DNA of 64,000 nucleotides from Zunongwangia sp. ESRF-bin46 (GTDB taxonomy: Bacteria > Bacteroidota > Bacteroidia > Flavobacteriales > Flavobacteriaceae). Of the stretch, positions 1 to 64,000 are shown piece by piece. The notes under the pieces are model-generated. The model saw only the letters and a list, made by a program, of their open reading frames with translations, was not told the origin of the DNA and did no database searches. The stretch is from assembly GCA_002631855.1 (NCBI GenBank), contig NTLF01000013.1, positions 248,001 to 312,000 of the forward strand, given 5' to 3'. A program made the position numbers and the translations under genes. Position 1 is the stretch's first letter, and each line of letters starts with the position of its first letter.

Positions 1-927
1 GCACAACGATTCGCCACAGGGTATATTTCCCCGGCTGCCGAAGGGATGATTTTTAATACCTCGAATGGGTGGATACAATCTGCTGAAGTGAAAAAACCAC
101 TTAAGTTTGAAATTTCGGTAGTAGGGAATGCATCATTTATAAAAGATGAAAACAAAAGCTTTACATTAAATACAGCCGACTATAATAATCTTTATTTTAG
201 GGATGGGAGTACTGTGAAACAAGTTGCCACGGCTTTTGGTGAAAACAACCCTGATATAACCGTGTATGCCGAGGTTCAAGACGAGACAGGAACATTTACT
301 GAAGAAGTTGAATTTTCACTTCCGCAGGGGTTGGCTTCTGCTAATCTAGACTTTTTGCCCACTGCTTTTTTACAAGCCCGTTTAGGAGTTTTTAAAGCCA
401 CCGAGATAAAAGTACGCTACTTTCCGAAGATTGAACGCGAGGATGTGAAGACAGGGCTTTTTGGAGTAGGTTTGCAACATGAATTCACGCAATGGCTCCC
501 GGCTGAATCCGTTTTCCCAGTTGCTATTTCAGGTCTGATAACGTATAATAATCTAAGTGGAAATTACGATTTTACTGATAACAGTATTGTTAATGGTGAA
601 AACCAACAGTTTGATGTTAAGCAAAATAGTTGGTTATTTCAACTTCAGGCATCAACTAAGTTGCCTGTTTTTAACGTATATGGAGGTGTAGGCTATGTAA
701 CAGGAACATCAGATTTTGATGTTTTGGGAACGTATAGGGTAGCGGATGGAATTCCTATATTTGAAAATACAAACGAATTTACAGACCCTTTTTCAGTACG
801 GACAAAAGTTTCAGGAATTAGAGGTACTATAGGGGCTAAGTTGCAGCTAGGTTTTTTCGGTTTACATGCCGATTATAATCTTTCGGAATACAATACGGTT
901 ACAGCCGGAATGCACTTCGGAATTTAA
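1..927 (+). CDS. DUF6588-like outer membrane protein, 5' end missing
   Basis: The reading frame is open from the first base, so the N-terminus lies upstream of the window; 308 codons are visible before the TAA. The sequence alternates short polar and hydrophobic stretches rich in Gly, Asn and aromatic residues, and ends in a beta-strand-like tail finishing with Gly-Ile, as expected of an outer-membrane beta-barrel. The early segment on similarity to gliding- and OMP-type DUF6588 proteins of flavobacteria (a GYxSP motif followed by KKPLKF) is recognised from memory, not searched. The signal peptide would lie outside the window. Function is unknown; a barrel in the outer membrane is the safest statement. 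It precedes mdh by about 100 bp, and mdh has its own promoter box, so the two need not be co-transcribed. Confidence 0.6.
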   Translation, partial: AQRFATGYISPAAEGMIFNTSNGWIQSAEVKKPLKFEISVVGNASFIKDENKSFTLNTADYNNLYFRDGSTVKQVATAFGENNPDITVYAEVQDETGTFTEEVEFSLPQGLASANLDFLPTAFLQARLGVFKATEIKVRYFPKIEREDVKTGLFGVGLQHEFTQWLPAESVFPVAISGLITYNNLSGNYDFTDNSIVNGENQQFDVKQNSWLFQLQASTKLPVFNVYGGVGYVTGTSDFDVLGTYRVADGIPIFENTNEFTDPFSVRTKVSGIRGTIGAKLQLGFFGLHADYNLSEYNTVTAGMHFGI

Positions 928-962
928 TACCCTCATGTAAGGGCAATTAACAAGGATAATTG

Positions 963-970
963 TATTTTTG
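963..970 (+). promoter_or_regulatory. Bacteroidetes -7 box (TATTTTTG) for mdh
   Basis: TATTTTTG matches the flavobacterial -7 consensus TAnnTTTG exactly and lies about 60 bp before the mdh ATG. No clear TTG is present 20 bp upstream, so this rests on the -7 box only. Confidence 0.45.
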
Positions 971-1029
971 CAATGGCTTTTAAAATAGCCTTAAAAACAT
1001 AAATTAATCATTCAAAAATAAATAATATA

Positions 1030-1956
1030 ATGAAAGTTACAGTAGTAGGAGCAGGTGCAGTAGGCGCAAGTTGTGCCGAATATATTGCCATTAAAAATTT
1101 TGCAAGCGAAGTAGTTCTTCTTGACATTAAAGAAGGCTACGCAGAAGGGAAAGCAATGGATTTGATGCAAACCGCTTCTTTAAATGCATTCGACACTCGC
1201 GTAGTAGGAACGACAGGCGATTATAGCAAAACAGCAGATAGCGATATCTGTGTAATCACTAGTGGGATTCCGCGGAAACCAGGAATGACGCGTGAAGAAT
1301 TAATCGGTATCAATGCTGGGATTGTTAAAGAAGTTTCTTCTAGCCTAGTAAAGCACTCTCCAAATACCATCATTATTGTGGTAAGTAACCCAATGGATAC
1401 AATGACGTATTTGGTACATAAAACAACTAACCTTCCTAAAAACCGAATTATCGGTATGGGTGGAGCTTTAGATAGCGCTCGCTTTAAATACCGTTTAGCC
1501 GAAGCATTAGGCGCTCCTATTAGTGATGTTGACGGAATGGTAATTGGTGGCCACAGTGATAAAGGGATGGTGCCTTTAACGCGTTTAGCTACTAGAAACA
1601 GTGTGCCTGTAACTGAATTTATTTCAGAAGATAGGTTAAACCAAGTAAAAGAAGATACCAAAGTAGGGGGGGCAACTCTTACTAAATTATTGGGAACTTC
1701 AGCTTGGTATGCTCCAGGAGCTGCCGTAAGCGGATTGGTACAAGCTATTGCTTGCGACCAGAAAAAAATATTCCCTTGTTCTACGTTATTAGAAGGAGAG
1801 TATGGATTAAAAGATCTTTGTATTGGTGTGCCAGTAGTATTAGGTCGTGACGGTATCGAAAAAATAGTAGATATTGAATTAAACGATGGAGAAAGAAATC
1901 ACTTAAAAGAAAGTGCTGAAGGTGTTAACAAAACAAATGGTTTGTTAGAGCTATAA
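1030..1956 (+). CDS. mdh: malate dehydrogenase, LDH-like type
   Basis: Catalyses NAD-dependent interconversion of malate and oxaloacetate in the TCA cycle, in the cytoplasm. The 308-residue length suits the LDH-like MDH family. The N-terminus holds the Rossmann glycine motif GAGAVGAS (residues 7-14), and an Asp at residue 32 ends the second strand, which favours NAD. Substrate-binding arginines are visible at R82 and R88 (IPRKPGMTR), with a further Arg at R151. The catalytic His is H175 in the VIGGHSDKG motif. The ATG follows an A-rich stretch and a good -7 box. A strong terminator lies directly downstream, so the gene is probably monocistronic. No irregularities were seen. Confidence 0.95.
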   Translation: MKVTVVGAGAVGASCAEYIAIKNFASEVVLLDIKEGYAEGKAMDLMQTASLNAFDTRVVGTTGDYSKTADSDICVITSGIPRKPGMTREELIGINAGIVKEVSSSLVKHSPNTIIIVVSNPMDTMTYLVHKTTNLPKNRIIGMGGALDSARFKYRLAEALGAPISDVDGMVIGGHSDKGMVPLTRLATRNSVPVTEFISEDRLNQVKEDTKVGGATLTKLLGTSAWYAPGAAVSGLVQAIACDQKKIFPCSTLLEGEYGLKDLCIGVPVVLGRDGIEKIVDIELNDGERNHLKESAEGVNKTNGLLEL

Positions 1957-1978
1957 GCTGTTAAGAATAAATAAAAAA

Positions 1979-2007
1979 GCCGCTTCAAATTGAAGCGGCT
2001 TTTTTTT
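1979..2007 (+). terminator. Rho-independent terminator after mdh, bidirectional
   Basis: A perfect GCCGCTTCAA/TTGAAGCGGC hairpin is followed by eight T and preceded by six A, so it can stop transcripts from both mdh and the convergent acetyltransferase gene. Confidence 0.9.
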
Positions 2008-2029
2008 ATGTTTTTTTCTGAAATAGTGA

Positions 2030-2563
2030 TTAGAAGTTTAATTCTAACTTCATCAAAACATCGGTTTGCTTATCGGCACCTACCCAATAAAACTGGTTGT
2101 CAAATGCTACAAAACCTTGTTTTTTATAAAAAGCGATGGCTTTTTGGTTTTTCTCCCAAACACTTAACCAAATTGTTTTAATATTTAAGGACTTTGCTTT
2201 TTCCGCGGCTTTGTTGAGTAAAAGATTTCCAATTCCTTTTCCTTGTAAATCAGAAATTACATAAATGCGTTCTACCTCCAACGCATCGGGTAATTTAGTG
2301 TCGGTTTGGGCTGCCCCTCGGTTTACTTTTAAATATCCAATGGTTTTCTTCTGGTTTTTTGCAAAATAATAAAATGAATCTGGGTGAATTAAACTTCGTT
2401 GTAACAGTTCAGTATTAAAATTTTCAGCCAGATATGCATCCATATCTTCTTTCGTGTTTTCCGAAGCATACGTATTGAAAAACGTTTCTTTAGCAATCTT
2501 TTGCAGCTCAAGAACTGCTTTGGATTGTACTCGCTTTATAGAAATAGAATCTATGTTTTTCAT
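2030..2563 (-). CDS. GNAT family N-acetyltransferase
   Basis: A 177-residue single-domain acetyltransferase. The acetyl-CoA pyrophosphate-binding motif is QGKGIGN (residues 107-113), preceded by the strand LEVERIYV. It is followed by a helix and then the AIAFYKKQGF element typical of motif B in GNAT enzymes. This subgroup often acetylates small amines or polyamine-like substrates, but the substrate cannot be told from sequence. The gene is convergent with mdh and shares its terminator. It is separated from the upstream RNR gene by a minus-strand terminator, so it likely has its own promoter in the short gap. Confidence 0.85.
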   Translation of the reverse strand: MKNIDSISIKRVQSKAVLELQKIAKETFFNTYASENTKEDMDAYLAENFNTELLQRSLIHPDSFYYFAKNQKKTIGYLKVNRGAAQTDTKLPDALEVERIYVISDLQGKGIGNLLLNKAAEKAKSLNIKTIWLSVWEKNQKAIAFYKKQGFVAFDNQFYWVGADKQTDVLMKLELNF

Positions 2564-2610
2564 TTTAAGAATCTTTCTTTCCAGGTAAAGATGTAGCTTT
2601 TTTGTTGCTT

Positions 2611-2642
2611 AAAAAAAAGCCCCAATGGTGTTTTGGGGCTTT
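2611..2642 (-). terminator. terminator after the ribonucleotide reductase gene
   Basis: A GC-rich hairpin (AAAGCCCCAA paired with TTGGGGCTTT) is followed on the minus strand by a run of U. It lies just beyond the RNR stop codon. Confidence 0.85.
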
Positions 2643-2676
2643 ATTGTTAGTAAGATACGATTTATTTTTTAATGAA

Positions 2677-5229
2677 TTATCCGCATTTAGACGAACCGCA
2701 ATCTTTACATGTTAAACAGCCTTCTTGATAAATTAACTGAGAAGAATTGCAGTTGTCACATTTTTGTTTTCTGGCCAATGTTCCATCTTCAACATATCGT
2801 TTTAAAGCTCTTGCTACACCATTTTTCCAGGTGTTGATCGACTCGCTGTCCAATTGTAGGCTGTTGATTAACTCTACAGCTTTTTCAATAGGCATTCCGT
2901 GACGAAGTGTACTGGAAATTAACTTAGCATAATTCCAATATTCTGGATCAAATTTGTGCGATAGACCTTCAATAGTGGTTTTGTAGCCACGCTTATTCTG
3001 ATATTGAAAATCGTAGCGGGAAACTCCATCTTCATTTCGGTTTTTAATAATCAAACCTTTAGTAGCCCAACGCGGAATTAAAATACCGTCTTCGTCATCT
3101 GCTAATCCAGTAAAGATTTCATAAGGCTTATCATCAATTAACCCTATAAAAGCAATCCATTTCTCTTTGTTGTTCTGAAAGCGTACTACATCAGCTTCCA
3201 AGACTTCAGGTCGTTTAGTAGGAAAAGAAATCAAGGACTCTTGGTTTTCTTCTTTTTTCTCTTCATTAGAAATTAAAACGCCAGAACGAGAGCCATCTCT
3301 GTAAACGGTAACCCCTTTACAACCAGCTTGCCAAGCTTCTAAATATAGTTTTCCTACCAACTCTTCGTCTACATCATTCGGCAAGTTGATGGTAACACTG
3401 ATACTGTGATCTACCCATTTTTGAACGGCTCCTTGCATACGCACCTTGCTTAACCAGTCCACGTCGTTTGAGGTGGCTTGATAGTATGGTGACTGTGCAA
3501 CTAGTTCATTCAATTCTTCTTGACTATAGTTTTTGTCGGTATCGTGGCCTTTGATTTTCATCCATTCTTTAAAACGGTGGTGAAAAACAACGTATTCTTC
3601 CCAAGAATCACCAACTTCATCTACAAAATCAACTCTGGCGTCTTTATCACCTGGGTTCACTTTTCTTCTTCGCTTATAAACAGGTAAAAATACTGGTTCA
3701 ATGCCCGATGTGGTTTGCGTCATTAAACTGGTTGTTCCGGTTGGCGCAATGGTCAATAAAGCAATATTACGACGGCCGTATTCTAACATATCGTAATACA
3801 GTTTTTCATCAGCCTCTTTCAATCGTTGAATAAACGGGTTTTCTTTTTCTCTTTCTGAATCAAAAATTCCGAAAGCACCACGTTCTTTTGCTGCATAAAC
3901 AGAAGCGCGATACGCTTCTACAGCAATAGTTTTATGTATTTCTACTGAAAAATCTACGCCTGCTTCACTACCATAGGTAATACCTAACGCGGCAAGCATG
4001 TCACCTTCTGCAGTGATGCCAATTCCGGTACGGCGACCTTCTTCGGCTTTCTTTTTAATGTTTAACCATAGGTTTCTTTCTACACCTTTTACTTCTTCTG
4101 TTTCAGGGTCGGCATCGATTTTTGCTAAAATGGCATCTACTTTTTCAAGTTCAAGATCGATAATATCGTCCATAATGCGTTGTGCAGCGGCTATGTGTTT
4201 TTTGAATAACTTAAAGTTAAACTTTGCTTTATCTGTAAACGGTTGCTCAACATATGAAAATAAGTTGATAGCCAGTAAACGACATGAATCATACGGGCAT
4301 AAAGGGATTTCTCCACAAGGATTGGTCGATACGGTTTTGTAACCTAAGTCAGCGTAGCAATCTGGCACCGATTCATTGGTGATAGTATCCCAAAATAAAA
4401 TACCTGGTTCGGCAGATTTCCACGCGTTGTGCACAATTTTTTTCCAAAGTTTATTCGCTTCGATATCTTTTGAATACTTTGGGTTTTGACTGAAGATAGG
4501 ATACTTTTGGGTGTAATTACCTTCGTTTTTTACAGCCTTCATAAAGGTATCGTCAATACGTACTGAAACATTAGCTCCAGTAACTTTTCCTTGCTCCATT
4601 TTTGCGTCGATAAAATCTTCAGCATCTGGGTGATTAATGGAAACCGAAAGCATTAATGCTCCACGGCGACCGTCTTGTGCAACTTCACGAGTAGAGTTAG
4701 AGTACCGCTCCATAAAAGGAACAATACCTGTTGAGGTTAAAGCCGAGTTTTTTACCGGTGATCCTTTTGGACGTATGTGAGACAAATCGTGTCCAACACC
4801 ACCACGACGTTTCATAAGCTGCACCTGTTCTTGGTCAATTTTCATAATGCCTCCATAGGAATCGGAATTTCCATCGTTACCGATAACAAAACAGTTGGAA
4901 AGCGACCCTACTTGGTATTTGTTGCCAATGCCGGCCATGGGACTTCCTTGTGGAACAATATATTTAAAGTCTTTAATTAGGTCAAACACTTCATCTTCGG
5001 TCATCGAGTTTGGATATTGTTTCTCGACACGTGCAATTTCTTTAGCGATACGGCGGTGCATATCGTTAGGTGTTTTTTCGTAGATGTTTCCGTCAGAATC
5101 TTTTAAAGCGTATTTGTTTACCCAAACGCGCGCTGCGAGGTCGTCTCCTTTAAAATATTTTAAGGAAGCAGAAAAGGCTTCTTCTTGTGTGTAGGTTTTG
5201 GGGGCGGAGGCAGGAGCTTTTACTTGCAT
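2677..5229 (-). CDS. nrdJ: adenosylcobalamin-dependent (class II) ribonucleoside-diphosphate reductase
   Basis: Reduces ribonucleotides to deoxyribonucleotides using a cobalamin-generated thiyl radical; a single 850-residue cytoplasmic chain. Family motifs seen are KRRGGVGHDLS near residue 140, the active-site loop NPCGEIPL near residue 301 (its Cys is the likely radical site), and APTGTTSLMTQTTSG near residue 493. These are followed by a TSCPD-type region and a C-terminal zinc-ribbon tail with CDNC and CKDCGSSKCG, which supplies redox cysteines. No ATP-cone is evident at the N-terminus. The ATG is followed by a short Ala/Pro-rich leader. The gene stands alone between two terminators. No cobalamin riboswitch box was found in the 500-bp upstream gap. 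Confidence 0.93.
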   Translation of the reverse strand: MQVKAPASAPKTYTQEEAFSASLKYFKGDDLAARVWVNKYALKDSDGNIYEKTPNDMHRRIAKEIARVEKQYPNSMTEDEVFDLIKDFKYIVPQGSPMAGIGNKYQVGSLSNCFVIGNDGNSDSYGGIMKIDQEQVQLMKRRGGVGHDLSHIRPKGSPVKNSALTSTGIVPFMERYSNSTREVAQDGRRGALMLSVSINHPDAEDFIDAKMEQGKVTGANVSVRIDDTFMKAVKNEGNYTQKYPIFSQNPKYSKDIEANKLWKKIVHNAWKSAEPGILFWDTITNESVPDCYADLGYKTVSTNPCGEIPLCPYDSCRLLAINLFSYVEQPFTDKAKFNFKLFKKHIAAAQRIMDDIIDLELEKVDAILAKIDADPETEEVKGVERNLWLNIKKKAEEGRRTGIGITAEGDMLAALGITYGSEAGVDFSVEIHKTIAVEAYRASVYAAKERGAFGIFDSEREKENPFIQRLKEADEKLYYDMLEYGRRNIALLTIAPTGTTSLMTQTTSGIEPVFLPVYKRRRKVNPGDKDARVDFVDEVGDSWEEYVVFHHRFKEWMKIKGHDTDKNYSQEELNELVAQSPYYQATSNDVDWLSKVRMQGAVQKWVDHSISVTINLPNDVDEELVGKLYLEAWQAGCKGVTVYRDGSRSGVLISNEEKKEENQESLISFPTKRPEVLEADVVRFQNNKEKWIAFIGLIDDKPYEIFTGLADDEDGILIPRWATKGLIIKNRNEDGVSRYDFQYQNKRGYKTTIEGLSHKFDPEYWNYAKLISSTLRHGMPIEKAVELINSLQLDSESINTWKNGVARALKRYVEDGTLARKQKCDNCNSSQLIYQEGCLTCKDCGSSKCG

Positions 5230-5730
5230 ATAATTTTTGGTTTTTTGAATGTTGAAAGATTCAGTTATGAATGTGTAAATATAGGGAAATAGATTACACT
5301 TACTAAAATTTAAAAATAAAAAGTTGTCAAGAAAAAATTGTTAATAATCTGAAATTCAAGTATATAATAATTTATCAACAAAGAAAAGTTAACAAATTTT
5401 GAAAATGAAATTTTATAAGTGCCTGGCTCTTATTGGTATGGGGTGTGCAAGTTTTTTAATGTTTTTTTTCTAAAAAAATAGAAGTTTTTTTAAAATAAGT
5501 AATTGTTATTGATAAGGAGTGGGGATTGGTCTATATGACTGGGGAAGGTTTTTTTCTGATTGCTAAATTTTTCAGAAAAAGTAGGGTTGTGCAATCACTC
5601 TTTTCTTTCATATAAAATATAGAATTGTACCGAATTAATTTGTTAAAGTTTTTAGAAAGAAAATAATTGGCATTTCTTAATTGAAAACCTATATTTGCAC
5701 GTTTTAAAATTTATATAAACACGTACAAGA
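5230..5730. other. 500-bp intergenic region between nrdJ and secDF
   Basis: A very AT-rich divergent gap. The right end holds the secDF promoter. A 22-codon ORF (5405-5473, plus strand) encodes a hydrophobic, signal-like peptide with one Cys in a lipobox-like place; it has no recognisable extension and may be chance or a gene remnant. No RNA gene, riboswitch or terminator is obvious. Confidence 0.6.
5667..5697 (+). promoter_or_regulatory. Bacteroidetes promoter for secDF
   Basis: TTG at 5667-5669, a 20-bp spacer and TATATTTG at 5690-5697 match the flavobacterial -33/-7 consensus exactly. The start codon follows 33 bp after the -7 box. Confidence 0.75.
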
Positions 5731-8700
5731 ATGCAAAATAAAGGACTCATTACAGTATTTGCAATACTATTTGGCTTGGTAAGTTTATACCAATTGTCAT
5801 TTACATTTGTTGCAAACAAAGTGGAAGGCGATGCAGAGGCGTTTGCGGAAAGCCAATACACACAGGAAAACCAACACGATGAAAGAGAAGCGGCAGAATC
5901 CCGTTATTTAGATTCCATTGGAGCTGATCCTGTGATTTTGGGGATTGATTACAACACGGCAAAAAGCAAAGAACTTAACAAAGGTCTTGACTTAAAAGGA
6001 GGGATTAACGTAATTCTACAAGTATCGGTTCAAGATATCTTACGTGGGTTGGCAAATAACTCTAAAGACCCTGCGTTTAACCAAGCGCTTGACAATGCGG
6101 TAGAGCTTCAAAAAAGTAGCCAGGATACTTATTTAGAGTCTTTTTTCCAAGCATTTGAAGCCATTCCAGGTGATAACTCCTTAGCATCTTCTAGTATTTT
6201 TTTCAATAAAAACTTAGAGGACGATGTTAATGCTTCCATGACCAATGACGAAGTAAAGACAGTGCTGGAGCGTAAAATAGATGAGTCTATCCTTTCTGCA
6301 TTCGAGGTACTTCGGAAACGTATTGACAAGTTTGGTGTTACACAACCTAACATTCAGCGTTTAGGGAATTCGGGACGTATTTTGGTAGAGTTACCAGGTG
6401 CGAAAGATGTAGAGCGTGTTAAAAAGCTTCTACAAAGTACTGCTCAATTAGAGTTCTGGAACGTTTATAAGTTTGAGGATATGGCAGGCTTTTTATCGCA
6501 GGCCAATGAAAAAGTAAAAGAATTAAAAGGAAGTGCTGCCTCAGAAGAAGAAGCTACAGATACAGACGATTCTTCTATGGAAGCTGAACAAGAAGAAGCT
6601 TCCACACAAAATGATTCTACTGCGATAGCACAGGATACAACTGCTACCGATGAAGATGACATTAGTAAATTATTGGGTGGTGAAGATGTAGAAGAAGCAA
6701 CCGAAGAAAATCCAATTTTAGATAAAATGGTTTCTCCCGGATTTCAGGGAAGACCTATATTGGCAACTTTCAAACTAAAAGATACTGCTGAAATAAACAG
6801 TTACTTGCGTATGCCGCAAGTACGTTCTTTATTGCCTGCTGAATATAGATATGCAAAATTTGTTTGGGACCTTCCAAGAGAAAGCGAAACAGAAGATGTA
6901 GGTGAAATAACATCACTTTATGCTATAAAAGGAAACAGAGATAACGAACCACCTTTATCTGGTGGGGTAGTGACCGATGCAAATCAAACGTATGATCAAG
7001 TAGGGCAAGTGGCCGTTTCTATGCAAATGAACGGTAAAGGTGCCCGTATCTGGGAAGAGTTAACAGGCGAAGCCTATAAAAACCAAAGCCAGATTGCGAT
7101 TGTACTTGATAATATTGTGTATTCTGCGCCTGGTGTAACTTCAGGGCCTATTTCAGGTGGAAGTAGTTCGATTACAGGTGACTTTAGTATTACTGAAGGA
7201 CAGGATTTAGCAAACGTATTACGTGCAGGTAAATTACCAGCATCTGCAGATATTATTCAAGCGGAAGTAGTTGGGCCAACTTTAGGTCAAGAAGCTATTA
7301 GTAGTGGTATTATATCCTTCGTTCTCGCCTTGGCGTTTGTATTGGTATGGATGATTTTCTACTACGGTAAAGCAGGTGCGTTTGCAGATATTGCTTTGGT
7401 AGTGAATATTTTATTCATCTTCGGAATATTAGCAGGACTTGGAGCCGTATTAACCTTACCTGGTATTGCAGGTATTGTATTGACCATTGGTATTTCGGTA
7501 GATGCGAACGTACTTATCTTTGAGCGTATTCGAGAAGAACTCGCAAAAGGTAAAGCACAACGCGATGCCATTAAAGATGGTTTTAACAACGCATTGTCTT
7601 CTATTCTCGATGCGAACATTACAACTGGACTTACTGGTTTAATACTATTGGTATTCGGTACAGGGCCTATCCAAGGGTTTGCAACTACCTTATTAATAGG
7701 TATTCTTACTTCCTTGTTTACAGCAATATTTATTACGCGATTGTTTATAGATATGTATGCTAAAAACGGGAAGCCATTAACGTGTTCTACAGGAGCAACT
7801 AAAAACCTGTTCAAGAACGTTAATGTCAACTTCCTTGGAAAACGAAAAGTTGCTTATATCATTTCAGGGATCTTAGTTACGATCAGTTTAGTTTCATTAT
7901 TCACTAACGGATTAAACCAAGGGGTTGACTTCGTAGGTGGACGTACATATACAGTTCGTTTTGATAAAACAGTAGATGCTAAAAACATTGAAAATGACTT
8001 AGTCGAGGTTTTTGGAAGTGCAGAGGCGAAAACCTACGGTAGTGATAATCAACTTAAGATTACTACTAAGTACAAAGTAGATGAAGCAAGTGCTGAAGTA
8101 GATCAAGAAATTGAACAAATGTTGTTTGAAGGCTTACAACCTAACTTACCTGCTGATATAACCTATGAAGAATTTAAAGCTGATGACGAAGGCAAAGAAG
8201 TAGGTAGAATGGAATACTACAAAGTAAGCCCTACCATTGCCGATGATATTAAGAAAGATTCGTTCTGGGCTGTATTAGGGTCTCTAATAGTAGTGTTCTT
8301 ATACATATTACTACGATTTAGAAGATGGCAATTTAGTTTAGGTGCAGTTGCAGCGGTATTCCACGATGTATTGATCGTGTTGGGTATCTTCTCGCTTACC
8401 TATAAGTTTATGCCATTTAATATGGAGATTGACCAATCGTTTATTGCGGCAATCTTGACGGTAATTGGGTACTCATTAAATGATACCGTGGTTGTGTTTG
8501 ACCGTATCCGTGAATTCTTTAATGAGCACAGTAGCTGGAAAATGAACCGTATAATAAACAGTGCATTAAACAGTACGTTAAGCCGTACGTTAAATACCTC
8601 GGTTACTACATTAATCGTATTGTTATCGATATTCCTTATTGGTGCAGAATCTATCCGTGGATTGATTTTCGCTTTAATAGTAGGTGTGCTAGTAGGTACA

Positions 8701-8817
8701 TACTCATCGTTGTTCATTGCAACACCAGTATTCTACGATACTGTTAAGAAAAGAGGAATTGACCTTACAGAGAAAAAAGAAGAAGAGGAAGAAACACCAG
8801 AAGCCGTTAAAAAATAA
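5731..8817 (+). CDS. secDF: protein translocase subunit SecDF (fused)
   Basis: An inner-membrane, proton-driven accessory of the Sec translocon that helps pull preproteins across the membrane. The 1028-residue chain is a SecD-SecF fusion, the usual form in Bacteroidota. It has an N-terminal TM helix, the SecD motif GLDLKGG near residues 84-90, a large periplasmic part, six TM helices with the GIxVDANVLIFERIREE signature around residues 588-605, then a second half. The second half starts with a TM helix and the SecF motif GVDFVGGRTY near residue 731, and ends with the GYSLNDTVVVFDRIRE signature. An acidic low-complexity insert (many Glu, Asp, Ser, Thr) lies around residues 265-330. The gene has its own promoter and terminator. 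Confidence 0.96.
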   Translation: MQNKGLITVFAILFGLVSLYQLSFTFVANKVEGDAEAFAESQYTQENQHDEREAAESRYLDSIGADPVILGIDYNTAKSKELNKGLDLKGGINVILQVSVQDILRGLANNSKDPAFNQALDNAVELQKSSQDTYLESFFQAFEAIPGDNSLASSSIFFNKNLEDDVNASMTNDEVKTVLERKIDESILSAFEVLRKRIDKFGVTQPNIQRLGNSGRILVELPGAKDVERVKKLLQSTAQLEFWNVYKFEDMAGFLSQANEKVKELKGSAASEEEATDTDDSSMEAEQEEASTQNDSTAIAQDTTATDEDDISKLLGGEDVEEATEENPILDKMVSPGFQGRPILATFKLKDTAEINSYLRMPQVRSLLPAEYRYAKFVWDLPRESETEDVGEITSLYAIKGNRDNEPPLSGGVVTDANQTYDQVGQVAVSMQMNGKGARIWEELTGEAYKNQSQIAIVLDNIVYSAPGVTSGPISGGSSSITGDFSITEGQDLANVLRAGKLPASADIIQAEVVGPTLGQEAISSGIISFVLALAFVLVWMIFYYGKAGAFADIALVVNILFIFGILAGLGAVLTLPGIAGIVLTIGISVDANVLIFERIREELAKGKAQRDAIKDGFNNALSSILDANITTGLTGLILLVFGTGPIQGFATTLLIGILTSLFTAIFITRLFIDMYAKNGKPLTCSTGATKNLFKNVNVNFLGKRKVAYIISGILVTISLVSLFTNGLNQGVDFVGGRTYTVRFDKTVDAKNIENDLVEVFGSAEAKTYGSDNQLKITTKYKVDEASAEVDQEIEQMLFEGLQPNLPADITYEEFKADDEGKEVGRMEYYKVSPTIADDIKKDSFWAVLGSLIVVFLYILLRFRRWQFSLGAVAAVFHDVLIVLGIFSLTYKFMPFNMEIDQSFIAAILTVIGYSLNDTVVVFDRIREFFNEHSSWKMNRIINSALNSTLSRTLNTSVTTLIVLLSIFLIGAESIRGLIFALIVGVLVGTYSSLFIATPVFYDTVKKRGIDLTEKKEEEEETPEAVKK

Positions 8818-8846
8818 CGCTCTAGTTTTCTTCGGAACTATAAAGA

Positions 8847-8885
8847 ACGCCCGATTCAGATTTTGAATCGGGCGTTTTGTTTTTT
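8847..8885 (+). terminator. terminator after secDF
   Basis: A 12-bp perfect stem (ACGCCCGATTCA with TGAATCGGGCGT, five-base loop) is followed by a T-rich tract. Confidence 0.9.
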
Positions 8886-8934
8886 AACGGTTGATTACAA
8901 GAAGAATAAGCAGCAGGCACTTTAACCCTTGTCA

Positions 8935-9582
8935 TTAATTATACTTATTTAAAAGTCCAAAATCGAACGGTGTCCATAAACAAGATTTTAAACCACTTTC
9001 TTTAAACCCTGTGTTTACCCAGCTATTAGAAGTCTTAAAACAAGAATAACTCCCTTTAGATCTGTAAAAATTGTCCATTGAAGAGTACCCTTTGTCTTTA
9101 AACATAATTTTCATTCCATTTTCATTGGTCTGAAACGTATTTAGTAAATAGGTGTTCAATTTTTGTAATTCAGAATCATTTACTTTTACTTCAACCCAAT
9201 CTGTACTTTTTTCTTTGTATCGGGTTACATGCATTAAAGATGTGCTTTTTAAAAATAGTGCTATAAATGCATTTTTAAATGTCAAATCTCCCCAAGTTGG
9301 TGTGTTCATGTAAAAATTTTCATCTCCCCACCCAAATGATAAATACTCATCCGTTTCTCTATATTTTATGCCAGACAAAACTAAACTATCTATATTTTTT
9401 GTTGGTATAACAATATTTAAATGAACTCCGTTTGTACTTAAATATATTGAGGTATTATAGGCTTTATCATCTGATTTTCGGTCAACAGGTATTGCCGTTA
9501 GAATCAAAGAAACAATTATATATGTAATTGGAAGTAGCAAAACATATAAAACCCATTTAAGTATTCTCTTGGCAGCTTTCAA
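8935..9582 (-). CDS. DUF2459 (TIGR02117 family) membrane-anchored protein
   Basis: A 215-residue protein with an N-terminal TM helix (about residues 9-30) and an extracytoplasmic domain. It has the DUF2459 signatures NGVHLNIVIP, FGWGDENFYMNTPTWGDL and, near the C-terminus, KSCLWTPFDFG. A Ser-Cys in the SYSCFKTSNSW segment occupies the place where relatives have a conserved Cys followed by NTW. The biochemical role of the family is not known. The only usable start in frame is a TTG (an in-frame TAG lies five codons upstream), so a rare start codon is likely. It is convergent with secDF. Confidence 0.75.
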   Translation of the reverse strand: MKAAKRILKWVLYVLLLPITYIIVSLILTAIPVDRKSDDKAYNTSIYLSTNGVHLNIVIPTKNIDSLVLSGIKYRETDEYLSFGWGDENFYMNTPTWGDLTFKNAFIALFLKSTSLMHVTRYKEKSTDWVEVKVNDSELQKLNTYLLNTFQTNENGMKIMFKDKGYSSMDNFYRSKGSYSCFKTSNSWVNTGFKESGLKSCLWTPFDFGLLNKYN

Positions 9583-9688
9583 ATAGTTTTGTTTCTATGT
9601 TTGACAATAGTGAGTGTAAAAAATAGTTGTGGAAAAACCCGCAGATTCTTTCCGCCGTAACCGAAAGATAGCTTATTATTAGTAAATG

Positions 9689-10246
9689 TTATTTTTTTTG
9701 GTTTTGTTTAATGATATTCCAGCGTTCTGGGTCAACTGTTTGCCAATAAACTTTATAAAAATCTTTTTTTTGGGGATTGTTGCTTTTTATCATATCAGAA
9801 AATAGAGCCGTTAAAGCGGTTTTTTCAGTGGATGAATTTGATAATAAATCATTTTGATTGTTGTCAAATATCATAACAGAAGCATATATGTGCTTCCATT
9901 CCTCAAGGCCATTTGTCAGTACTGTATATTCTTTTCCGTTTGAAAACAAATCAATATTTTCCCACATTAAAATTGGTCTATTTCTGTTGCTCGGAAATAT
10001 TTCTTTATCCCATTTTCCATACTTGTCATACATAGCCTTATGGGTATATATAGCAGAATACACACATTCGAATCTTATTTCGTTGTATGAAACAGTATCA
10101 TTGTTATATATAGTTTTATACTTTTCGGTAATTATTTTCTTAAAGTTATTTTTATATATTTTTCGACATTTTGGTGTTTTGAAATCCTTACTGGGAAAAC
10201 AACTAAAAAAGACAAAATAAACAAGTGCTAAAAGAGGATATTTCAT
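9689..10246 (-). CDS. putative lipoprotein of unknown function
   Basis: A 185-residue protein beginning with a short hydrophobic signal and a Cys at a lipobox-like site (VFFSC, residues 12-16), which suggests a lipoprotein; the score of this box is only moderate. The remainder is Lys/Asn-rich, with several Trp and Tyr and a WENIDLFSNGKEYTVL segment. No family was recognised. It starts 9 bp after the stop of the upstream membrane gene and is probably translated from the same transcript. Confidence 0.6.
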   Translation of the reverse strand: MKYPLLALVYFVFFSCFPSKDFKTPKCRKIYKNNFKKIITEKYKTIYNNDTVSYNEIRFECVYSAIYTHKAMYDKYGKWDKEIFPSNRNRPILMWENIDLFSNGKEYTVLTNGLEEWKHIYASVMIFDNNQNDLLSNSSTEKTALTALFSDMIKSNNPQKKDFYKVYWQTVDPERWNIIKQNQKK

Positions 10247-10255
10247 TGTAGGTTT

Positions 10256-10705
10256 TTATTCATTTATGTATTTGTTCAAATTCGGTTGCAAAACCCAAAT
10301 TCCGATAATGTAAAACCAAAGCATAAAAAATACTCCCACAGCCTCATATGTTTTATGTCCTTTTTCTTTTTCATATTTTCCATAACTATTTGCCCCTAAA
10401 ATCATCAATATAAATCCGCATAGTATTGAGGTCAAATGAAAGGGCATTATAAAGTCAAAAATGTCAAGCGAATTTCCTCCGAAGAGATTAAAAAAGAAAC
10501 CAATAAAAAAGAAGAAATATACGATTGGGTAAAAAGCTACTAACCCTACAATCATATTTTTAATTGAGCTCTGATTTTCATTTCGCTTTTTGTCTAATTG
10601 ATAAATAATTGAGAACAGCCAAAAGTACATAGGTATTCCTAATAGGCTTAATAGGAATATTTTTAACGGTTTTTGATTTAAGAACCACTCAGTTATTCTG
10701 TTCAT
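10256..10705 (-). CDS. four-helix membrane protein of unknown function
   Basis: A 149-residue protein with about four hydrophobic segments (roughly residues 16-36, 48-72, 85-103 and 124-143) separated by charged loops, so an integral inner-membrane protein. No family motif was recognised. It is first in a likely two-gene unit with the downstream putative lipoprotein (gap 9 bp). Both are AT-rich and look like accessory genes rather than core functions. Confidence 0.65.
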   Translation of the reverse strand: MNRITEWFLNQKPLKIFLLSLLGIPMYFWLFSIIYQLDKKRNENQSSIKNMIVGLVAFYPIVYFFFFIGFFFNLFGGNSLDIFDFIMPFHLTSILCGFILMILGANSYGKYEKEKGHKTYEAVGVFFMLWFYIIGIWVLQPNLNKYINE

Positions 10706-10757
10706 ATTTTTTCAAATTACTACCAACGTGCATATAAACGCAATATAATATTCAAGA

Positions 10758-11252
10758 TTAATTATAGGCATTCCACTCGACAACATCCCCTTTTTCCAAC
10801 TCCCAAGTGTCGCTAAGACCTGCGTTCACTTCTAATACATATTGCGCGGCGCCTTCAGACGGTAAAGAAGTAGGGTCGTAGGGCTTGGCATTTTTCTGGA
10901 TGCTCACAATTTCTTTATCACTGTTTATATAAATGATGTCTATGCTAAACTCTGTGTTTTTCATATAAAACGAACGAGGTTGTTCGTTTTCAAAAATAAA
11001 AAGCATCCCTTGGTTATCGAGCATACTCTTGCGGTACATCAAGCCAGTTTGGGTTTGGTATTCGTCGTCAGCAATTTCGATATCTAACGTTGCGATGATA
11101 GAGTCAGTTTCCGCTTTTTTTAAGGTCAGCTCTCCTTCTTTAGTGAAAGAAACCTCTTTGGTGATACTTTCTTGGTTCTTGGTTTTTTCTTTACAGTTGT
11201 AAAAAGAACTTGATACAAGGATGCTGAGTAATAGTAAGACAACTTTTTTCAT
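10758..11252 (-). CDS. DUF192 domain lipoprotein
   Basis: A 164-residue protein with a signal peptide ending in a lipobox-type FYNC (Cys about residue 20), followed by a DUF192 domain. Visible landmarks are the LDIEIADDEYQTQTGLMYRK stretch, then GMLFIFE, the MKNTEFSIDIIYIN strand pair and a C-terminal YVLEVNAG. The start was set at the ATG directly before the Lys-Lys signal peptide. A longer frame would begin at a TTG six codons earlier and adds nothing signal-like. DUF192 proteins are small envelope or secreted domains of unknown biochemistry. It is adjacent to lgt (27 bp), the enzyme that would lipidate it, on the same strand. Confidence 0.85.
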   Translation of the reverse strand: MKKVVLLLLSILVSSSFYNCKEKTKNQESITKEVSFTKEGELTLKKAETDSIIATLDIEIADDEYQTQTGLMYRKSMLDNQGMLFIFENEQPRSFYMKNTEFSIDIIYINSDKEIVSIQKNAKPYDPTSLPSEGAAQYVLEVNAGLSDTWELEKGDVVEWNAYN

Positions 11253-11279
11253 AGGTATTGAATACTTCAATTTAAATAA

Positions 11280-12113
11280 TTATACTTCTTTTGGATATCT
11301 TCTTTTAGACGATTGCAGCATTAAGTAAATACCTATCAAAATAAAAGGAATACTCAGCCATTGGCCAGTGTTGAGTGCCCATTCAGCACGGTTTTCTACT
11401 TGCGCTTCTTTTACAAACTCCACTAAAAAACGAACGGTCCAAAGTAGAATTAAGAACACTCCAAAAATATAACCTAAGTAATTGCGCTTGTCGGTTTTCC
11501 AATAAATAAACCAAAGGATAAGGAATACTAAAATATAACCTCCAGCTTCATATAATTGGGCAGGATGCCTCGGAAACGTTTCTCCTAACTGCTTAAAAAT
11601 CACACCAAAATCACTATTGGTTGGCTTCCCTATTATTTCAGAATTAATAAAATTACCAATACGTACAAAGATACCACCACATGCTACAGCAATGACAATA
11701 CGGTCTAGAATCCAAAGCACAGGTTTTTTAATCACTTTTTTACTGTACATAAACATCGCAATGATAATGGCTATCGCGGCTCCGTGACTTGCTAAACCTT
11801 GAAAACCGGTAAATTCAAACTCAGGAACGGTACGAATGGGTAGTAATACCGATAGTGGGTCTTCCCAAATGAGTTCAGTTTGATAAAAAATGACGTGCCC
11901 TAATCGTGCTCCTAAAAGCGTTGCGATAACTGTGTAAATGAAAAGGCTGTCCAGTTTTTCTTCGGAAATAGTTTCATTTTTATAAATCCGTTTCATAATA
12001 AACCACCCCAGCGTAAAGGCGACTACAAACATTAAACTGTAATAACGGATAACAAAAAAACCAAGATCGATCCCTTGAGAAGGGTCCCAGGTGAAAGCTA
12101 AAAATTGTGTCAT
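11280..12113 (-). CDS. lgt: prolipoprotein diacylglyceryl transferase
   Basis: Transfers diacylglycerol from phosphatidylglycerol to the lipobox Cys of prolipoproteins at the inner membrane, the first step of lipoprotein maturation. The 277-residue chain has about seven TM segments. The Lgt signature RIGNFINSEIIGKPT runs from residue 151. The essential-His region is SHG at H110, and the conserved HPAQLYE is at 183-189. The length is normal. It sits upstream of a DUF192 lipoprotein gene on the same strand, which may be co-transcribed. Confidence 0.95.
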   Translation of the reverse strand: MTQFLAFTWDPSQGIDLGFFVIRYYSLMFVVAFTLGWFIMKRIYKNETISEEKLDSLFIYTVIATLLGARLGHVIFYQTELIWEDPLSVLLPIRTVPEFEFTGFQGLASHGAAIAIIIAMFMYSKKVIKKPVLWILDRIVIAVACGGIFVRIGNFINSEIIGKPTNSDFGVIFKQLGETFPRHPAQLYEAGGYILVFLILWFIYWKTDKRNYLGYIFGVFLILLWTVRFLVEFVKEAQVENRAEWALNTGQWLSIPFILIGIYLMLQSSKRRYPKEV

Positions 12114-12207
12114 GTAGTATGTTTTATAACGTACCTTTTTAATTTCAGTCTTTTAAAAGAATACGTGTGCAATTGTAAAGATAGAAAATCCAATAGCTAT
12201 ACAAACG

Positions 12208-12447
12208 CTACGGTCTTTCTTTTTTTGGCGGAACAGGATCATAACCAGATCCACCCCAAGGATTGCAACTAGCGATGCGTTTTATAGCTAACCATCCTCC
12301 TTTTAATAGCCCGTGTTGCTTTAGGGCTTCTACACTATAATGAGAACAAGTAGGGCTGTAGCGGCACGTAGAAGGTGTGAGCGGAGATATCACGTGTTGA
12401 TACACGCGTATTAAAAAAATAAAAGGGGCAATTAAAATTTTTCTCAT
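12208..12447 (-). CDS. yidD: membrane protein insertion efficiency factor YidD
   Basis: A 79-residue protein of the YidD family, a small membrane-associated protein that assists YidC-dependent insertion. The family hallmarks are present: an N-terminal hydrophobic/amphipathic helix, the [10 protein letters not shown] motif with paired cysteines, the GGWLAIKRI stretch and a C-terminal [12 protein letters not shown]. It lies 43 bp after trpG on the same strand and could be read through from the trp promoter. It is normally found next to rnpA/yidC, so its position here is a local arrangement. Confidence 0.93.
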
Positions 12448-12490
12448 TGGTGATACTAAAAATAATAATTTTACTCACTGCTTACTACAG

Positions 12491-13057
12491 TTAACTTTCC
12501 ACCCAATTTTTAATAATTTCTTTTCCTTTAGGTGTCAAGACACTTTCTGGGTGAAATTGTACACCGCGAACATCATACAACTTATGACGTAGTGACATGA
12601 TTTGTCCGTTGGGATCTACGGATGTGATTTCTAATACTTCTGGTAAATCTTCTTTATTGACAACCCAAGAGTGGTAACGACCTATTTCAATTTCGTTATC
12701 CAATCCTTTAAACAGTGGTTCGTCATCCACTAGAATTGAAGCTTTGGTGGCAACTCCGTGAAATACTTCACTTAGGTTGATGATGCTTCCGCCAAACACT
12801 TCGCCAATGGCTTGTTGCCCTAAACATACACCTAAAATAGGTTTTTTGGCAGCATACACCTCAATTACCTTTTTCAATAACCCTGCTTCATTGGGTACGC
12901 CAGGGCCTGGGGATAACAATATTTTATCGTAACGTTCTACTTCTTCTATGGTAAAGCGGTCGTTCCTTTTTACAGTTACTTCGCAGTCTAATTCTTCTAG
13001 ATAATGCACTAAATTGTACACAAAACTATCGTAGTTGTCTATTACTAATATTTTCAT
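12491..13057 (-). CDS. trpG: anthranilate synthase component II (glutamine amidotransferase)
   Basis: Provides ammonia from glutamine to TrpE for anthranilate synthesis. The 188-residue chain has the class I amidotransferase triad: nucleophile C78 in GVCLGQQ, and H169 and E171 in VQFHPES. The oxyanion region LSPGPG is at residues 48-53. It begins 1 nt after the trpE stop, indicating translational coupling. Such subunits can also serve PabB, but tight coupling to a TrpE behind a Trp-codon leader peptide makes tryptophan synthesis its role here. Confidence 0.94.
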   Translation of the reverse strand: MKILVIDNYDSFVYNLVHYLEELDCEVTVKRNDRFTIEEVERYDKILLSPGPGVPNEAGLLKKVIEVYAAKKPILGVCLGQQAIGEVFGGSIINLSEVFHGVATKASILVDDEPLFKGLDNEIEIGRYHSWVVNKEDLPEVLEITSVDPNGQIMSLRHKLYDVRGVQFHPESVLTPKGKEIIKNWVES

Positions 13058-13058
13058 C

Positions 13059-14456
13059 TTAAATATTCTCTGCTAATTCCAAGGCCTTTGTTAACGCGCC
13101 TAATTTGTTATATACTTCTTGTAATTCGTTTTCTTCTTTACTTTCTGAAACCACTCCAGCACCAGCTTGATAGTGTAGCGTATGGTTTTTACTCACAAAC
13201 GAACGGATAATGATGGCGTGGTTAAAGTTCCCACTGAAATCCATAAAACCAATAGCGCCTCCATAAAATTCTCGGCTTCGGTTTTCGTATTTCTCAAGTA
13301 ACTGCATCGCTTTGTGTTTGGGTGCTCCACTTAATGTTCCTGCTGGGAAAGTATCGGCCACCACTTGCATAGTAGGTGTTTCCTTATGTTTATTTGCGGT
13401 TACTTTACTTACCAAATGGATAACGTGTGAGAAAAACTGAACTTCTCGATACGTATCTACCGTTACATTATTTCCGTGACGGCTTAAGTCGTTTCGAGCG
13501 AGGTCTACTAACATTACGTGTTCGCTGTTTTCTTTTTCGTCGGCGGAAAGCTGTTTTGCTAGTTCTGCGTCTTTTTCATCGTTTCCGGTACGTTTAAAGG
13601 TTCCAGCGATGGGATGAATTTCAGCAACGTCACCTTTTACCACCAGTTGGGCTTCCGGTGAGCTTCCGAAGATTTTAAAGTTTCCGTAGTCAAAATAAAA
13701 CAAATAGGGGGAAGGGTTTACACTTCGTAACGCTCGATAGACGTTAAACTCATCTCCTGTGAACGTTTGTGAAAATCTTTTGCTGGGTACGATCTGGAAT
13801 ACATCGCCGCGGGCACAATGTTCTTTGCATTTTCTCACCAATTCTTTAAAACCTTCATCATCAATATTGGTTTCCGGTTTACCTTGGGTGTGAAAAGGAT
13901 ATTCAGCAAAGTTTTTTGACTTCAGTAATTGTTCAAGTTGCGGAATGTTGTTTTCTGTTTCGTAACAATGCGCAAAAAGGTACGCTTCATTATTAAAATG
14001 ATTAATGGCAATGATATTTTGATACACAGCGTAGTATAGGTCGGGCATCTCTAGATTTTCATCTTTTTTTGAAATGTCTATGTTTTCAAAATATTGAACG
14101 GCATCGTACGCCATATACCCAAACAATCCATTGTTAATGAATTTTAAATCATTTTCTTCAGAAGAAAAAGAAGCGGCAAACTTATCAAGGATAGCCGGAA
14201 CATTTGTTTCAGAATTGATAGTGATTTCGGCCTTTTTTCCATCTGGAAACTCTTGCGTAATCACACCATTCATTACTTTAATGGAAGCAATGGGATTACA
14301 GCAAATGTAGCTGAAACTGTTGTCGTTGGCGTGATAGTCGCTACTTTCTAACAAAAGACTATTAGGGAATTTATCCCGCAGTCGCAAATACACTGAAACT
14401 GGGGTTAACGTATCTGCCAATAGTTTTTTGGAATGTGTTTTTAATTGATATTTCAT
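13059..14456 (-). CDS. trpE: anthranilate synthase component I
   Basis: Converts chorismate to anthranilate, the first committed step of tryptophan synthesis. The 465-residue chain has an N-terminal domain with LLLESS (34-39), the motif that binds tryptophan for feedback inhibition. The chorismate-binding C-terminal domain includes PSKRF, HPIAGTFKRT, the LVDLARNDL segment, GTLSGAPK and FYGGAIG. The gene is first in the transcript, after a leader with a Trp-rich peptide and terminator, and is coupled to trpG. The remaining trp genes (trpDCFBA), which often follow in flavobacteria, are not downstream here. Confidence 0.95.
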   Translation of the reverse strand: MKYQLKTHSKKLLADTLTPVSVYLRLRDKFPNSLLLESSDYHANDNSFSYICCNPIASIKVMNGVITQEFPDGKKAEITINSETNVPAILDKFAASFSSEENDLKFINNGLFGYMAYDAVQYFENIDISKKDENLEMPDLYYAVYQNIIAINHFNNEAYLFAHCYETENNIPQLEQLLKSKNFAEYPFHTQGKPETNIDDEGFKELVRKCKEHCARGDVFQIVPSKRFSQTFTGDEFNVYRALRSVNPSPYLFYFDYGNFKIFGSSPEAQLVVKGDVAEIHPIAGTFKRTGNDEKDAELAKQLSADEKENSEHVMLVDLARNDLSRHGNNVTVDTYREVQFFSHVIHLVSKVTANKHKETPTMQVVADTFPAGTLSGAPKHKAMQLLEKYENRSREFYGGAIGFMDFSGNFNHAIIIRSFVSKNHTLHYQAGAGVVSESKEENELQEVYNKLGALTKALELAENI

Positions 14457-14469
14457 AATTTATTGTAAA

Positions 14470-14499
14470 CAAAAAAGGCTTGTCGTGAAAGACAAGCCT
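14470..14499 (-). terminator. trp leader attenuator terminator
   Basis: A nine-base-pair stem (AGGCTTGTC at 14476-14484 and GACAAGCCT at 14491-14499) is followed on the minus strand by six U. It lies between the leader peptide and trpE. A competing structure is possible: AAGC (14524-14527) and GGT (14515-14517) can pair with GCTT (14494-14497) and ACC (14502-14504), which would break up the terminator. Confidence 0.85.
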
Positions 14500-14539
14500 T
14501 TGGTTTTATTAAGTACCATGGTGCTTTACTCACGAGCGT

Positions 14540-14587
14540 TTACGTGTGTAAAATATGCCACCAGGTATGTTTGTTGTTTGCGTTCAT
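14540..14587 (-). CDS. trpL: trp leader peptide with tandem Trp codons
   Basis: A 15-codon ORF, MNANNKHTWWHILHT, with two adjacent TGG codons at 14558-14563, starts about 8 nt after the predicted transcription start and ends about 40 nt before the attenuator stem. The Trp codons themselves can pair with a downstream segment (14515-14524, minus-strand GCACCATGGT), giving the classical 1:2 structure. Ribosome stalling at the Trp codons would free that segment for an antiterminator. The layout of promoter, Trp-rich peptide, terminator and trpE is strong evidence that this peptide is real. Confidence 0.85.
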   Translation of the reverse strand: MNANNKHTWWHILHT

Positions 14588-14599
14588 AAACTTAGTTTT

Positions 14600-14631
14600 C
14601 AAAGATAGAAACGAAAGTTGTAAACCACAAA
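14600..14631 (-). promoter_or_regulatory. promoter of the trpL-trpE-trpG operon
   Basis: On the minus strand TTTG (14631-14628), a 20-bp spacer and TATCTTTG (14607-14600) match the Bacteroidetes consensus exactly. Confidence 0.8.
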
Positions 14632-14641
14632 TAACGAGTGC

Positions 14642-15214
14642 TTAAAATTTTAAAGTTACGTCTAATGTAAAGGTGTCTGATATAGTATTGTCACCTAAAC
14701 TATCAAAGAAACTTCCCGATCCATAACGAACGCCGTATTTAGTCCGGTCAATCTTCAAAGTAGTGGTGGCAGCACTTTCTCCCATGATAAGTTCGAAAGT
14801 TACCGGCTCGGTTTTTCCTTTAATGGTAAGGTTTGCAGTTACGTCATATACATTTCCTTTATTGGATGCGCTAGTAATTTCTAAAGTAGAGGTCGGGTGG
14901 TTTTCGATACCAAAAAAGTCATCACTTTTTAAATGACCTTCTAACTTTCCTTTACTTTCTCCTTCAAGATCGGTTACGGTTATGGAAGTCATATCTACGG
15001 TAAATGTTCCACCTGTTAATTGATCACCTTCCATTTCAAGATGTCCGTCTTGTAAATTAATAGTCCCGGTATGTGAGCCTAATACTTTTTTTCCTTTCCA
15101 TTCAATGGTGCTTTCTTCAATGTTTATTTTCTTTTCCATAGTTGATGTAAATGCGGCTGTGCCTGCAGCGACAGCCAAGATTAATACTGATTTTAATACA
15201 TTTTTCTTTTTCAT
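14642..15214 (-). CDS. YceI family periplasmic protein
   Basis: A 190-residue protein with an N-terminal signal peptide (KKKNVLKSVLILAVAAG) and a YceI lipocalin-like barrel. The barrel shows the SxIEWKGKKVLGSHTGTINL opening, DMTSITVTD, and the ENHPTSTLEIT and LTIKGKTEPVTF strands. Family members bind long isoprenoid-type lipids in the periplasm. The start was taken at the ATG at 15214, directly before the signal peptide; the frame extends upstream into the previous gene without purpose. It is last in the MarR-nitroreductase-YceI transcript (gap 19 bp). Confidence 0.9.
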   Translation of the reverse strand: MKKKNVLKSVLILAVAAGTAAFTSTMEKKINIEESTIEWKGKKVLGSHTGTINLQDGHLEMEGDQLTGGTFTVDMTSITVTDLEGESKGKLEGHLKSDDFFGIENHPTSTLEITSASNKGNVYDVTANLTIKGKTEPVTFELIMGESAATTTLKIDRTKYGVRYGSGSFFDSLGDNTISDTFTLDVTLKF

Positions 15215-15233
15215 AACAATTTTCTTTATTTGA

Positions 15234-15866
15234 TTAAATAGTTGTAAATAATTCTTCTTTTTCTTTTCGTACTTTTGGGTAATGTTGTGTGTCGTCTTCT
15301 TCACTTCTGTAGCCAATTGTTGCTATAACAGCAGTGTTTAAGCCTTTTTTATCTAGTTCAAGAATTTCGTTAAATACTTTGGCATCAAACCCTTCCATAG
15401 GGCAAACATCTACTTTAATTTCGGCAGCTGCTGAAAGAAGGTTTCCCAAAACAATGTAGCTTTGGTTTTGCGTCCACTGAGCTTTTTGTTCAATAGAGAA
15501 CTCACCAATTTTAGATTTCATGAAACTTGAAAAATTTGATAAACTTTCCAAGGGAAGCTCGCGCACCGTACTAACATTTTCTATATATGAATCGATTAAC
15601 TCATCTCCAAAACCTACTTTATTGGCGATAACAATTAATTGAGAAGCATCTGTAATCTGTGATTGATTCCATGCAGCGGGTTTAAGCTTTTTGCGAAGTT
15701 CAGCATCTTCAATTACTAAAATTTCATAGGGCTGAAGTCCGTACGAAGAAGCCGATAACTGCATCGCTTCTTTTAGAAACTCTAAATCTGTTTCGTTTAT
15801 TTTTTTTGTGGCGTCAAACTTTTTGGTGGCGTATCGCCAGTTTAAATTTTCAAGGTAGTTACTCAT
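15234..15866 (-). CDS. nitroreductase family NAD(P)H-dependent oxidoreductase
   Basis: A 210-residue FMN-dependent oxidoreductase of the NfsB-like group. The N-terminal YATKKFD motif supplies phosphate-binding Arg/Lys residues, and the AMQLSASSYGLQPYEILVIED stretch forms part of the FMN site. The C-terminal half has the CPMEGFDA segment near residue 155 (usual GF(D/E)P region). It probably reduces quinones or nitro compounds. The start overlaps the marR stop by 8 bp, and the yceI gene follows. Control by the MarR protein through the palindromes at 16316-16349 is likely. Confidence 0.9.
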   Translation of the reverse strand: MSNYLENLNWRYATKKFDATKKINETDLEFLKEAMQLSASSYGLQPYEILVIEDAELRKKLKPAAWNQSQITDASQLIVIANKVGFGDELIDSYIENVSTVRELPLESLSNFSSFMKSKIGEFSIEQKAQWTQNQSYIVLGNLLSAAAEIKVDVCPMEGFDAKVFNEILELDKKGLNTAVIATIGYRSEEDDTQHYPKVRKEKEELFTTI

Positions 15867-16314
15867 CGTTTCTTAATTTATCTAATAAGTTATTTAAGGT
15901 TTCTAGTTCTTCTGTATTTAAGTTTTTTACAGCGTTTTGATTCGCTTCCGTGATAATAGGGTCTAATTCTTTTAAAACAGACAATCCTTTTTCGGTTATA
16001 AGTATTTCTATTTTTCTTCGGTTTTCGGGGCAAACCTTTCGGGTCACTAATTTTTTCTGAATCAGTTTATCTACTAACCGTGTCGTGTTGCTATTGCGGT
16101 CAATCATACGTTCTTGTAGCGTAGATAAGTTGGCTGGTTTTCCTTTCTGACCTCTTAAAATACGCAGTACATTATACTGTTGATTGGTAAGGTTAAAATC
16201 TTTAAAAACCGAAGTAGCCATTTCTATTACCCGAGAGGTATAAGCTATGTTAATCACCGTTTTAGAGGCGATTTCCATTGGTTTTTTTGTCTTTATTACA
16301 TCTTCAATCTTCAT
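15859..16314 (-). CDS. MarR family transcriptional regulator
   Basis: A 151-residue winged-helix protein. Helices resembling the MarR recognition unit include LTNQQYNVLRILRGQKGKPANLS (about 62-84), the recognition segment RMIDRNSNTTRLVDKLIQKKLV and the beta-wing CPENRRKIEILITEKG. It is first in an operon with a nitroreductase and a YceI protein. The MarR type typically represses its own operon and is released by small phenolic or oxidative ligands. Two inverted repeats just upstream, one covering the -7 box and one at the start codon, are likely its operators. Confidence 0.92.
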   Translation of the reverse strand: MKIEDVIKTKKPMEIASKTVINIAYTSRVIEMATSVFKDFNLTNQQYNVLRILRGQKGKPANLSTLQERMIDRNSNTTRLVDKLIQKKLVTRKVCPENRRKIEILITEKGLSVLKELDPIITEANQNAVKNLNTEELETLNNLLDKLRNDE

Positions 16315-16315
16315 G

Positions 16316-16329
16316 ATTGTATATACAAT
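16316..16329. promoter_or_regulatory. 14-bp perfect palindrome at the marR start, probable operator
   Basis: ATTGTATATACAAT is a perfect palindrome beginning 2 bp upstream of the marR start codon. A second inverted repeat, ATACA-AA-TGTAT, lies at 16338-16349 and shares the TGTAT/ATACA half-site. Auto-repression by the encoded MarR protein is inferred. Confidence 0.6.
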
Positions 16330-16337
16330 TGTTGTTG

Positions 16338-16349
16338 ATACAAATGTAT
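16338..16349 (-). promoter_or_regulatory. marR promoter -7 box inside an inverted repeat
   Basis: On the minus strand TACATTTG (16348-16341) matches TAnnTTTG exactly and sits inside ATACA-AA-TGTAT. A repressor bound here would block the promoter directly. Confidence 0.55.
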
Positions 16350-16417
16350 GTAGCTTTGCCTATTTAAAAAACACTTTAACAAAGTTTAACAAAGAGAAAT
16401 GCTGAAAACAAAGACTT

Positions 16418-16425
16418 TAATTTTG
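16418..16425 (+). promoter_or_regulatory. -7 box (TAATTTTG) before the TlpA-like gene
   Basis: TAATTTTG is an exact TAnnTTTG match about 77 bp before the chosen start. It would place the transcription start close to 16431. No -33 TTG is present at the standard spacing. Confidence 0.4.
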
Positions 16426-16501
16426 AAAAATTGGAAATATGTTGCGTGAAAGAAACGTTAAAACAAAACTGACAATCAATAAGTTTGAATATATTTCGGG
16501 T

Positions 16502-17074
16502 ATGAAAAAAATAGGATTACTACTGTTAATATTGGTGCTTCAAGCTTGTGCAGATGATAAAAAGAAGACAGAACCAAGAGTCGAACCTTCTGATGAGGTT
16601 TCTGAAGACATCCAAAATTTAGCTAAAGATGAGAAGATGGAAGAACCAATTTCGGTTAGAATACCTTCTTATGATTTTAAAACCTTTCAGGAAAAAATAC
16701 TTCAGAAAAGCAATGATACTACCTACGTAGTCAACTTTTGGGCCACGTGGTGTAAGCCCTGTGTAAAGGAATTGCCGTATTTTGAAAGAATAAATAAAGA
16801 ATATGCCGATAAAAAGGTGAAAGTAATATTAGCAAGCTTAGATTTCCCCAATAAAATACAGAGCCAAGTAGTTCCTTTTATTAAAAAGAACAAGTTGCAT
16901 TCTGAAATTGTTTTGCTGGACGATGCCGATGCTAATAGCTGGATTCCGAAAGTTTCCAAAGAATGGAGTGGCGCCATTCCAGCTACTGTAATTTATAAAA
17001 ACGATAGTCGTACTTTTTACGAAAAATCGTTTACCTATGAAGAATTAAAAACTGAAATACAAAACCTATTATAA
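16502..17074 (+). CDS. TlpA-type thioredoxin-fold lipoprotein
   Basis: A 190-residue periplasm-facing thiol-disulfide protein. The signal peptide ends in a lipobox LQAC (Cys about residue 16) and is followed by a Lys/Glu-rich linker. The thioredoxin-like domain has the active site WATWCKPC (C84, C87) and the cis-Pro region GAIPATV. The start was set at the ATG at 16502, immediately before the signal peptide; an earlier ATG at 16439 would add 21 residues that look non-signal. It lies 12 bp upstream of the peroxiredoxin-like gene, so the two are probably co-transcribed and share a redox role in the envelope. Confidence 0.9.
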   Translation: MKKIGLLLLILVLQACADDKKKTEPRVEPSDEVSEDIQNLAKDEKMEEPISVRIPSYDFKTFQEKILQKSNDTTYVVNFWATWCKPCVKELPYFERINKEYADKKVKVILASLDFPNKIQSQVVPFIKKNKLHSEIVLLDDADANSWIPKVSKEWSGAIPATVIYKNDSRTFYEKSFTYEELKTEIQNLL

Positions 17075-17086
17075 AACAATTTAATT

Positions 17087-17779
17087 ATGAAAACAATGTC
17101 AAAATACCTAACTATAGCGATGCTAGCCTTTTTATTAATTGGGCTAAGCAGCTGTAAAAACGAAAACAAAACTCAAGAAGAAATCACTACAGACAAAAAA
17201 GACGAAGTAGCGATGGCTACGCCTGCTGAAGTTGAAACTGCTAAAGGCTACTCAATTGATGACGAAGCAACCGATTTTAAATTGAAAGATGTGGACGGCG
17301 ATATGGTTTCCTTGTCTGATTATCCCGATGCAAAAGGGTTTATTGTAATATTTACGTGTAACACCTGTCCATTTGCAGTAGCAAGTGAAGAGCGCATGGT
17401 TGCTTTGGACCAAGAGTTTAAAGGCAAAGGCTATCCTGTAATTGCCATTAACCCTAATAATCCAGAAGTACAACCTGACGACACCTACGAGTTAATGCAA
17501 GAAAAAGCAAAAGAAGCCGGGTTTACCTTTCCATATTTGTATGACGAAAGCCAAACTATTTATGCAAAATACGGTGCTACCAAAACACCACACGTATATC
17601 TTTTGAATAAAGAGAATGACAAAAACATAGTAAAATATATTGGAGCGATTGATGACAACGTTCGTAATGCCGATGCCGTAAAAGATCGTTTTTTAGCCAA
17701 TGCCATAAACGAATTATTGGCAGGGAAAGAGATTACGGTTAAAGAAACCAAGGCGATTGGTTGTACTGTAAAGCAGTAA
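17087..17779 (+). CDS. peroxiredoxin/thioredoxin-like lipoprotein
   Basis: A 230-residue lipoprotein (signal peptide with GLSSC lipobox near residue 23, then a Lys/Glu linker). Its redoxin domain is of the PRX-like group: the entry EATDFKLKDVDGD, the active site TCNTCPFAVASEERM (C91 and C94), a YPVIAINPN strand, and a C-terminal TPHVYLLNK containing the cis-Pro. Enzymes of this group may act as thiol peroxidases or disulfide reductases. The partner of the CxxC is unknown. It follows the TlpA-like gene and ends at a good terminator. Confidence 0.88.
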   Translation: MKTMSKYLTIAMLAFLLIGLSSCKNENKTQEEITTDKKDEVAMATPAEVETAKGYSIDDEATDFKLKDVDGDMVSLSDYPDAKGFIVIFTCNTCPFAVASEERMVALDQEFKGKGYPVIAINPNNPEVQPDDTYELMQEKAKEAGFTFPYLYDESQTIYAKYGATKTPHVYLLNKENDKNIVKYIGAIDDNVRNADAVKDRFLANAINELLAGKEITVKETKAIGCTVKQ

Positions 17780-17800
17780 AGAAAATGTACTTTATATAAT

Positions 17801-17832
17801 AAACCCGATTACGTTAGTGGTCGGGTTTTTTT
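17801..17832 (+). terminator. terminator after the redoxin pair
   Basis: AAACCCGA (17801-17808) pairs with TCGGGTTT (17821-17828), followed by a run of T. Confidence 0.8.
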
Positions 17833-17929
17833 ATTAAAAGAATTTTTATGAATCAAAAACCTGTAACGTTTTTTATTTTTTTGCGTCTATAGCAATGAGA
17901 ATCCTTATTTTTACAAAAAATTAAGACCA

Positions 17930-18238
17930 ATGGATTTAAGCCAACAAGAGTGGAGCGAAAAGCTTAACGCAGACGATAATGCACAGATTTTAGATGTTCG
18001 AACAGACGAAGAAGTAGCCGAAAAGCATATTCCTAATTCTAAACAAATGGACATTCAGAACCCACCAAAATTTATGGAGGAGTTGCAACAGTTGGATGAT
18101 TCAAAAAACTATTATGTGTATTGCCGTTCTGGCGCCCGAAGTGCACAAGCCTGTGCTATTTTAAAATCACAAGGTTTTGAAAACTGTTATAACCTATTAG
18201 GCGGTATTACTGAGTGGGAAGGCGAAATCGTTACTTAA
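17930..18238 (+). CDS. rhodanese-like domain protein, cytoplasmic
   Basis: A 102-residue single rhodanese domain without signal peptide. It has the opening ILDVRTDEEVAEKHIPNS, the active-site loop YCRSGARSAQAC with nucleophile C65, and the closing LLGGITEWEG. Such stand-alone domains carry persulfide sulfur. It is 10 bp upstream of a second, lipid-anchored rhodanese, so the two form one transcription unit with a cytoplasmic and an envelope member. Confidence 0.93.
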   Translation: MDLSQQEWSEKLNADDNAQILDVRTDEEVAEKHIPNSKQMDIQNPPKFMEELQQLDDSKNYYVYCRSGARSAQACAILKSQGFENCYNLLGGITEWEGEIVT

Positions 18239-18248
18239 ACTTTTCATC

Positions 18249-18644
18249 ATGAAAAAATTATTATTACTACCCATACTAAGTTTGTTTTTTATAGCTCAAT
18301 CTTGCAATGAAGCAAAATCCGATACGGTTGAGGTTATCAACCCACACCATTTTTTAGAGTCTTTGGAAAATGATGAGGACGGACAGCTAATTGATGTGCG
18401 TACCACCGAAGAATTTGGTGTAAGCCATATAAAGGACGCTCAAAATATTTGTGTAACCGATGCCGATTTTGAAGAGAAAATTAAAACATTGGATAAAACA
18501 AAACCGGTGTATGTATACTGCCGAAGCGGTGGAAGAAGTGCCCGTGCCGCTAAAATATTAGAAGAAAAAGGTTTTACTAAAGTATTCGACCTACAAGGCG
18601 GAATTACTTCTTGGGACGAAGAAGGGCTAGAAACTGAACAATAG
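18249..18644 (+). CDS. rhodanese-like lipoprotein
   Basis: A 131-residue protein with a signal peptide ending in AQSC (lipobox, Cys about residue 19). It carries one rhodanese domain: LIDVRTTEEFGVSHIKDA, active-site loop YCRSGGRSARAAK with C91, and LQGGITSWDEEG. It is probably anchored to the periplasmic face of a membrane. Its pairing with the preceding soluble rhodanese suggests gene duplication with divergent localisation. Substrate and partner are unknown. Confidence 0.93.
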   Translation: MKKLLLLPILSLFFIAQSCNEAKSDTVEVINPHHFLESLENDEDGQLIDVRTTEEFGVSHIKDAQNICVTDADFEEKIKTLDKTKPVYVYCRSGGRSARAAKILEEKGFTKVFDLQGGITSWDEEGLETEQ

Positions 18645-18767
18645 CTTTATTACTTCTTAAAATATTAACAGATTGATTTTAATCAAGTTAAAGTAACGCT
18701 AAACACTTACCGAGTTTAGTGTTCTGTTGTGTTCAATAACTATATTTAACATATAAATAAAGTTATT

Positions 18768-19148
18768 ATGAAAAATCAAGTTCAGATTATCCACGAGGAA
18801 ATGCGTAAGTTAATTAAGAAGAGTTGTGCTTCTGATCCGCTATTAAACCCTGAATTTTACAGTTTTCAAAAGTCTTTACTGAAATTCTTTTTTAACGCAG
18901 CTTCTGTAACCATAAATCGAGATAAACACACGATAACATTATATGGTGGGGCTATTGTAGATCATTCACCTCGCACTTTATATAACATCAATCAATTATC
19001 TACAACGACCATTTCTTATAGCAATTTAGAAGAAACTCTAAAGGGTTGCTTAGAAAAAGGCGAAAAAGCATCACGGTTTTATAAATCGCAATTGTTTCAT
19101 TACAACAATGTGGCTCAAGTAATAGCAGAAGATGCTATTAGTGCATAA
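18768..19148 (+). CDS. hypothetical protein
   Basis: A 126-residue soluble protein with no signal peptide or membrane segment. It starts with an amphipathic helix (EEMRKLIKKSC), then has a Phe-rich helix (FQKSLLKFFFNAAS), a short beta pair (VTINRDKHTITLYGG) and a C-terminal helical region with FYKSQLFHYNNVAQ. No family was recognised. It is flanked by its own AT-rich 5' region and a terminator, so it is probably expressed alone. The coding frame is intact and composition matches the neighbours. Confidence 0.6.
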   Translation: MKNQVQIIHEEMRKLIKKSCASDPLLNPEFYSFQKSLLKFFFNAASVTINRDKHTITLYGGAIVDHSPRTLYNINQLSTTTISYSNLEETLKGCLEKGEKASRFYKSQLFHYNNVAQVIAEDAISA

Positions 19149-19170
19149 ATAAAACCTTATTGTATACTAT

Positions 19171-19199
19171 AAAGCTATCCAAGTAGGGTAGCTTTTTTT
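19171..19199 (+). terminator. terminator after the 126-residue hypothetical gene
   Basis: AAGCTATCC pairs with GGGTAGCTT (one T-G pair) and is followed by seven T. On the other strand it may also serve the convergent efflux operon. Confidence 0.8.
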
Positions 19200-19206
19200 A
19201 TTGCTA

Positions 19207-22200
19207 TTATTTCCGTTCCACTGTTTTTCCTTTTTTTATATATAGAGTGGCATCTTCCAAAACTAAATACAAACAGGGTACTATTACCAAAATAATAGAG
19301 GTGGCGAAGACGATTCCGAAACCTAATGAAATTGCCATTGGTATTAAATGAAATGCTTGGCTAGAGGTTTCTAAAATAATAGGTGTTAAGCCTCCAAAAG
19401 TAGTTAGCGTTGTTAAGAGAATAGGTCGAAAACGTCTTAATCCAGCTTCGTGAATTGATTCGTATATAGAATGTTCTTTTCTCTTTTTATTTGCATAGTC
19501 TATCATAATGAGCGAATCGTTCACTACCACTCCAGATAATGCAATTACTCCCATTAAACTAACAATAGAAAGATCGTACCCCAAAAGAATATGTCCAATC
19601 ACGGCACCTACAATACCAAAAGGAATAGCGGTCATAACTATTAAGGGTTGGGTATAACTTCCAAAAGCAATAGCAAGTAGGGCATACATAATCATCATTG
19701 CCATTGAAAAACCACTCCATAGGGATTGAGTAGATTCTCTCATATCAGCTTGACTCCCTTCAAAAGTCCAGGTAATGCCAGGGTAATCAGCACGAAGCTG
19801 TGGCAATACTTCACTTTTGATAGAAGACAGTACACGCCCTACTGCATTGGCAGGTTCTACATCCATCCCTACGTTAATTACACGTCGACCATCCCGACGG
19901 TTTATACTGGTAAAAGCTTCACGTTGCGTGACTGTAACGACATCTAATAACGGAACCTCTATACTATCTGGTGTTCGAATTAAAAAATTTTCTAGGTTCT
20001 GTAAATTTTTACGCTCCTCTAAAGGTAATTTAACGCGTACTTCAATCTCGTTAATGCCTCGTAATTGACGTATGGCCAAAGCGCCGTAAAAAGCATCTCT
20101 AACTTGTCGTCCCACTTCGGTAGAGGTGAGGCCAAGATTTCTTCCTTCGGGTAATAACTTAAAGTCATACTGAAGTTTTCCTTTGTTATAATTATCACTT
20201 ACATCCCTTGTGTTATCATATGCTTCTACCCGTGCAAAATATGCCTTACTGGCGCGTTCTAAAGTTTCAACATCGGTATGGCTTAAATCTAAACTAATGT
20301 CTTGTTGGTAGCCACCGGGACCCCGTTCTGCTTCAAAGGTTATTTGATCTACTCCTTCAATATCCCCAATATTATCACGCCAAATAGCAATGAGTTCACC
20401 GGCTGTCATATCTCGGTCATCGGGAGGAAGCATAACTATTTCAACATCAATAAAGTTTTGTCCACGAACGTTGGTTTTAATTCCTTCCGCTACTTCGTAA
20501 AGATTATGTTCTTCAAACATTTTTTGGGTAGACCTGGTGATCTCTTCAGCTACTTTAGCAGCCTGATCTGGAGTAGTACCCACCGGAAGTCGTACGCCGG
20601 CTTCAATCTCGTCTGCTGCTACTTCGGGCATCATGATCATACCCATATGGTCGCTGTAGCCGTAACCTCCCACCACTAATAGTAGTGCTATTGCGATAGA
20701 CAACGTGATATATCGATATTTAAGGCACTTATCCAAAAACGGACGATAATGTTTATCAATAAAACGAGTAAGCCCATTTGAAAAATACTGTTGCCCTTTT
20801 TCTAAGCGTAATACCCATTGTTTCTTTTTCTTCTTTTTTGAAAGGTGGCCCAAGTGGGAAGGCAAAATAAACAAGGCTTCTAAAAGTGAAACGGCTAAAA
20901 TAACAATCACGACAGCCGGTAGGGGTTGCCAAAATTTACCTGTTTCCCCAGGCATGAACAAGAGTGGAATAAACGCCACAATAGTTGTGATGATACTGAA
21001 GGTTACCGGTTTTGAAACATCTTTTGTCCCTTTAATGGCGGCTTCCATAAAAGGCAATCCTTTTTGCCGGTACTCGTAGATGTTTTCACCTACTACAATC
21101 GCATCATCTACTACAATACCTAACACCACTAAAAATCCAAACATGGAAATCATGTTGATACTGATGCCAATGAGTGGAAGTAGGATAATACCCCCAATAA
21201 AGGAAATAGTCATTCCCATCATTACCCAAAAGGCGAGACGGTATTCTAAGAAAAGAGTGAGAATAACCAAGACAATGATAATAGCAAGCACCCCATTTTC
21301 GGTAAGGAGTGAGAGCCGCTCACGGTAGTCTTCTGCGCGGTTGCTGTCAATACGGTATTGCACTCCCGGTGGCAACTGGAAGTCCTCCATGATTTCTTTT
21401 ACCGTTTCTTCAATATCCAATGGAGACTGATCCCCAATGCGAAAAATCTCTATGTCGATAGAGGGAGTTTGGTTAAACTGACCGTGAAATCCTGTTTCTT
21501 CAAAGCCATCGGTAATGGTCGCTATTTCAGAGAGGGGCACCCGAGCACCTGAACTAGAAGAAACTATAGTAATATCTCCAAATTCTTCTGCCCATTGTTT
21601 GCGTTCTTTCATCCGCAGTAAAATCTCTTCACTTTGCGTTTCTACAGCTCCTGCTGGTACATCTTCACTGGATTGTGCAACTATATCGGCTACTTGCCCC
21701 AATGTAAGGTTGTATTGTCGTAGGTTGTGCCTTGGTATTTCAATATGGGTAACGTAATCAGGGACGTTTCCTATCTCTACTTGAGTGATTTCAGCATCAC
21801 TTAAAAGACGGTTTCGTAAACGTTCGGCAAGATTACGCAAGGCGCTGATATCCACGTTTCCGTAGAGACCGATTTGCATCACGTCTCTTTGTCTGGACTG
21901 AAGTGCTACTTGAGGTTGTTCTATATCGTCGGGAAAAGTACGGATGCGGTTTACTGCCTGATCAATATCCTGAAAGGCTTTCATTCGGTCGGTACCTGCA
22001 ACCAATTCGATAAGAATTTCACCGGAACCTTCATTTGCAGTGGAGACAATTTCTTTAATACCTTGTATACCCCGTATGGCTTCTTCAACAGGTAATAATA
22101 TACCTTGTTCTACTTCGGCAGGGGCTGCGCCGGGGTACACTACACTTACTTCAACAAAGTCAAGCTGAAACTGTGGAAACACTTCTTTTTGAATGTTGAA

Positions 22201-22320
22201 CATCGTCCAAATACCTCCACCAATCAAGAGAATCATGATTAAATTTGCAATAATGGAATTCCTGGCCATATACCCAATGACTCCCTCTTTCCTCACCTTT
22301 TTTTCTTGATTTTCTTCCAC
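19207..22320 (-). CDS. RND efflux transporter permease subunit
   Basis: A 1037-residue inner-membrane pump of the AcrB/HAE-RND superfamily, which drives substrate export with the proton gradient. The chain has the expected two halves of one plus five TM helices with two large periplasmic loops. The proton-relay Asp pair lies in [15 protein letters not shown] near residue 403. The second half has the equivalent [22 protein letters not shown]. The likely start is a GTG 2 nt after the adaptor stop codon, indicating coupling; an ATG 17 codons later is the alternative. It forms a complete tripartite operon with the adaptor and the outer membrane factor. Substrate is unknown. Confidence 0.94.
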
Positions 22321-22322
22321 AA

Positions 22323-23531
22323 TTATTGCTCTTCTTTGCTTTTATTTTGAGGTGAATTCTGAACGGAATCGGTTGCTTCACTACGCAGTGCGATGCCTTC
22401 AGCCACAGTACTTAAATTAGTGGTCACTACTTTTTCATTATCTTCTAAGCCTGAACTGATATAAGCGTATTCTGAATCGGTAAGTACAATTGCTACCTTT
22501 CTAATGCTTAATTTACCATCATCCATTACCCAAACCGTTTGATTGCTGCGGATATGCCCCCGATCTAACCGAACGACATCTTGTATGGTTTTAGCTTCTA
22601 AATGTGCTTCGACGAAAGAACCTATTATCAATTTAGGGAGGTCACTATCCGATTCATATCCTAACGGATCTGGGACTTTTACCAGAACTCGTGCTAAACG
22701 GGTTTGATTGTCAAGCGCACCTATTTGTTTGTTTAAATAGCCCATACGATAGGTGTCTTCCTCCCAAGCTGTAGAATGTTTTACTTTTACCATAGATCCT
22801 TTCTCTGTATCGCTAGTAGGGAAAGTGAGCCATTTTAATTGAGATACTGGGACAGTAACCGTTATCCAATAATAATCGGAACCTACTAAACGCCCTAAGT
22901 TGTCACCCGGTGCTACTTGAGAACCTTCGGTAACATTTTGGCTTAATACGTGAGCATCGAAAGGAGCTTTTATGGTGGTACGGGCAACATTTAGTTCTGC
23001 TTGTTGTACGGCTGCTTTTGCGGCTTTTACAGTTGCTCTTACGGCATCCAGTTGCGGTCGCCTTAAAACCAACTGCCGTTCCTTTTCGCTTAATGAATCG
23101 ATTCCAGCTAGCTCTAAATCTTTTTCGGCCACTTGCTGTCTTCCCATTTCTACTTCTAAGTTTGTTTGTGCTTGAAGCAGTTCACTTTTTCTTAACTCTA
23201 AGGTATTTCTGAAATCTGAAGGGTCTACCTGCAATAGTGTTTGTCCTTTTTTTACAAAACTACCCGGTGTAAAATTAGAAGACCTACGGATAACTTGCCC
23301 ACTAACTAAAGGGCTGAGCATAACATCTTCAACAGGTTGTACGGTCCCGGTAGCTTGTAAAGTAGGTTGATAGTTGCCTTTATTAACCTGTACTGTATTT
23401 ACAAGCATAGCAGTTTGTTTGGTAGCTCCTTCACTTTCGGCAGTAGGTTCTGTAGAAAAGATAAGGAAAGTAATTGCTACTGCTGCTAGTAGAATAACCA
23501 GACATATCAGGATTATTGTTTTCTTTTTCAT
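22323..23531 (-). CDS. RND efflux periplasmic adaptor subunit
   Basis: A 402-residue membrane fusion protein linking the RND pump to its outer membrane channel. It has an N-terminal TM anchor (about 5-26) and a lipoyl/biotinyl-like half-motif [28 protein letters not shown] long coiled-coil hairpin follows (about 110-185, Leu/Glu/Gln-rich), with the second lipoyl half [23 protein letters not shown] and then beta-barrel domains. The C-terminal tail is polar. It lies between the outer membrane factor and the pump, with spacings of 22 and 2 bp. Confidence 0.92.
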
Positions 23532-23553
23532 ACAAGTAGTACTTTTTTAGTTG

Positions 23554-24915
23554 CTATGGAGTTGCCGGGTTTTCTATTTCAAATCCACCGGCCAAAGCAC
23601 GGTATAGATCAATTCTTGTTTCCAGTTGGGTTTGTTCAGCAGTAATTAGGTCTCTTCTTAATTGCTGTTCTTCATTTAAGGAAAGTAAGACATCTAGATA
23701 TTCACTAGCGCCATATAAAAATTCAATTTTCAATTGCCGATTTGCCTTTTCTGTTAATTCTAATTGTCGTTTTAAACTTTCCAATTGCTCTTTTTGTTTT
23801 TGTTCTTGAATCAAGGCATCTTCTACTTCGCGAAAAGAGTTGAGCACGGTTTGTCCATAGGTATATAATTGTTGGTTTTTTAATGCTTCGGTACGGTCTA
23901 TTTCAGCACGTATTTGACCTCCGTAAAATAAAGGTGCTACTAAATTTGCTGCCAAACTATAAGCCCACTCATTAAAAAGATCGCTATAGTCGTTAGATCG
24001 AAACTGTCCGGTTGCTGATACAGAAATACGAGGGTATTGGCTGCGAACTGCTTCGGCCATATCACGGTCTGCCGCTAGTAAAAGGTGTTGCGCTTGCTGT
24101 ACATCGGGACGCTTTCTAATGAGTTCTAAAGGAAGTCCGGTTTCTGGTACTGGTGGTAAGACAGGTACGGTGCCTTTAGTTTCTGGTACCGGATTGTTTT
24201 GAGGTGCTTTTCCTAATAGTACCGCTAATTGATTTTGCAAAAGAGCGACATCAGTTTCATACCCGATTTTTAAATTACGAGTTGATTCTACTAATTGTTT
24301 TTGCCTTAAAATATCTACTGCTCGGGTTTGACCGCTACTAAACCTTGCTTGAATTAATTGCACAATATCGTTGTTGGTCTCTATCTGTTGGTTAACCAGT
24401 GTTAATTGACGCTGAGCTGTTGCCAGTTGGTACCAAGTTGTTGCTATTTGTGTAGAAAGAACCAAGGCTGTGGTTTGATAATCAAAATAACTAGCTTGTG
24501 CTCGAAAGACTTCTGCTTGCTTAGCAGAACGGAGCCGGCCCCATAAATCAAATTCATAAGAAGCCGATAAGCCAAGTTGTATATCTTCTCCCCCAGTAAA
24601 ATCTGCCTGTGGTCTATTTAAGGATGTTCTTGCATTTGCTTCCACTTGTGGCCATAAGGTTGAAGCTTGGCGTTTTTGTATGGCTCTAGCTGCCAATACT
24701 TGTTGCCAAGTAGCCGCTAGCTCCATATTCTTGCTCAAAGCGCTGTCTATTAATTTATTTAGTGTAGTGTCTTTAAAGGTAGTCCACCACTTTTCGGGAA
24801 TCACCTCTGTTCCAGTATATGAAAAAGGTTGTGGTTCTTCTACAGGAGGTGGAATATTAGTCATTTTTGGTGCACAGGAACTAATAAATAATAGGATACA
24901 TAGAGAAATGAGCAT
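23554..24915 (-). CDS. TolC/NodT-family outer membrane efflux lipoprotein
   Basis: The outer membrane channel of the tripartite pump. The 453-residue chain starts with a signal peptide and lipobox FISSC (Cys about 14), followed by PPPVEEPQPF. It carries the two OEP repeats with long heptad-like helices (LAATWQQVLAARAIQ..., and the second DALIQEQKQKEQLESLKRQLEL). The start was placed at the ATG at 24915 because the lipobox lies at the correct distance; an ATG at 24999 would add 28 Cys/Ser/Pro-rich residues. It is first in the operon, ahead of adaptor and pump. Confidence 0.9.
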   Translation of the reverse strand: MLISLCILLFISSCAPKMTNIPPPVEEPQPFSYTGTEVIPEKWWTTFKDTTLNKLIDSALSKNMELAATWQQVLAARAIQKRQASTLWPQVEANARTSLNRPQADFTGGEDIQLGLSASYEFDLWGRLRSAKQAEVFRAQASYFDYQTTALVLSTQIATTWYQLATAQRQLTLVNQQIETNNDIVQLIQARFSSGQTRAVDILRQKQLVESTRNLKIGYETDVALLQNQLAVLLGKAPQNNPVPETKGTVPVLPPVPETGLPLELIRKRPDVQQAQHLLLAADRDMAEAVRSQYPRISVSATGQFRSNDYSDLFNEWAYSLAANLVAPLFYGGQIRAEIDRTEALKNQQLYTYGQTVLNSFREVEDALIQEQKQKEQLESLKRQLELTEKANRQLKIEFLYGASEYLDVLLSLNEEQQLRRDLITAEQTQLETRIDLYRALAGGFEIENPATP

Positions 24916-25639
24916 CCTAAAAGAATAAGGACACCAAATGGCAGGCCGGCTGCAAGAGTGCGTACTATTTACATTGTTATAACTTATAGCAGGGTACAAT
25001 TTAATGCAAAATACCTCCCGATAGTATGCTCATGAATACCGGTAGAAGTGCAATTTTTTTCTATTAATCCTCTTTTTTCTAAAGTTATGGTTTTTTTAAT
25101 AAGTTAACAAACATTACGTTACACCTTAACATACCCGGAGTAAACCCGAGCAATTATAAGTGAACCCCTGTTTAAAACTTAATTATTTTTAACCAGTATT
25201 GTGGTTTTGACATTGTGTAATAAATTTATTCAAGATTGATTACTATTGCTACTATTAATCTTCAGCTTAACTTTTTACGATATGGCTTAAAGTTATAGGT
25301 AGTGGCATGTACTATTAAAAAAGAGAGTTGCTCCATTTATTTGTTATGGTTTAAATCCTCCAATTTTAAAGATTTTGATACCTTTAAACCTTGTTTCTAA
25401 CAAACTGCTTTCTATGAATTATTTCTTGTCCAAAACCTTTGTGATTTTTTCGTTGAATAAGGAAGGACGCGCCAATGGTTTTACTATGAAACCTATTTCT
25501 CCTTTGACCGATTTCAGCTATTATTTCCAAGACCTGGACTTTAAGCGAGCAGTAGAGATGTAGGACACTATTTTAAAGAAAAAAATAGTATGTTGAATAA
25601 TTAGAAACTGAAAAGTCTACTGAAAAATGAATAAATTAC
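24916..25639. other. intergenic region before the type III R-M operon
   Basis: About 720 bp of AT-rich DNA between two divergent operons. It contains one weak plus-strand ORF (25375-25563, 62 codons) with no recognisable family, possibly a remnant. An inverted repeat of 8 bp (ACTATTTT/AAAATAGT, 25567-25574 and 25582-25589) lies just before the mod start and might be a leader hairpin or operator. No RNA gene or insertion-sequence end was recognised. Confidence 0.5.
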
Positions 25640-27586
25640 ATGAATCTATTAGACCATATTAAATCTGTTCTAGAACAAAACGATACATTCTGTAAAGACG
25701 GAACGTTGTTTAAAAACAGTATTGTAGAAGCCACGTTAAAATTAGATGCAGACTTACTTTCTTTACTGATTAATGATGAGCTAACTAAAAAAAACTTTTT
25801 TCAAGAAGTAGATGGGGTGTTGGTGTTTGATAAGGTCAAGTTTCAAAAATTCATTTCAAACAAACAATTTCTTCCGGATAGTTATACGGCCTATAAAAAT
25901 AAAATAGGGTTAACCGCCAATAATGAGTACTTAACCGAAGCAAAAGAAGTTGTGTTGTCTTGGGCTTATAAAGACACCGTGTTAGAAGGAGGTCAAACCA
26001 AAGAAGACCAAAAGCGAAAAGAGATATTCTGGAATGAAACATTAGCTCCTGATGAAATTGACAGGTTGTTTGAGCCAAAGGTTTTAACCAACTGGAAACG
26101 GTATGATAAAGAAGGAGCGCATGCGGTTAAAAATATTTCAGAAGAAGATAATTTTATCATTAAGGGCAATAATTTAATCGCGCTTCATTCTTTAGCAGAA
26201 GTGTATAAAAACAAAATCAAGCTCATATACATAGACCCACCTTACAATACGGGTAATGATAGTTTTCAGTATAATGATAGTTTCAACCATTCTACTTGGT
26301 TAACCTTTATGAAGAACCGATTGGAAATAGCGTGGAAGCTATTGAACAAAGGTGGCTCAATATTTATACAAGTAGATGATAGTGAGTTTGCTTACCTAAA
26401 AGTGTTGTGCGACGAGGTATTTGGCAGGGAACATTTTAGGGAAGCCATCGTATTAAAATCGAGCACCGAAAGCGGCGTAAATGCTATAAATGTAAAAAGA
26501 GGGGAACGGTTATTCAAGGTTAAAGAGTATATTCTTTTCTATTCAAAATCAAATAGTTTTAGGTTTAACCCTTTCTATACCAAAGCCGATTTCAATACAA
26601 ATTATAGGTATGAAGTTGTAAAAGGCAAAAAAGGATATACGGTAACCGATTTATCAAAAAAGTTCAAAGAAAAATATCAGGATTTAAAAATATCCAAAAC
26701 AGAAAAAAGCCTATTGGCTAAGAAAGCATTTGAAAATTATGCCTTGGCAAACGCAGAGAATATTTTTTCTCTTGAAAAGAATATTAAAAAAGCAGGGGGG
26801 AAGTTTAAAGCTTTTGCTTTGGCCAACAAAGAAAAGGGTATTGTAGAAGAGTATATAAACTCAATGGATAAGGTGGTTTTAATATATAAAGGTGGTGTTT
26901 TTGTCCCTCTTGCTGAAAGGATTGTTGCCGAAGACAATAAGAATTATTTTGGGGTTTTAGCATCCGATCTTTGGGTTGATATTGGTACCACACCATCAAG
27001 CGAAGGGGGTATTACATTTAGTAATGGTAAAAAGCCTGAAAAATTATTGAGTAGGATTATTGAGATGACCACCAACGAAAAGGACATTGTCTTAGATTAC
27101 CACTTGGGAAGCGGAACCACTGCGGCAGTAGCTCACAAAATGAGAAGGAGGTATATTGGTCTTGAGCAAATGGACTATGGGGAGAATGATAGTGTGGCTC
27201 GCTTGTTAAAAGTAACTAATGGAGAACACACAGGAACCTCAAAAAAACTGAACTGGAAAGGTGGAGGCAGTTTTGTGTATGCTGAATTGGCTAAAAATAA
27301 TGCTAGGTTCATCGACCGAATTGAAGCTGCTTCAAACTCTACAGCTGTTTTAACTGTTTATGAAGATATTATACAGAACCCGTATAGTAATTATAAATTA
27401 TCCACTCAAGCACTAAAAGATAATTTTGAAGACTTTAAAGCACTTTCTTTAGCCTTTCAGAAGCAAGTTCTATTAGACTTTTTAGATACGAATGAGCTGT
27501 ATGTAAACTACAGTGAGATGAATGATGAAACGCATGCTGTAGATGAAATAGATAAAAAAATAACGGATCAATTATATAAAATTTAA
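25640..27586 (+). CDS. type III restriction-modification system DNA methyltransferase (Mod)
   Basis: A 648-residue adenine N6 methyltransferase, the specificity and modification subunit of a type III system. The catalytic motif IV DPPYNTG is at residues 199-205, and the AdoMet-binding motif I, DYHLGSGTTAAV, comes after it near residue 488, so the order is that of beta-class enzymes. The central region (about 270-450) is the target-recognition part. The ATG starts an otherwise conserved N-terminus. The gene is intact and followed by a small gene (10 bp) and a helicase gene in one operon. A six-G tract at 26795-26800 is the only homopolymer of note; it is in frame. Confidence 0.93.
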   Translation: MNLLDHIKSVLEQNDTFCKDGTLFKNSIVEATLKLDADLLSLLINDELTKKNFFQEVDGVLVFDKVKFQKFISNKQFLPDSYTAYKNKIGLTANNEYLTEAKEVVLSWAYKDTVLEGGQTKEDQKRKEIFWNETLAPDEIDRLFEPKVLTNWKRYDKEGAHAVKNISEEDNFIIKGNNLIALHSLAEVYKNKIKLIYIDPPYNTGNDSFQYNDSFNHSTWLTFMKNRLEIAWKLLNKGGSIFIQVDDSEFAYLKVLCDEVFGREHFREAIVLKSSTESGVNAINVKRGERLFKVKEYILFYSKSNSFRFNPFYTKADFNTNYRYEVVKGKKGYTVTDLSKKFKEKYQDLKISKTEKSLLAKKAFENYALANAENIFSLEKNIKKAGGKFKAFALANKEKGIVEEYINSMDKVVLIYKGGVFVPLAERIVAEDNKNYFGVLASDLWVDIGTTPSSEGGITFSNGKKPEKLLSRIIEMTTNEKDIVLDYHLGSGTTAAVAHKMRRRYIGLEQMDYGENDSVARLLKVTNGEHTGTSKKLNWKGGGSFVYAELAKNNARFIDRIEAASNSTAVLTVYEDIIQNPYSNYKLSTQALKDNFEDFKALSLAFQKQVLLDFLDTNELYVNYSEMNDETHAVDEIDKKITDQLYKI

Positions 27587-27596
27587 AGGAATCAAG

Positions 27597-28190
27597 ATGG
27601 CTCCTTATATTTCAGATAGACAGTTTACTAATTACATTCATAACAATGTAGCCATACAAAAGATTTATGCACCCTTAAACTGGGAACAAGTAAATTTAGA
27701 TAAAGCGTATGCCGAACAAATTGATATGCAAAAGGGCATTGATTATGTGTTTAAACATAAGGGGGAGGTGAAAACCGTTCAAGAACGATTTAGGGAAAGC
27801 AAATACAGCAGGTACTCAGATTTCACAATACGATACAGAAGGGATGGCAATGCTCACAAAGACAGGCGAGAGTCGGAATATTACAAAATGAAAGCTTCTT
27901 ATTTTACATATGGTATAACCAATTGTTTAAAAACGAATGTAAGCGGATGTACAGATTTTTTAAAGTATGCAATTATCGATTTAGAAAAAGTTTACTCTAA
28001 GATCGATACAGGGGAAATAATCATAAAAGACAATAAAAGAAATACGTGTAGGGTACTAGATAACAGCATTATTGAATGCCCTGTTAAATTTAATAAAGAT
28101 GGATCTTCTTCTTTTTTTCCAATAGAAATATCGTTTTTAATACAGTTGTTTGGGGATGATATTGTAATCGCTCAAAAAGGGTTTCTTTAA
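27597..28190 (+). CDS. putative PD-(D/E)XK-like nuclease protein in the type III R-M operon
   Basis: A 197-residue soluble protein between mod and res, with 10-bp and 5-bp gaps, so almost certainly co-transcribed. The core reads GIDYVF (47-52), a turn, then KTVQERFRES (59-68), followed by SDFTIRYRR (74-82) and SEYYKMKASYFTYGI (93-107). An Asp after a strand followed by a second strand ending in Q/E-x-R is what a PD-(D/E)XK-type nuclease core looks like, with D49, Q62/E63 and R64 as candidate residues. This is an inference from pattern, not a search result. A plausible role is to supply the nuclease activity that the neighbouring helicase subunit lacks. Confidence 0.5.
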   Translation: MAPYISDRQFTNYIHNNVAIQKIYAPLNWEQVNLDKAYAEQIDMQKGIDYVFKHKGEVKTVQERFRESKYSRYSDFTIRYRRDGNAHKDRRESEYYKMKASYFTYGITNCLKTNVSGCTDFLKYAIIDLEKVYSKIDTGEIIIKDNKRNTCRVLDNSIIECPVKFNKDGSSSFFPIEISFLIQLFGDDIVIAQKGFL

Positions 28191-28195
28191 AAGCT

Positions 28196-30241
28196 ATGCA
28201 AACATTAGAACAACAAATATCTGTAACAATAACCAAGGGGCTTGTTCCACTTGATGTAAAACATCATATAAAAAATAACCTAAACCCAAAATTTAAGGTT
28301 AGGCCCTATCAAGCTGAAGCTTTTTCAAGGTTCGATTATTATATAAACCAATACCCAGATAAAAATAAGCCAATACAGTTGTTGTTTCATATGGCAACAG
28401 GTAGCGGAAAAACCTTGGTGATGGCCGGTTGTATATTAGACCTTTATAAGCAAGGGTATAGAAACTTCATTTTTTTTGTCAATAGTTCTAACATCATAGA
28501 GAAAACAAGGGATAACTTTTTAAATTCCCTATCATCAAAATATTTGTTTAACGACAGCATTTCTTTTGGGGATAAAAAGGTGGAAGTAAAAGAAGTGGAT
28601 AATTTTGAAGCTGCAAACCCTGATGATATAAACATTGTTTTTACAACCATTCAGGGGCTGCATACCCGCTTGAATACCCCAAAAGAAAACAGCCTTACCT
28701 ATGAAGATTTTAAAGACCAAAAAATAGTCTTGCTTTCAGACGAAGCGCACCATATTAACGCAGAAACCAAAAAGGGAAAAAAGACCAAAGATGAGGTGGA
28801 AAATATGATAAGCTGGGAGGGTACTGTAAATAAGATCTTCAGTGCCAATCCGGATAATTTTTTATTAGAATTCACGGCCACCACAGATTTAGCAAATGAA
28901 GAAATAAAAAAGAAATACCAAGATAAATTATTGTTTGATTACCCTTTAAAAAACTTCAGAAATGATAAATACTCGAAAGAGGTACAGATACTTCAAGCAG
29001 AATTAGAACCCTTTGAAAGAGCCTTGCAAGCATTGGTTTTAAGTCAATATAGGCGGAAGGTATTTGAATCGAATAAAATAAATATCAAGCCTGTTCTCTT
29101 ATTAAAATCAAAAACAATAAAGGACAGTCAATCCTTTTATAATGAGTTTGTAAAAGGTGTTAAGTCATTGAAAAAAAGTCAATTAGAAAAAATTTTCAAT
29201 AATACAACAAGTGTAATTATTCAAACGGTTTTCAAGTTTTTAAAAGACAACAGTATCACCTTGGACAATTTCATTTCTGAATTAAAAGAAGATTTTTCAG
29301 AAGAAAAGTGTATTACGGTAGACAGTAAAAATGATAGTGAAGAAAAACAGCTCATTGTTAATAGTTTGGAGGATACAGATAATGAGTATAGGGTGATTTT
29401 TGCAGTAGATAAATTAAATGAAGGTTGGGATGTGTTGAACCTTTTTGATATTGTCCGTTTATACAACAAACGGGATACCAACCATAGGTCCGGAAAAGTT
29501 GGTAAAACCACTATGTCTGAAGCACAATTAATTGGGAGGGGAGCTCGGTATTGTCCTTTTCAAATAGTGCCAGATCAGCCCAAGTTTAAAAGAAAATACG
29601 ATGAAGATGTGGACAACCCATTACGTATATGCGAAGAGTTGTACTATCATGCCGCCCATAACCCTAGTTATATTTCAGAGCTGAATAAAGCATTGCAGAA
29701 AATTGGAATCAAAAGCTCCAAAAGCATTAAACGAAATTTAAAGTTAAAAGAAAGTTTTAAGCAAACGGACTTCTATAAAAACGGTGTGGTTTACGTTAAT
29801 GAAAGAGAAGCTTACGACCGTTCTGGTATTAATGAACTAGACAGCTCAATTAGAGAAAAAACGTATATAGTAAAACTTAAAACAGGGTTTACTTCATTGA
29901 GTAATGTATTTGGAAATGATTTAGAAATGAATCTTCAAAAGGATAAACGTATTTATAAAGTAAATACCTTCTCTGAAACCATACTGCGTAAAGCTTTTAG
30001 CAAACTACCCTTTTACCGTTTTAATAATCTACAAAAGTATTTTCCTAACCTGAATTCCATAGAAGAATTCCTGACTTCAGATAGTTTTCTTAATCAAGTA
30101 CAAGTGCAAGTAGAAGGTACTGTAGAACAACTTGAAAATCTATCGAATGAGGATAAGTTATTTGCCACAATCCAGATATTAGATGAAATAGCCAAGCGTA
30201 TCTCAGATGAACATATTCGTTTTGATGATTTTGGGGGGTAA
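28196..30241 (+). CDS. type III restriction enzyme Res subunit, lacking the C-terminal nuclease domain
   Basis: A 681-residue SF2 helicase/translocase of a type III restriction system. The Walker A is MATGSGKT near residue 65 and the Walker B is DEAHH near 182. Motif V-VI segments GWDVLNLF and EAQLIGRGARY are also present. The protein ends soon after the helicase core and the FYRFNNLQKYFPNLNS region, with no PDF...ExK nuclease motif at the C-terminus. Typical Res proteins are about 850-970 residues. The stop follows a six-G run, and only a terminator follows in any frame, so neither a longer frame nor a simple frameshift restores the nuclease. It may cooperate with the small protein encoded just upstream. 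Confidence 0.88.
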   Translation: MQTLEQQISVTITKGLVPLDVKHHIKNNLNPKFKVRPYQAEAFSRFDYYINQYPDKNKPIQLLFHMATGSGKTLVMAGCILDLYKQGYRNFIFFVNSSNIIEKTRDNFLNSLSSKYLFNDSISFGDKKVEVKEVDNFEAANPDDINIVFTTIQGLHTRLNTPKENSLTYEDFKDQKIVLLSDEAHHINAETKKGKKTKDEVENMISWEGTVNKIFSANPDNFLLEFTATTDLANEEIKKKYQDKLLFDYPLKNFRNDKYSKEVQILQAELEPFERALQALVLSQYRRKVFESNKINIKPVLLLKSKTIKDSQSFYNEFVKGVKSLKKSQLEKIFNNTTSVIIQTVFKFLKDNSITLDNFISELKEDFSEEKCITVDSKNDSEEKQLIVNSLEDTDNEYRVIFAVDKLNEGWDVLNLFDIVRLYNKRDTNHRSGKVGKTTMSEAQLIGRGARYCPFQIVPDQPKFKRKYDEDVDNPLRICEELYYHAAHNPSYISELNKALQKIGIKSSKSIKRNLKLKESFKQTDFYKNGVVYVNEREAYDRSGINELDSSIREKTYIVKLKTGFTSLSNVFGNDLEMNLQKDKRIYKVNTFSETILRKAFSKLPFYRFNNLQKYFPNLNSIEEFLTSDSFLNQVQVQVEGTVEQLENLSNEDKLFATIQILDEIAKRISDEHIRFDDFGG

Positions 30242-30264
30242 GATTATTTTTCAAAAAAGGATTA

Positions 30265-30299
30265 AAAAGACCCGTAAGTAAAACTTACGGGTCTTTTTA
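30265..30299 (+). terminator. terminator after the type III R-M operon
   Basis: A 14-bp stem (AAAAGACCCGTAAG with CTTACGGGTCTTTT) with a five-base loop, ending in a T run. Confidence 0.9.
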
Positions 30300-30445
30300 A
30301 TTTGCACCCTTTTCAATTATGTGTATTTGGCTTTTTTATTTAAAATTTAATAAGACCGCTAAGTTGTTGTTTTAAATTTTATGCTATTTTTGATAAAATT
30401 AACATTTTCTTAGCGTTTTTTACGTGTGAACTAGATATCAATATT

Positions 30446-33400
30446 ATGAAACTAACTACTTTTAAAAGGGATAGTATTTTCATTTCTTTAACAATACTAT
30501 TTTTGTTAGCTACTTTTCAGGGAATAGCACAAACAAAATCATCTACTGTAATAAAGAAGAGAAATGCTCAATACAATAATAAAACAGTAACAAATAGAAA
30601 TCATCAGCTGTCAAGTGCTATAATAGCTAATTATGATCACGAAAAGTTATCTCAACTTTACAATAAGAATGTGATGAAACAAGCTGCTTTAAAAAGAGAG
30701 GCAGAACAATATGCTTTACTTCGCAATATCCCATTAAAGATATATAATGAGGATGGTTCCTTTTCAGAATTACAAAAATTGGCCGATGATGGTACATTAA
30801 TTTATTATTCATTAACTAACGTTGATGCCGCTACTTCTACAAGAGCAAACTACCTGAATACAAGTGGAGGCTTAGGTATAGATTTAAATGGTGACAACAT
30901 GACTGCACATGTTTGGGATGGAGGCCCTACACGACCTACTCATCAAGAGTTTGATGGTTCCGGGGGGAATAATAGAGTGACCATTAATGACGGCGTTACA
31001 ACATTAAACGGAAATAGCTACCATGCACAACATGTGACTGGTACCGTTGTAGCTTCTGGGTTTGACTCTGATGCTAAAGGTATGGCCTGGCAAGCAGATG
31101 CATTAACACATGACTGGAATAGTGATCTTTCCGAGGCCACGGCCGAAGCAGCCAATGGAATGTTACTTTCCAATCATTCGTATGGGTATAGAGCCTCTGC
31201 AATTCCTGTTCAATGGTTTGGAGCGTATAGAGAAGACGCTAGGGATTGGGATGAATTAATGTATAATGCACCCTACTATTTAATGGTTGTTGCCGCAGGA
31301 AATGATGGAAGTGACAATACTTCAAATACAAATCCACTAGATGGAGAATCTGCTTACGATAAATTATCGGGAACATCTACTTCAAAAAATAACCTTGCTG
31401 TTGCAAATGGTTTAGATGCTAATATTGATGGCAATGGAAATTTAATTTCGGTTTCCAGAAACTCAGGCAGTAGTGAAGGTCCAACTGATGATTATCGTAT
31501 TAAGCCAGACATAATGGGTAATGGTACGGGGTTATATTCAACTTATGATAATGCAGATAATGCATATAATACTATCTCAGGTACTTCCATGGCATCTCCT
31601 AATGTAACGGGAACTTTATTATTATTACAAGAACATTATAATGATCTCAGTGGTAATTTTATGAAAGCGGCTACCTTAAAAGGACTCACACTTCATACAG
31701 CGGATGATGTAAGTCCTTCTGGTCCGGATGCCCAAACAGGTTGGGGATTACTAAATGGTAAAAAAGCTGCTGAAACTCTTACTACATCTGTGGCCAATAG
31801 TGGTTCTGCAATTGTAAGCGAACTTACTCTTTCTCAAGGTCAAACCTATCAAATTACGGTGCAATCTAATGGGGTAGACCCTTTACAGGCTTCCATTTCA
31901 TGGACTGACCCTGCAGGAACTTTAAACAACAACACCAACGATAATACACCAGCTTTAATTAATGACCTTGATATTCGTTTAAATAATGGAACAAATTATT
32001 CACCTTGGCGTTTAACTGGGGTTACAACAAATGGGAGTGGTGATAATATAGTAGATCCTTATGAGCGTATTGATGTAAATAGTGCCTCTGGAGTTTATAC
32101 ATTAACAGTAACACATAAAGGGACACTTTCTGGAGGGTCTCAAGATTTTTCTCTAATTGTAACAGGAGTTGTGGTTGCTACTTCTCCAGAAATAAGCTTT
32201 GCTAATCCAACAGGAAACACTGAAGAGAATACTAATTGTAGCTTTTTTGATATTGATGTGCCTTTAAACATTGCGCAAGGAGCTTCAGAAGATGCAGGTG
32301 TAACTTTTAACATGACTGGAGGGACTGCGACAGAAGGACTGGATTTTGACCTATTAACCCCTACAGTTACATTTCCGGAAGGAACAGTCGATTCGCAAAA
32401 CATGACACTCAGAATATATCATGATGGTTTTGTTGAAAGTGACGAAACAATCGATATTGAATTTACGGTTAACCCCAATGGGGGGGATGCAACAGCAAAC
32501 ACGAATGCAGATACTTTTACTCTGACAATAAATGATGATGATCTTGCTCCAACTTCTTCTCAAAATAACATACTATTTTTTGAAGATTTTGATGATGGCG
32601 ATTTTGAAGTTAGTACCTCAGGAGATGGTGATTCAGATTTATGGGGTGTAGGAAACAATGCTGCCTTAACAAGTACTTATTGGACTACCACTGGCAATGC
32701 TACAGTATTTGCTTTTACAAGTGATGATATTTGTAATTGTGATAAGTCTAACGATTTATTGTTTACTAATAGCTTTAGTTTAGATGGAGAGTATACAAGT
32801 GCCACATTAACTTTTGATCATGCTTTTTCTGATATAACCGGTGAGACAGGTACTGTAAATATATCTATAAATGGGGGTAGTAGTTTTACAACTATTAGCA
32901 CACTTTCAAACTCATCTGTGGATCAAGGAGGAGGTAGTTATTCTACTCCATGGGTAAATGACAACACTATAGATCTTTCCAGTTATATTGGAGAAGCAGA
33001 TGTTATTTTGCAGTTTAAATATAACGATGGTGGAAATTGGCTTTACGGAATGGCTGTAGATAATATTTCTGTTACAGCAACTTCAAATACAAATGTTCAA
33101 ACAGCTGTAAATTCTGGTGCTCCAGATGAAATTTCACTACTAAGCTCGGGTACAGTATATGCTTCAGATCCTACTTCAGGAAATATTATGGCAGATTTAG
33201 TTAATACCAACAATGACGATTATGGCTGTACAGACATTTCAGTCTCAAGAGCTGGAAACGGAGCACAGTCCTATAACGGAAGTGTTTCACCAAACTTGGC
33301 AATGGATAAAACCTTTAGTATTTCCCCAGAAAACAATATTAGCAGTGGAGACGTGGAAATAACCTTTTATTTTTCTGAAGCTGAAATTGATGGTTGGGAA

Positions 33401-35236
33401 AGTGTTACTGGATTAACCGTAAATGATTTGGTGGCAGCAAGAGAAGACAGTGCAATAGAAACTTCTCCGCTTACCGTTGGTTCATTTGGAAGTAATGTAA
33501 CGTTAACAGGAACTTTTACATCACTATCCGGAACGTATTACTTTGGTTCAGCAAATACATTTGGTACTTGTACTGGGGTGGTTAAAACCTGGAATGGATC
33601 AATTTGGAGCCCTTCTGGAGCACCTGGTGATACAAACCCAGTAATTATAAATGGAACATACAATACGTCAATAGATGGAGACTTGACAGCCTGTACACTT
33701 ACTGTTTCAAGTGGAGAAAATGTTATTGTAGGGGCGGATAACTTCATAAAAGTGAATGGTGATATCACCATAGATGGTATCTTAACTGTCGAGCACGAAG
33801 GAAGCTTAGTACAAGTAGATGATAACGCCACAGTGACCAACAACGGAACAATTACCGTTGAAAAAACAAGCCCAAGTATCGGCAATAGAGGGTTTATGAT
33901 TGTTTCTAGCCCGATGACCCTTGATGATAAAACCGCCTTTGGTAACCCGATACAGTTCCGTAATCATATTACAGGTAATTTTATTCCCAATCCAGATGTT
34001 GCAGACGACTTTCCAGATGCTAATAATTTTGCCGATGACAATGGTGATAACTGGCAACAATATACAGGGATGATGAACCCTGGGGAAGGCTATTTAATGA
34101 TGCCGCAGACCACCCCAACAATAGGAAGTCCTGCCAGCTATGATTTCGAATTTGACCAAGGAACCCTTAACAATGGGGTAATTAACTTTACGTTAGGGTA
34201 TAATGGAACACAAAACGCAAGTCCGAACATATTGGGGAATCCGTATGCTTCTGCTATAGATGTGGACCTGTTTTTTGACAACAACACCATGATAGACGAT
34301 GTATATTTCTGGGAACACTTGACCCCACCTTCAAATTACCCGGGCTACAATCTTGATAATTATGATATGGGTGACATTTCCATATACAATGAAACCATGG
34401 GCGGGGTGCCTGCTGCAAATGGTGGTGCAACACCCAATAGGTATATTGCTTCTGGGCAAGGTTTTGGTGTAAAGCCGAGCAGTGGGGGAATGGTTGAGTT
34501 CAACAATGCCATGCGTGTAACCGATAACAACAATACCTATCGGGCCAATGAAATAGAAAAGGACCGTATTTGGCTGAATGTATTTAACAATACCTATAAA
34601 TTAGGGAGTACGACATTAATAGGTTATTCTGAAGTAACTACAGACGGATATGATAATGGGGTTGATAGTAAATATTTGGCAACGCCAGTTTCCTTATATT
34701 CTGAATTGGAAACCGGAGAAAAACTGGTGATCCAGGGTCGTAAGCCTTTTGAAATTGAAGATGAGGTCATGCTGAGCTTTTCTACTCAAATTGAAGAAAT
34801 GCAGACCTATAAAATCAGTCTGCACGATCTGGATGGTATCAATATAAGCGAAGCCATTGTGTATTTGCTGGATATTGAAACTGGATCCCTTACCAATTTA
34901 AGTAAAGGTGATTATGTGTTCAACAGTAATGCAGGGACGTATCAAAACCGCTTCAAAGTTTTATATAGAGGTACAGAGCTGGATATTTCAGAAAACATTT
35001 TGGAAACCATTTCTTTGTTTCCGAACCCTACGTATCATGTGTTGAACATTACATCGCCTACTATTTCTATTACATCTGTAGAAGTATATGATATTAGAGG
35101 AAGAATGATAGAGGTAGCGAGTTTTGATAACCAAAAAACTGGTGTCATCGATGTCTCTAAATTAGATAGCGCACTATATTTTATCTCAATCTATACAACA
35201 GAAGGTATGGTGACAAAACGATTTTTAAAGGAGTAA
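30446..35236 (+). CDS. secreted S8 family serine peptidase with T9SS sorting domain
   Basis: A 1596-residue secreted multidomain protein. It has a signal peptide (about 1-29) and an S8 subtilase domain with the catalytic triad D158 (VWDGG), H193 (HAQHVTG) and S381 (GTSMASP). A Calx-beta-like domain follows (around 600-700, ending TLTINDDD), then a MAM/jelly-roll-like Asp/Gly-rich region, a low-complexity beta-solenoid-like region, and a C-terminal T9SS type A sorting domain (about 1515-1596, starting LFPNP). The protein would cross the outer membrane through the type IX system and be released or anchored. Its own terminator follows. It is probably a degradative protease or surface adhesin-protease. 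Confidence 0.92.
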   Translation: MKLTTFKRDSIFISLTILFLLATFQGIAQTKSSTVIKKRNAQYNNKTVTNRNHQLSSAIIANYDHEKLSQLYNKNVMKQAALKREAEQYALLRNIPLKIYNEDGSFSELQKLADDGTLIYYSLTNVDAATSTRANYLNTSGGLGIDLNGDNMTAHVWDGGPTRPTHQEFDGSGGNNRVTINDGVTTLNGNSYHAQHVTGTVVASGFDSDAKGMAWQADALTHDWNSDLSEATAEAANGMLLSNHSYGYRASAIPVQWFGAYREDARDWDELMYNAPYYLMVVAAGNDGSDNTSNTNPLDGESAYDKLSGTSTSKNNLAVANGLDANIDGNGNLISVSRNSGSSEGPTDDYRIKPDIMGNGTGLYSTYDNADNAYNTISGTSMASPNVTGTLLLLQEHYNDLSGNFMKAATLKGLTLHTADDVSPSGPDAQTGWGLLNGKKAAETLTTSVANSGSAIVSELTLSQGQTYQITVQSNGVDPLQASISWTDPAGTLNNNTNDNTPALINDLDIRLNNGTNYSPWRLTGVTTNGSGDNIVDPYERIDVNSASGVYTLTVTHKGTLSGGSQDFSLIVTGVVVATSPEISFANPTGNTEENTNCSFFDIDVPLNIAQGASEDAGVTFNMTGGTATEGLDFDLLTPTVTFPEGTVDSQNMTLRIYHDGFVESDETIDIEFTVNPNGGDATANTNADTFTLTINDDDLAPTSSQNNILFFEDFDDGDFEVSTSGDGDSDLWGVGNNAALTSTYWTTTGNATVFAFTSDDICNCDKSNDLLFTNSFSLDGEYTSATLTFDHAFSDITGETGTVNISINGGSSFTTISTLSNSSVDQGGGSYSTPWVNDNTIDLSSYIGEADVILQFKYNDGGNWLYGMAVDNISVTATSNTNVQTAVNSGAPDEISLLSSGTVYASDPTSGNIMADLVNTNNDDYGCTDISVSRAGNGAQSYNGSVSPNLAMDKTFSISPENNISSGDVEITFYFSEAEIDGWESVTGLTVNDLVAAREDSAIETSPLTVGSFGSNVTLTGTFTSLSGTYYFGSANTFGTCTGVVKTWNGSIWSPSGAPGDTNPVIINGTYNTSIDGDLTACTLTVSSGENVIVGADNFIKVNGDITIDGILTVEHEGSLVQVDDNATVTNNGTITVEKTSPSIGNRGFMIVSSPMTLDDKTAFGNPIQFRNHITGNFIPNPDVADDFPDANNFADDNGDNWQQYTGMMNPGEGYLMMPQTTPTIGSPASYDFEFDQGTLNNGVINFTLGYNGTQNASPNILGNPYASAIDVDLFFDNNTMIDDVYFWEHLTPPSNYPGYNLDNYDMGDISIYNETMGGVPAANGGATPNRYIASGQGFGVKPSSGGMVEFNNAMRVTDNNNTYRANEIEKDRIWLNVFNNTYKLGSTTLIGYSEVTTDGYDNGVDSKYLATPVSLYSELETGEKLVIQGRKPFEIEDEVMLSFSTQIEEMQTYKISLHDLDGINISEAIVYLLDIETGSLTNLSKGDYVFNSNAGTYQNRFKVLYRGTELDISENILETISLFPNPTYHVLNITSPTISITSVEVYDIRGRMIEVASFDNQKTGVIDVSKLDSALYFISIYTTEGMVTKRFLKE

Positions 35237-35262
35237 TCTACTTCTCTTTGTTGAATTTTATA

Positions 35263-35295
35263 AAACCCGAAAGTAAATTTACTTTCGGGTTTTTA
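35263..35295 (+). terminator. terminator after the S8 peptidase gene
   Basis: A perfect inverted repeat with arms of 15 bp centred at 35277/35278 (AAACCCGAAAG...CTTTCGGGTTT), followed by T. Confidence 0.88.
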
Positions 35296-35501
35296 AGTAA
35301 AAAATAGATTTAAAGCTTCTTCCTTAAAAGAGGATTTATTTATACAGGATAAAGGGTGTGGCTGTACTGGACTGTATCTCTTTTTCTTATTATATATGTT
35401 ACCATTTTTATAAAAACTTTTAAAGTTTTCTTATTAAACGCCATTAAATAAACGCATTAGAGAAATAATTATTAATTTAAGGGAAGGCGATAATAAATTT
35501 G

Positions 35502-36584
35502 ATGAAAATGGAAGATGAAATAATTGATCACGTAAAAGGCGGTTCAAGACGTGAAAACAAAGAAGTTATTATTATTACCGGAAGCAGCGGTTTAATAGGG
35601 TTTTCGCTAATTGAAAAGTTAGCTGAAAAATATAGGATTGTGGGCTTGGATAGACTAGGACCTCCTTATCCACCACTACAAGCAGAATGTGTCAATTTTG
35701 ATATTACCGATGAAAAAGCCATTGCTGCAGCTATGGAACGCATCCGGTACGGGTATGGAAGTAAAATTGCTTCGGTGATACACTTAGCTGCTTTTTACGA
35801 CTTTACCACAGAAGATAGCGAAAAGTATGATGCCATAAATGTAGAAGGTACCCGCAAGTTTTTAAATCAGTTACAGGATTTTGAAGTAGATCAGTTTATA
35901 TTTTCAAGTTCCGATCTTATTTATAAACCTACTGACACTGGAATAAAAATCGATGAAAATGCACCCATAGAAGCCAACTGGGGCTATCCGGAATCTAAGG
36001 TTCAAACAGAACAATTAATTAAAGAAAATAACGAAGACATTCAAACCGTGTTTCTGCGAATTGCAGGAGTATATACAGATTACGGTCATTCAATCCCCAT
36101 TACGCAACAAATAAAAAGAATCTACGAAAAAGAGTTGGTAGCTCATTTTTATTCAGGCGATGTAATGCACGGCGATGTCTATATTCATTTAGAAGATCTT
36201 TTGGATGCTATTGTAAATACGGTAGAAAGAAGGGATACATTGGAAAATGAAATCGCCATTAACATTGGAGAGCCCGAAACCCCAACGTATAAAGAATTAC
36301 AAGACGAGATAGGAAAACTGATCCATGGAACAACATGGGAAACCTATGAAATGCCAAAAACAGTCGCAAAAGCAGGCGCTTGGCTTCGAAATGCTACAGG
36401 CGACCCTTTTATAAAGCCTTGGATGATAGACCGTGCAGGTGAACATTATGAGCTCGATATAAGCCGCGCTAAAAAATTATTGGATTGGCACCCAAAACAT
36501 AAACTGCTAGATACGGTACCCAAAATGGTGAAAAACCTAAAGGAAAATCCCGAAAAATGGTATAAACAAAACAACTTGAACTAA
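35502..36584 (+). CDS. NAD-dependent epimerase/dehydratase family protein
   Basis: A 360-residue extended SDR protein. It has the nucleotide-binding motif GSSGLIG (residues 27-33), an Asp at the end of the second strand (VGLDRLG), and the catalytic YPESK with Y162 and K166. Members act on nucleotide sugars or related carbonyl substrates; the exact substrate is not evident. The start is the ATG at 35502; a TTG just upstream would be a poor alternative. It is the first of three tightly spaced genes with a VKOR-like and an SPW-type membrane protein (gaps 3 and 2 bp), which makes a membrane-associated redox role more likely than polysaccharide synthesis. Confidence 0.88.
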   Translation: MKMEDEIIDHVKGGSRRENKEVIIITGSSGLIGFSLIEKLAEKYRIVGLDRLGPPYPPLQAECVNFDITDEKAIAAAMERIRYGYGSKIASVIHLAAFYDFTTEDSEKYDAINVEGTRKFLNQLQDFEVDQFIFSSSDLIYKPTDTGIKIDENAPIEANWGYPESKVQTEQLIKENNEDIQTVFLRIAGVYTDYGHSIPITQQIKRIYEKELVAHFYSGDVMHGDVYIHLEDLLDAIVNTVERRDTLENEIAINIGEPETPTYKELQDEIGKLIHGTTWETYEMPKTVAKAGAWLRNATGDPFIKPWMIDRAGEHYELDISRAKKLLDWHPKHKLLDTVPKMVKNLKENPEKWYKQNNLN

Positions 36585-36587
36585 AAG

Positions 36588-37151
36588 ATGGGGCAAGTAG
36601 AAAAATACATTCCGCCCGGCTGGGAATATAACCCAGCAACTTGGTCACAGCGTATCCCTATCGTGGTATTGGCCATCATAGGGTTTTTTATTGCGGGATA
36701 TCTTTCTTTGTACCAGCTTGAGATAATCGATTCGGTGTACGAGCCTTTTTTTGGGAATGGAAGTGTGAAAATCCTTAATTCAAAAATAAGTCATATACTT
36801 CCAATACCCGATGCGGCATTGGGGGCTTTTGGATATTTGGTAGATGCTGTAACCGGTGTAATAGGCGGCACCAATAGATGGCGTAGAAAACCATGGGTTG
36901 TCATTGTATTTGGGTTGGCCGTTGGACCTTTAGGGTTTGTAAGTGTGATGTTGGTTGTTTTTCAACCGGTTCTTTTTTCTGCTTGGTGCTCCTTGTGTTT
37001 GGCTTCAGCAGTCATATCAATTTTAATGATAGGCCCGGCTATGGATGAGATGCTGGCAAGCCTTCAATACATGCAACGTGTAAAACGTTCCAACGCTTCG
37101 TTTTGGAAAGCGTTTTGGGGAGTAACATCAGAAACCGATAAAGTAACATAA
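36588..37151 (+). CDS. vitamin K epoxide reductase family-like membrane protein
   Basis: A 187-residue membrane protein with about four TM helices. The hallmark is the membrane-embedded redox pair in SAWCSLCLASA (C134, C137), which matches the VKOR active site. The canonical loop cysteines found in most bacterial VKOR proteins are absent here: the loop reads FFGNGSVKILNS with no Cys. It may therefore work with another disulfide partner or be specialised. It lies between the SDR gene and an SPW protein in one operon. Substrate is unknown; a disulfide or quinone redox role is inferred. Confidence 0.7.
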   Translation: MGQVEKYIPPGWEYNPATWSQRIPIVVLAIIGFFIAGYLSLYQLEIIDSVYEPFFGNGSVKILNSKISHILPIPDAALGAFGYLVDAVTGVIGGTNRWRRKPWVVIVFGLAVGPLGFVSVMLVVFQPVLFSAWCSLCLASAVISILMIGPAMDEMLASLQYMQRVKRSNASFWKAFWGVTSETDKVT

Positions 37152-37153
37152 TT

Positions 37154-37543
37154 ATGTGGCCTAGATTTATAAATATAGTAATTGGAATGTGGTTAATGGC
37201 GGCACCGGCACTGTTGCAATATGAATCTACCGCAACCGACAACGGACATATAGTAGGACCAATATTAGCAACCTTTGCCACTATCGCAATTTGGGAAGCT
37301 ACCCGAAATTTAAGTAAGTGGAATTATCCCATAGGAATATGGTTGTTGGTGGCGCCTTGGTTGTTGGGGTACGATAGCACCATAGCCATAATTAGCGATA
37401 TGGCAGCTGGAGTGTTGGTTCTGGTTTTTTGTTCTATTTCAGGAAACGTAAAGCAAACATTTGGTGGTGGTTGGAAAGCATTGTGGCAAAAACATCCTGA
37501 GCATATGCAGCAGGGTGCTTCAGAAAAAGAGAATACAGAATAG
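37154..37543 (+). CDS. SPW repeat family membrane protein
   Basis: A 129-residue integral membrane protein with two internally similar halves, each with the IGxWLxxAPxLLxY pattern (IVIGMWLMAAPALLQYES and PIGIWLLVAPWLLGYDS), which is the SPW repeat. About four TM helices are predicted. The family has no known function but is common in small membrane or dehydrogenase-linked operons. It starts 2 bp after the VKOR-like gene stop and appears to be the last gene of the operon. Confidence 0.85.
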   Translation: MWPRFINIVIGMWLMAAPALLQYESTATDNGHIVGPILATFATIAIWEATRNLSKWNYPIGIWLLVAPWLLGYDSTIAIISDMAAGVLVLVFCSISGNVKQTFGGGWKALWQKHPEHMQQGASEKENTE

Positions 37544-37674
37544 CTTTGCATTCGCATTACTTATATAAAACGTATTTATACTCTTTTTAATATATAATTA
37601 AGGGGTAGTTAACACATTGTGAGTACTATAAATAATATCTTAGTGTAGTTTTATGAATGTAAAAACCAATTATT

Positions 37675-37926
37675 ATGACGACGAAGAATCATGGAAATCA
37701 GATAAAAGACGATGAACAGTACGAAGAACTTCGGGATAAAGGAATGAGTAAAGAAAAAGCCGCTCGAATTGCAAATACCGAAAACTCCGGGGAGAAAGGT
37801 GGACACGCTAAGAAATATGAAAAACGTACCAAAGAAGAACTGGAGCAACAAGCCAAAAAGATAGGAATTGATGGATATAGCACCATGGATAAAGAGGAGT
37901 TGATTACAGCCCTTCGAAACCATTAA
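37675..37926 (+). CDS. small Rho-N-like (DUF7218-type) protein
   Basis: An 83-residue, highly charged protein rich in Lys and Glu. The N-terminal part has KDDEQYEELRDKGMSKEKAARIAN, seen in small stress-associated proteins of bacteria. The C-terminal part (TKEELEQQAKKIGIDGYSTMDKEELITALR) resembles a Rho N-terminal SAP-like helix-extended-loop-helix, which can bind nucleic acid. The molecular role is not known. A 46-codon ORF starts 5 bp after its stop and is likely in the same transcript. Confidence 0.8.
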   Translation: MTTKNHGNQIKDDEQYEELRDKGMSKEKAARIANTENSGEKGGHAKKYEKRTKEELEQQAKKIGIDGYSTMDKEELITALRNH

Positions 37927-37931
37927 AAAGT

Positions 37932-38072
37932 ATGGATAAAGAAGACCAAAATAAAAAGCATGTGGTAGGTGATGAAACCCATCAAAAAAAGATGGAAGGT
38001 GAAACGCACAGCAGGGATGATAAAAAAACATCTAAAAGCTGGTGGGATGCATTAATTGATTTTTTTAGATAA
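37932..38072 (+). CDS. small charged protein (46 residues) after the Rho-N-like gene
   Basis: A 46-codon ORF with ATG start, 5 bp after the preceding stop. The product is very hydrophilic (KEDQNKKHVVGDETH...), then ends with an amphipathic tail KSWWDALIDFFR. No family was recognised. The spacing and reading frame make it a plausible real gene co-expressed with the Rho-N-like protein. The tail could be a membrane- or partner-binding helix. Confidence 0.5.
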   Translation: MDKEDQNKKHVVGDETHQKKMEGETHSRDDKKTSKSWWDALIDFFR

Positions 38073-38084
38073 CAGCACTTTCAG

Positions 38085-38567
38085 TTATTTTAAACCATAT
38101 TTTTCTAGGTTTTTAATACGTTTAATTACCTTACTGCAACTGTCTGAATTATCATCTCGATAGGTGTCGTTATCCACATGTATGGTTACTTCTTTCCATG
38201 TTTCTGTTCCCGAAAGATCTTGCCACTTCACCATTCCGGTGTAATGCCCACGACTTTTTTCAATGAGCTTATAACCAATTTCGTTTTGGGTAAACTGGTA
38301 GCGCGTGAGTCCACCTAATTTTGAATAGCGTCCAATAATAGAATCTTTTTTGGTACCCCTGTTGTTATGTGTAATTTCAGAAAATGATGGAGTAGCGGGA
38401 GGCTTTGTTTTGCTAAAAGTAATGATGCGTCCATCACACCCTTCCCACGAACCAATGATATTATTGTGATTCGAAGAAGAACTAATAGGGGCTGTTGCGG
38501 TGGTTTTACAAGAACTCCAAAGAGTACAAGAGATGGCAAGTAAAAGGACACTTTTGAATACCTTCAT
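38085..38567 (-). CDS. putative lipoprotein, end of a three-gene envelope operon
   Basis: A 160-residue protein with a signal peptide and lipobox WSSC (Cys about 20), then a Ser/Thr-rich linker and a small globular part with a GSWEGCDGRIITF segment, a DSIIGRYS strand and a C-terminal helical tail with Lys. The pattern of Trp/Gly strands suggests a lipocalin-like or beta-sandwich domain but no family was recognised. It is last in a run of three minus-strand genes with gaps of 5 and 4 bp. Confidence 0.65.
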   Translation of the reverse strand: MKVFKSVLLLAISCTLWSSCKTTATAPISSSSNHNNIIGSWEGCDGRIITFSKTKPPATPSFSEITHNNRGTKKDSIIGRYSKLGGLTRYQFTQNEIGYKLIEKSRGHYTGMVKWQDLSGTETWKEVTIHVDNDTYRDDNSDSCSKVIKRIKNLEKYGLK

Positions 38568-38571
38568 GGGG

Positions 38572-39915
38572 TTAATCTTTTCGTTTGTATTTATCTTTTA
38601 TAAATTCAAAATACATATATCCAAACCGGTCAAACCAATCTTCAACCCCAAACTTGGCTTCACATTCGCTGAGTTTCATCATAGAATCGGCAAGGCTTTG
38701 TAATAATTCGGCATATTTATTATCATAGGCTTGTTCCAGTTCAGTAATGGATTTTTCTATTTTTCGGCGTTCTGCCTGCCAAGCCATACCAGATACTCCA
38801 TGAATTCCGGAAGCATTGTCACCAAAAGAGAGTGCTGCACTTGAAAAGGTTTTCGTGCATTTGTAAATGGTGGCCAATTGTTCAAACAGGTAGCGTACTT
38901 CGTTAAATTCTTCACGGGCACCAAGAAAACATCCAGCACAGTTGCTGTCGTCTTGAAAACCAGCATCCGTAGTGGGAATGTCACAAAAAGAGGGAATTCG
39001 AGGCTGGCCGGGAGGTGGTGTAGAGTTGATGCATTGTCCCAGTCCAGTATAGCTTTTATAGAGATTGACCGCATTGTCTAAAAAATCTTTGATACTTTTC
39101 AATTTCGAATTGATGTCTTCTATATCACCAGTGGGGTCATAACCACCACTCATTCCTTCTCGTAAATCAGATTCAAATTTCCCGTTTTCTAAATCTTCCC
39201 CGTTGTAATATTGATCGTCATGAAAAAAACCAGGGGTTGCACTATTTTGGGGGATTGCCTGTAACGGAAGGGAAATTAACCAGACCAGTACCGCTGCTTT
39301 GCGCCCTAATAATTTGCCCGCTAGCAGACCTATTATCAAGATAGCAATGCCCAAGGCGATGTATAACCATAGGTTTGAATTTCCTGAACCTTCGCTAGGG
39401 TTGTCTCCAGCAACGCCTGCTGTCATGTCGCTTTCTTTTATTTTGGTAAACGGACTGTCTAAATAGGTTTTATGAGGCTTACTGGCTTGTATAATAATAG
39501 AATAATTGACCGGTTCTCCAGAAGGGGAGGTAACCTGAAGACCAAAGGAACTGTACGCCCTAATTTTAAAATGGATAATACCCTTTTGAGCCGTTTGTGT
39601 GGATTGTTGCTCCACGACATCTTTCCAGTTATCGTTTACTAACGTTACTTGCAGTGGATGTTGATCTGTAAAGGCTTTGACAAGAACATCAACAAATTGA
39701 AACATGCCATGTCCCTTTACATAATAGTATTTGGTGGAGTCTACAGAGCTTAGTGTAGCAAGAAATTTACCACCTTCATGCCCTTTCCGGTTGTCATCTT
39801 GCAATTCCAGCTTTAGGGGCTTAATTTCCTTGTCCAAAGTGTAGGGTTGGGCATAACTTGGTGAAATTCCCAAGTACAGTACGCTACATAAAATAAAGAG
39901 TCTTAAAAAGTTCAT
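38572..39915 (-). CDS. envelope protein with one central TM helix, unknown function
   Basis: A 447-residue protein. It has a signal peptide (1-22, cleaved after SYAQ), an N-terminal beta-rich domain (about 30-160), a TM helix LWLYIALGIAILIIGLLAG (about 183-201), and a large C-terminal region rich in Asp, Asn, Cys and helix formers. The C-terminal part contains paired cysteines (DSNCAGC) and a long Glu/Lys coiled-coil-like segment near 390-420. No domain was recognised. It sits between two lipoprotein genes, 5 bp after and 4 bp before its neighbours, so the three products probably form one envelope assembly. Confidence 0.65.
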   Translation of the reverse strand: MNFLRLFILCSVLYLGISPSYAQPYTLDKEIKPLKLELQDDNRKGHEGGKFLATLSSVDSTKYYYVKGHGMFQFVDVLVKAFTDQHPLQVTLVNDNWKDVVEQQSTQTAQKGIIHFKIRAYSSFGLQVTSPSGEPVNYSIIIQASKPHKTYLDSPFTKIKESDMTAGVAGDNPSEGSGNSNLWLYIALGIAILIIGLLAGKLLGRKAAVLVWLISLPLQAIPQNSATPGFFHDDQYYNGEDLENGKFESDLREGMSGGYDPTGDIEDINSKLKSIKDFLDNAVNLYKSYTGLGQCINSTPPPGQPRIPSFCDIPTTDAGFQDDSNCAGCFLGAREEFNEVRYLFEQLATIYKCTKTFSSAALSFGDNASGIHGVSGMAWQAERRKIEKSITELEQAYDNKYAELLQSLADSMMKLSECEAKFGVEDWFDRFGYMYFEFIKDKYKRKD

Positions 39916-39920
39916 GCTGT

Positions 39921-40547
39921 TTAATTTTTATACTTTTCAATTAGGTAATCAAGGGCTTGGATGCCTTTTTGTTCTAAATACTTTTTTTGGGTTTCGTCCA
40001 TTTTAAGCATAGTTCTATACTGTATTTTAATACCGTTGGCATAGGCAGGATTGTATAGCATGTAATACCCTTGGTTTGGGTGTTTCCAGATATAGTGGTC
40101 GCCAGAGTCACTTATTTGTAAAAACTTTTTTTCATAAGAGCCAGTGACCCAATTTGAAATTTCGTCCCGTACTTGAGCATTTGGCATCTTAAAAGAAGTT
40201 ACCCCAAAAACAGTTTCAGTATTGTTGTTTAAAGAAAGGTGAAAGCTGCAATAAGTACCTCCATTAGTATTAGTATGATTATACGTTTCTTTTACATCAC
40301 TTATTGAAATACCATAAAGGGTAGCAATTTCCGTTTTGGTGATCTTACATTGATCGTCCAAAGCAAACAGCTTTTTATAATCCCCTTTTTGTGGTAGTGC
40401 AATGGATGTTTCTTCTGAAGTACCTTCGGCTTCTTTTTTATTTTCTTCCGAAGGGCTTTTCGATTTTTTTTCTGAATTAACACAAGCGGTTAGTGACAAT
40501 AAAAAGATAATGGATAGAAATGTGGGGTATGGTTTTGATGCTTTCAT
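39921..40547 (-). CDS. putative lipoprotein, first gene of an envelope operon
   Basis: A 208-residue protein with a signal peptide and lipobox LTAC (Cys about 22). A Lys/Glu/Ser-rich linker (about 25-50) follows, then a domain with a DQCKITKTEIATLYG opening and several Tyr/Asn-rich strands. Two cysteines (DDQCK and TYCSF) may form a disulfide. No family was recognised. It precedes the 447-residue membrane protein by 5 bp, and the next gene upstream, an AraC regulator, lies on the same strand with a 169-bp gap. Confidence 0.65.
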   Translation of the reverse strand: MKASKPYPTFLSIIFLLSLTACVNSEKKSKSPSEENKKEAEGTSEETSIALPQKGDYKKLFALDDQCKITKTEIATLYGISISDVKETYNHTNTNGGTYCSFHLSLNNNTETVFGVTSFKMPNAQVRDEISNWVTGSYEKKFLQISDSGDHYIWKHPNQGYYMLYNPAYANGIKIQYRTMLKMDETQKKYLEQKGIQALDYLIEKYKN

Positions 40548-40716
40548 AGGAAATAGGTTGGTTATTCCATCTTTTTCAAGCAGAAAATCAGTTATAAAGA
40601 TGAAATATTATGGTAAGAGTGCTTTGTAAAAAAGCGTCCTTTTTTGAATGGTCTTTGTGTGAATGTCATCAAATAAATAGGCGTGACTAAGTAGGCGCAG
40701 GTCTTTATGAAGTACC

Positions 40717-41571
40717 TTAAGCGGTTGTTAAAGACTTAAATGAGCTAATCCAAGCAGCTTTTTCAATGGCGGTTAATTTTAGAAATGGATGCTGGTCCGG
40801 ATTGAATTCGGAAGGGGACATGCCCCAAAATTTTTTAAAATCTTTTGAATAATGCGCACTATCATAAAAATAGAAAGAAGCATCTGTTGCCTTGTAGGAC
40901 GGTTCTTTTGCTGTAAGCGACGAAAAGATAAAGTTATACCGGATGATATGCTGATAGGTAGAAGGGGAAATGCCCACCATTTCTTTAAACTTCTTTTGAA
41001 AATACCGTTTGCTTACCCCTAGTGTGTCTACTAGCTCATGAAGTTTTAGCTCTCCTTTAGATGTTATAATAGTATCAATGGCGGCATCTATAAAATTAAA
41101 GCGGGGCTGAGCTGTATCCAGTTGTTGTATAAATAGGGTGTCCAATGCTTGAATATTTTGAGGAGTGGTATTGGATGTTAAATGAGTTTGAAAAGCGTTG
41201 TCCAACTTTCCTTTAAACAACGTGGTGGGGTTGACTCCTGTATTGACAATACGGGAAACATCAATCTTAAAAAGGTGGTGCAAGGTTGTGGGTTTAAGAC
41301 ATGCCACTATTGCTTTAAGATGATCTCCAGCGTAACGCATATAGTAAGGGAAGGTGGTTTGTGCATTCACAAAATAGGTTTCGGTAGGATAGGTACTATC
41401 CTCTATTTGTACCTGCATGGTCCCGATGGATTGAAACCCCATAAAACTACAGCCAGTAGGAAGGCTCAGGTGCTTAATGGTTTCATTAGGGTGCTTTTTT
41501 TGCCAATTTAATTCAAAATAAAACAAAATGAAATCTTGTAACCGGGGATGTGCTTCAAACGTTTTAAACAT
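40717..41571 (-). CDS. AraC family transcriptional regulator
   Basis: A DNA-binding regulator of about 284 residues from the chosen ATG. The N-terminal domain (FKTFEAHPRLQDFILFYFELNW...) is the DUF6597-like ligand part of flavobacterial AraC proteins. The C-terminal third holds the paired helix-turn-helix motif with GVSKRYFQKKFKEMVGISPSTYQHIIRYNF and the second HTH around DASFYFYDSAHYSKDFKKFWGMSPSEF. Upstream starts at an ATG (41610) or a TTG (41622) are possible; the later ATG fits the family start. An 11-bp inverted repeat (41651-41684) lies just upstream and may be its operator. Targets are unknown; the envelope operon downstream is a candidate. Confidence 0.85.
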   Translation of the reverse strand: MFKTFEAHPRLQDFILFYFELNWQKKHPNETIKHLSLPTGCSFMGFQSIGTMQVQIEDSTYPTETYFVNAQTTFPYYMRYAGDHLKAIVACLKPTTLHHLFKIDVSRIVNTGVNPTTLFKGKLDNAFQTHLTSNTTPQNIQALDTLFIQQLDTAQPRFNFIDAAIDTIITSKGELKLHELVDTLGVSKRYFQKKFKEMVGISPSTYQHIIRYNFIFSSLTAKEPSYKATDASFYFYDSAHYSKDFKKFWGMSPSEFNPDQHPFLKLTAIEKAAWISSFKSLTTA

Positions 41572-41650
41572 AGTCGCTTTAGTTACCTCCGCTAAGCGGT
41601 ACGATACCATAAAGTTACACAATTTAATATAAGAAAAGTAACTGTGGGTA

Positions 41651-41684
41651 TAACCATATAAAAACTTAGAAGATTATATGGTTA
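41651..41684. repeat. 11-bp perfect inverted repeat upstream of the AraC gene
   Basis: TAACCATATAA at 41651-41661 and TTATATGGTTA at 41674-41684 are separated by 12 bp. The arms are perfect and AT-rich, with no T run after, so an operator is more likely than a terminator. Confidence 0.55.
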
Positions 41685-41895
41685 ATAATAATTCAGGCGA
41701 CGATGATAGGTAATTATTTAATCAACAAACCTATTTGTGCTTAAATAGTTGTCAGAGAATAAACTATAGCCAGATATATTTCTATTAAGAAATAGAACTA
41801 CTTGAATGATTTTAAAATTACTATCGTACAAAATTTAGAAAACAGTTAAAAAGCATCTGTAGTTTTGAACTATATTAATTTTAAAACTTTAATTT

Positions 41896-42006
41896 ATGAA
41901 AAGATTTAAATCTTTAAGAGACCCCCAATCGCAAGATGATTTGGACAATCACTCCAATCAATTAAACCCCAATAATGACGAGTATTGGCACTCAAGAGAA
42001 GATTAA
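41896..42006 (+). CDS. 36-residue protein with NQLNPNN motif
   Basis: A 36-codon ORF with ATG start, Asp/Asn-rich, containing SNQLNPNNDEYWHSRED near the C-terminus. The same kind of motif (DNRANQLNPNN with a following YW-SR) recurs in short flavobacterial proteins, which I recognise from memory only. It is directly followed by a good terminator, so it is probably a complete small gene. Function is unknown; the product is soluble with no signal peptide. Confidence 0.55.
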   Translation: MKRFKSLRDPQSQDDLDNHSNQLNPNNDEYWHSRED

Positions 42007-42012
42007 TTTTAT

Positions 42013-42042
42013 AAAGGCAGTAAGTTAATTACTGCCTTTTTT
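42013..42042 (+). terminator. terminator after the 36-residue gene
   Basis: AAAGGCAGTAA (42013-42023) pairs with TTACTGCCTTT (42029-42039), followed by T. The next gene starts only 15 bp later. Confidence 0.82.
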
Positions 42043-42056
42043 GTTTTTTTGTAGGT

Positions 42057-42836
42057 ATGATTAAGAAGCTACTACAACAAGTTGAAAAATATATTATATC
42101 ATTATCTTCAGAAGAACAAGGTAAAATGATAGAGCAACTTTTAATTACAAAGTATGGTAGTAAAGAAAAAGCTGAATATGAAGTGAAAAAACTTAAATTC
42201 ACTTATCCAGAAGAAAAAGTTTTTTTTGCTAAATTAAGTGAAGAGCTATATTTTCCTGAATTTAAAAAAATTATAAGTTTATTTGAAAGTAGAGATAATT
42301 TCTCTTCAATAGTAGATATAGCAGCATCTAAAAATAGTAAACTCTTAGCATCTATTTCTAAAGATAGATTAGGGGAAATCCAAATACTTACTGAACGCTT
42401 CAATAAAGATAATGCATTTCTCCCCTTAAATACTATAAGTGACAAAGTTAAGTTTACGATAAAAGAAACCAGACAAGAATTAGGTTTTAAAAATCAGCAG
42501 ACTTTTAAAAAGTGGTTAATACATTTTTTTGGTTCTAAATATGAAGGGAGAAGAAAGTTTAACCTACTCGAATATATTGAAGTCATAAATAAATTTATAT
42601 CTGAACCGGGAGAAGAGAAATTTGATTTTAAAAAAAGAGCGAGTGCATATAAAGAAAGACTTAAAAATGGTTTAGTTGTAAAGAAATCACATTTAATAAA
42701 ATTTACCGAAAATGATTATAAACTATTACAAGTAGAAACATCTTTAATTAATGATGAGTACAACTTTAAATTACCCGATAATGTAGATAAATATCCCTAT
42801 TCAATAGCTTGTTTGATAATACAGCAACTAGAATAA
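42057..42836 (+). CDS. hypothetical protein
   Basis: A 259-residue soluble protein, Lys/Glu-rich and strongly AT-biased in its codons. It is mostly helical, with a helix-loop segment TIKETRQELGFKNQQTFKKWL (about 137-157) that looks like a helix-turn-helix type DNA-binding element followed by HFFGSKYEGRRKF. No family was recognised. It starts 15 bp after a terminator with no room for a promoter in between, so expression probably depends on read-through from the small gene ahead. The pronounced AT bias suggests acquisition by transfer. Confidence 0.55.
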   Translation: MIKKLLQQVEKYIISLSSEEQGKMIEQLLITKYGSKEKAEYEVKKLKFTYPEEKVFFAKLSEELYFPEFKKIISLFESRDNFSSIVDIAASKNSKLLASISKDRLGEIQILTERFNKDNAFLPLNTISDKVKFTIKETRQELGFKNQQTFKKWLIHFFGSKYEGRRKFNLLEYIEVINKFISEPGEEKFDFKKRASAYKERLKNGLVVKKSHLIKFTENDYKLLQVETSLINDEYNFKLPDNVDKYPYSIACLIIQQLE

Positions 42837-43143
42837 AAGGCTGTCAAGTCAGTTGCTTACTCGTAAATGGGTTAATGAGCTCGTTGAAGAATGAATTAGT
42901 TAAAATTTTTCATCTACCTAAAAAAACTATCATCCAGGCTATCCTTTTTTATTGAACAAATCTTCACTTGTTGTTTCCCTCATTGGTGGGTAGCACCATC
43001 TTTTAATTCATGATAAATTTTAATGTACTTTTACATTGCTAATAGATTCGAAGAGAAATTATCTACCATTCAAATTTCTTACAAAGTATTAAAGAAAGTC
43101 CATAAAAAAACATCCTAAGAAGCCGTGGCCTACCAAAGAAGCT
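42837..43143. other. intergenic region
   Basis: About 300 bp between the orphan and the methyltransferase gene. It is AT-rich with no clear promoter box, terminator or RNA gene. The last 45 bp (43102-43143) may belong to the methyltransferase reading frame (see that entry). Confidence 0.4.
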
Positions 43144-43761
43144 ATGATACAGGTGTATGAAAATAACTTGTGGGGCGGTGATAAAACGGAGTTTTATTCG
43201 GGTTTGGGTTCTCATGATAGGGGAGTGGTACATAAGTATGTAGATGTAGTTTCAGCTTTTTTAAAGGAGTTGAAAACACCACCCGTGGTTTGTGATTTGG
43301 GTTGTGGGGATTTTAATGTGGGGAAGGAACTGGTGCAATACGCCAAGGAATATAAAGCTATCGACATTGTCCCTGATTTGATTGCCCGTAACAAAAAAAC
43401 ATTCAGAAAAGATAATGTAACTTTTTATACCCTAGACATTGCCAAAGATGAATTGCCTACTGGGGATTGTGCGATTGTAAGACAAGTGCTACAACACCTA
43501 TCGAATACAGAAATTAAAGCTATCGTCGAAAAATTATATCGATTTAAGTATGTGATCCTCACCGAACATCTACCTGAAGCAACTTTTGAACCCAATGCAG
43601 CTATTATTTCGGGCCAAGGCATTCGACTAAAAAAACAAAGTGGTGTCAATCTTCTTGCAGCTCCTTTTCATTTTAAAGTAAAAGAAGCAAAACAGTTGTT
43701 GTCGATTTCATCGCCTGGCTTTAAAGGAAATTTAGTAACTACTTTGTATAGGGTGTTTTAA
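43144..43761 (+). CDS. class I SAM-dependent methyltransferase
   Basis: A 205-residue methyltransferase with AdoMet motif I VVCDLGCGDFNVG (about 48-60), an acidic residue at the end of the next strand (KAIDIVP) and a later YVILTEHLPE strand. Substrate is not known. The annotated start is the first ATG. However, the upstream frame is open to 43093 and reads KKHPKKPWPTKEA, which looks like the usual N-terminus of this methyltransferase family. No ATG, GTG or TTG lies in that extension (the nearest candidate is ATA at 43102), so the true start is uncertain. It has no close operon partner. Confidence 0.85.
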   Translation: MIQVYENNLWGGDKTEFYSGLGSHDRGVVHKYVDVVSAFLKELKTPPVVCDLGCGDFNVGKELVQYAKEYKAIDIVPDLIARNKKTFRKDNVTFYTLDIAKDELPTGDCAIVRQVLQHLSNTEIKAIVEKLYRFKYVILTEHLPEATFEPNAAIISGQGIRLKKQSGVNLLAAPFHFKVKEAKQLLSISSPGFKGNLVTTLYRVF

Positions 43762-44033
43762 GTATTGCCACCTTTTAAAAGCTTTATATATTTATGTAAT
43801 AAGCTTCTTATCTGTTCCGTGGTCATGGGGTCAGCCGCCTGTATAGCGAATTGTAAGTATTCTATATATTTTTAAACTATAAAATCATTTATTTTCTAAA
43901 TAAAAGAACATACTCACCATACGATTACAGAGATTTAATGTCTCTCACTTGTAGTGTTATTTCATTATTATTAAGTTTGCAGCTTAAAATTTCAAATTTG
44001 TTGTTTAATTTTCAAGAAAGAGTTAATTTTTAT

Positions 44034-46130
44034 ATGAAATATTTAAAGTTTTTAAGTGTTTGTAATATATTGTTATTGTTTGTGTGTTCGGTACAAGCGC
44101 AAGACAATACCGCTTCCTCAATGGAAGTACAGATAGACCTTGAGAACCCTTCTAAAGAAATTAATGACGGAATAGCTACAATTGAGGTTCAAGGCGGGAC
44201 AACGCCGTATACATATAAATGGAGTAACCAAGCTACTTCACTAGAAGCAACAAAATCTAGGAACCTCATTGAAGGGATGGAGCATACCGTGGTAGTTACC
44301 GATGCTACTGGAACATCGGTTACAAAAAAGTTTACCGTTCCCACAGAATCCATAACAGAAACATTTAATAGCAAAGTGCAACCGGCGGTTGACTTTCTGG
44401 GCAGTATTCTGTTTTGGGACCCCTTTGCGGCTTTGGGATTGTATGATCCAGTAGTCTATACCAATTTTAAACAAATACCCATCCCCAATTGGGATGCCAC
44501 AACTAATAAAACCTATTACCTAAAATCTTGGTTGCAGCCTGAAGGAGCCGTTGTAAAGGAAGGCGATAAGATAGCTATTATAGAAACAGACGAGAAGGTA
44601 ACTGCCCCCGTCTATGCAGCTGTAAACGGTAAGCTTCAATATTTGGTGTTGGAAGGCGATCAAATATTTAACCCCAATAATACCACCGATGTCATTGAAC
44701 AAGGCGCTCATATGCTGGCGATGGTCGAGTATGAGGAGCCACAACCCTTACAATATCCCAATGGAGATATTAAGACCAACACCATTCCGTTTATTGTAAT
44801 CTGGCTTATTTTGGGGAGTATCTTTTTTACCTTTCGTTTGGGCTTTATCAATATTCGAGGGTTTAGACATTCAATCGATTTAGCTAAAGGGAAATATGAC
44901 GATCCTGATGCCCCGGGAACCATCACTCACTTTCAAGCGATGGCCACAGCGGTTTCTGCCACGGTAGGTCTAGGGAACATTGCAGGGGTAGCGGTAGCTA
45001 TTTCTTTGGGAGGTGCAGGAGCTACGTTTTGGATGTTTATGGCAGGTTTCTTTGCCATGTCCTTAAAGTTTGCAGAATGTACCCTGGGAGTGAAATACCG
45101 TATTATTGAAAACGGTAGAATTTTTGGAGGCCCTATGAATTATCTGCGCTACGGCCTAGAAAAACGAAACCTAAAAGGGCTAGGGAAGTTTTTAGCGGCA
45201 TTATTTGCCTTACTGGGTGTAATCGCTTCTTTTGGTGGCGGAAATATGCTACAGTCTAATCAAGCTTTTAAAATTGTTTCAGAACAACTTCCTTTCTTGG
45301 AAGGCTACGGTTTTTGGTTTGGAGTAGGTTTCGCCGTGTTGGTAGGAATCGTAATTATAGGTGGAATTAACAGTATTGCCCGGGTAACAGGGCGTGTCGT
45401 GCCTTTTATGGCAATCGTTTATATTCTAGGGTGTCTGGTCGTAATAGGAACCCATATTGAAAATATTGGGGGTGCTTTTTCCGCTATCTTTAATGGAGCT
45501 TTCTCAGCCGATGCCTTAAAAGGTGGGTTTATAGGAGTACTCATTATTGGGTTGCAACGAGCCGCCTTCTCTAGTGAAGCAGGGGTAGGGTCGGCCGCCA
45601 TTGCACACAGTGCCTCAAAGACTAATAATCCCATAGCCGACGGATTCACCTCTTTAGTAGAACCCTTTATCGATACAATGGTGGTATGTACCATGACCGC
45701 TTTAGTATTAATCTTTACTGGAATGCATGAGGTAGATGGACTTGGAGGAGTAGAATTAACTTCTGATGCCTTCGGAAGTGTCATCTCTTGGTTTCCTGCC
45801 GTACTTGCCTTTGCCGTCTTTTTATTTGCCTTTTCTACGATGGTATCTTGGTCGTATTACGGTATGCGTTCGTGGACTTATTTATTTGGACGTAGCAAAC
45901 AATCGGAATTTATCTATAAAGTGATGTTTTTACTGTTTGTAGTATTAGGTGCTTCTGCAAGTTTAGGAGCGGTATTAAGCTTTTCAGATATGATGATTTT
46001 GGCTATGTCGTTCCCTAATATCATAGGCCTCTACATTATGTCACCTGAGATACGGGCTGATATGGCGGCTTATTTGAAAAAACTTAAAGCTGGAAAAATA
46101 TATGTTAATGAGAAATTTAAAAAGGCATAA
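44034..46130 (+). CDS. alanine:cation symporter family protein with SprB-like and lipoyl-like N-terminal domains
   Basis: A 698-residue sodium/alanine (AGCS) symporter with an unusual N-terminus. The signal peptide is residues 1-23 (start at the ATG at 44034; an upstream ATG at 43938 is in a non-signal frame). A SprB-like repeat (IATIEVQGGTTPYTYKWSN, about 48-66) follows. A hydrophobic segment (118-139) resembles the first AGCS helix. Next is a lipoyl/biotinyl-like hairpin domain (about 165-232) with IIETDEKV, where K188 lies close to the place of a lipoyl Lys. The AGCS TM core runs from about 253 to the end, including FRLGFINIRGFRHS and the signature ATAVSATVGLGNIAGVA. Transport of alanine or glycine with Na+ is known for the family; the roles of the extra domains are not. 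Confidence 0.88.
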   Translation: MKYLKFLSVCNILLLFVCSVQAQDNTASSMEVQIDLENPSKEINDGIATIEVQGGTTPYTYKWSNQATSLEATKSRNLIEGMEHTVVVTDATGTSVTKKFTVPTESITETFNSKVQPAVDFLGSILFWDPFAALGLYDPVVYTNFKQIPIPNWDATTNKTYYLKSWLQPEGAVVKEGDKIAIIETDEKVTAPVYAAVNGKLQYLVLEGDQIFNPNNTTDVIEQGAHMLAMVEYEEPQPLQYPNGDIKTNTIPFIVIWLILGSIFFTFRLGFINIRGFRHSIDLAKGKYDDPDAPGTITHFQAMATAVSATVGLGNIAGVAVAISLGGAGATFWMFMAGFFAMSLKFAECTLGVKYRIIENGRIFGGPMNYLRYGLEKRNLKGLGKFLAALFALLGVIASFGGGNMLQSNQAFKIVSEQLPFLEGYGFWFGVGFAVLVGIVIIGGINSIARVTGRVVPFMAIVYILGCLVVIGTHIENIGGAFSAIFNGAFSADALKGGFIGVLIIGLQRAAFSSEAGVGSAAIAHSASKTNNPIADGFTSLVEPFIDTMVVCTMTALVLIFTGMHEVDGLGGVELTSDAFGSVISWFPAVLAFAVFLFAFSTMVSWSYYGMRSWTYLFGRSKQSEFIYKVMFLLFVVLGASASLGAVLSFSDMMILAMSFPNIIGLYIMSPEIRADMAAYLKKLKAGKIYVNEKFKKA

Positions 46131-46145
46131 CCAATTCTAAAATAA

Positions 46146-46177
46146 AAAACCATCCGTTAAGACGGATGGTTTTTTAT
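46146..46177 (+). terminator. terminator after the alanine symporter gene
   Basis: CCATCCGT (46150-46157) pairs with ACGGATGG (46162-46169) and is followed by T. Confidence 0.88.
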
Positions 46178-46182
46178 TTGTT

Positions 46183-46199
46183 GTGGAGCCGGGGAGGTT
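46183..46199. repeat. partial copy of the tmRNA 3' end, possible attachment-site scar
   Basis: GTGGAGCCGGGGAG at 46183-46196 is identical to 46354-46367 within the tmRNA acceptor/T-arm end, and 16 of 17 bases match through 46199. Only about 155 bp separate the copies. The 3' ends of ssrA genes are common integrase target sites, so this may be an attachment-site remnant. Confidence 0.5.
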
Positions 46200-46309
46200 A
46201 CAGAAAAAGTAATCTCCAATGAATCCCATTCTGTAAATGGAAAGCCACGGACTGCATCCGGTTTTTATTGTTTTATTTCGTCCCTTCGAGCAAGCTCGGC
46301 GATTGCATA

Positions 46310-46338
46310 AAAAATAAAACCACGCTCTATGAGCGTGG
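46310..46338 (-). terminator. terminator after ssrA
   Basis: On the minus strand CCACGCTC/GAGCGTGG form an eight-base-pair stem with a three-base loop followed by TTTTATTTTTT. Confidence 0.75.
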
Positions 46339-46354
46339 CCTTCTTATTTAATAG

Positions 46355-46751
46355 TGGAGCCGGGGAGATTCGAACTCCCGTCCAAACGCGCAATTATACT
46401 GCTTTCTACATGCTTAGTTTTCATTTGGTTTTTCGTGGGCTTGCCGGTCGAAAACTACCAACGCACCCCTTATCTTCGCTTAAGTTTCGCAAGTGCATCA
46501 AAGCCCTGCACAAGCTAGGTTTACTTCTACGAAGCCACTAAACCAAACGCCGTAAACCAAGGCCTTTGAGTGACTTCCTGCTTGCCCGTCTTACGGGCCG
46601 AGGCATATCCTACTATAATTCAGATTATGCAGCTAGGGCGTAGTTATTCTCGCCGTTTAAAAAAGTTTGAAACATGATATTTACGAGCTGTGTCCCGGCG
46701 CTCGGCATGCTTACAATACAATAAGACCCGCTGTCAAAACCAGTCGGCCCC
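46355..46751 (-). ncRNA. ssrA: transfer-messenger RNA
   Basis: Rescues stalled ribosomes and tags truncated proteins. The 5' end on the minus strand is GGGGCCGACTGGTTTTGACAG (46751 down), and the 3' end is GTTCGAATCTCCCCGGCTCCA. The terminal CGGCTCC (46362-46356) pairs with the 5' GGGGCCG. CCA is not fully encoded. The tag ORF (46654-46625) reads GENNYALAA followed by TAA, so the tag is probably (A)GENNYALAA. Length is about 397 nt. A minus-strand TATCTTTG at 46834-46827 is a likely promoter. Confidence 0.96.
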
Positions 46752-46826
46752 TTTTTAAGTAAACAGTTGCCAGTATGCAGTAATTAAGAATGAATTTCTA
46801 ACTACATTCTACTAGCTACGAACTAA

Positions 46827-46834
46827 CAAAGATA
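46827..46834 (-). promoter_or_regulatory. probable ssrA -7 box (TATCTTTG, minus strand)
   Basis: An exact match to TAnnTTTG on the minus strand, 76 bp upstream of the mature tmRNA 5' end. It faces a second identical box on the plus strand 12 bp away (46847-46854). No TTG is seen at the ideal -33 position. Confidence 0.55.
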
Positions 46835-46846
46835 CATGAAAATCCA

Positions 46847-46854
46847 TATCTTTG
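46847..46854 (+). promoter_or_regulatory. probable -7 box (TATCTTTG) for the dehydrogenase gene
   Basis: An exact TAnnTTTG match 56 bp before the start codon at 46910. It is arranged back to back with the ssrA box. Confidence 0.5.
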
Positions 46855-46909
46855 CGGCTGTCTTCCCTAAAATGAAAAGACACTATTAATTCTACAAAAA
46901 GCATTCCAA

Positions 46910-48124
46910 ATGGCAATAACTTTCGCGCTTATTAAAGAACGTAAAAATCCACCCGACCGTCGTGTCGTTTTTTCACCTCTAATGTGTCAGGAAGTCATAA
47001 ATCAATATCAGGAGGCTCATATTATAGCTGAAACATCTGATATTCGGATTTTTAAAGATGAAACCTATAGAAAAGCAGACGTAGAAGTAAAGGAAGATAT
47101 TTCAGAAGCAGATGTACTTTTAGGTGTAAAAGAAGTGCCGGTTGAGGCTTTAATTCCGAATAAAAAATATTTTTTTTTCAGCCATACCATAAAAAAGCAA
47201 CCGTATAACCGCGAGCTGTTACAGGCAATTCTTCAGAAAAAAATAGAATTGTACGATCACGAAACCATCACAAAAAAAAATGGAAGCCGCTTAATCGGTT
47301 TTGGGAGGTATGCAGGATTGGTTGGAGCATACAACGGCTTTAGAGCACTAGGGTTACGTGATAAACTGTTCAATTTAGAAAAAGTGGACATCTTGCCCGA
47401 TTTAGACGCTGTTAAAGAGGAGTTGGACAATATAGAGGTTCCCACGATTAAAATCTTACTCACCGGCAGTGGGAAAGTAGCCTATGGTGCTAAAGAGATT
47501 TTAGATTACTTAGAAATTAAAAAGGTACATGTTACCGATTATCTTACCAAGGATTTTGACGAGCCTGTATATTGTATGATCGATGTACTAGATTATAATA
47601 AGCGCACAGATGGATTGCCTGGTAATAAACAGGAGTTTTATAATGACCCTTCTGGTTATGAGAGTGACTTTATGCGCTTTGCTACGGTAAGCGACTTCTT
47701 TATAGCGGGTCATTTTCACGGAGAAGGAGCTCCTTATCTATTTACAAGAGAAGATGCACGCCACCCACATTTTAATATCAATTTGGTTGCCGATGTCTCT
47801 TGCGATATTGATGGCCCAGTAGCCAGTACCATAAGGCCTTCTACGATCGAAGATCCGTTTTATGGCTATGACCCAGTTACTGAAAAAGAAACTTTCTATG
47901 ATATCCCTGGTTCTATTACTGTTATGGCCGTAGATAACTTACCTTGCGAATTACCTAAAAATGCCAGTGAAGGCTTTGGTGAAATGTTTTTGGAAAGTGT
48001 TATCCCTGCTTTTTTTAATGGTGATAAAGATGGAATTTTAGCACGTGCCAAGATGACTACCAGCGAAGGTAGATTAGCTGAAAACTTTAGCTATTTGCAG
48101 GATTATGTAGACGGGAAAGATTAA
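46910..48124 (+). CDS. NAD(P)-dependent oxidoreductase, saccharopine/alanine dehydrogenase-like
   Basis: A 404-residue protein. The N-terminal part (KERKNPPDRRVVFSP...) is typical of the alanine dehydrogenase/PNT and lysine-forming saccharopine dehydrogenase superfamily. A Rossmann motif, KILLTGSGKVAYGAKEIL, follows near residue 180. The SDFFIAGHFHGEGAPYLF and DVSCDIDGPVASTIRPSTIEDP segments form the active-site half. It may catalyse reversible NAD(P)-linked oxidation of an amino acid; the substrate cannot be named. The stop overlaps the end of the convergent DUF3857 gene by 4 bp. Confidence 0.82.
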   Translation: MAITFALIKERKNPPDRRVVFSPLMCQEVINQYQEAHIIAETSDIRIFKDETYRKADVEVKEDISEADVLLGVKEVPVEALIPNKKYFFFSHTIKKQPYNRELLQAILQKKIELYDHETITKKNGSRLIGFGRYAGLVGAYNGFRALGLRDKLFNLEKVDILPDLDAVKEELDNIEVPTIKILLTGSGKVAYGAKEILDYLEIKKVHVTDYLTKDFDEPVYCMIDVLDYNKRTDGLPGNKQEFYNDPSGYESDFMRFATVSDFFIAGHFHGEGAPYLFTREDARHPHFNINLVADVSCDIDGPVASTIRPSTIEDPFYGYDPVTEKETFYDIPGSITVMAVDNLPCELPKNASEGFGEMFLESVIPAFFNGDKDGILARAKMTTSEGRLAENFSYLQDYVDGKD

Positions 48125-50091
48125 ATTTTCTTCAGGAGGATAGGGTCTTGATTTTGAAAATCGATCATAGCAGTGAAGAACTCTTTGATTCCTGGATATG
48201 CATCAGCAATAAAATTATATTCGGTTAGATTAAAACTAAAACGAATATTAATTTTCCCATTATTTTCGGTATATATAACAGTACATTGACCAATTTTGTC
48301 AAAAAGATTTAAGGCTTTGTTTTTAGGAAGCTGTTCTACTTTGTATTTATCACCCAAATCTATTGATACTAAGTAAGTCGTTGAAATTGGATATCCAAAG
48401 TTGATAGGAAAACTTCTTTCATCTGATTTAAATGGATTTTCAGAAAAATAAGTTTCAAAAAAATAAGGGTTTATATATACTTTGTCTCCAATTAATTCAG
48501 TTTCTAAATCAATATTGTAATCTACTTTTAGTGGTTCTTCTAGATTGGTTTTATTTTTTACGGTAAGATCAGTTATTTTAATAGTAGCACTTTTCTCTTT
48601 TTGATTGACGTAGTCTTGATAGTTAGAGTTGCTTATCTGTTTCCTTTCATTAATTGCTACGTAACCAGTTCGTATTTCGTTAATTTTTCCGGTAAATAGT
48701 CCCTCTTCTGAAGCTTTTAGCTGTGTATTTACATAGTACCCATTTTTTTTATGAGGAGTTAATGGGTGCCAATAGCTTCCATTTTTAAAATCCATCACCC
48801 GGCCTTTACCATTCAAATTTTGAAAAGGAATTATGCCAAAAGGAACTTCTTTATCGACGGCATCTAAAAGAAATTTTTCATTATCAACAGTAAGTAAAAC
48901 TATAGCACGGTTAAAATCTGTTAACACAGGATAAGTAGTAGTAGGCAGTCCATTTTCCCTAGTTGAAACCAACATAAGTTTTGCGTCTAATTCTGCACCT
49001 TGCAATGCATTAATGAGTGCTAAATTAATTTCAGAAGTATTCCCTACTTTTTCCTCAAAGGCATCTCGTACCCGCACATCGTTAAAAAGGCGTTGTTTAC
49101 CATTCCATTTAAAATGATCTTGAATAAAGGTATAGATAGCCTTGGCTCTTTTTAAATCATCTGGAATGGTTAGGATGTTTTCGGGTAGATTTTTCTTCAA
49201 AAAATTATTGTTGTTTAATTGGCGGCCAATATCCTTATCTGTCTTAAACTCATCATCTACATCATCCCAAGTTTTTGAAAATGAGTTTTTTGATCCGCTG
49301 TAATCTAAAAATTCTCTCAACTCATATTCAACACTTGCCAAATAATTACTTTTAGCTAACATATAATTTTCACTCTTAAATGCAGGAATATTTTTCATAG
49401 CATAAATAGTGGACTCACAATCTGCTGGGGTATATCCATCAATATAAAGACAGTTTTTATTGATCACTGCTTCGTCTATATCTAATTTTCTACCACCTTT
49501 TAAAACTCTATTGTATTTGAAATTCCCTGGAATTTCACTAATAAACTCACTATATAATGTTGGAAAATTGTTTTGAAACTGCCATCCATTAAAGTTGAAA
49601 AAGAAAGGAGACTCGATTGTGTAAGTATACTCTAAAACACTTCCATCCTTAATGTCTGGAAAGGTAAACCGGGTTACTTTGTAATCTTTAGATTGGTTTA
49701 TGTTGAAGATTTGATCACTGGAGACGTATTTTTTTAAAATGCCATTGTGGGTAATAGCTTGTATGTTCTTTATTTGTTCTTCGCTTCTTTTTCCAATCAA
49801 TAAGGGGATTTCTATAGTGCCGCCATTAAAGTTTTTTGCATCGATTACTTTTATTTTTCGGTGAACTTCTTTTATAAGCCTAATATACCGACTGTTTACT
49901 TCCTTAAAATGATTCTTGCCCTGCTCAAATAAAACTACGGCGTTTGCTTCTGGATCCTTAGGGAAGGATGTCATAGAAATTTCTAGATCTGTTGGCTCTC
50001 CAAATTCTGCTACTTGGCGTTGTTGTGCTTGTAGAAGGAAACTGTTGAGGATTATGATAAAAAGGAATAGAGAAGTAGATTTTAGGCTCAT
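48121..50091 (-). CDS. DUF3857 domain transglutaminase-fold protein
   Basis: A 656-residue secreted protein with a signal peptide (1-22), a DUF3857 domain (about 50-230) and a transglutaminase-like core (about 310-420: AKAIYTFIQDHFKWNG, then VGNTSEINLALINAL). The nucleophile Cys of active transglutaminases is replaced, since the site reads GNTSE. The usual His in the FN-H-V motif is Arg (DFNRAIV), while the Asp in LLDAV is kept. It is therefore probably catalytically inactive, or uses other chemistry. It is convergent with the dehydrogenase gene. Confidence 0.88.
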   Translation of the reverse strand: MSLKSTSLFLFIIILNSFLLQAQQRQVAEFGEPTDLEISMTSFPKDPEANAVVLFEQGKNHFKEVNSRYIRLIKEVHRKIKVIDAKNFNGGTIEIPLLIGKRSEEQIKNIQAITHNGILKKYVSSDQIFNINQSKDYKVTRFTFPDIKDGSVLEYTYTIESPFFFNFNGWQFQNNFPTLYSEFISEIPGNFKYNRVLKGGRKLDIDEAVINKNCLYIDGYTPADCESTIYAMKNIPAFKSENYMLAKSNYLASVEYELREFLDYSGSKNSFSKTWDDVDDEFKTDKDIGRQLNNNNFLKKNLPENILTIPDDLKRAKAIYTFIQDHFKWNGKQRLFNDVRVRDAFEEKVGNTSEINLALINALQGAELDAKLMLVSTRENGLPTTTYPVLTDFNRAIVLLTVDNEKFLLDAVDKEVPFGIIPFQNLNGKGRVMDFKNGSYWHPLTPHKKNGYYVNTQLKASEEGLFTGKINEIRTGYVAINERKQISNSNYQDYVNQKEKSATIKITDLTVKNKTNLEEPLKVDYNIDLETELIGDKVYINPYFFETYFSENPFKSDERSFPINFGYPISTTYLVSIDLGDKYKVEQLPKNKALNLFDKIGQCTVIYTENNGKINIRFSFNLTEYNFIADAYPGIKEFFTAMIDFQNQDPILLKKI

Positions 50092-50135
50092 TTTTTAAGT
50101 AACATATTAGATAGGGTTGCAAAATACACAAAAAA

Positions 50136-50528
50136 TTAATTTTTAAAAGTTTTGGTTCTTTTTCTTTGAAGGATATTCTCAATGAACCCTCCAAATACAC
50201 ATCCAATAATGTAGGCTATAAAATCAGTATACTCAAAAGAGGTTCCCAAGATTGTTTTAATAAGCTTCGATTGAATGTTTAAGTGCTTTGTAATTTCAAA
50301 AAGCTGAAGGAATTCAATGCCAAATGCAAATAGCAAGGTGCCTAATAATACTTTTTTTGAAGAAACACATATAAACGTTTTTACAAAACTAAATATTAAA
50401 ATGACCACCAGTATATCTCCTACAAACCCACGAATAAATGGGTTAAAATAAAAGATCGCGATTAATATTTCAGAAATTAATAGGACAGCTGTAATGAGAC
50501 CGTACTTTTTTTTAAAGCAAAATTTCAT
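50136..50528 (-). CDS. DUF2809 family membrane protein
   Basis: A 130-residue integral membrane protein with about four TM helices. The FNPFIRGFVGDILVVILIF stretch and FAFGIEFLQLF match the DUF2809 (VanZ-related) pattern. Its start codon overlaps the sanA-like stop by 4 bp (ATGA), so it is translationally coupled to that gene. Function is unknown. Confidence 0.82.
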   Translation of the reverse strand: MKFCFKKKYGLITAVLLISEILIAIFYFNPFIRGFVGDILVVILIFSFVKTFICVSSKKVLLGTLLFAFGIEFLQLFEITKHLNIQSKLIKTILGTSFEYTDFIAYIIGCVFGGFIENILQRKRTKTFKN

Positions 50529-51181
50529 TCTACCTTAATTTTATCTCCCAAAAACTTGGGTTGTTTGTTAACAGCAATATCTAAAAGCGCCTTAACACGC
50601 GCTAAGTATTCTCTTGTCTGTGTTTGTTGAGCATAGGTTCCAGTGACAGTTTCGGCATTATATCCTATTACGTTTAAGTTAAAATGATCTGCTATTAGTA
50701 ATGCTCTATAATTATGAAACTTTTGAGAAATAAGGGTGAAATTTTCTAGACCAAAAACCTCTTTGGCTCGAATTATGGAATCTAATGTTCTAAAACCTGC
50801 ATAATCTAAAAAAATGCTTGCTTTAGGTATGCCTCTTTCAATTAAATCTCTTTTAAAAGTGGCGGGCTCGTTATAATCTTTTCTGCTGTTGTCACCACTT
50901 ATTAATATATATTTTACTTTACCACTTTTGTATAAATCTGTAGCCGCGTCTAAACGAAATTGATAATAGGGGTTGATAGTACCGTTGTTTAAATACTTTG
51001 AAGTTCCTAAAAGCAGCCCAACTTTATTGTATGGGATTGTATAAGTACTATTATAAGTTCTACCCTCTGCATTTACAATAGTGTAAGTGTCCATGCAAAT
51101 AATAAAAAAAAGTACAAATGGGCTCAACAATAAAGCCCATTGTAACATTTTCATTGCTTTATTTAAAATTGATTTTTTCAT
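50525..51181 (-). CDS. SanA/YdcF-like ElyC family protein
   Basis: A 218-residue protein with an N-terminal TM helix (about 12-33) and a DUF218 domain. It has the GLLLGTSKYLNNG opening, the VKYILISGDNSRKDYNEP segment and the SQKFHNYRALLIADH stretch, which are typical of SanA proteins. SanA acts in the envelope barrier at high temperature in enterobacteria; the biochemical activity is not settled. It starts 2 bp after creD and overlaps the DUF2809 gene, so it belongs to the creD operon. Confidence 0.85.
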   Translation of the reverse strand: MKKSILNKAMKMLQWALLLSPFVLFFIICMDTYTIVNAEGRTYNSTYTIPYNKVGLLLGTSKYLNNGTINPYYQFRLDAATDLYKSGKVKYILISGDNSRKDYNEPATFKRDLIERGIPKASIFLDYAGFRTLDSIIRAKEVFGLENFTLISQKFHNYRALLIADHFNLNVIGYNAETVTGTYAQQTQTREYLARVKALLDIAVNKQPKFLGDKIKVE

Positions 51182-51183
51182 AT

Positions 51184-52530
51184 TTAATTATTCGCCCAAT
51201 CAATTTTACGGGAGGCAAACATAATTATGGCAAGTATGGTAAATAGGCCAATACTACCTACTAAAAGCGCATAACTTTCTAATTGAATAATGATGTAAAT
51301 AAATCCATATAACGAAGCAAGAGAAACACCTATTAAGAGCGGAAACTTAAACCCTTTTAAAATAGCTCTTGAATAGACAACAATAAGTGCCAGCACTGAA
51401 AAGGCAGCGATTAGGTACGCCTTTAAAAAAGTACTGTGTTCAGAAATAGAAATAAGCAATGTATAGAACATCACCAGCGCTAAACCAACCATTACATATT
51501 GAAATGGGTGTATGTATATTTTTGAAACTAACTGTATCAATAAAAAAACCAATAATGTAAGACCAATTACCATGAACCCATATTTGGCCGTGCGTTCACT
51601 TTTTTGGTATTCATCCACAGGTATAATAAGTTTGGTTCCAAAAGCGAATTCCTGTAAGTTGGGTAAATACCCAAAAAAGGCTTGTTCAAATTGGCGGTTA
51701 ATTTGTAATACTTTCCATGATGCACTAAAACCATCTGCTGTAATATTACGGGAGCCGTCTTCAGGTAAAAATAAACCGTTAAAACTGGGAGAGTGCCAAT
51801 TAGATGTCATCGTTGCAGAAGTTTCTTTACCAATTGGGATAAATTGTAAACTTTCACTGCCATTAACGGTCATGGTAAATGAAAAAGGGGTAGGGGATTG
51901 TACAGTTTCTGTTATACCTACAATAGCTTCACTCTGTATAGTGTTCAGACTATTCGTGTCGTATTTTGGGTTCATAGTCAACTTTTGATTGCCCAATTGT
52001 ACTTTAAGGGTATTACGAATCCCTTTTAAGTTTGAAGTTTGCACAATTACAGACGCCTTCTCCCACTCAATGGTTTTGATCTTAACAGCTTCCGAAGAAA
52101 AATCTATAATAGGAAACTCACCAGAAACTTCAATGTCAGAATTATAAACAACCGATTTATAAATACTTCTATTGAGGGGTTTGGTTTCTACTTTTGAATC
52201 TATATTGAGTTTGTCAGGAAAAAAATAGGCAAATTTTGATATTTCTTTAGTAGTCGTGAAATAGCTTTCCTTTTTTTTGTCATATGTTTTCTCCTCCTTT
52301 TCTATTGTATAGGGTACTTTTAAAATAGGACCGGATAGTAGTACTTCGTTTCCCCATTTGCTATTTATTTCATTAACAACTTCTTTTTGCCTGTAAGACC
52401 GCTCAGTTATCAAATCTTTTACAAATGATAAGGGCATCAATAAAACCATAATTAAAACCCCTACTACTAGCATACGTGCTGTGATGGAGTTGCGCATCCA
52501 GTTACTAAATTTGTTTTTTTTCTGTTCCAT
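51184..52530 (-). CDS. creD: inner membrane protein CreD
   Basis: A 448-residue membrane protein of the CreD family. It has an N-terminal TM helix (MLVVGVLIMVLLMPLSFVKDLI), a long extracytoplasmic beta-rich domain (about 45-310) and a C-terminal cluster of about six TM helices with QLVSKIYIHPFQYVMVGLALVMFYTLLIS, the CreD hallmark. Its role is in envelope integrity and, in some bacteria, beta-lactam or colicin responses. It is preceded by a wHTH regulator and a membrane protein gene, probably in one operon, and followed by sanA and a DUF2809 gene. Confidence 0.93.
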   Translation of the reverse strand: MEQKKNKFSNWMRNSITARMLVVGVLIMVLLMPLSFVKDLITERSYRQKEVVNEINSKWGNEVLLSGPILKVPYTIEKEEKTYDKKKESYFTTTKEISKFAYFFPDKLNIDSKVETKPLNRSIYKSVVYNSDIEVSGEFPIIDFSSEAVKIKTIEWEKASVIVQTSNLKGIRNTLKVQLGNQKLTMNPKYDTNSLNTIQSEAIVGITETVQSPTPFSFTMTVNGSESLQFIPIGKETSATMTSNWHSPSFNGLFLPEDGSRNITADGFSASWKVLQINRQFEQAFFGYLPNLQEFAFGTKLIIPVDEYQKSERTAKYGFMVIGLTLLVFLLIQLVSKIYIHPFQYVMVGLALVMFYTLLISISEHSTFLKAYLIAAFSVLALIVVYSRAILKGFKFPLLIGVSLASLYGFIYIIIQLESYALLVGSIGLFTILAIIMFASRKIDWANN

Positions 52531-52578
52531 AATATAGATTTAAAGTACTTTGAATTTCAAAGTTAATTAATAAAAAAA

Positions 52579-52869
52579 TTAGTTGTTTATCAGTTTTTCT
52601 AAAGCTTCAATATGTTTTTTGAATTCAGTTTTACCAATTTTTGTAGCACTGTACCGGGTGTTTGGTTTCCGCCCTATAAATTGCTTTTGAACTGAAATAT
52701 ATTTTTCTTTTTCCAGTGTTTTTAAATGGCTTGCCAAATTACCATCGGTTACGTCCAGTAATTCTTTAAGGCCATTAAAATCGACATCTTCGTTTACCAT
52801 TAGGATCGACATAATACCAAGCCTGATACGGTGGTCAAACAATTTGTTTATGTTATCTATAATGCCCAC
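52579..52869 (-). CDS. winged helix transcriptional regulator
   Basis: A 96-residue protein, read from the GTG at 52869, directly after the stop of the upstream gene. It has one wHTH (INKLFDHRIRLGIMSILMV..., NGLKELLDVTDGNLASHLKTLEKEKYISVQKQF, then a wing with RKPNTRYSATKIG), matching HTH_27-type regulators. Longer in-frame starts exist but run through the preceding gene. The gene lies next to creD; in flavobacteria such regulators are often paired with CreD, so it may control this operon. Confidence 0.87.
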   Translation of the reverse strand: MGIIDNINKLFDHRIRLGIMSILMVNEDVDFNGLKELLDVTDGNLASHLKTLEKEKYISVQKQFIGRKPNTRYSATKIGKTEFKKHIEALEKLINN

Positions 52870-52871
52870 AG

Positions 52872-53480
52872 TTATTGTTTCTTTTCTTGCACAAACATAA
52901 GACTTCCATAGATAATGTGCAGGACTCCAAAACCAAATATCCAAAACCAAAGCCCATATCCCGGAAGAGCTGCACAAATAAGACCTAAAATAATTTCAGC
53001 ATACCCTAAGTATTTTACATTTCCCAGCGTATATTTAGAAGCATTTACCAATGCCAAGCCATAAAAAACAAGCATTAAAGCACCGGTGAGTCCATAATGT
53101 TGGTTCCCTAATTTAATGAGTATGTAAATACCCCCAGTAACTAAGGGAATTAAAAAGTTAAGTAGTAACCTTTTAGTGGTCGCATCCCATATTTTTTCGT
53201 TGTTTTTTGTTGCTTTTCGGGTTGTTAATAAATACGCCGTAACCACACTCAATACAGCTACGAGTGCTAAAACCAGTAAAAGTAATTTAAAATTTTGGCT
53301 GTGGAGCGTTAGATATTCTCCGGGTTCAGGAAATAAAAATAGATAGGCGATCATGGCTCCTGCTATAGCATATATTCCTGCGAAGATTCCTGATAGGCCA
53401 CTTAGCGAAATAAACCTAGAGGACCGGTTCATTAGGTTTTTAATTTCACTGATATCTTTTAAATAATCTTTTTGTTTCAT
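52872..53480 (-). CDS. membrane protein of unknown function, first gene of the creD operon
   Basis: A 202-residue integral membrane protein with about six TM helices (for example GIYAIAGAMIAYLFLF, FKLLLLVLALVAVLSVVTAYLL and the final GLWFWIFGFGVLHIIYGSLMF). The N-terminus is charged and helical (DYLKDISEIKNLMNRSSRF). It is a conserved-looking Bacteroidetes protein often adjacent to a wHTH regulator, from memory only. It is followed immediately by the wHTH gene, suggesting a sensor-regulator pair, though this is inference. Confidence 0.75.
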   Translation of the reverse strand: MKQKDYLKDISEIKNLMNRSSRFISLSGLSGIFAGIYAIAGAMIAYLFLFPEPGEYLTLHSQNFKLLLLVLALVAVLSVVTAYLLTTRKATKNNEKIWDATTKRLLLNFLIPLVTGGIYILIKLGNQHYGLTGALMLVFYGLALVNASKYTLGNVKYLGYAEIILGLICAALPGYGLWFWIFGFGVLHIIYGSLMFVQEKKQ

Positions 53481-53558
53481 TTTTAAAGAACTTTGAAAAA
53501 CAAAGTAAATATAATTTTCTGAAATACGAAAACCAATTTTTTGTTAAAATTTAAAAAA

Positions 53559-53594
53559 ACAGGAAAAACCCTATTCAAAAACAGGAAAAACCCT
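53559..53594 (+). repeat. tandem 22-bp direct repeat upstream of small-RNA unit 1
   Basis: Two copies of a 22-bp sequence (53559-53580 and 53581-53602) match at 19 of 22 positions and share the core ACAGGAAAAACCCT. A single related copy (AGGAAAAAGCCCCT, 53732-53745) lies upstream of unit 2. The 22-bp period equals two helical turns and suggests an activator binding site. Confidence 0.65.
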
Positions 53595-53595
53595 C

Positions 53596-53626
53596 TTGAA
53601 ATACAAAATAAATCATCGCATCTTTA
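53596..53626 (+). promoter_or_regulatory. promoter of small-RNA unit 1
   Basis: TTG at 53596-53598, 20-bp spacer, CATCTTTA at 53619-53626. This has the Bacteroidetes geometry with two departures from TAnnTTTG. Confidence 0.6.
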
Positions 53627-53631
53627 CCTTA

Positions 53632-53710
53632 TAATTAATCAATGCTAAATTAATTGGGGAGTTAATAAAGCGATTAGATAGAAAGACCACTTTTTTAAGT
53701 GGTCTTTTTT
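53632..53710 (+). ncRNA. candidate small RNA 1 (about 75 nt)
   Basis: A unit with promoter, short transcribed part and a strong terminator (AAGACCACTT/AAGTGGTCTT then T run, about 53682-53710), and no ORF longer than three codons. It contains GGGGAGTTAATAA within a 21-bp block (53648-53668) that is repeated exactly in unit 2 at 53808-53828, followed by GCGATTA in both. The shared unpaired G-rich block may be the seed that contacts targets. Role is unknown. Confidence 0.6.
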
Positions 53711-53767
53711 ATTATAAATTTTCTTAAAAATAGGAAAAAGCCCCTTTCAATTAGGTGTTTTTACCTA

Positions 53768-53798
53768 TTGTATAGATTAATACTTTGCCCCATCTTTG
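53768..53798 (+). promoter_or_regulatory. promoter of small-RNA unit 2
   Basis: TTG at 53768-53770, 20-bp spacer, CATCTTTG at 53791-53798, one departure from TAnnTTTG and the same geometry as unit 1. Confidence 0.65.
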
Positions 53799-53803
53799 TA
53801 TTA

Positions 53804-53875
53804 GCTTAATTAATTGGGGAGTTAATAATAGCGATTACAAGGGCTGCCAATATTATGTTGACAGCCCTTTTTTTA
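53804..53875 (+). ncRNA. candidate small RNA 2 (about 70 nt)
   Basis: The second unit, spaced exactly 160 bp from the first when aligned on the common 21-bp block. It ends in a strong terminator whose stem is AAGGGCTG/CAGCCCTT (53839-53846 and 53862-53869). The terminator sequences of the two units differ while their 5' halves agree, so the shared part is under selection rather than a recent copy. No plausible ORF is inside. Confidence 0.6.
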
Positions 53876-53923
53876 TTCAGGAACTTATAATTTATTTTTA
53901 GCCAAATAATGTAGTTTAAAAGA

Positions 53924-53952
53924 AAACCTGCTTGAAGAAGGCAGGTTTTTTT
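53924..53952 (-). terminator. kdsA terminator
   Basis: AAACCTGC and GCAGGTTT flank a loop and, on the minus strand, are followed by a T-rich run. The hairpin is positioned just after the kdsA stop. Confidence 0.65.
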
Positions 53953-53976
53953 AATTTATAATATATTCAGTCTTGC

Positions 53977-54795
53977 TTATAATTCATTAATCGTCTTACG
54001 TATCGCCACCAAATCGGTCAATAACTTTTCAAGTTTTGCCAAGTCGAGCATATTTGCCCCATCGCTTTTTGCGTTTGCAGGGTCAAAATGGGTTTCGATA
54101 AATAGACCATCCACTCCAGTAGCAATACCGGCTCGGGCAATGGTACTGATCATATCTGGACGACCTCCAGTAACACCCACACTTTGATTGGGTTGCTGTA
54201 AACTATGCGTAACATCTAAAACAGTAGAGGCATATTGTTTCATAGTGGGAATTCCTCTAAAATCCACTACCATATCTTGATAGCCAAACATGGTTCCGCG
54301 ATCAGTGATCATTACTTTTTCATTTCCGCTATCGGTAACTTTTTTAGCGGCATGTTGCATGCTTTCAGGACTCATAAATTGTCCTTTTTTCAAATTGACA
54401 ACTTTTCCCGTTTCTGCAGCAGCTACAACTAAATCGGTTTGACGTACTAAAAAAGCGGGTATTTGTAAAACATCAACAAATTCTGCAGCCATAGCTGCAT
54501 CGCTACTTTCGTGTATATCTGTAACAGTAGGAACATCGAATGTCTCTGATACTTTCTGAAGAATTTTCAATGCTTTTTCATCCCCAATTCCGGTAAAACT
54601 ATCAATTCTACTTCTGTTGGCTTTTTTAAAACTGCCTTTAAAAATGTAGGGAATTTCAAGCTTATTGGTTATTGAAACTACCTTCTCAGCAATTCGCATG
54701 GCCATGTCTTCCCCTTCTATAGCACAAGGTCCGGCCAGTAAAAAAAAGTTATTGGAATTGGTATGTTTCAGTTTAGGGATTAAATCAAGTTTCAT
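53977..54795 (-). CDS. kdsA: 3-deoxy-8-phosphooctulonate synthase
   Basis: Makes Kdo 8-phosphate from arabinose 5-phosphate and phosphoenolpyruvate, in the pathway to the LPS inner core. The 272-residue chain fits the family. It has the AGPCAIEG motif near residues 21-28, the KGSFKKANRSR phosphate-binding segment, the FVDVLQIPAFLVRQTDL region and the TGGRPDMISTIARAG C-terminal loop. The -7 box TATCTTTG (54820-54813, minus) is upstream. The presence of KdsA shows that the organism makes Kdo-containing lipid A/LPS. Confidence 0.96.
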   Translation of the reverse strand: MKLDLIPKLKHTNSNNFFLLAGPCAIEGEDMAMRIAEKVVSITNKLEIPYIFKGSFKKANRSRIDSFTGIGDEKALKILQKVSETFDVPTVTDIHESSDAAMAAEFVDVLQIPAFLVRQTDLVVAAAETGKVVNLKKGQFMSPESMQHAAKKVTDSGNEKVMITDRGTMFGYQDMVVDFRGIPTMKQYASTVLDVTHSLQQPNQSVGVTGGRPDMISTIARAGIATGVDGLFIETHFDPANAKSDGANMLDLAKLEKLLTDLVAIRKTINEL

Positions 54796-54812
54796 AGCTT
54801 TCGTTTGGAATG

Positions 54813-54820
54813 CAAAGATA
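54813..54820 (-). promoter_or_regulatory. -7 box (TATCTTTG) for kdsA
   Basis: An exact match to TAnnTTTG on the minus strand, 17 bp upstream of the kdsA start. Confidence 0.55.
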
Positions 54821-54943
54821 AGGAATTCAGTTTTCAGAAAAACATTCCACTTTTCAGTATTTCAGAAAATTAAATAAAAAGTAATGAATAATTCTTTAAA
54901 AAATATAACACTAATTATAGTGCGTTATTCCATTAATTAACAC

Positions 54944-54951
54944 TACTTTTG
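54944..54951 (+). promoter_or_regulatory. -7 box (TACTTTTG) for typA
   Basis: TACTTTTG matches TAnnTTTG exactly, about 90 bp before the typA ATG. No TTG is seen at the -33 position. Confidence 0.5.
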
Positions 54952-55041
54952 CGCCCGCGAACATCAAGGTCACATATAACAAACCAAAACGTGACTATTC
55001 ACTGATTGTGAGGGTGTTTCATTTTTAAAAAGAGCAACACT

Positions 55042-56838
55042 ATGAACATTAAAAACATTGCCATTATAGCACACGTTGACCACGGTAAAACTACCTTGGT
55101 AGATAAGATTATGCACCATTGTAGTTTGTTTCGTGAGAATGAGCAAACTGGTGAGTTAATTTTAGATAATAACGATTTGGAACGTGAGCGTGGTATTACC
55201 ATTACCTCTAAAAATGTTTCGGTTACCTATAAAGACACTAAAATTAATATTATCGATACTCCTGGTCACGCCGATTTTGGCGGTGAAGTAGAGCGGGTAT
55301 TGAATATGGCAGATGGTGTTTTGTTGTTGGTGGATGCTTTTGAAGGCCCCATGCCGCAAACTCGTTTTGTACTTCAAAAAGCAATTTCATTGGGCTTAAA
55401 ACCTTGTGTGGTTGTAAATAAAGTAGATAAAGATAATTGTACGCCAGATGAGGTGCACGAAGCTGTTTTCGATTTAATGTTCGAATTAGGTGCCGAAGAG
55501 TGGCAATTGGATTTCCCAACCGTATATGGTTCAGCTAAAAACAACTGGATGAGCGATGATTGGAAAAAACCAACCGACTCGATTGAGCCAGTTTTAGATA
55601 TGGTATTAGAGCACATTCCTTCTCCAAAAATTGAAGAAGGTACTACACAGTTGTTAATTACATCTTTAGATTACTCATCTTTTACCGGTAGAATTGCAAT
55701 TGGACGGTTACAGCGTGGTACGTTGAAAGAAAATATGCAAGTAACTCTTGTAAAGCGTGATGGCTCTAAAGTAAAAAGTAGAATAAAAGAATTACATACG
55801 TTTGAAGGATTAGGCCGTATAAAAGTTCAAGAAGTTCAAGCGGGTGATATTTGTGCATTAGTTGGATTGGAAGGATTTGAAATTGGTGACACCATTGCCG
55901 ACTTTGAAAACCCTGAAGCATTAAAAACTATTGCTATTGATGAACCAACCATGAGTATGTTGTTCACCATTAACGATTCGCCTTTCTTCGGAAAAGATGG
56001 AAAATTTGTTACTTCCCGTCACATTAAAGAACGTTTGGAGCGCGAGTTAGAAAAAAACTTAGCTTTACGGGTGCAGCCAACTGATAGTGCTGATAAATTT
56101 ATGGTATTTGGTCGTGGTGTATTGCACCTTTCAGTTTTAATTGAAACCATGCGTCGTGAAGGATATGAACTTCAAATTGGACAACCACAGGTAATCATCA
56201 AAGAAATTGATGGGAAAAAATGTGAGCCAGTTGAAGAATTGACAATCGATCTTCCTGAAGCGGTAAGCGGTAAAGCCATTGAAATGGTAAGTTTACGTAA
56301 AGGTGAAATGTTAAGCATGGAAGCCAAAGGTGAGCGTATGGTTTGTAAATTCAATATTCCTTCAAGAGGAATCATCGGTTTACGTAATCAACTGTTAACT
56401 GCAACTGCAGGTGAAGCCATTATGACACACCGTTTCTTAGAGTACCAACCATTAAAAGGCGGTATTCCAGAACGACAAAACGGTAGTTTGGTTTCTATGG
56501 AAAAAGGAAAAGCGATACCTTATTCTATTGATAAATTACAAGATCGTGGACGCTTTTTCGTGGATCCGGGAGAAGATATTTACGAAGGTCAGGTGATTGG
56601 AGAAAACAGTCGTCAAGACGATATGACTGTGAACATCACAAAAACTAAAAAATTAAGTAATGTACGTTCTTCTGGAGCAGATGATAAAGCCAAAATTGTA
56701 CCTGCTATTAAATTCTCATTAGAAGAAGCGTTGGAATATATTCAGAAAGATGAATATGTTGAGGTAACCCCTAATCACCTTCGTCTTAGAAAAGTATATT
56801 TAAAAGAAGTAGATAGAAAACGAAATAAAATAATGTAA
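55042..56838 (+). CDS. typA: translational GTPase TypA/BipA
   Basis: A ribosome-associated GTPase that helps 50S assembly and stress or cold adaptation. The 598-residue chain has the G1 motif [10 protein letters not shown] (10-19), [12 protein letters not shown]3 [14 protein letters not shown] and G4 NKVDKDN. EF-G-like domains II and V and the BipA-specific C-terminal region with [17 protein letters not shown]-like and [12 protein letters not shown] segments follow. The length is normal. A terminator follows directly, so it is monocistronic. Confidence 0.96.
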
Positions 56839-56862
56839 TTTATTTCTGAAATCTAATAGAAG

Positions 56863-56894
56863 AAACCACTGTCATTTTGATGGTGGTTTTTTTT
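56863..56894 (+). terminator. terminator after typA
   Basis: AAACCAC pairs with GTGGTTT around a 13-nt loop, followed by T. Confidence 0.75.
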
Positions 56895-57080
56895 TGCGAT
56901 TCCATACAAAAATGGTACGTGCTGTGAAACGGTTAATTGTATTTATGCAGTTTGGGTTCTTCTCTATTCTCTAAAAAATAGTATTTTCGTACCCTAAGTG
57001 TGTACGTAATAAGTACTCTCCAACCTTGAAGCCTATGATTATTTTATTACTTAACTATCACACAGCAAAGATTTTATTTC

Positions 57081-58406
57081 ATGTTGAGTATTCTTAAAGA
57101 TACATACATAAAATGGTTGATTGCAGGTGGTATATTGGTGCGTTTAGGTATTTTTCTTTTTTTTTATACCCATGTGTCGATCTACCCAGATAGTTCTACT
57201 TATATAGAGTTGGCAGATCGCATTATGGAGTTTAACTTGTCTGGGTATTCAGGATATAGAAGCCCGGGATATCCATTGTTACTTACGGCCGCGTTTGGTA
57301 ATTTATACCTTGTGGTATGCTATCAATTTAGTTTAGGGATTTTGTCTTCCATATTTTGGTACCGGTCTCTATGCAAACTCCGGTTTTCAAGAAAACATAG
57401 TTTTTTAATTTCTTTTTTTATAACGACACTGCTGAATGTTATTTTCTTCGAGACTTCTATTTTAGTAGAAAGCTTAACTTTATTTCTACTTTCTATAGTT
57501 GTTTACACGTTGGTGAAAGGGTATTTTGAAACCTCTACCCTTAAAAATGAATTGTTTTTAGGAATAGTACTTGGCTTATTAACTTTAGTAAAACCCTTTT
57601 ATGCGTTTTTACCGTTTTTAATATATGGAATCTACATTCTAAAAAACTTTAGGTTAAAAAGGCTGATAAATAAAAAGTTGATAATTTTAATTTTTCCGTT
57701 GCTATCCTATTTTGGATGGTCGTATGTAAATAAAATAAATACCGGTCATTTTGTTTCCACTACTTTTTTTGGGTTGAATGTAGCACAAAATTGTGTTCGG
57801 TTTGCTGAAAAAGGACCAGAAGAGTATAATTGGATTATAGAACCATACGTTGAGTATAGAGAAAAGGCGATAACCGAAAATAAAAATTTGGCAATGTCAA
57901 TTTGGGACGCATATAATGATGGTGCATATAAACAGTACAATTTAAGTCTAGGTGATCTATCTGCACAATTGGGTCAGTTTGCCACAGCAACCATTAAAAA
58001 CAACCCCTTGGACTATGCAGAACAAGTGCTGTTTTATTCCTGGAAAGATTTCTGGAAGCCAACAATCTATTGGAATTATAATTATTTCAACTTTAAATAT
58101 GCAAACAACCTCTATTTAGCAATTTGGTATATACAGCATCTGTTTTTATTGGGATTTAGATTACTATTTCTTTTTTTGATTCCTTATTATATTTTAAAAA
58201 CCATTAAAACTAAGCAAATTGCTATATCTTTTATTTTGTGTATGGTGGTTTTTTCAGCTTCAATATTACAAGCCTTAGCTACTTATGGAACTAATAGTCG
58301 CTTTAGTTTTCCTTTTGAATTTATTATAATCTTTGTTGTATTCCTATTTATAAAAGAACAAAAAATAATACCTTTTTTAAAGAAGAAGTTTGCTTTGGTT
58401 AAATAA
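57081..58406 (+). CDS. GT-C type glycosyltransferase, probable polysaccharide gene
   Basis: A 441-residue membrane protein with about ten TM helices. The YPDSSTYIELADRIM loop has an Asp after the first helix, followed by GYSGYRSPGYPLLL, both usual in ArnT/PMT-like GT-C glycosyltransferases that use polyprenyl-linked sugars. It is the first gene of a locus with sugar aminotransferase, flippase and transferase genes. The exact acceptor and donor are unknown. Confidence 0.75.
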   Translation: MLSILKDTYIKWLIAGGILVRLGIFLFFYTHVSIYPDSSTYIELADRIMEFNLSGYSGYRSPGYPLLLTAAFGNLYLVVCYQFSLGILSSIFWYRSLCKLRFSRKHSFLISFFITTLLNVIFFETSILVESLTLFLLSIVVYTLVKGYFETSTLKNELFLGIVLGLLTLVKPFYAFLPFLIYGIYILKNFRLKRLINKKLIILIFPLLSYFGWSYVNKINTGHFVSTTFFGLNVAQNCVRFAEKGPEEYNWIIEPYVEYREKAITENKNLAMSIWDAYNDGAYKQYNLSLGDLSAQLGQFATATIKNNPLDYAEQVLFYSWKDFWKPTIYWNYNYFNFKYANNLYLAIWYIQHLFLLGFRLLFLFLIPYYILKTIKTKQIAISFILCMVVFSASILQALATYGTNSRFSFPFEFIIIFVVFLFIKEQKIIPFLKKKFALVK

Positions 58407-58455
58407 GCTTTACTTAAAAATAATACCTTTGGAATAATAAAAACCAATTTAGCGT

Positions 58456-59433
58456 ATGCCTTCTTTTAGAGTACAAAAATATACTGCTCCGCTTAAAGCG
58501 GATTGGAACGGTTTTATCGCATCGGCAAAAAACGCCACTTTTTTATTCAACCGAAACTTTATGGATTATCACAGTGATCGGTTTGAAGATTTTTCATTGA
58601 TGGTGTATAAAGATGAAAAGTTATATGCTGTTTTACCGGCTAACAAAAAAGGGGACATGGTTATTTCACACCAGGGATTGACGTATGGAAGTTTTGTGTT
58701 ACAGAAAAAAGGGAAACTATTGGCTGCTTTTGAAGCTTTTAAAGCAGCGCTCGAATTTTTATATACTGAGGGAATTAAAACGCTTGACATACGTATCATT
58801 CCAACATTTTACAACACCCTTCCAGCGGATGAGTTGTCGTACTTCCTCTTTAAAGCCAACGCAACCTTAGTGAAACGGGATGTGTTGATGGTAATCGATT
58901 ATGCAAATAAATTACGATTTCAGAAAAACAGAAGAGAAGGTATTAATAAAGCGGTTAGAAATGGATTAACCGTACAGATAGATGATAATTTTGAAGGATT
59001 TTGGAATGAAATTTTAATCCCAAACCTACAGAAAAAACACGGAGTGAAACCAGTTCATACACTCGAAGAAATTCAATTATTGGCATCCCGTTTTCCGAAG
59101 AATATCAAACAAGTAAATGTCTATAAAGACGAAAAAATTGTCGCTGGAACAACAGTTTTCTTAACGAAGACAACCATTCATCCGCAATATGTTTCAGGGA
59201 ACGTAAACAAAAACACTTACGGAAGTTTAGATTTAGCATACGACTTTATTATTAATCAGCTTCAAACTGATAAGCGGTATTTCGACTTTAATATTTCGAG
59301 CGAAGAAAACGGCAAACATTTAAACCAAGGGCTTATTTTTTGGAAAGAAAGCTGTGGCGCACGTACGTTTACGGCAGATAATTACGTTGTAGAGACTGCT
59401 GCGTATAAAACTTTAGACCTATCATTGATATGA
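58456..59433 (+). CDS. FemAB/GNAT-like acyl transferase
   Basis: A 325-residue protein resembling the FemAB-related GNAT proteins of surface polysaccharide loci. It has an N-terminal [22 protein letters not shown] region, a central [11 protein letters not shown] stretch, and a C-terminal transferase-like core with [12 protein letters not shown] and [12 protein letters not shown]. It likely adds an acyl or aminoacyl group to a sugar intermediate. The gene ends in an ATGA overlap with the aminotransferase gene, so the two are coupled. Confidence 0.7.
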
Positions 59434-60530
59434 TTCCATTTTTAGACTTACATAAAATCAATACCCGTTTTGAAGCCGAATTTCAATTACGCTTTAAGGC
59501 ATTTTTAGATTCTGGTTATTATATTCTGGGAAACAATGTAAAAGCTTTTGAAAATAGTTTTGCTGAATACTGCGGAACGAAACATTGTATAGGAGTTGCT
59601 AATGGATTGGAAGCTTTACGGCTGATATTAGAAGGCTATAAAGAACTAGGGAAACTACAAGAAGGCGATGAAGTTCTAGTAGCTTCAAACACCTATATAG
59701 CTACTATTTTGGCCATTAAACAAGCGGGAATGACACCGGTTTTGGTAGAAGCTGAAATGGAAACTTTTAATTTCAATATTGAAGCAATACAAGAAGCGAT
59801 TTCTGAAACCACAAAAGCCATCATGCCTGTTCATTTATATGGGCAATTGGCACCGATGACGGATATTTCAAAAGTGGCAAAAAAGAATAATTTAATTGTG
59901 ATTGAAGATGCTGCACAAGCACACGGAGCAAAAAATTCAAATGGCAAATTAGCTGGAAACTTGGGTGATGCTGCTGGCTTCAGTTTTTATCCCACAAAAA
60001 ACTTAGGTGCTTTGGGTGATGGAGGAGCGGTTACAACAAACAATGATGAATTGGCTTCCGTAATACGAAAACTTCGCAACTACGGTGCTTCTTCAAAATA
60101 TGTAAACGAATTAACCGGTTTTAATTCACGGTTGGATGAACTGCAAGCAACCTTTTTAAATATAAAACTTCCCAAACTTGATGCTGATAATGAACATCGA
60201 CGCGGGTTGGCAAGAAAGTATATTTCTGAAATTAATAATAAAAAAATCACTCTTCCAACTTGGGATGACAGTGATAACCATATTTTTCATTTGTTTGTGG
60301 TTCGGGTAAAAGACCGTACTGATTTTATAGAATATTTAAAGGAGAACCAAATAGGCACATTAATTCATTACCCTATTCCGCCACATCAACAAGAGGCATT
60401 ACCGGAGTTTAATGATTTATCATTTCCAATTACTGAGCAAATTCATAATGAAGTAGTGAGTATTCCAATAAGTCCAGTGATGAGTGATGAAGAGGTAGAT
60501 GGGGTTATTTTGTCAATCAATAACTACTAA
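59430..60530 (+). CDS. DegT/DnrJ/EryC1/StrS aminotransferase (sugar aminotransferase)
   Basis: A 366-residue PLP-dependent aminotransferase that would make amino sugars from keto-sugar nucleotides. The PLP lysine is K190 in [15 protein letters not shown]. The entry motif [15 protein letters not shown] and the [11 protein letters not shown] segment (PLP ring stacking) are usual. It starts 4 nt before the preceding stop and is followed at once by a flippase gene. It places the locus in nucleotide-sugar chemistry such as dTDP-3-amino or UDP-4-amino sugars. Confidence 0.93.
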
Positions 60531-61832
60531 TTGAAAATTCCAAAATTTATACGCGACAACCTACTTTTAAAGATGACTTCTTTAAATGCTGGGGTTATTG
60601 TAATACGGTTATTTGTTGCTTTTTTTCTACAGCGTGAGTTGACAGATATTGTAGGGAAGGCTGGATACGCAAAAATTGGTTCGTTACGCAATTTGTTGCA
60701 AATGTTAACTTCTATCACCTCGTTTGGTGTTTTTAATGGCGTAGTAAAATACGTAGCCGATTTCAAAGAAGATAGCGAGCAACTTCAAAAACTTTTTTCA
60801 ACCACGTTTGTGTTTACATTGATAGGAAGTGTTACTTCTTTTTTAATACTTTTTTTCGGTGCCGGGTTTATTAGTGAATATTTTTTCTATACTACAGACT
60901 TTGCCTACATCGTGAAAATTGTAGCCGTGGTAGCACCTTTTATTGCGATACAACGGGTGTTCAATGGTATTGTAAATGGTTTATCCGATTATAAAAAATT
61001 CGCAAAAATAGAATTGATTGCTTATTTGTTAGGCGCTACCTTAACATTGGTTATGTTGTATAACTATAGCATAGATGGGGCGTTGCTTGCTATTGCTCTC
61101 ATACCGGTAATTCAGGTGCTAGTAATGCTGTTTATTTTTATAAAAGTATTGCGACGATATGTTCGTTTTTCTGAAATTTCCTTTAAAGCACCTTACGCTA
61201 AAAGTTTATTGGCTTTTTCATTAATGTCTTTTGTAGCAACTGTTTTAGTAAATTATGTTGAGATAGATATTCGTTCTATGTTAGCCAAGCGAATGAGTGA
61301 AGACGATGCAGGAATTTGGACAGGTATGACCACGCTTTCAAAAAACTATATGGTATTTTCTGGGGCTATATTTACGTTGTATGTAATTCCGAAATTTACT
61401 GGAATAAAAACCGAAACGGGTTTTAAAAAAGAACTCTTTAATATTTATAAAACATTATTACCGTTATTCGGCATTGGGATGCTTGTCATTTATTTTCTTC
61501 GCTTTCAGTTTATAGAATATATCTTCATTGATTTTGATGAAATGGCGCCACTGTTTAAATGGCAGTTATTAGGCGATTTTATTAAATTGGCCGCATTGGT
61601 ATTGTTACACCAATTTATTGCGAAGAAAATGGTGCGTAATTTTATTTTTACTGAATTGTTTTCACTAGTCTTGTTTTACGTGTTTTCGTATGCATTGGTT
61701 GCTGAATATGGTGTAGAAGGGGTGGTGTTTGCCCATTTTATTCGGTATGTGTTATACTTTTTCTTAGTATTTTTCTTGGTACTACGCTATTTCAAAAAAC
61801 AAAAAAACAATCCTGAAACCTTAACGCCTTAA
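60531..61832 (+). CDS. Wzx-type polysaccharide flippase 1
   Basis: A 433-residue membrane protein of the polysaccharide transporter (MATE/MOP) superfamily, with about 12 TM helices and Lys/Arg-rich loops. It probably flips a lipid-linked repeat unit across the inner membrane. A TTG immediately after the preceding TAA begins the longest frame (LKIPKFIRDNLL); the alternative ATG is 14 codons later. A second flippase-like gene follows 2 bp downstream. Confidence 0.85.
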   Translation: MKIPKFIRDNLLLKMTSLNAGVIVIRLFVAFFLQRELTDIVGKAGYAKIGSLRNLLQMLTSITSFGVFNGVVKYVADFKEDSEQLQKLFSTTFVFTLIGSVTSFLILFFGAGFISEYFFYTTDFAYIVKIVAVVAPFIAIQRVFNGIVNGLSDYKKFAKIELIAYLLGATLTLVMLYNYSIDGALLAIALIPVIQVLVMLFIFIKVLRRYVRFSEISFKAPYAKSLLAFSLMSFVATVLVNYVEIDIRSMLAKRMSEDDAGIWTGMTTLSKNYMVFSGAIFTLYVIPKFTGIKTETGFKKELFNIYKTLLPLFGIGMLVIYFLRFQFIEYIFIDFDEMAPLFKWQLLGDFIKLAALVLLHQFIAKKMVRNFIFTELFSLVLFYVFSYALVAEYGVEGVVFAHFIRYVLYFFLVFFLVLRYFKKQKNNPETLTP

Positions 61833-61834
61833 CC

Positions 61835-63319
61835 ATGCAGCCGTATAGAAATTCATTTAGGCATGTTATGAAAGCCACTTCGTTATTTGGCGGGGTGCAG
61901 GTTTTCAATATTCTTATTTCTATTGTGCGGTCTAAGTTTATTGCATTGTTTATTGGCCCTACGGGAATGGGGATTGCCAGTTTATTCAACACGACACTTA
62001 ATGTGGTGGATGCGGTTACCAATCTTGGATTGAATAGAAGCGCGGTCAAAGATATTTCGTATGCGAAAGAAAATTATGAAGCCAATAACATAGCCCGGAC
62101 CATTCACGTTTTAAAACGCTTGGTTTGGTTTACTGCAGTCATTGGAGCCGTTTTAATGATGATAACATCACCTTGGCTTAGTGAAATAGCATTTGAAAGT
62201 AAGGAATATACCATTTCGTTTATTTGGCTTTCTGCAGCACTTCTTTTTAAGCAATTTACACATAGTAACTTAGCTATTTTACAAGGCTTACAAAAACTGG
62301 GTAACCTTGCTAAAGCTAACTTAGTAGGAAATACGGTTGGGCTTCTTATCACGGTTCCGTTGTACTATTTTTTCAGAATAGATGCCATTGTGCCGGCTAT
62401 TATTATTGCTTCACTTATTAGTTTTATTGTCACCTTGTATTATACCAATAAAGCAAAGGTTGAAAAAGTTGCACTTACTAATAAAGAAGCTTTTTCCGAA
62501 GGGAAAGAGATGATTCATTTAGGTGTTACGTTGAGTGTAAGCAGTGTAATTACTTTAATTGCGATGTATGTTATTCAAATATACATTAGCAATAAAGGAG
62601 GGACCGAAGCTGTTGGGTATTATCATGCCGGAATGGTTATTTTAAACACTTATGTCGGCCTGGTCTTTAATGCGATGAGTACGGACTATTTTCCGCGTCT
62701 TTCGGCAGTTTCCGATGCCATTGAAAAAATACGAAACATAGTTTTTGAACAAGCTTTTATAGCTGTATTGTTAATCCTGCCTATCATTGTTATTTTTGTT
62801 GCTTTTGCCCCGTTTATTATCACATTGCTGTATAGCCAAGAGTTTTCGCCGACGGTGCAATTTGTAAGTTGGGGTATTTTAGGGATGTTGTTTAAGGCCG
62901 TTTCTTTTTCCTTGGGATATATTATTATTGCCAAAGGAGACTCAAAAGTATTTATTAAAACTGCTATTGGTTTCAATATTACATTAGTTGTCATGAACAT
63001 TATTGGTTATACGTATTGGGGGCTTGAAGGATTGGGAATTAGCTATTTTATCTATTTTCTCATTCACTTTATAGTAATATGGCTAATAACCTATTACCGC
63101 TATAATTTTACATTTAAAAAGGAGTTTTATTACATTTTCGGAATTTCTATTGTACTTTGTTCTCTTGCATTTTTATTATCAAATATAGAAGATGATGTAC
63201 TGAAATATGTATCATTGAGTGTTATGATTATAATTTCTAGTATCTTTTCAGTCTACCATATCGATAAAAAAATTGAGATACGGGATTTGATTCAAAACTT
63301 TTTCAGAAGAAAAAAATAA
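61835..63319 (+). CDS. Wzx-type polysaccharide flippase 2
   Basis: A 494-residue protein of the same superfamily with about 12-14 TM helices and an N-terminal FRHVMKATSLFGGVQVFNILISIVRSKFIALFIG segment typical of O-antigen translocases. It differs in sequence from the preceding flippase. The two may have different substrates, or be a heteromeric pair. The last base of its stop codon overlaps the next start. Confidence 0.87.
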   Translation: MQPYRNSFRHVMKATSLFGGVQVFNILISIVRSKFIALFIGPTGMGIASLFNTTLNVVDAVTNLGLNRSAVKDISYAKENYEANNIARTIHVLKRLVWFTAVIGAVLMMITSPWLSEIAFESKEYTISFIWLSAALLFKQFTHSNLAILQGLQKLGNLAKANLVGNTVGLLITVPLYYFFRIDAIVPAIIIASLISFIVTLYYTNKAKVEKVALTNKEAFSEGKEMIHLGVTLSVSSVITLIAMYVIQIYISNKGGTEAVGYYHAGMVILNTYVGLVFNAMSTDYFPRLSAVSDAIEKIRNIVFEQAFIAVLLILPIIVIFVAFAPFIITLLYSQEFSPTVQFVSWGILGMLFKAVSFSLGYIIIAKGDSKVFIKTAIGFNITLVVMNIIGYTYWGLEGLGISYFIYFLIHFIVIWLITYYRYNFTFKKEFYYIFGISIVLCSLAFLLSNIEDDVLKYVSLSVMIIISSIFSVYHIDKKIEIRDLIQNFFRRKK

Positions 63320-64000
63320 TGGCCGGAGTAAGGATAACTTATAGAAAACTTAAAAAGAAATTCAAAGTTTACCTCACAGTAAACTGGTTTGCTACTTGGT
63401 ATTTTAACTTAAAGATGTTCCCTTTTTCCGTTGCCAGAAAACTTCCAGTCTTTTTCTATGGAAGTGTTCGGTTTTCAAATTTGAATGGTGAGTTTATTAT
63501 TGATGCACCTATAAGAAAGGGAATGATTGGTTTTGGGCAGGCTTATGAAAAAACCACAAGACATATAGGAATAGCTGAAATAGCCTTAGAAGGGAAAATA
63601 CTTTGTAAAGGGACGGTACAATTTGGGAAAGATTATTTCATTTATGTTGCCAATGGGGCTGTTTTAGAATTAGGCGAGATGGCCGGAATGGCTTCTCTGG
63701 GGAAAATTATATGTACGCATAAAGTTAAATTTAATACGTATGCTAGGGTAGGCTCAGAATGTCAAATTATTGATACAGATTTTCATCAAATGATAAATAC
63801 AGTCACTAATGAAAAGTACCCTATTTCCAAAGCTATTAGTATTGGTGCCTATAATTATGTAGGCAGGTGGTCTTCCATAATGAAAGGCACGGTTACACCT
63901 AACTATTGTACAGTTGCATCAAATTCTTTATGTAATAAAGACTATACCTCGTTAGGTGAAAACACCCTTATTGGTGGTATACCTGCAAAACTCTTAAAAG
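63319..64000 (+). CDS. hexapeptide-repeat acyltransferase, 3' end missing
   Basis: The reading frame starts at the ATG at 63319 (overlapping the preceding stop by 1 nt) and is open to the window edge, giving 227 residues. Later residues show the left-handed beta-helix pattern of hexapeptide acyltransferases (LGEMAGMASLGKIICTHKV..., VGRWSSIMKGTV and the terminal LIGGIPAKLLK). It probably acetylates a sugar of the surface polysaccharide. The C-terminus is outside the window. Confidence 0.82.
   Translation, partial: MAGVRITYRKLKKKFKVYLTVNWFATWYFNLKMFPFSVARKLPVFFYGSVRFSNLNGEFIIDAPIRKGMIGFGQAYEKTTRHIGIAEIALEGKILCKGTVQFGKDYFIYVANGAVLELGEMAGMASLGKIICTHKVKFNTYARVGSECQIIDTDFHQMINTVTNEKYPISKAISIGAYNYVGRWSSIMKGTVTPNYCTVASNSLCNKDYTSLGENTLIGGIPAKLLK

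Follow-up and report, generated by a model that had tools for sequence, protein, structure and literature searches.

Probable tandem GGGG-loop small RNA genes in Zunongwangia and their candidate two-component control

What do two near-identical units encode when they stand side by side, apparently without a reading frame, in a genome of the Flavobacteriaceae, a family with few characterized small RNAs (sRNAs)? Such a pair is present in Zunongwangia sp. ESRF-bin46, in a 64-kb stretch of contig NTLF01000013.1 (64,000 nucleotides, the whole of the DNA analyzed; hereafter the window, in which positions are given). The two units lie in tandem on the plus strand, between the 202-aa gene of an HTH_34/CreD operon and a gene labeled kdsA, a name taken over from the earlier note as a label only. 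Each comprises two boxes 22–24 bp apart, a TTG-N20-CATCTTT(A/G) promoter, a 5′ hairpin whose loop reads GGGG, and a terminator. The earlier note had described twin plus-strand units with this promoter, a shared 21-nt repeat, and a 160-bp spacing, all of which were confirmed on reading: the cores, both containing AATTAATTGGGGAGTTAATAA, are 160 bp apart and 96% identical over 25 nt, and the longest exact direct repeat within 53480–54000 measures 21 nt, versus a maximum of 19 and a mean of 10.4 in 1,000 dinucleotide shuffles. As had also been claimed, no open reading frame (ORF) fits, none of at least 60 aa being found to overlap either unit. A coding role for the block was rejected on this ground and because the two cores differ by 1 nt in length.

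The boxes of unit 1 are two 22-bp copies of AAAAACAGGAAAAACCCT, read in the sequence at 53555–53576 and 53577–53598 (plus strand). This tandem repeat had been noticed before, with an identity of 19/22; the correct value is 20/22 (91%). Unit 2, previously credited with a single box, has two within 53726–53767 (plus strand), one in direct form (53726–53747) and the other, TTAGGTGTTTTTACCTA, in a degenerate inverted form (53751–53767). The promoter of unit 1, of the flavobacterial −33/−7 type, spans 53596–53626 (TTG at 53596–53598, N20, and CATCTTTA at 53619–53626), and that of unit 2 spans 53768–53798 (TTG at 53768–53770, N20, and CATCTTTG at 53791–53798), both on the plus strand. With the −7 consensus TAnnTTTG placed at −12 to −5, as given in the available text of PMC9723704, RNA 1 would start near 53631 and RNA 2 near 53803. 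From the −7 box and the terminator, we infer transcription of RNA 1 from 53631 to 53711 on the plus strand; RNA 2 would likewise extend from 53803 to 53873. The core hairpin of RNA 1 occupies 53644–53671 (loop GGGG at 53656–53659) and its intrinsic terminator 53684–53711, while the corresponding features of RNA 2 lie at 53804–53832 (loop GGGG at 53816–53819) and 53841–53874, all on the plus strand. Farther downstream, between unit 2 and the next gene, an inverted repeat with T-runs (53920–53952) is probably the terminator of that gene.

Fold and conservation indicate that the units are very probably sRNA genes. Compared with shuffles, the fold gave z values of −5.65 for RNA 1 and −3.61 for RNA 2. 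The inner hairpin consists of seven pairs and a four-base loop, and is enclosed by a GCU/AGC helix. Of 46 matches, 39 copies were aligned (alignment A5; three near-duplicates in L054, the doubtful L061 and L062, and the weak L053:63 and L003:1387 were left out). In these 39 copies, 96.0% of cells pair and four of the ten pairs show double-sided change, three of them in the outer helix; none of 500 shuffles reached these values, kinship among the copies being retained. The loop reads GGGG in 34 copies, GAGG in four, and GGGA in one, and is kept while the terminators vary. The earlier proposal of an unpaired G-rich seed is refined here: the G-rich block is not an unpaired stretch but makes up the loop of a conserved hairpin together with its flanks. 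Searched with Rfam release 15 at gathering cut-offs, the whole window returned only a tmRNA gene (RF00023; 46352–46751, minus strand) and no family in the units; at relaxed thresholds, the 37 weak matches within 53380–54000 were all below cut-off.

Within the genus, the exact core pattern is present in four of seven genomes. A looser reading located the twins in the ESRF-bin46 genome itself (G000) and in G001, G002, G004, G005, and G006, that is, in every one of the six genus genomes with a completeness of 90% or more; the seventh (G003, 55% complete) gave no match to the exact core pattern. Across the six genomes, invariant columns number 12 and 13 of 17 in the boxes of unit 1, 13 of 17 in the second box of unit 2, 7 of 8 in the −7 boxes, and 24 of 33 (with one row misaligned) and 28 of 34 in the cores. 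By contrast, only 4 of 19 (unit 1) and 1 of 19 (unit 2) columns are invariant in the −33/−7 spacers, and 1 of 13 in the stretch between the units. Boxes, −7 elements, and cores are thus kept while spacers diverge, the pattern expected from selection on promoter and RNA. This joint conservation of core, promoter, and boxes in related genomes upholds the earlier reading of paralogous sRNAs; a failure of core and promoter to be conserved together in relatives, which had been named as grounds for abandoning it, did not occur.

A covariance model (R1), built on nine copies from five genomes, was then applied to 397 genomes of the family. Matches were found in 51 genomes at E ≤ 0.05 and in 19 at E ≤ 1e-4, four of the latter having supplied the model. 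Many sRNA genomes carry two to four tandem copies (four in G068), and their sequence anatomy is that of several paralogous copies, each with its own promoter and terminator. A pattern scan of one genome per species for 84,980 species yielded 68 stretches, 35 of which matched a second model (R2) at E ≤ 1e-3; every one is titled as a genus of the Flavobacteriaceae (Ulvibacter, Altibacter, Cochleicola, Planktosalinus, Luteirhabdus, Thermobacterium, and Aequorivita are among them), Flavobacteriaceae, Flavobacteriales, or Bacteroidetes. Thirteen of these 35 are training contigs of R2, and L090, a near-duplicate, brings this number to 14. Two further stretches, L109 and L130, appear on reading to be members whose 5′ leader is longer, though their R2 scores are poor, and the remaining 31 look like chance matches. 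Those in Microcystis, Ferrimonas, Marinobacter, and others were set aside as such, with R2 E ≥ 0.02 and promoter anatomy absent on reading. In L048, L050, L052, L109, L130, and L131, some copies have a longer 5′ leader, of ~50 nt, before the core, with the promoter boxes shifted upstream accordingly. G001 seems to have one more sRNA of this design elsewhere (L390; G001:C1:416973-417581): on the strand opposite the pattern match, TACGTTTG precedes a GGGG-loop hairpin, and a terminator-like repeat comes after it.

Gene maps of 21 sRNA loci, 14 of which include a gene labeled kdsA, bear on whether the units are cis-acting leaders or attenuators and not trans-acting RNAs. A hairpin followed by a terminator is attenuator anatomy too; however, neighbors differ among the mapped loci, and what lies beyond the terminators is another unit in the case of unit 1 and a gene in convergent orientation in that of unit 2, leaving this reading highly improbable.

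A two-box pattern gave 51 matches in 19 of 22 genomes, versus 16 matches for the reversed pattern. Besides the sRNAs, box matches recur before one operon, encoding a 118-aa protein, a membrane protein, a HisKA_3 kinase, and a NarL/LuxR regulator, which was found by means of this tandem-box search. The operon lies near a gene that we take to be panB and, in several loci, is divergent from contractile-injection genes; Pfam recognizes Pvc16_N, tail sheath, or tail tube genes beside it in L171, L172, L210, and L211. Beside the regulator of G000 (L210), the injection gene row has a tail tube gene and no sheath gene in the stretch read (Pfam), unlike that of G001 (L211); the row of G002 (L212), judged from ORFs only, looks like that of G000.

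With a weight matrix derived from the sRNA boxes, a pair was detected before the 118-aa gene in 15 of 25 operon loci, including that of the ESRF-bin46 genome (L210; regulator at G000:C12). Because it was their boxes that had led to five of these loci, the independent figure is 10/20, that is, ten of the 20 loci from a regulator search blind to boxes have a pair no more than 200 nt upstream of the gene. The background is 3 of 215 other gene starts, and all three are known box loci. When the 25 leaders were read, several of the ten without a matrix pair were seen to have one strong box or a weaker pair, and the operons of the sRNA-bearing G193 and G048 (L219, L220) had no box upstream. On the sRNA side, a box of at least 9 bits was not found for three of the 39 copies (L056, L060, and L050:2851). 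The boxes are imperfect palindromes set at 22–24-bp steps, and some places have a series of more than two. The earlier suggestion of an activator on two-turn direct repeats thus gains from the recurrence of the box pair before the NarL-type regulator operon, and is refined in that the boxes themselves are imperfect inverted repeats. A box pair also precedes the gene of a 526-aa Por_Secre_tail protein (L177 2383; G000:C14:694882), a possible further member of the regulon.

Regulator matches of at least 350 bits, obtained with a profile (A4) built from four of the matching genomes, occur in 26 of the 397 genomes, including 14 of the 19 with strong sRNA matches. Co-occurrence with the sRNA gave Fisher values of 4e-15 by genome and 4e-9 by genus, phylogeny being allowed for only by the collapse to genera. 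In G048 and G193, the regulator scores ~317 bits and the whole operon is in place. Of the 26 genomes with a high regulator score, six lack an sRNA match at E ≤ 0.05, and no regulator match of at least 300 bits was found in the sRNA-bearing G094 (82% complete), G291, and G363. Judging from boxes and co-occurrence, the NarL/LuxR regulator of the 118-aa/HisKA_3 operon probably controls the sRNA units, and is the best candidate for their activator.

The boxes might instead belong to another regulator, such as the HTH_34 protein of the adjacent CreD operon, with the NarL-type operon merely a second member of its regulon. Indeed, the 202-aa gene of the HTH_34/CreD-type operon is found in 13 of the 21 mapped sRNA loci, often divergent from the sRNAs, and unrelated genes such as that of the Por_Secre_tail protein are also preceded by the box. 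In five of the 21 loci (L053, L056-L059), however, the array lies away from that operon, while most of the 25 operon loci read have boxes ahead of the NarL-type operon and orthologues of its regulator co-occur with the sRNA; control by another regulator, such as the HTH_34 protein, is unlikely on these counts. The NarL-type candidate would also fit a published suggestion. According to the available text of PMC8213781, 25.8% of eCIS loci have a GerE gene as a neighbor, 9% of these also having a histidine kinase, and a two-component system was suggested. The likeness is that of a LuxR-type regulator with a kinase adjoining injection genes; the difference is that the same text names no binding site or sRNA, so that the box and the sRNA link are added here. 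The 118-aa protein (L210 3982-4338 and orthologues, alignment A8) has no Pfam or NCBIfam match, and its structure model (pLDDT 78.9) has no PDB match at E ≤ 0.001.

Candidate partners of the loop were sought through its complements. A 9-mer complement gave 102 matches in six genomes, versus 58 for the reversed sequence, 11 of the 102 being antisense to sRNA genes; a 10-mer gave 55 versus 22 in nine genomes, with 17 of the 55 antisense to sRNA genes. Eighty of the other 91 9-mer matches were examined, the 11 of G005 being left out. Most of these 80 sites lie in open frames, and only one site outside a frame of at least 60 codons is common to more than one species. In the ESRF-bin46 genome, the exact complement TAACTCCCCA occurs six times: two occurrences are antisense to sRNA genes, three lie in open frames, and one falls in a non-coding leader, directly 3′ of the stop codon of a DegT-type aminotransferase gene and with its first base 32 nt before a Polysacc_synt_2 gene. 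UCCCCA is kept in this short intercistronic leader in six of six genus genomes. Of the 51 gene leaders in the window, none contains TCCCCA and one contains CCCC; for 270 gene leaders of other family loci, the counts are 0 and 18. A homologue of the Polysacc_synt_2 gene was found in 18 of 20 genomes searched, and the more distant homologues may not be orthologues. The leader in G045 has UCCCC; in the remaining genomes from outside the genus, the motif is loosened or, in G083, G283, G291, and G068, missing by reading.

Folding predictions put the site in a hairpin loop in each of the six genus leaders, the 5′ arm of the hairpin overlapping the end of the upstream coding sequence. In the six genus rows (alignment A7), 93.9% of stem cells pair. 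All changes are one-sided (eight cells to G-U, four broken), and the shuffle control and covariation thus speak neither for nor against the target stem. Alignment A7 replaced A6, in which G045 was misaligned and the count was 88.0% paired, below its shuffles. Computed pairing ranked the Polysacc_synt_2 leader first among the 68 leaders compared, for both RNAs, a circular result, given that complementarity was what had led to the site. We give slightly less than an even chance to this leader being a target of the sRNAs, and its repression by them is a tentative, rather doubtful proposal. A gene-leader hairpin in G045 (L401; G045:C36:394575-395183) reads AACU-CCCC-AGUU, complementary to the sRNA loop; its motif begins 29 nt upstream of the start codon, and it could be another loop-loop target. 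In G005 (L394; G005:C169:5320-5928), a hairpin with an 11-bp stem bears TTAACTCCCCAATAT in its loop (−18.6 kcal/mol for the folded stretch), and no gene start was recognized there.

A conserved GGGG hairpin might also serve as a protein-binding decoy, titrating CsrA-type or RRM-type proteins via the GGA of its loop, with copy number setting the dose. There is a precedent in Bacteroides, where an RRM protein binds a paralogous sRNA family, according to the available text of PMC11697453. Multicopy arrays and a loop conserved among variable terminators would suit such a role, and all 39 copies have a GGA in or around the loop, as in CsrB/RsmY-type decoys. CsrB-type RNAs, however, have many GGA loops each, whereas there is one such loop per RNA here, and the conservation of a loop complement in the leader discussed above also speaks against a decoy, which appears quite unlikely.

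Taken as a whole, the account of two-component-driven tandem sRNAs that pair in trans via a GGGG loop is considered reasonably likely. We infer regulator binding from the shared boxes and pairing from the conserved complementary loop: a signal would reach the HisKA_3 kinase, and the NarL-type regulator would then bind the box pairs, activating sigma-A-type promoters from two palindromic boxes, the nearer of which abuts the −33 TTG. All sRNA copies, of ~70–80 nt each, would be made together. The 5′ hairpin of each, followed by the variable terminator, would expose a GGGG loop closed by U-A, and this G loop would act in trans on UCCCCA-bearing C loops near start codons. In the ESRF-bin46 genome, kissing with the loop of the aminotransferase/Polysacc_synt_2 intercistronic hairpin would start a duplex 23–32 nt before the start codon, the effect of which would most likely be to lower Polysacc_synt_2 translation.

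The kind of system to which the units probably belong, a tandem multicopy sRNA under two-component control, is already known, while the family, the box, and the candidate loop target look new. A literature search of the texts available found no description of this marine Flavobacteriaceae GGGG-loop RNA, and a search with the core and box letters gave nothing relevant by title among the matches listed. As far as the available text of PMC4132741 goes, LhrC1-5 of Listeria is a multicopy sRNA that needs one two-component system (LisRK) and has a cell-surface target; LhrC differs in its phylum, in having CU-rich sites instead of a GGGG hairpin loop, and in binding Hfq, which was not found in the ESRF-bin46 genome. 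FopS/GibS of Bacteroides thetaiotaomicron are paralogous Bacteroidota sRNAs with a conserved 5′ seed, a variable remainder, and surface-glycan functions, whereas the word tandem is absent from the main text of the source (PMC11697453, seen in part). With the GibS covariance model, whose gathering score is 115, the units reached 23.0 and 21.4 bits, which is no match. Rfp18 of Flavobacterium psychrophilum is a structured sRNA conserved in the same bacterial family that affects exported-protein genes; in the available text of PMC9723704, its pairing is predicted to involve a third stem-loop, versus a core hairpin and terminator here.

With its regulator box predicted, its seed loop conserved, and one target open to testing, the family offers a complete circuit that can be checked. 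In a broader and rather unlikely extension, one two-component system would couple a contractile injection machine to the sugar coat: it would drive both the neighborhood of the machine and the GGGG-loop sRNA array, and the sRNAs, by kissing the UCCCCA leader loop of a nucleotide-sugar dehydratase gene, would thin or change the surface polysaccharide. If true, the circuit would provide a candidate binding site for the LuxR-type regulators that, in the available text of PMC8213781, are described beside contractile injection systems.
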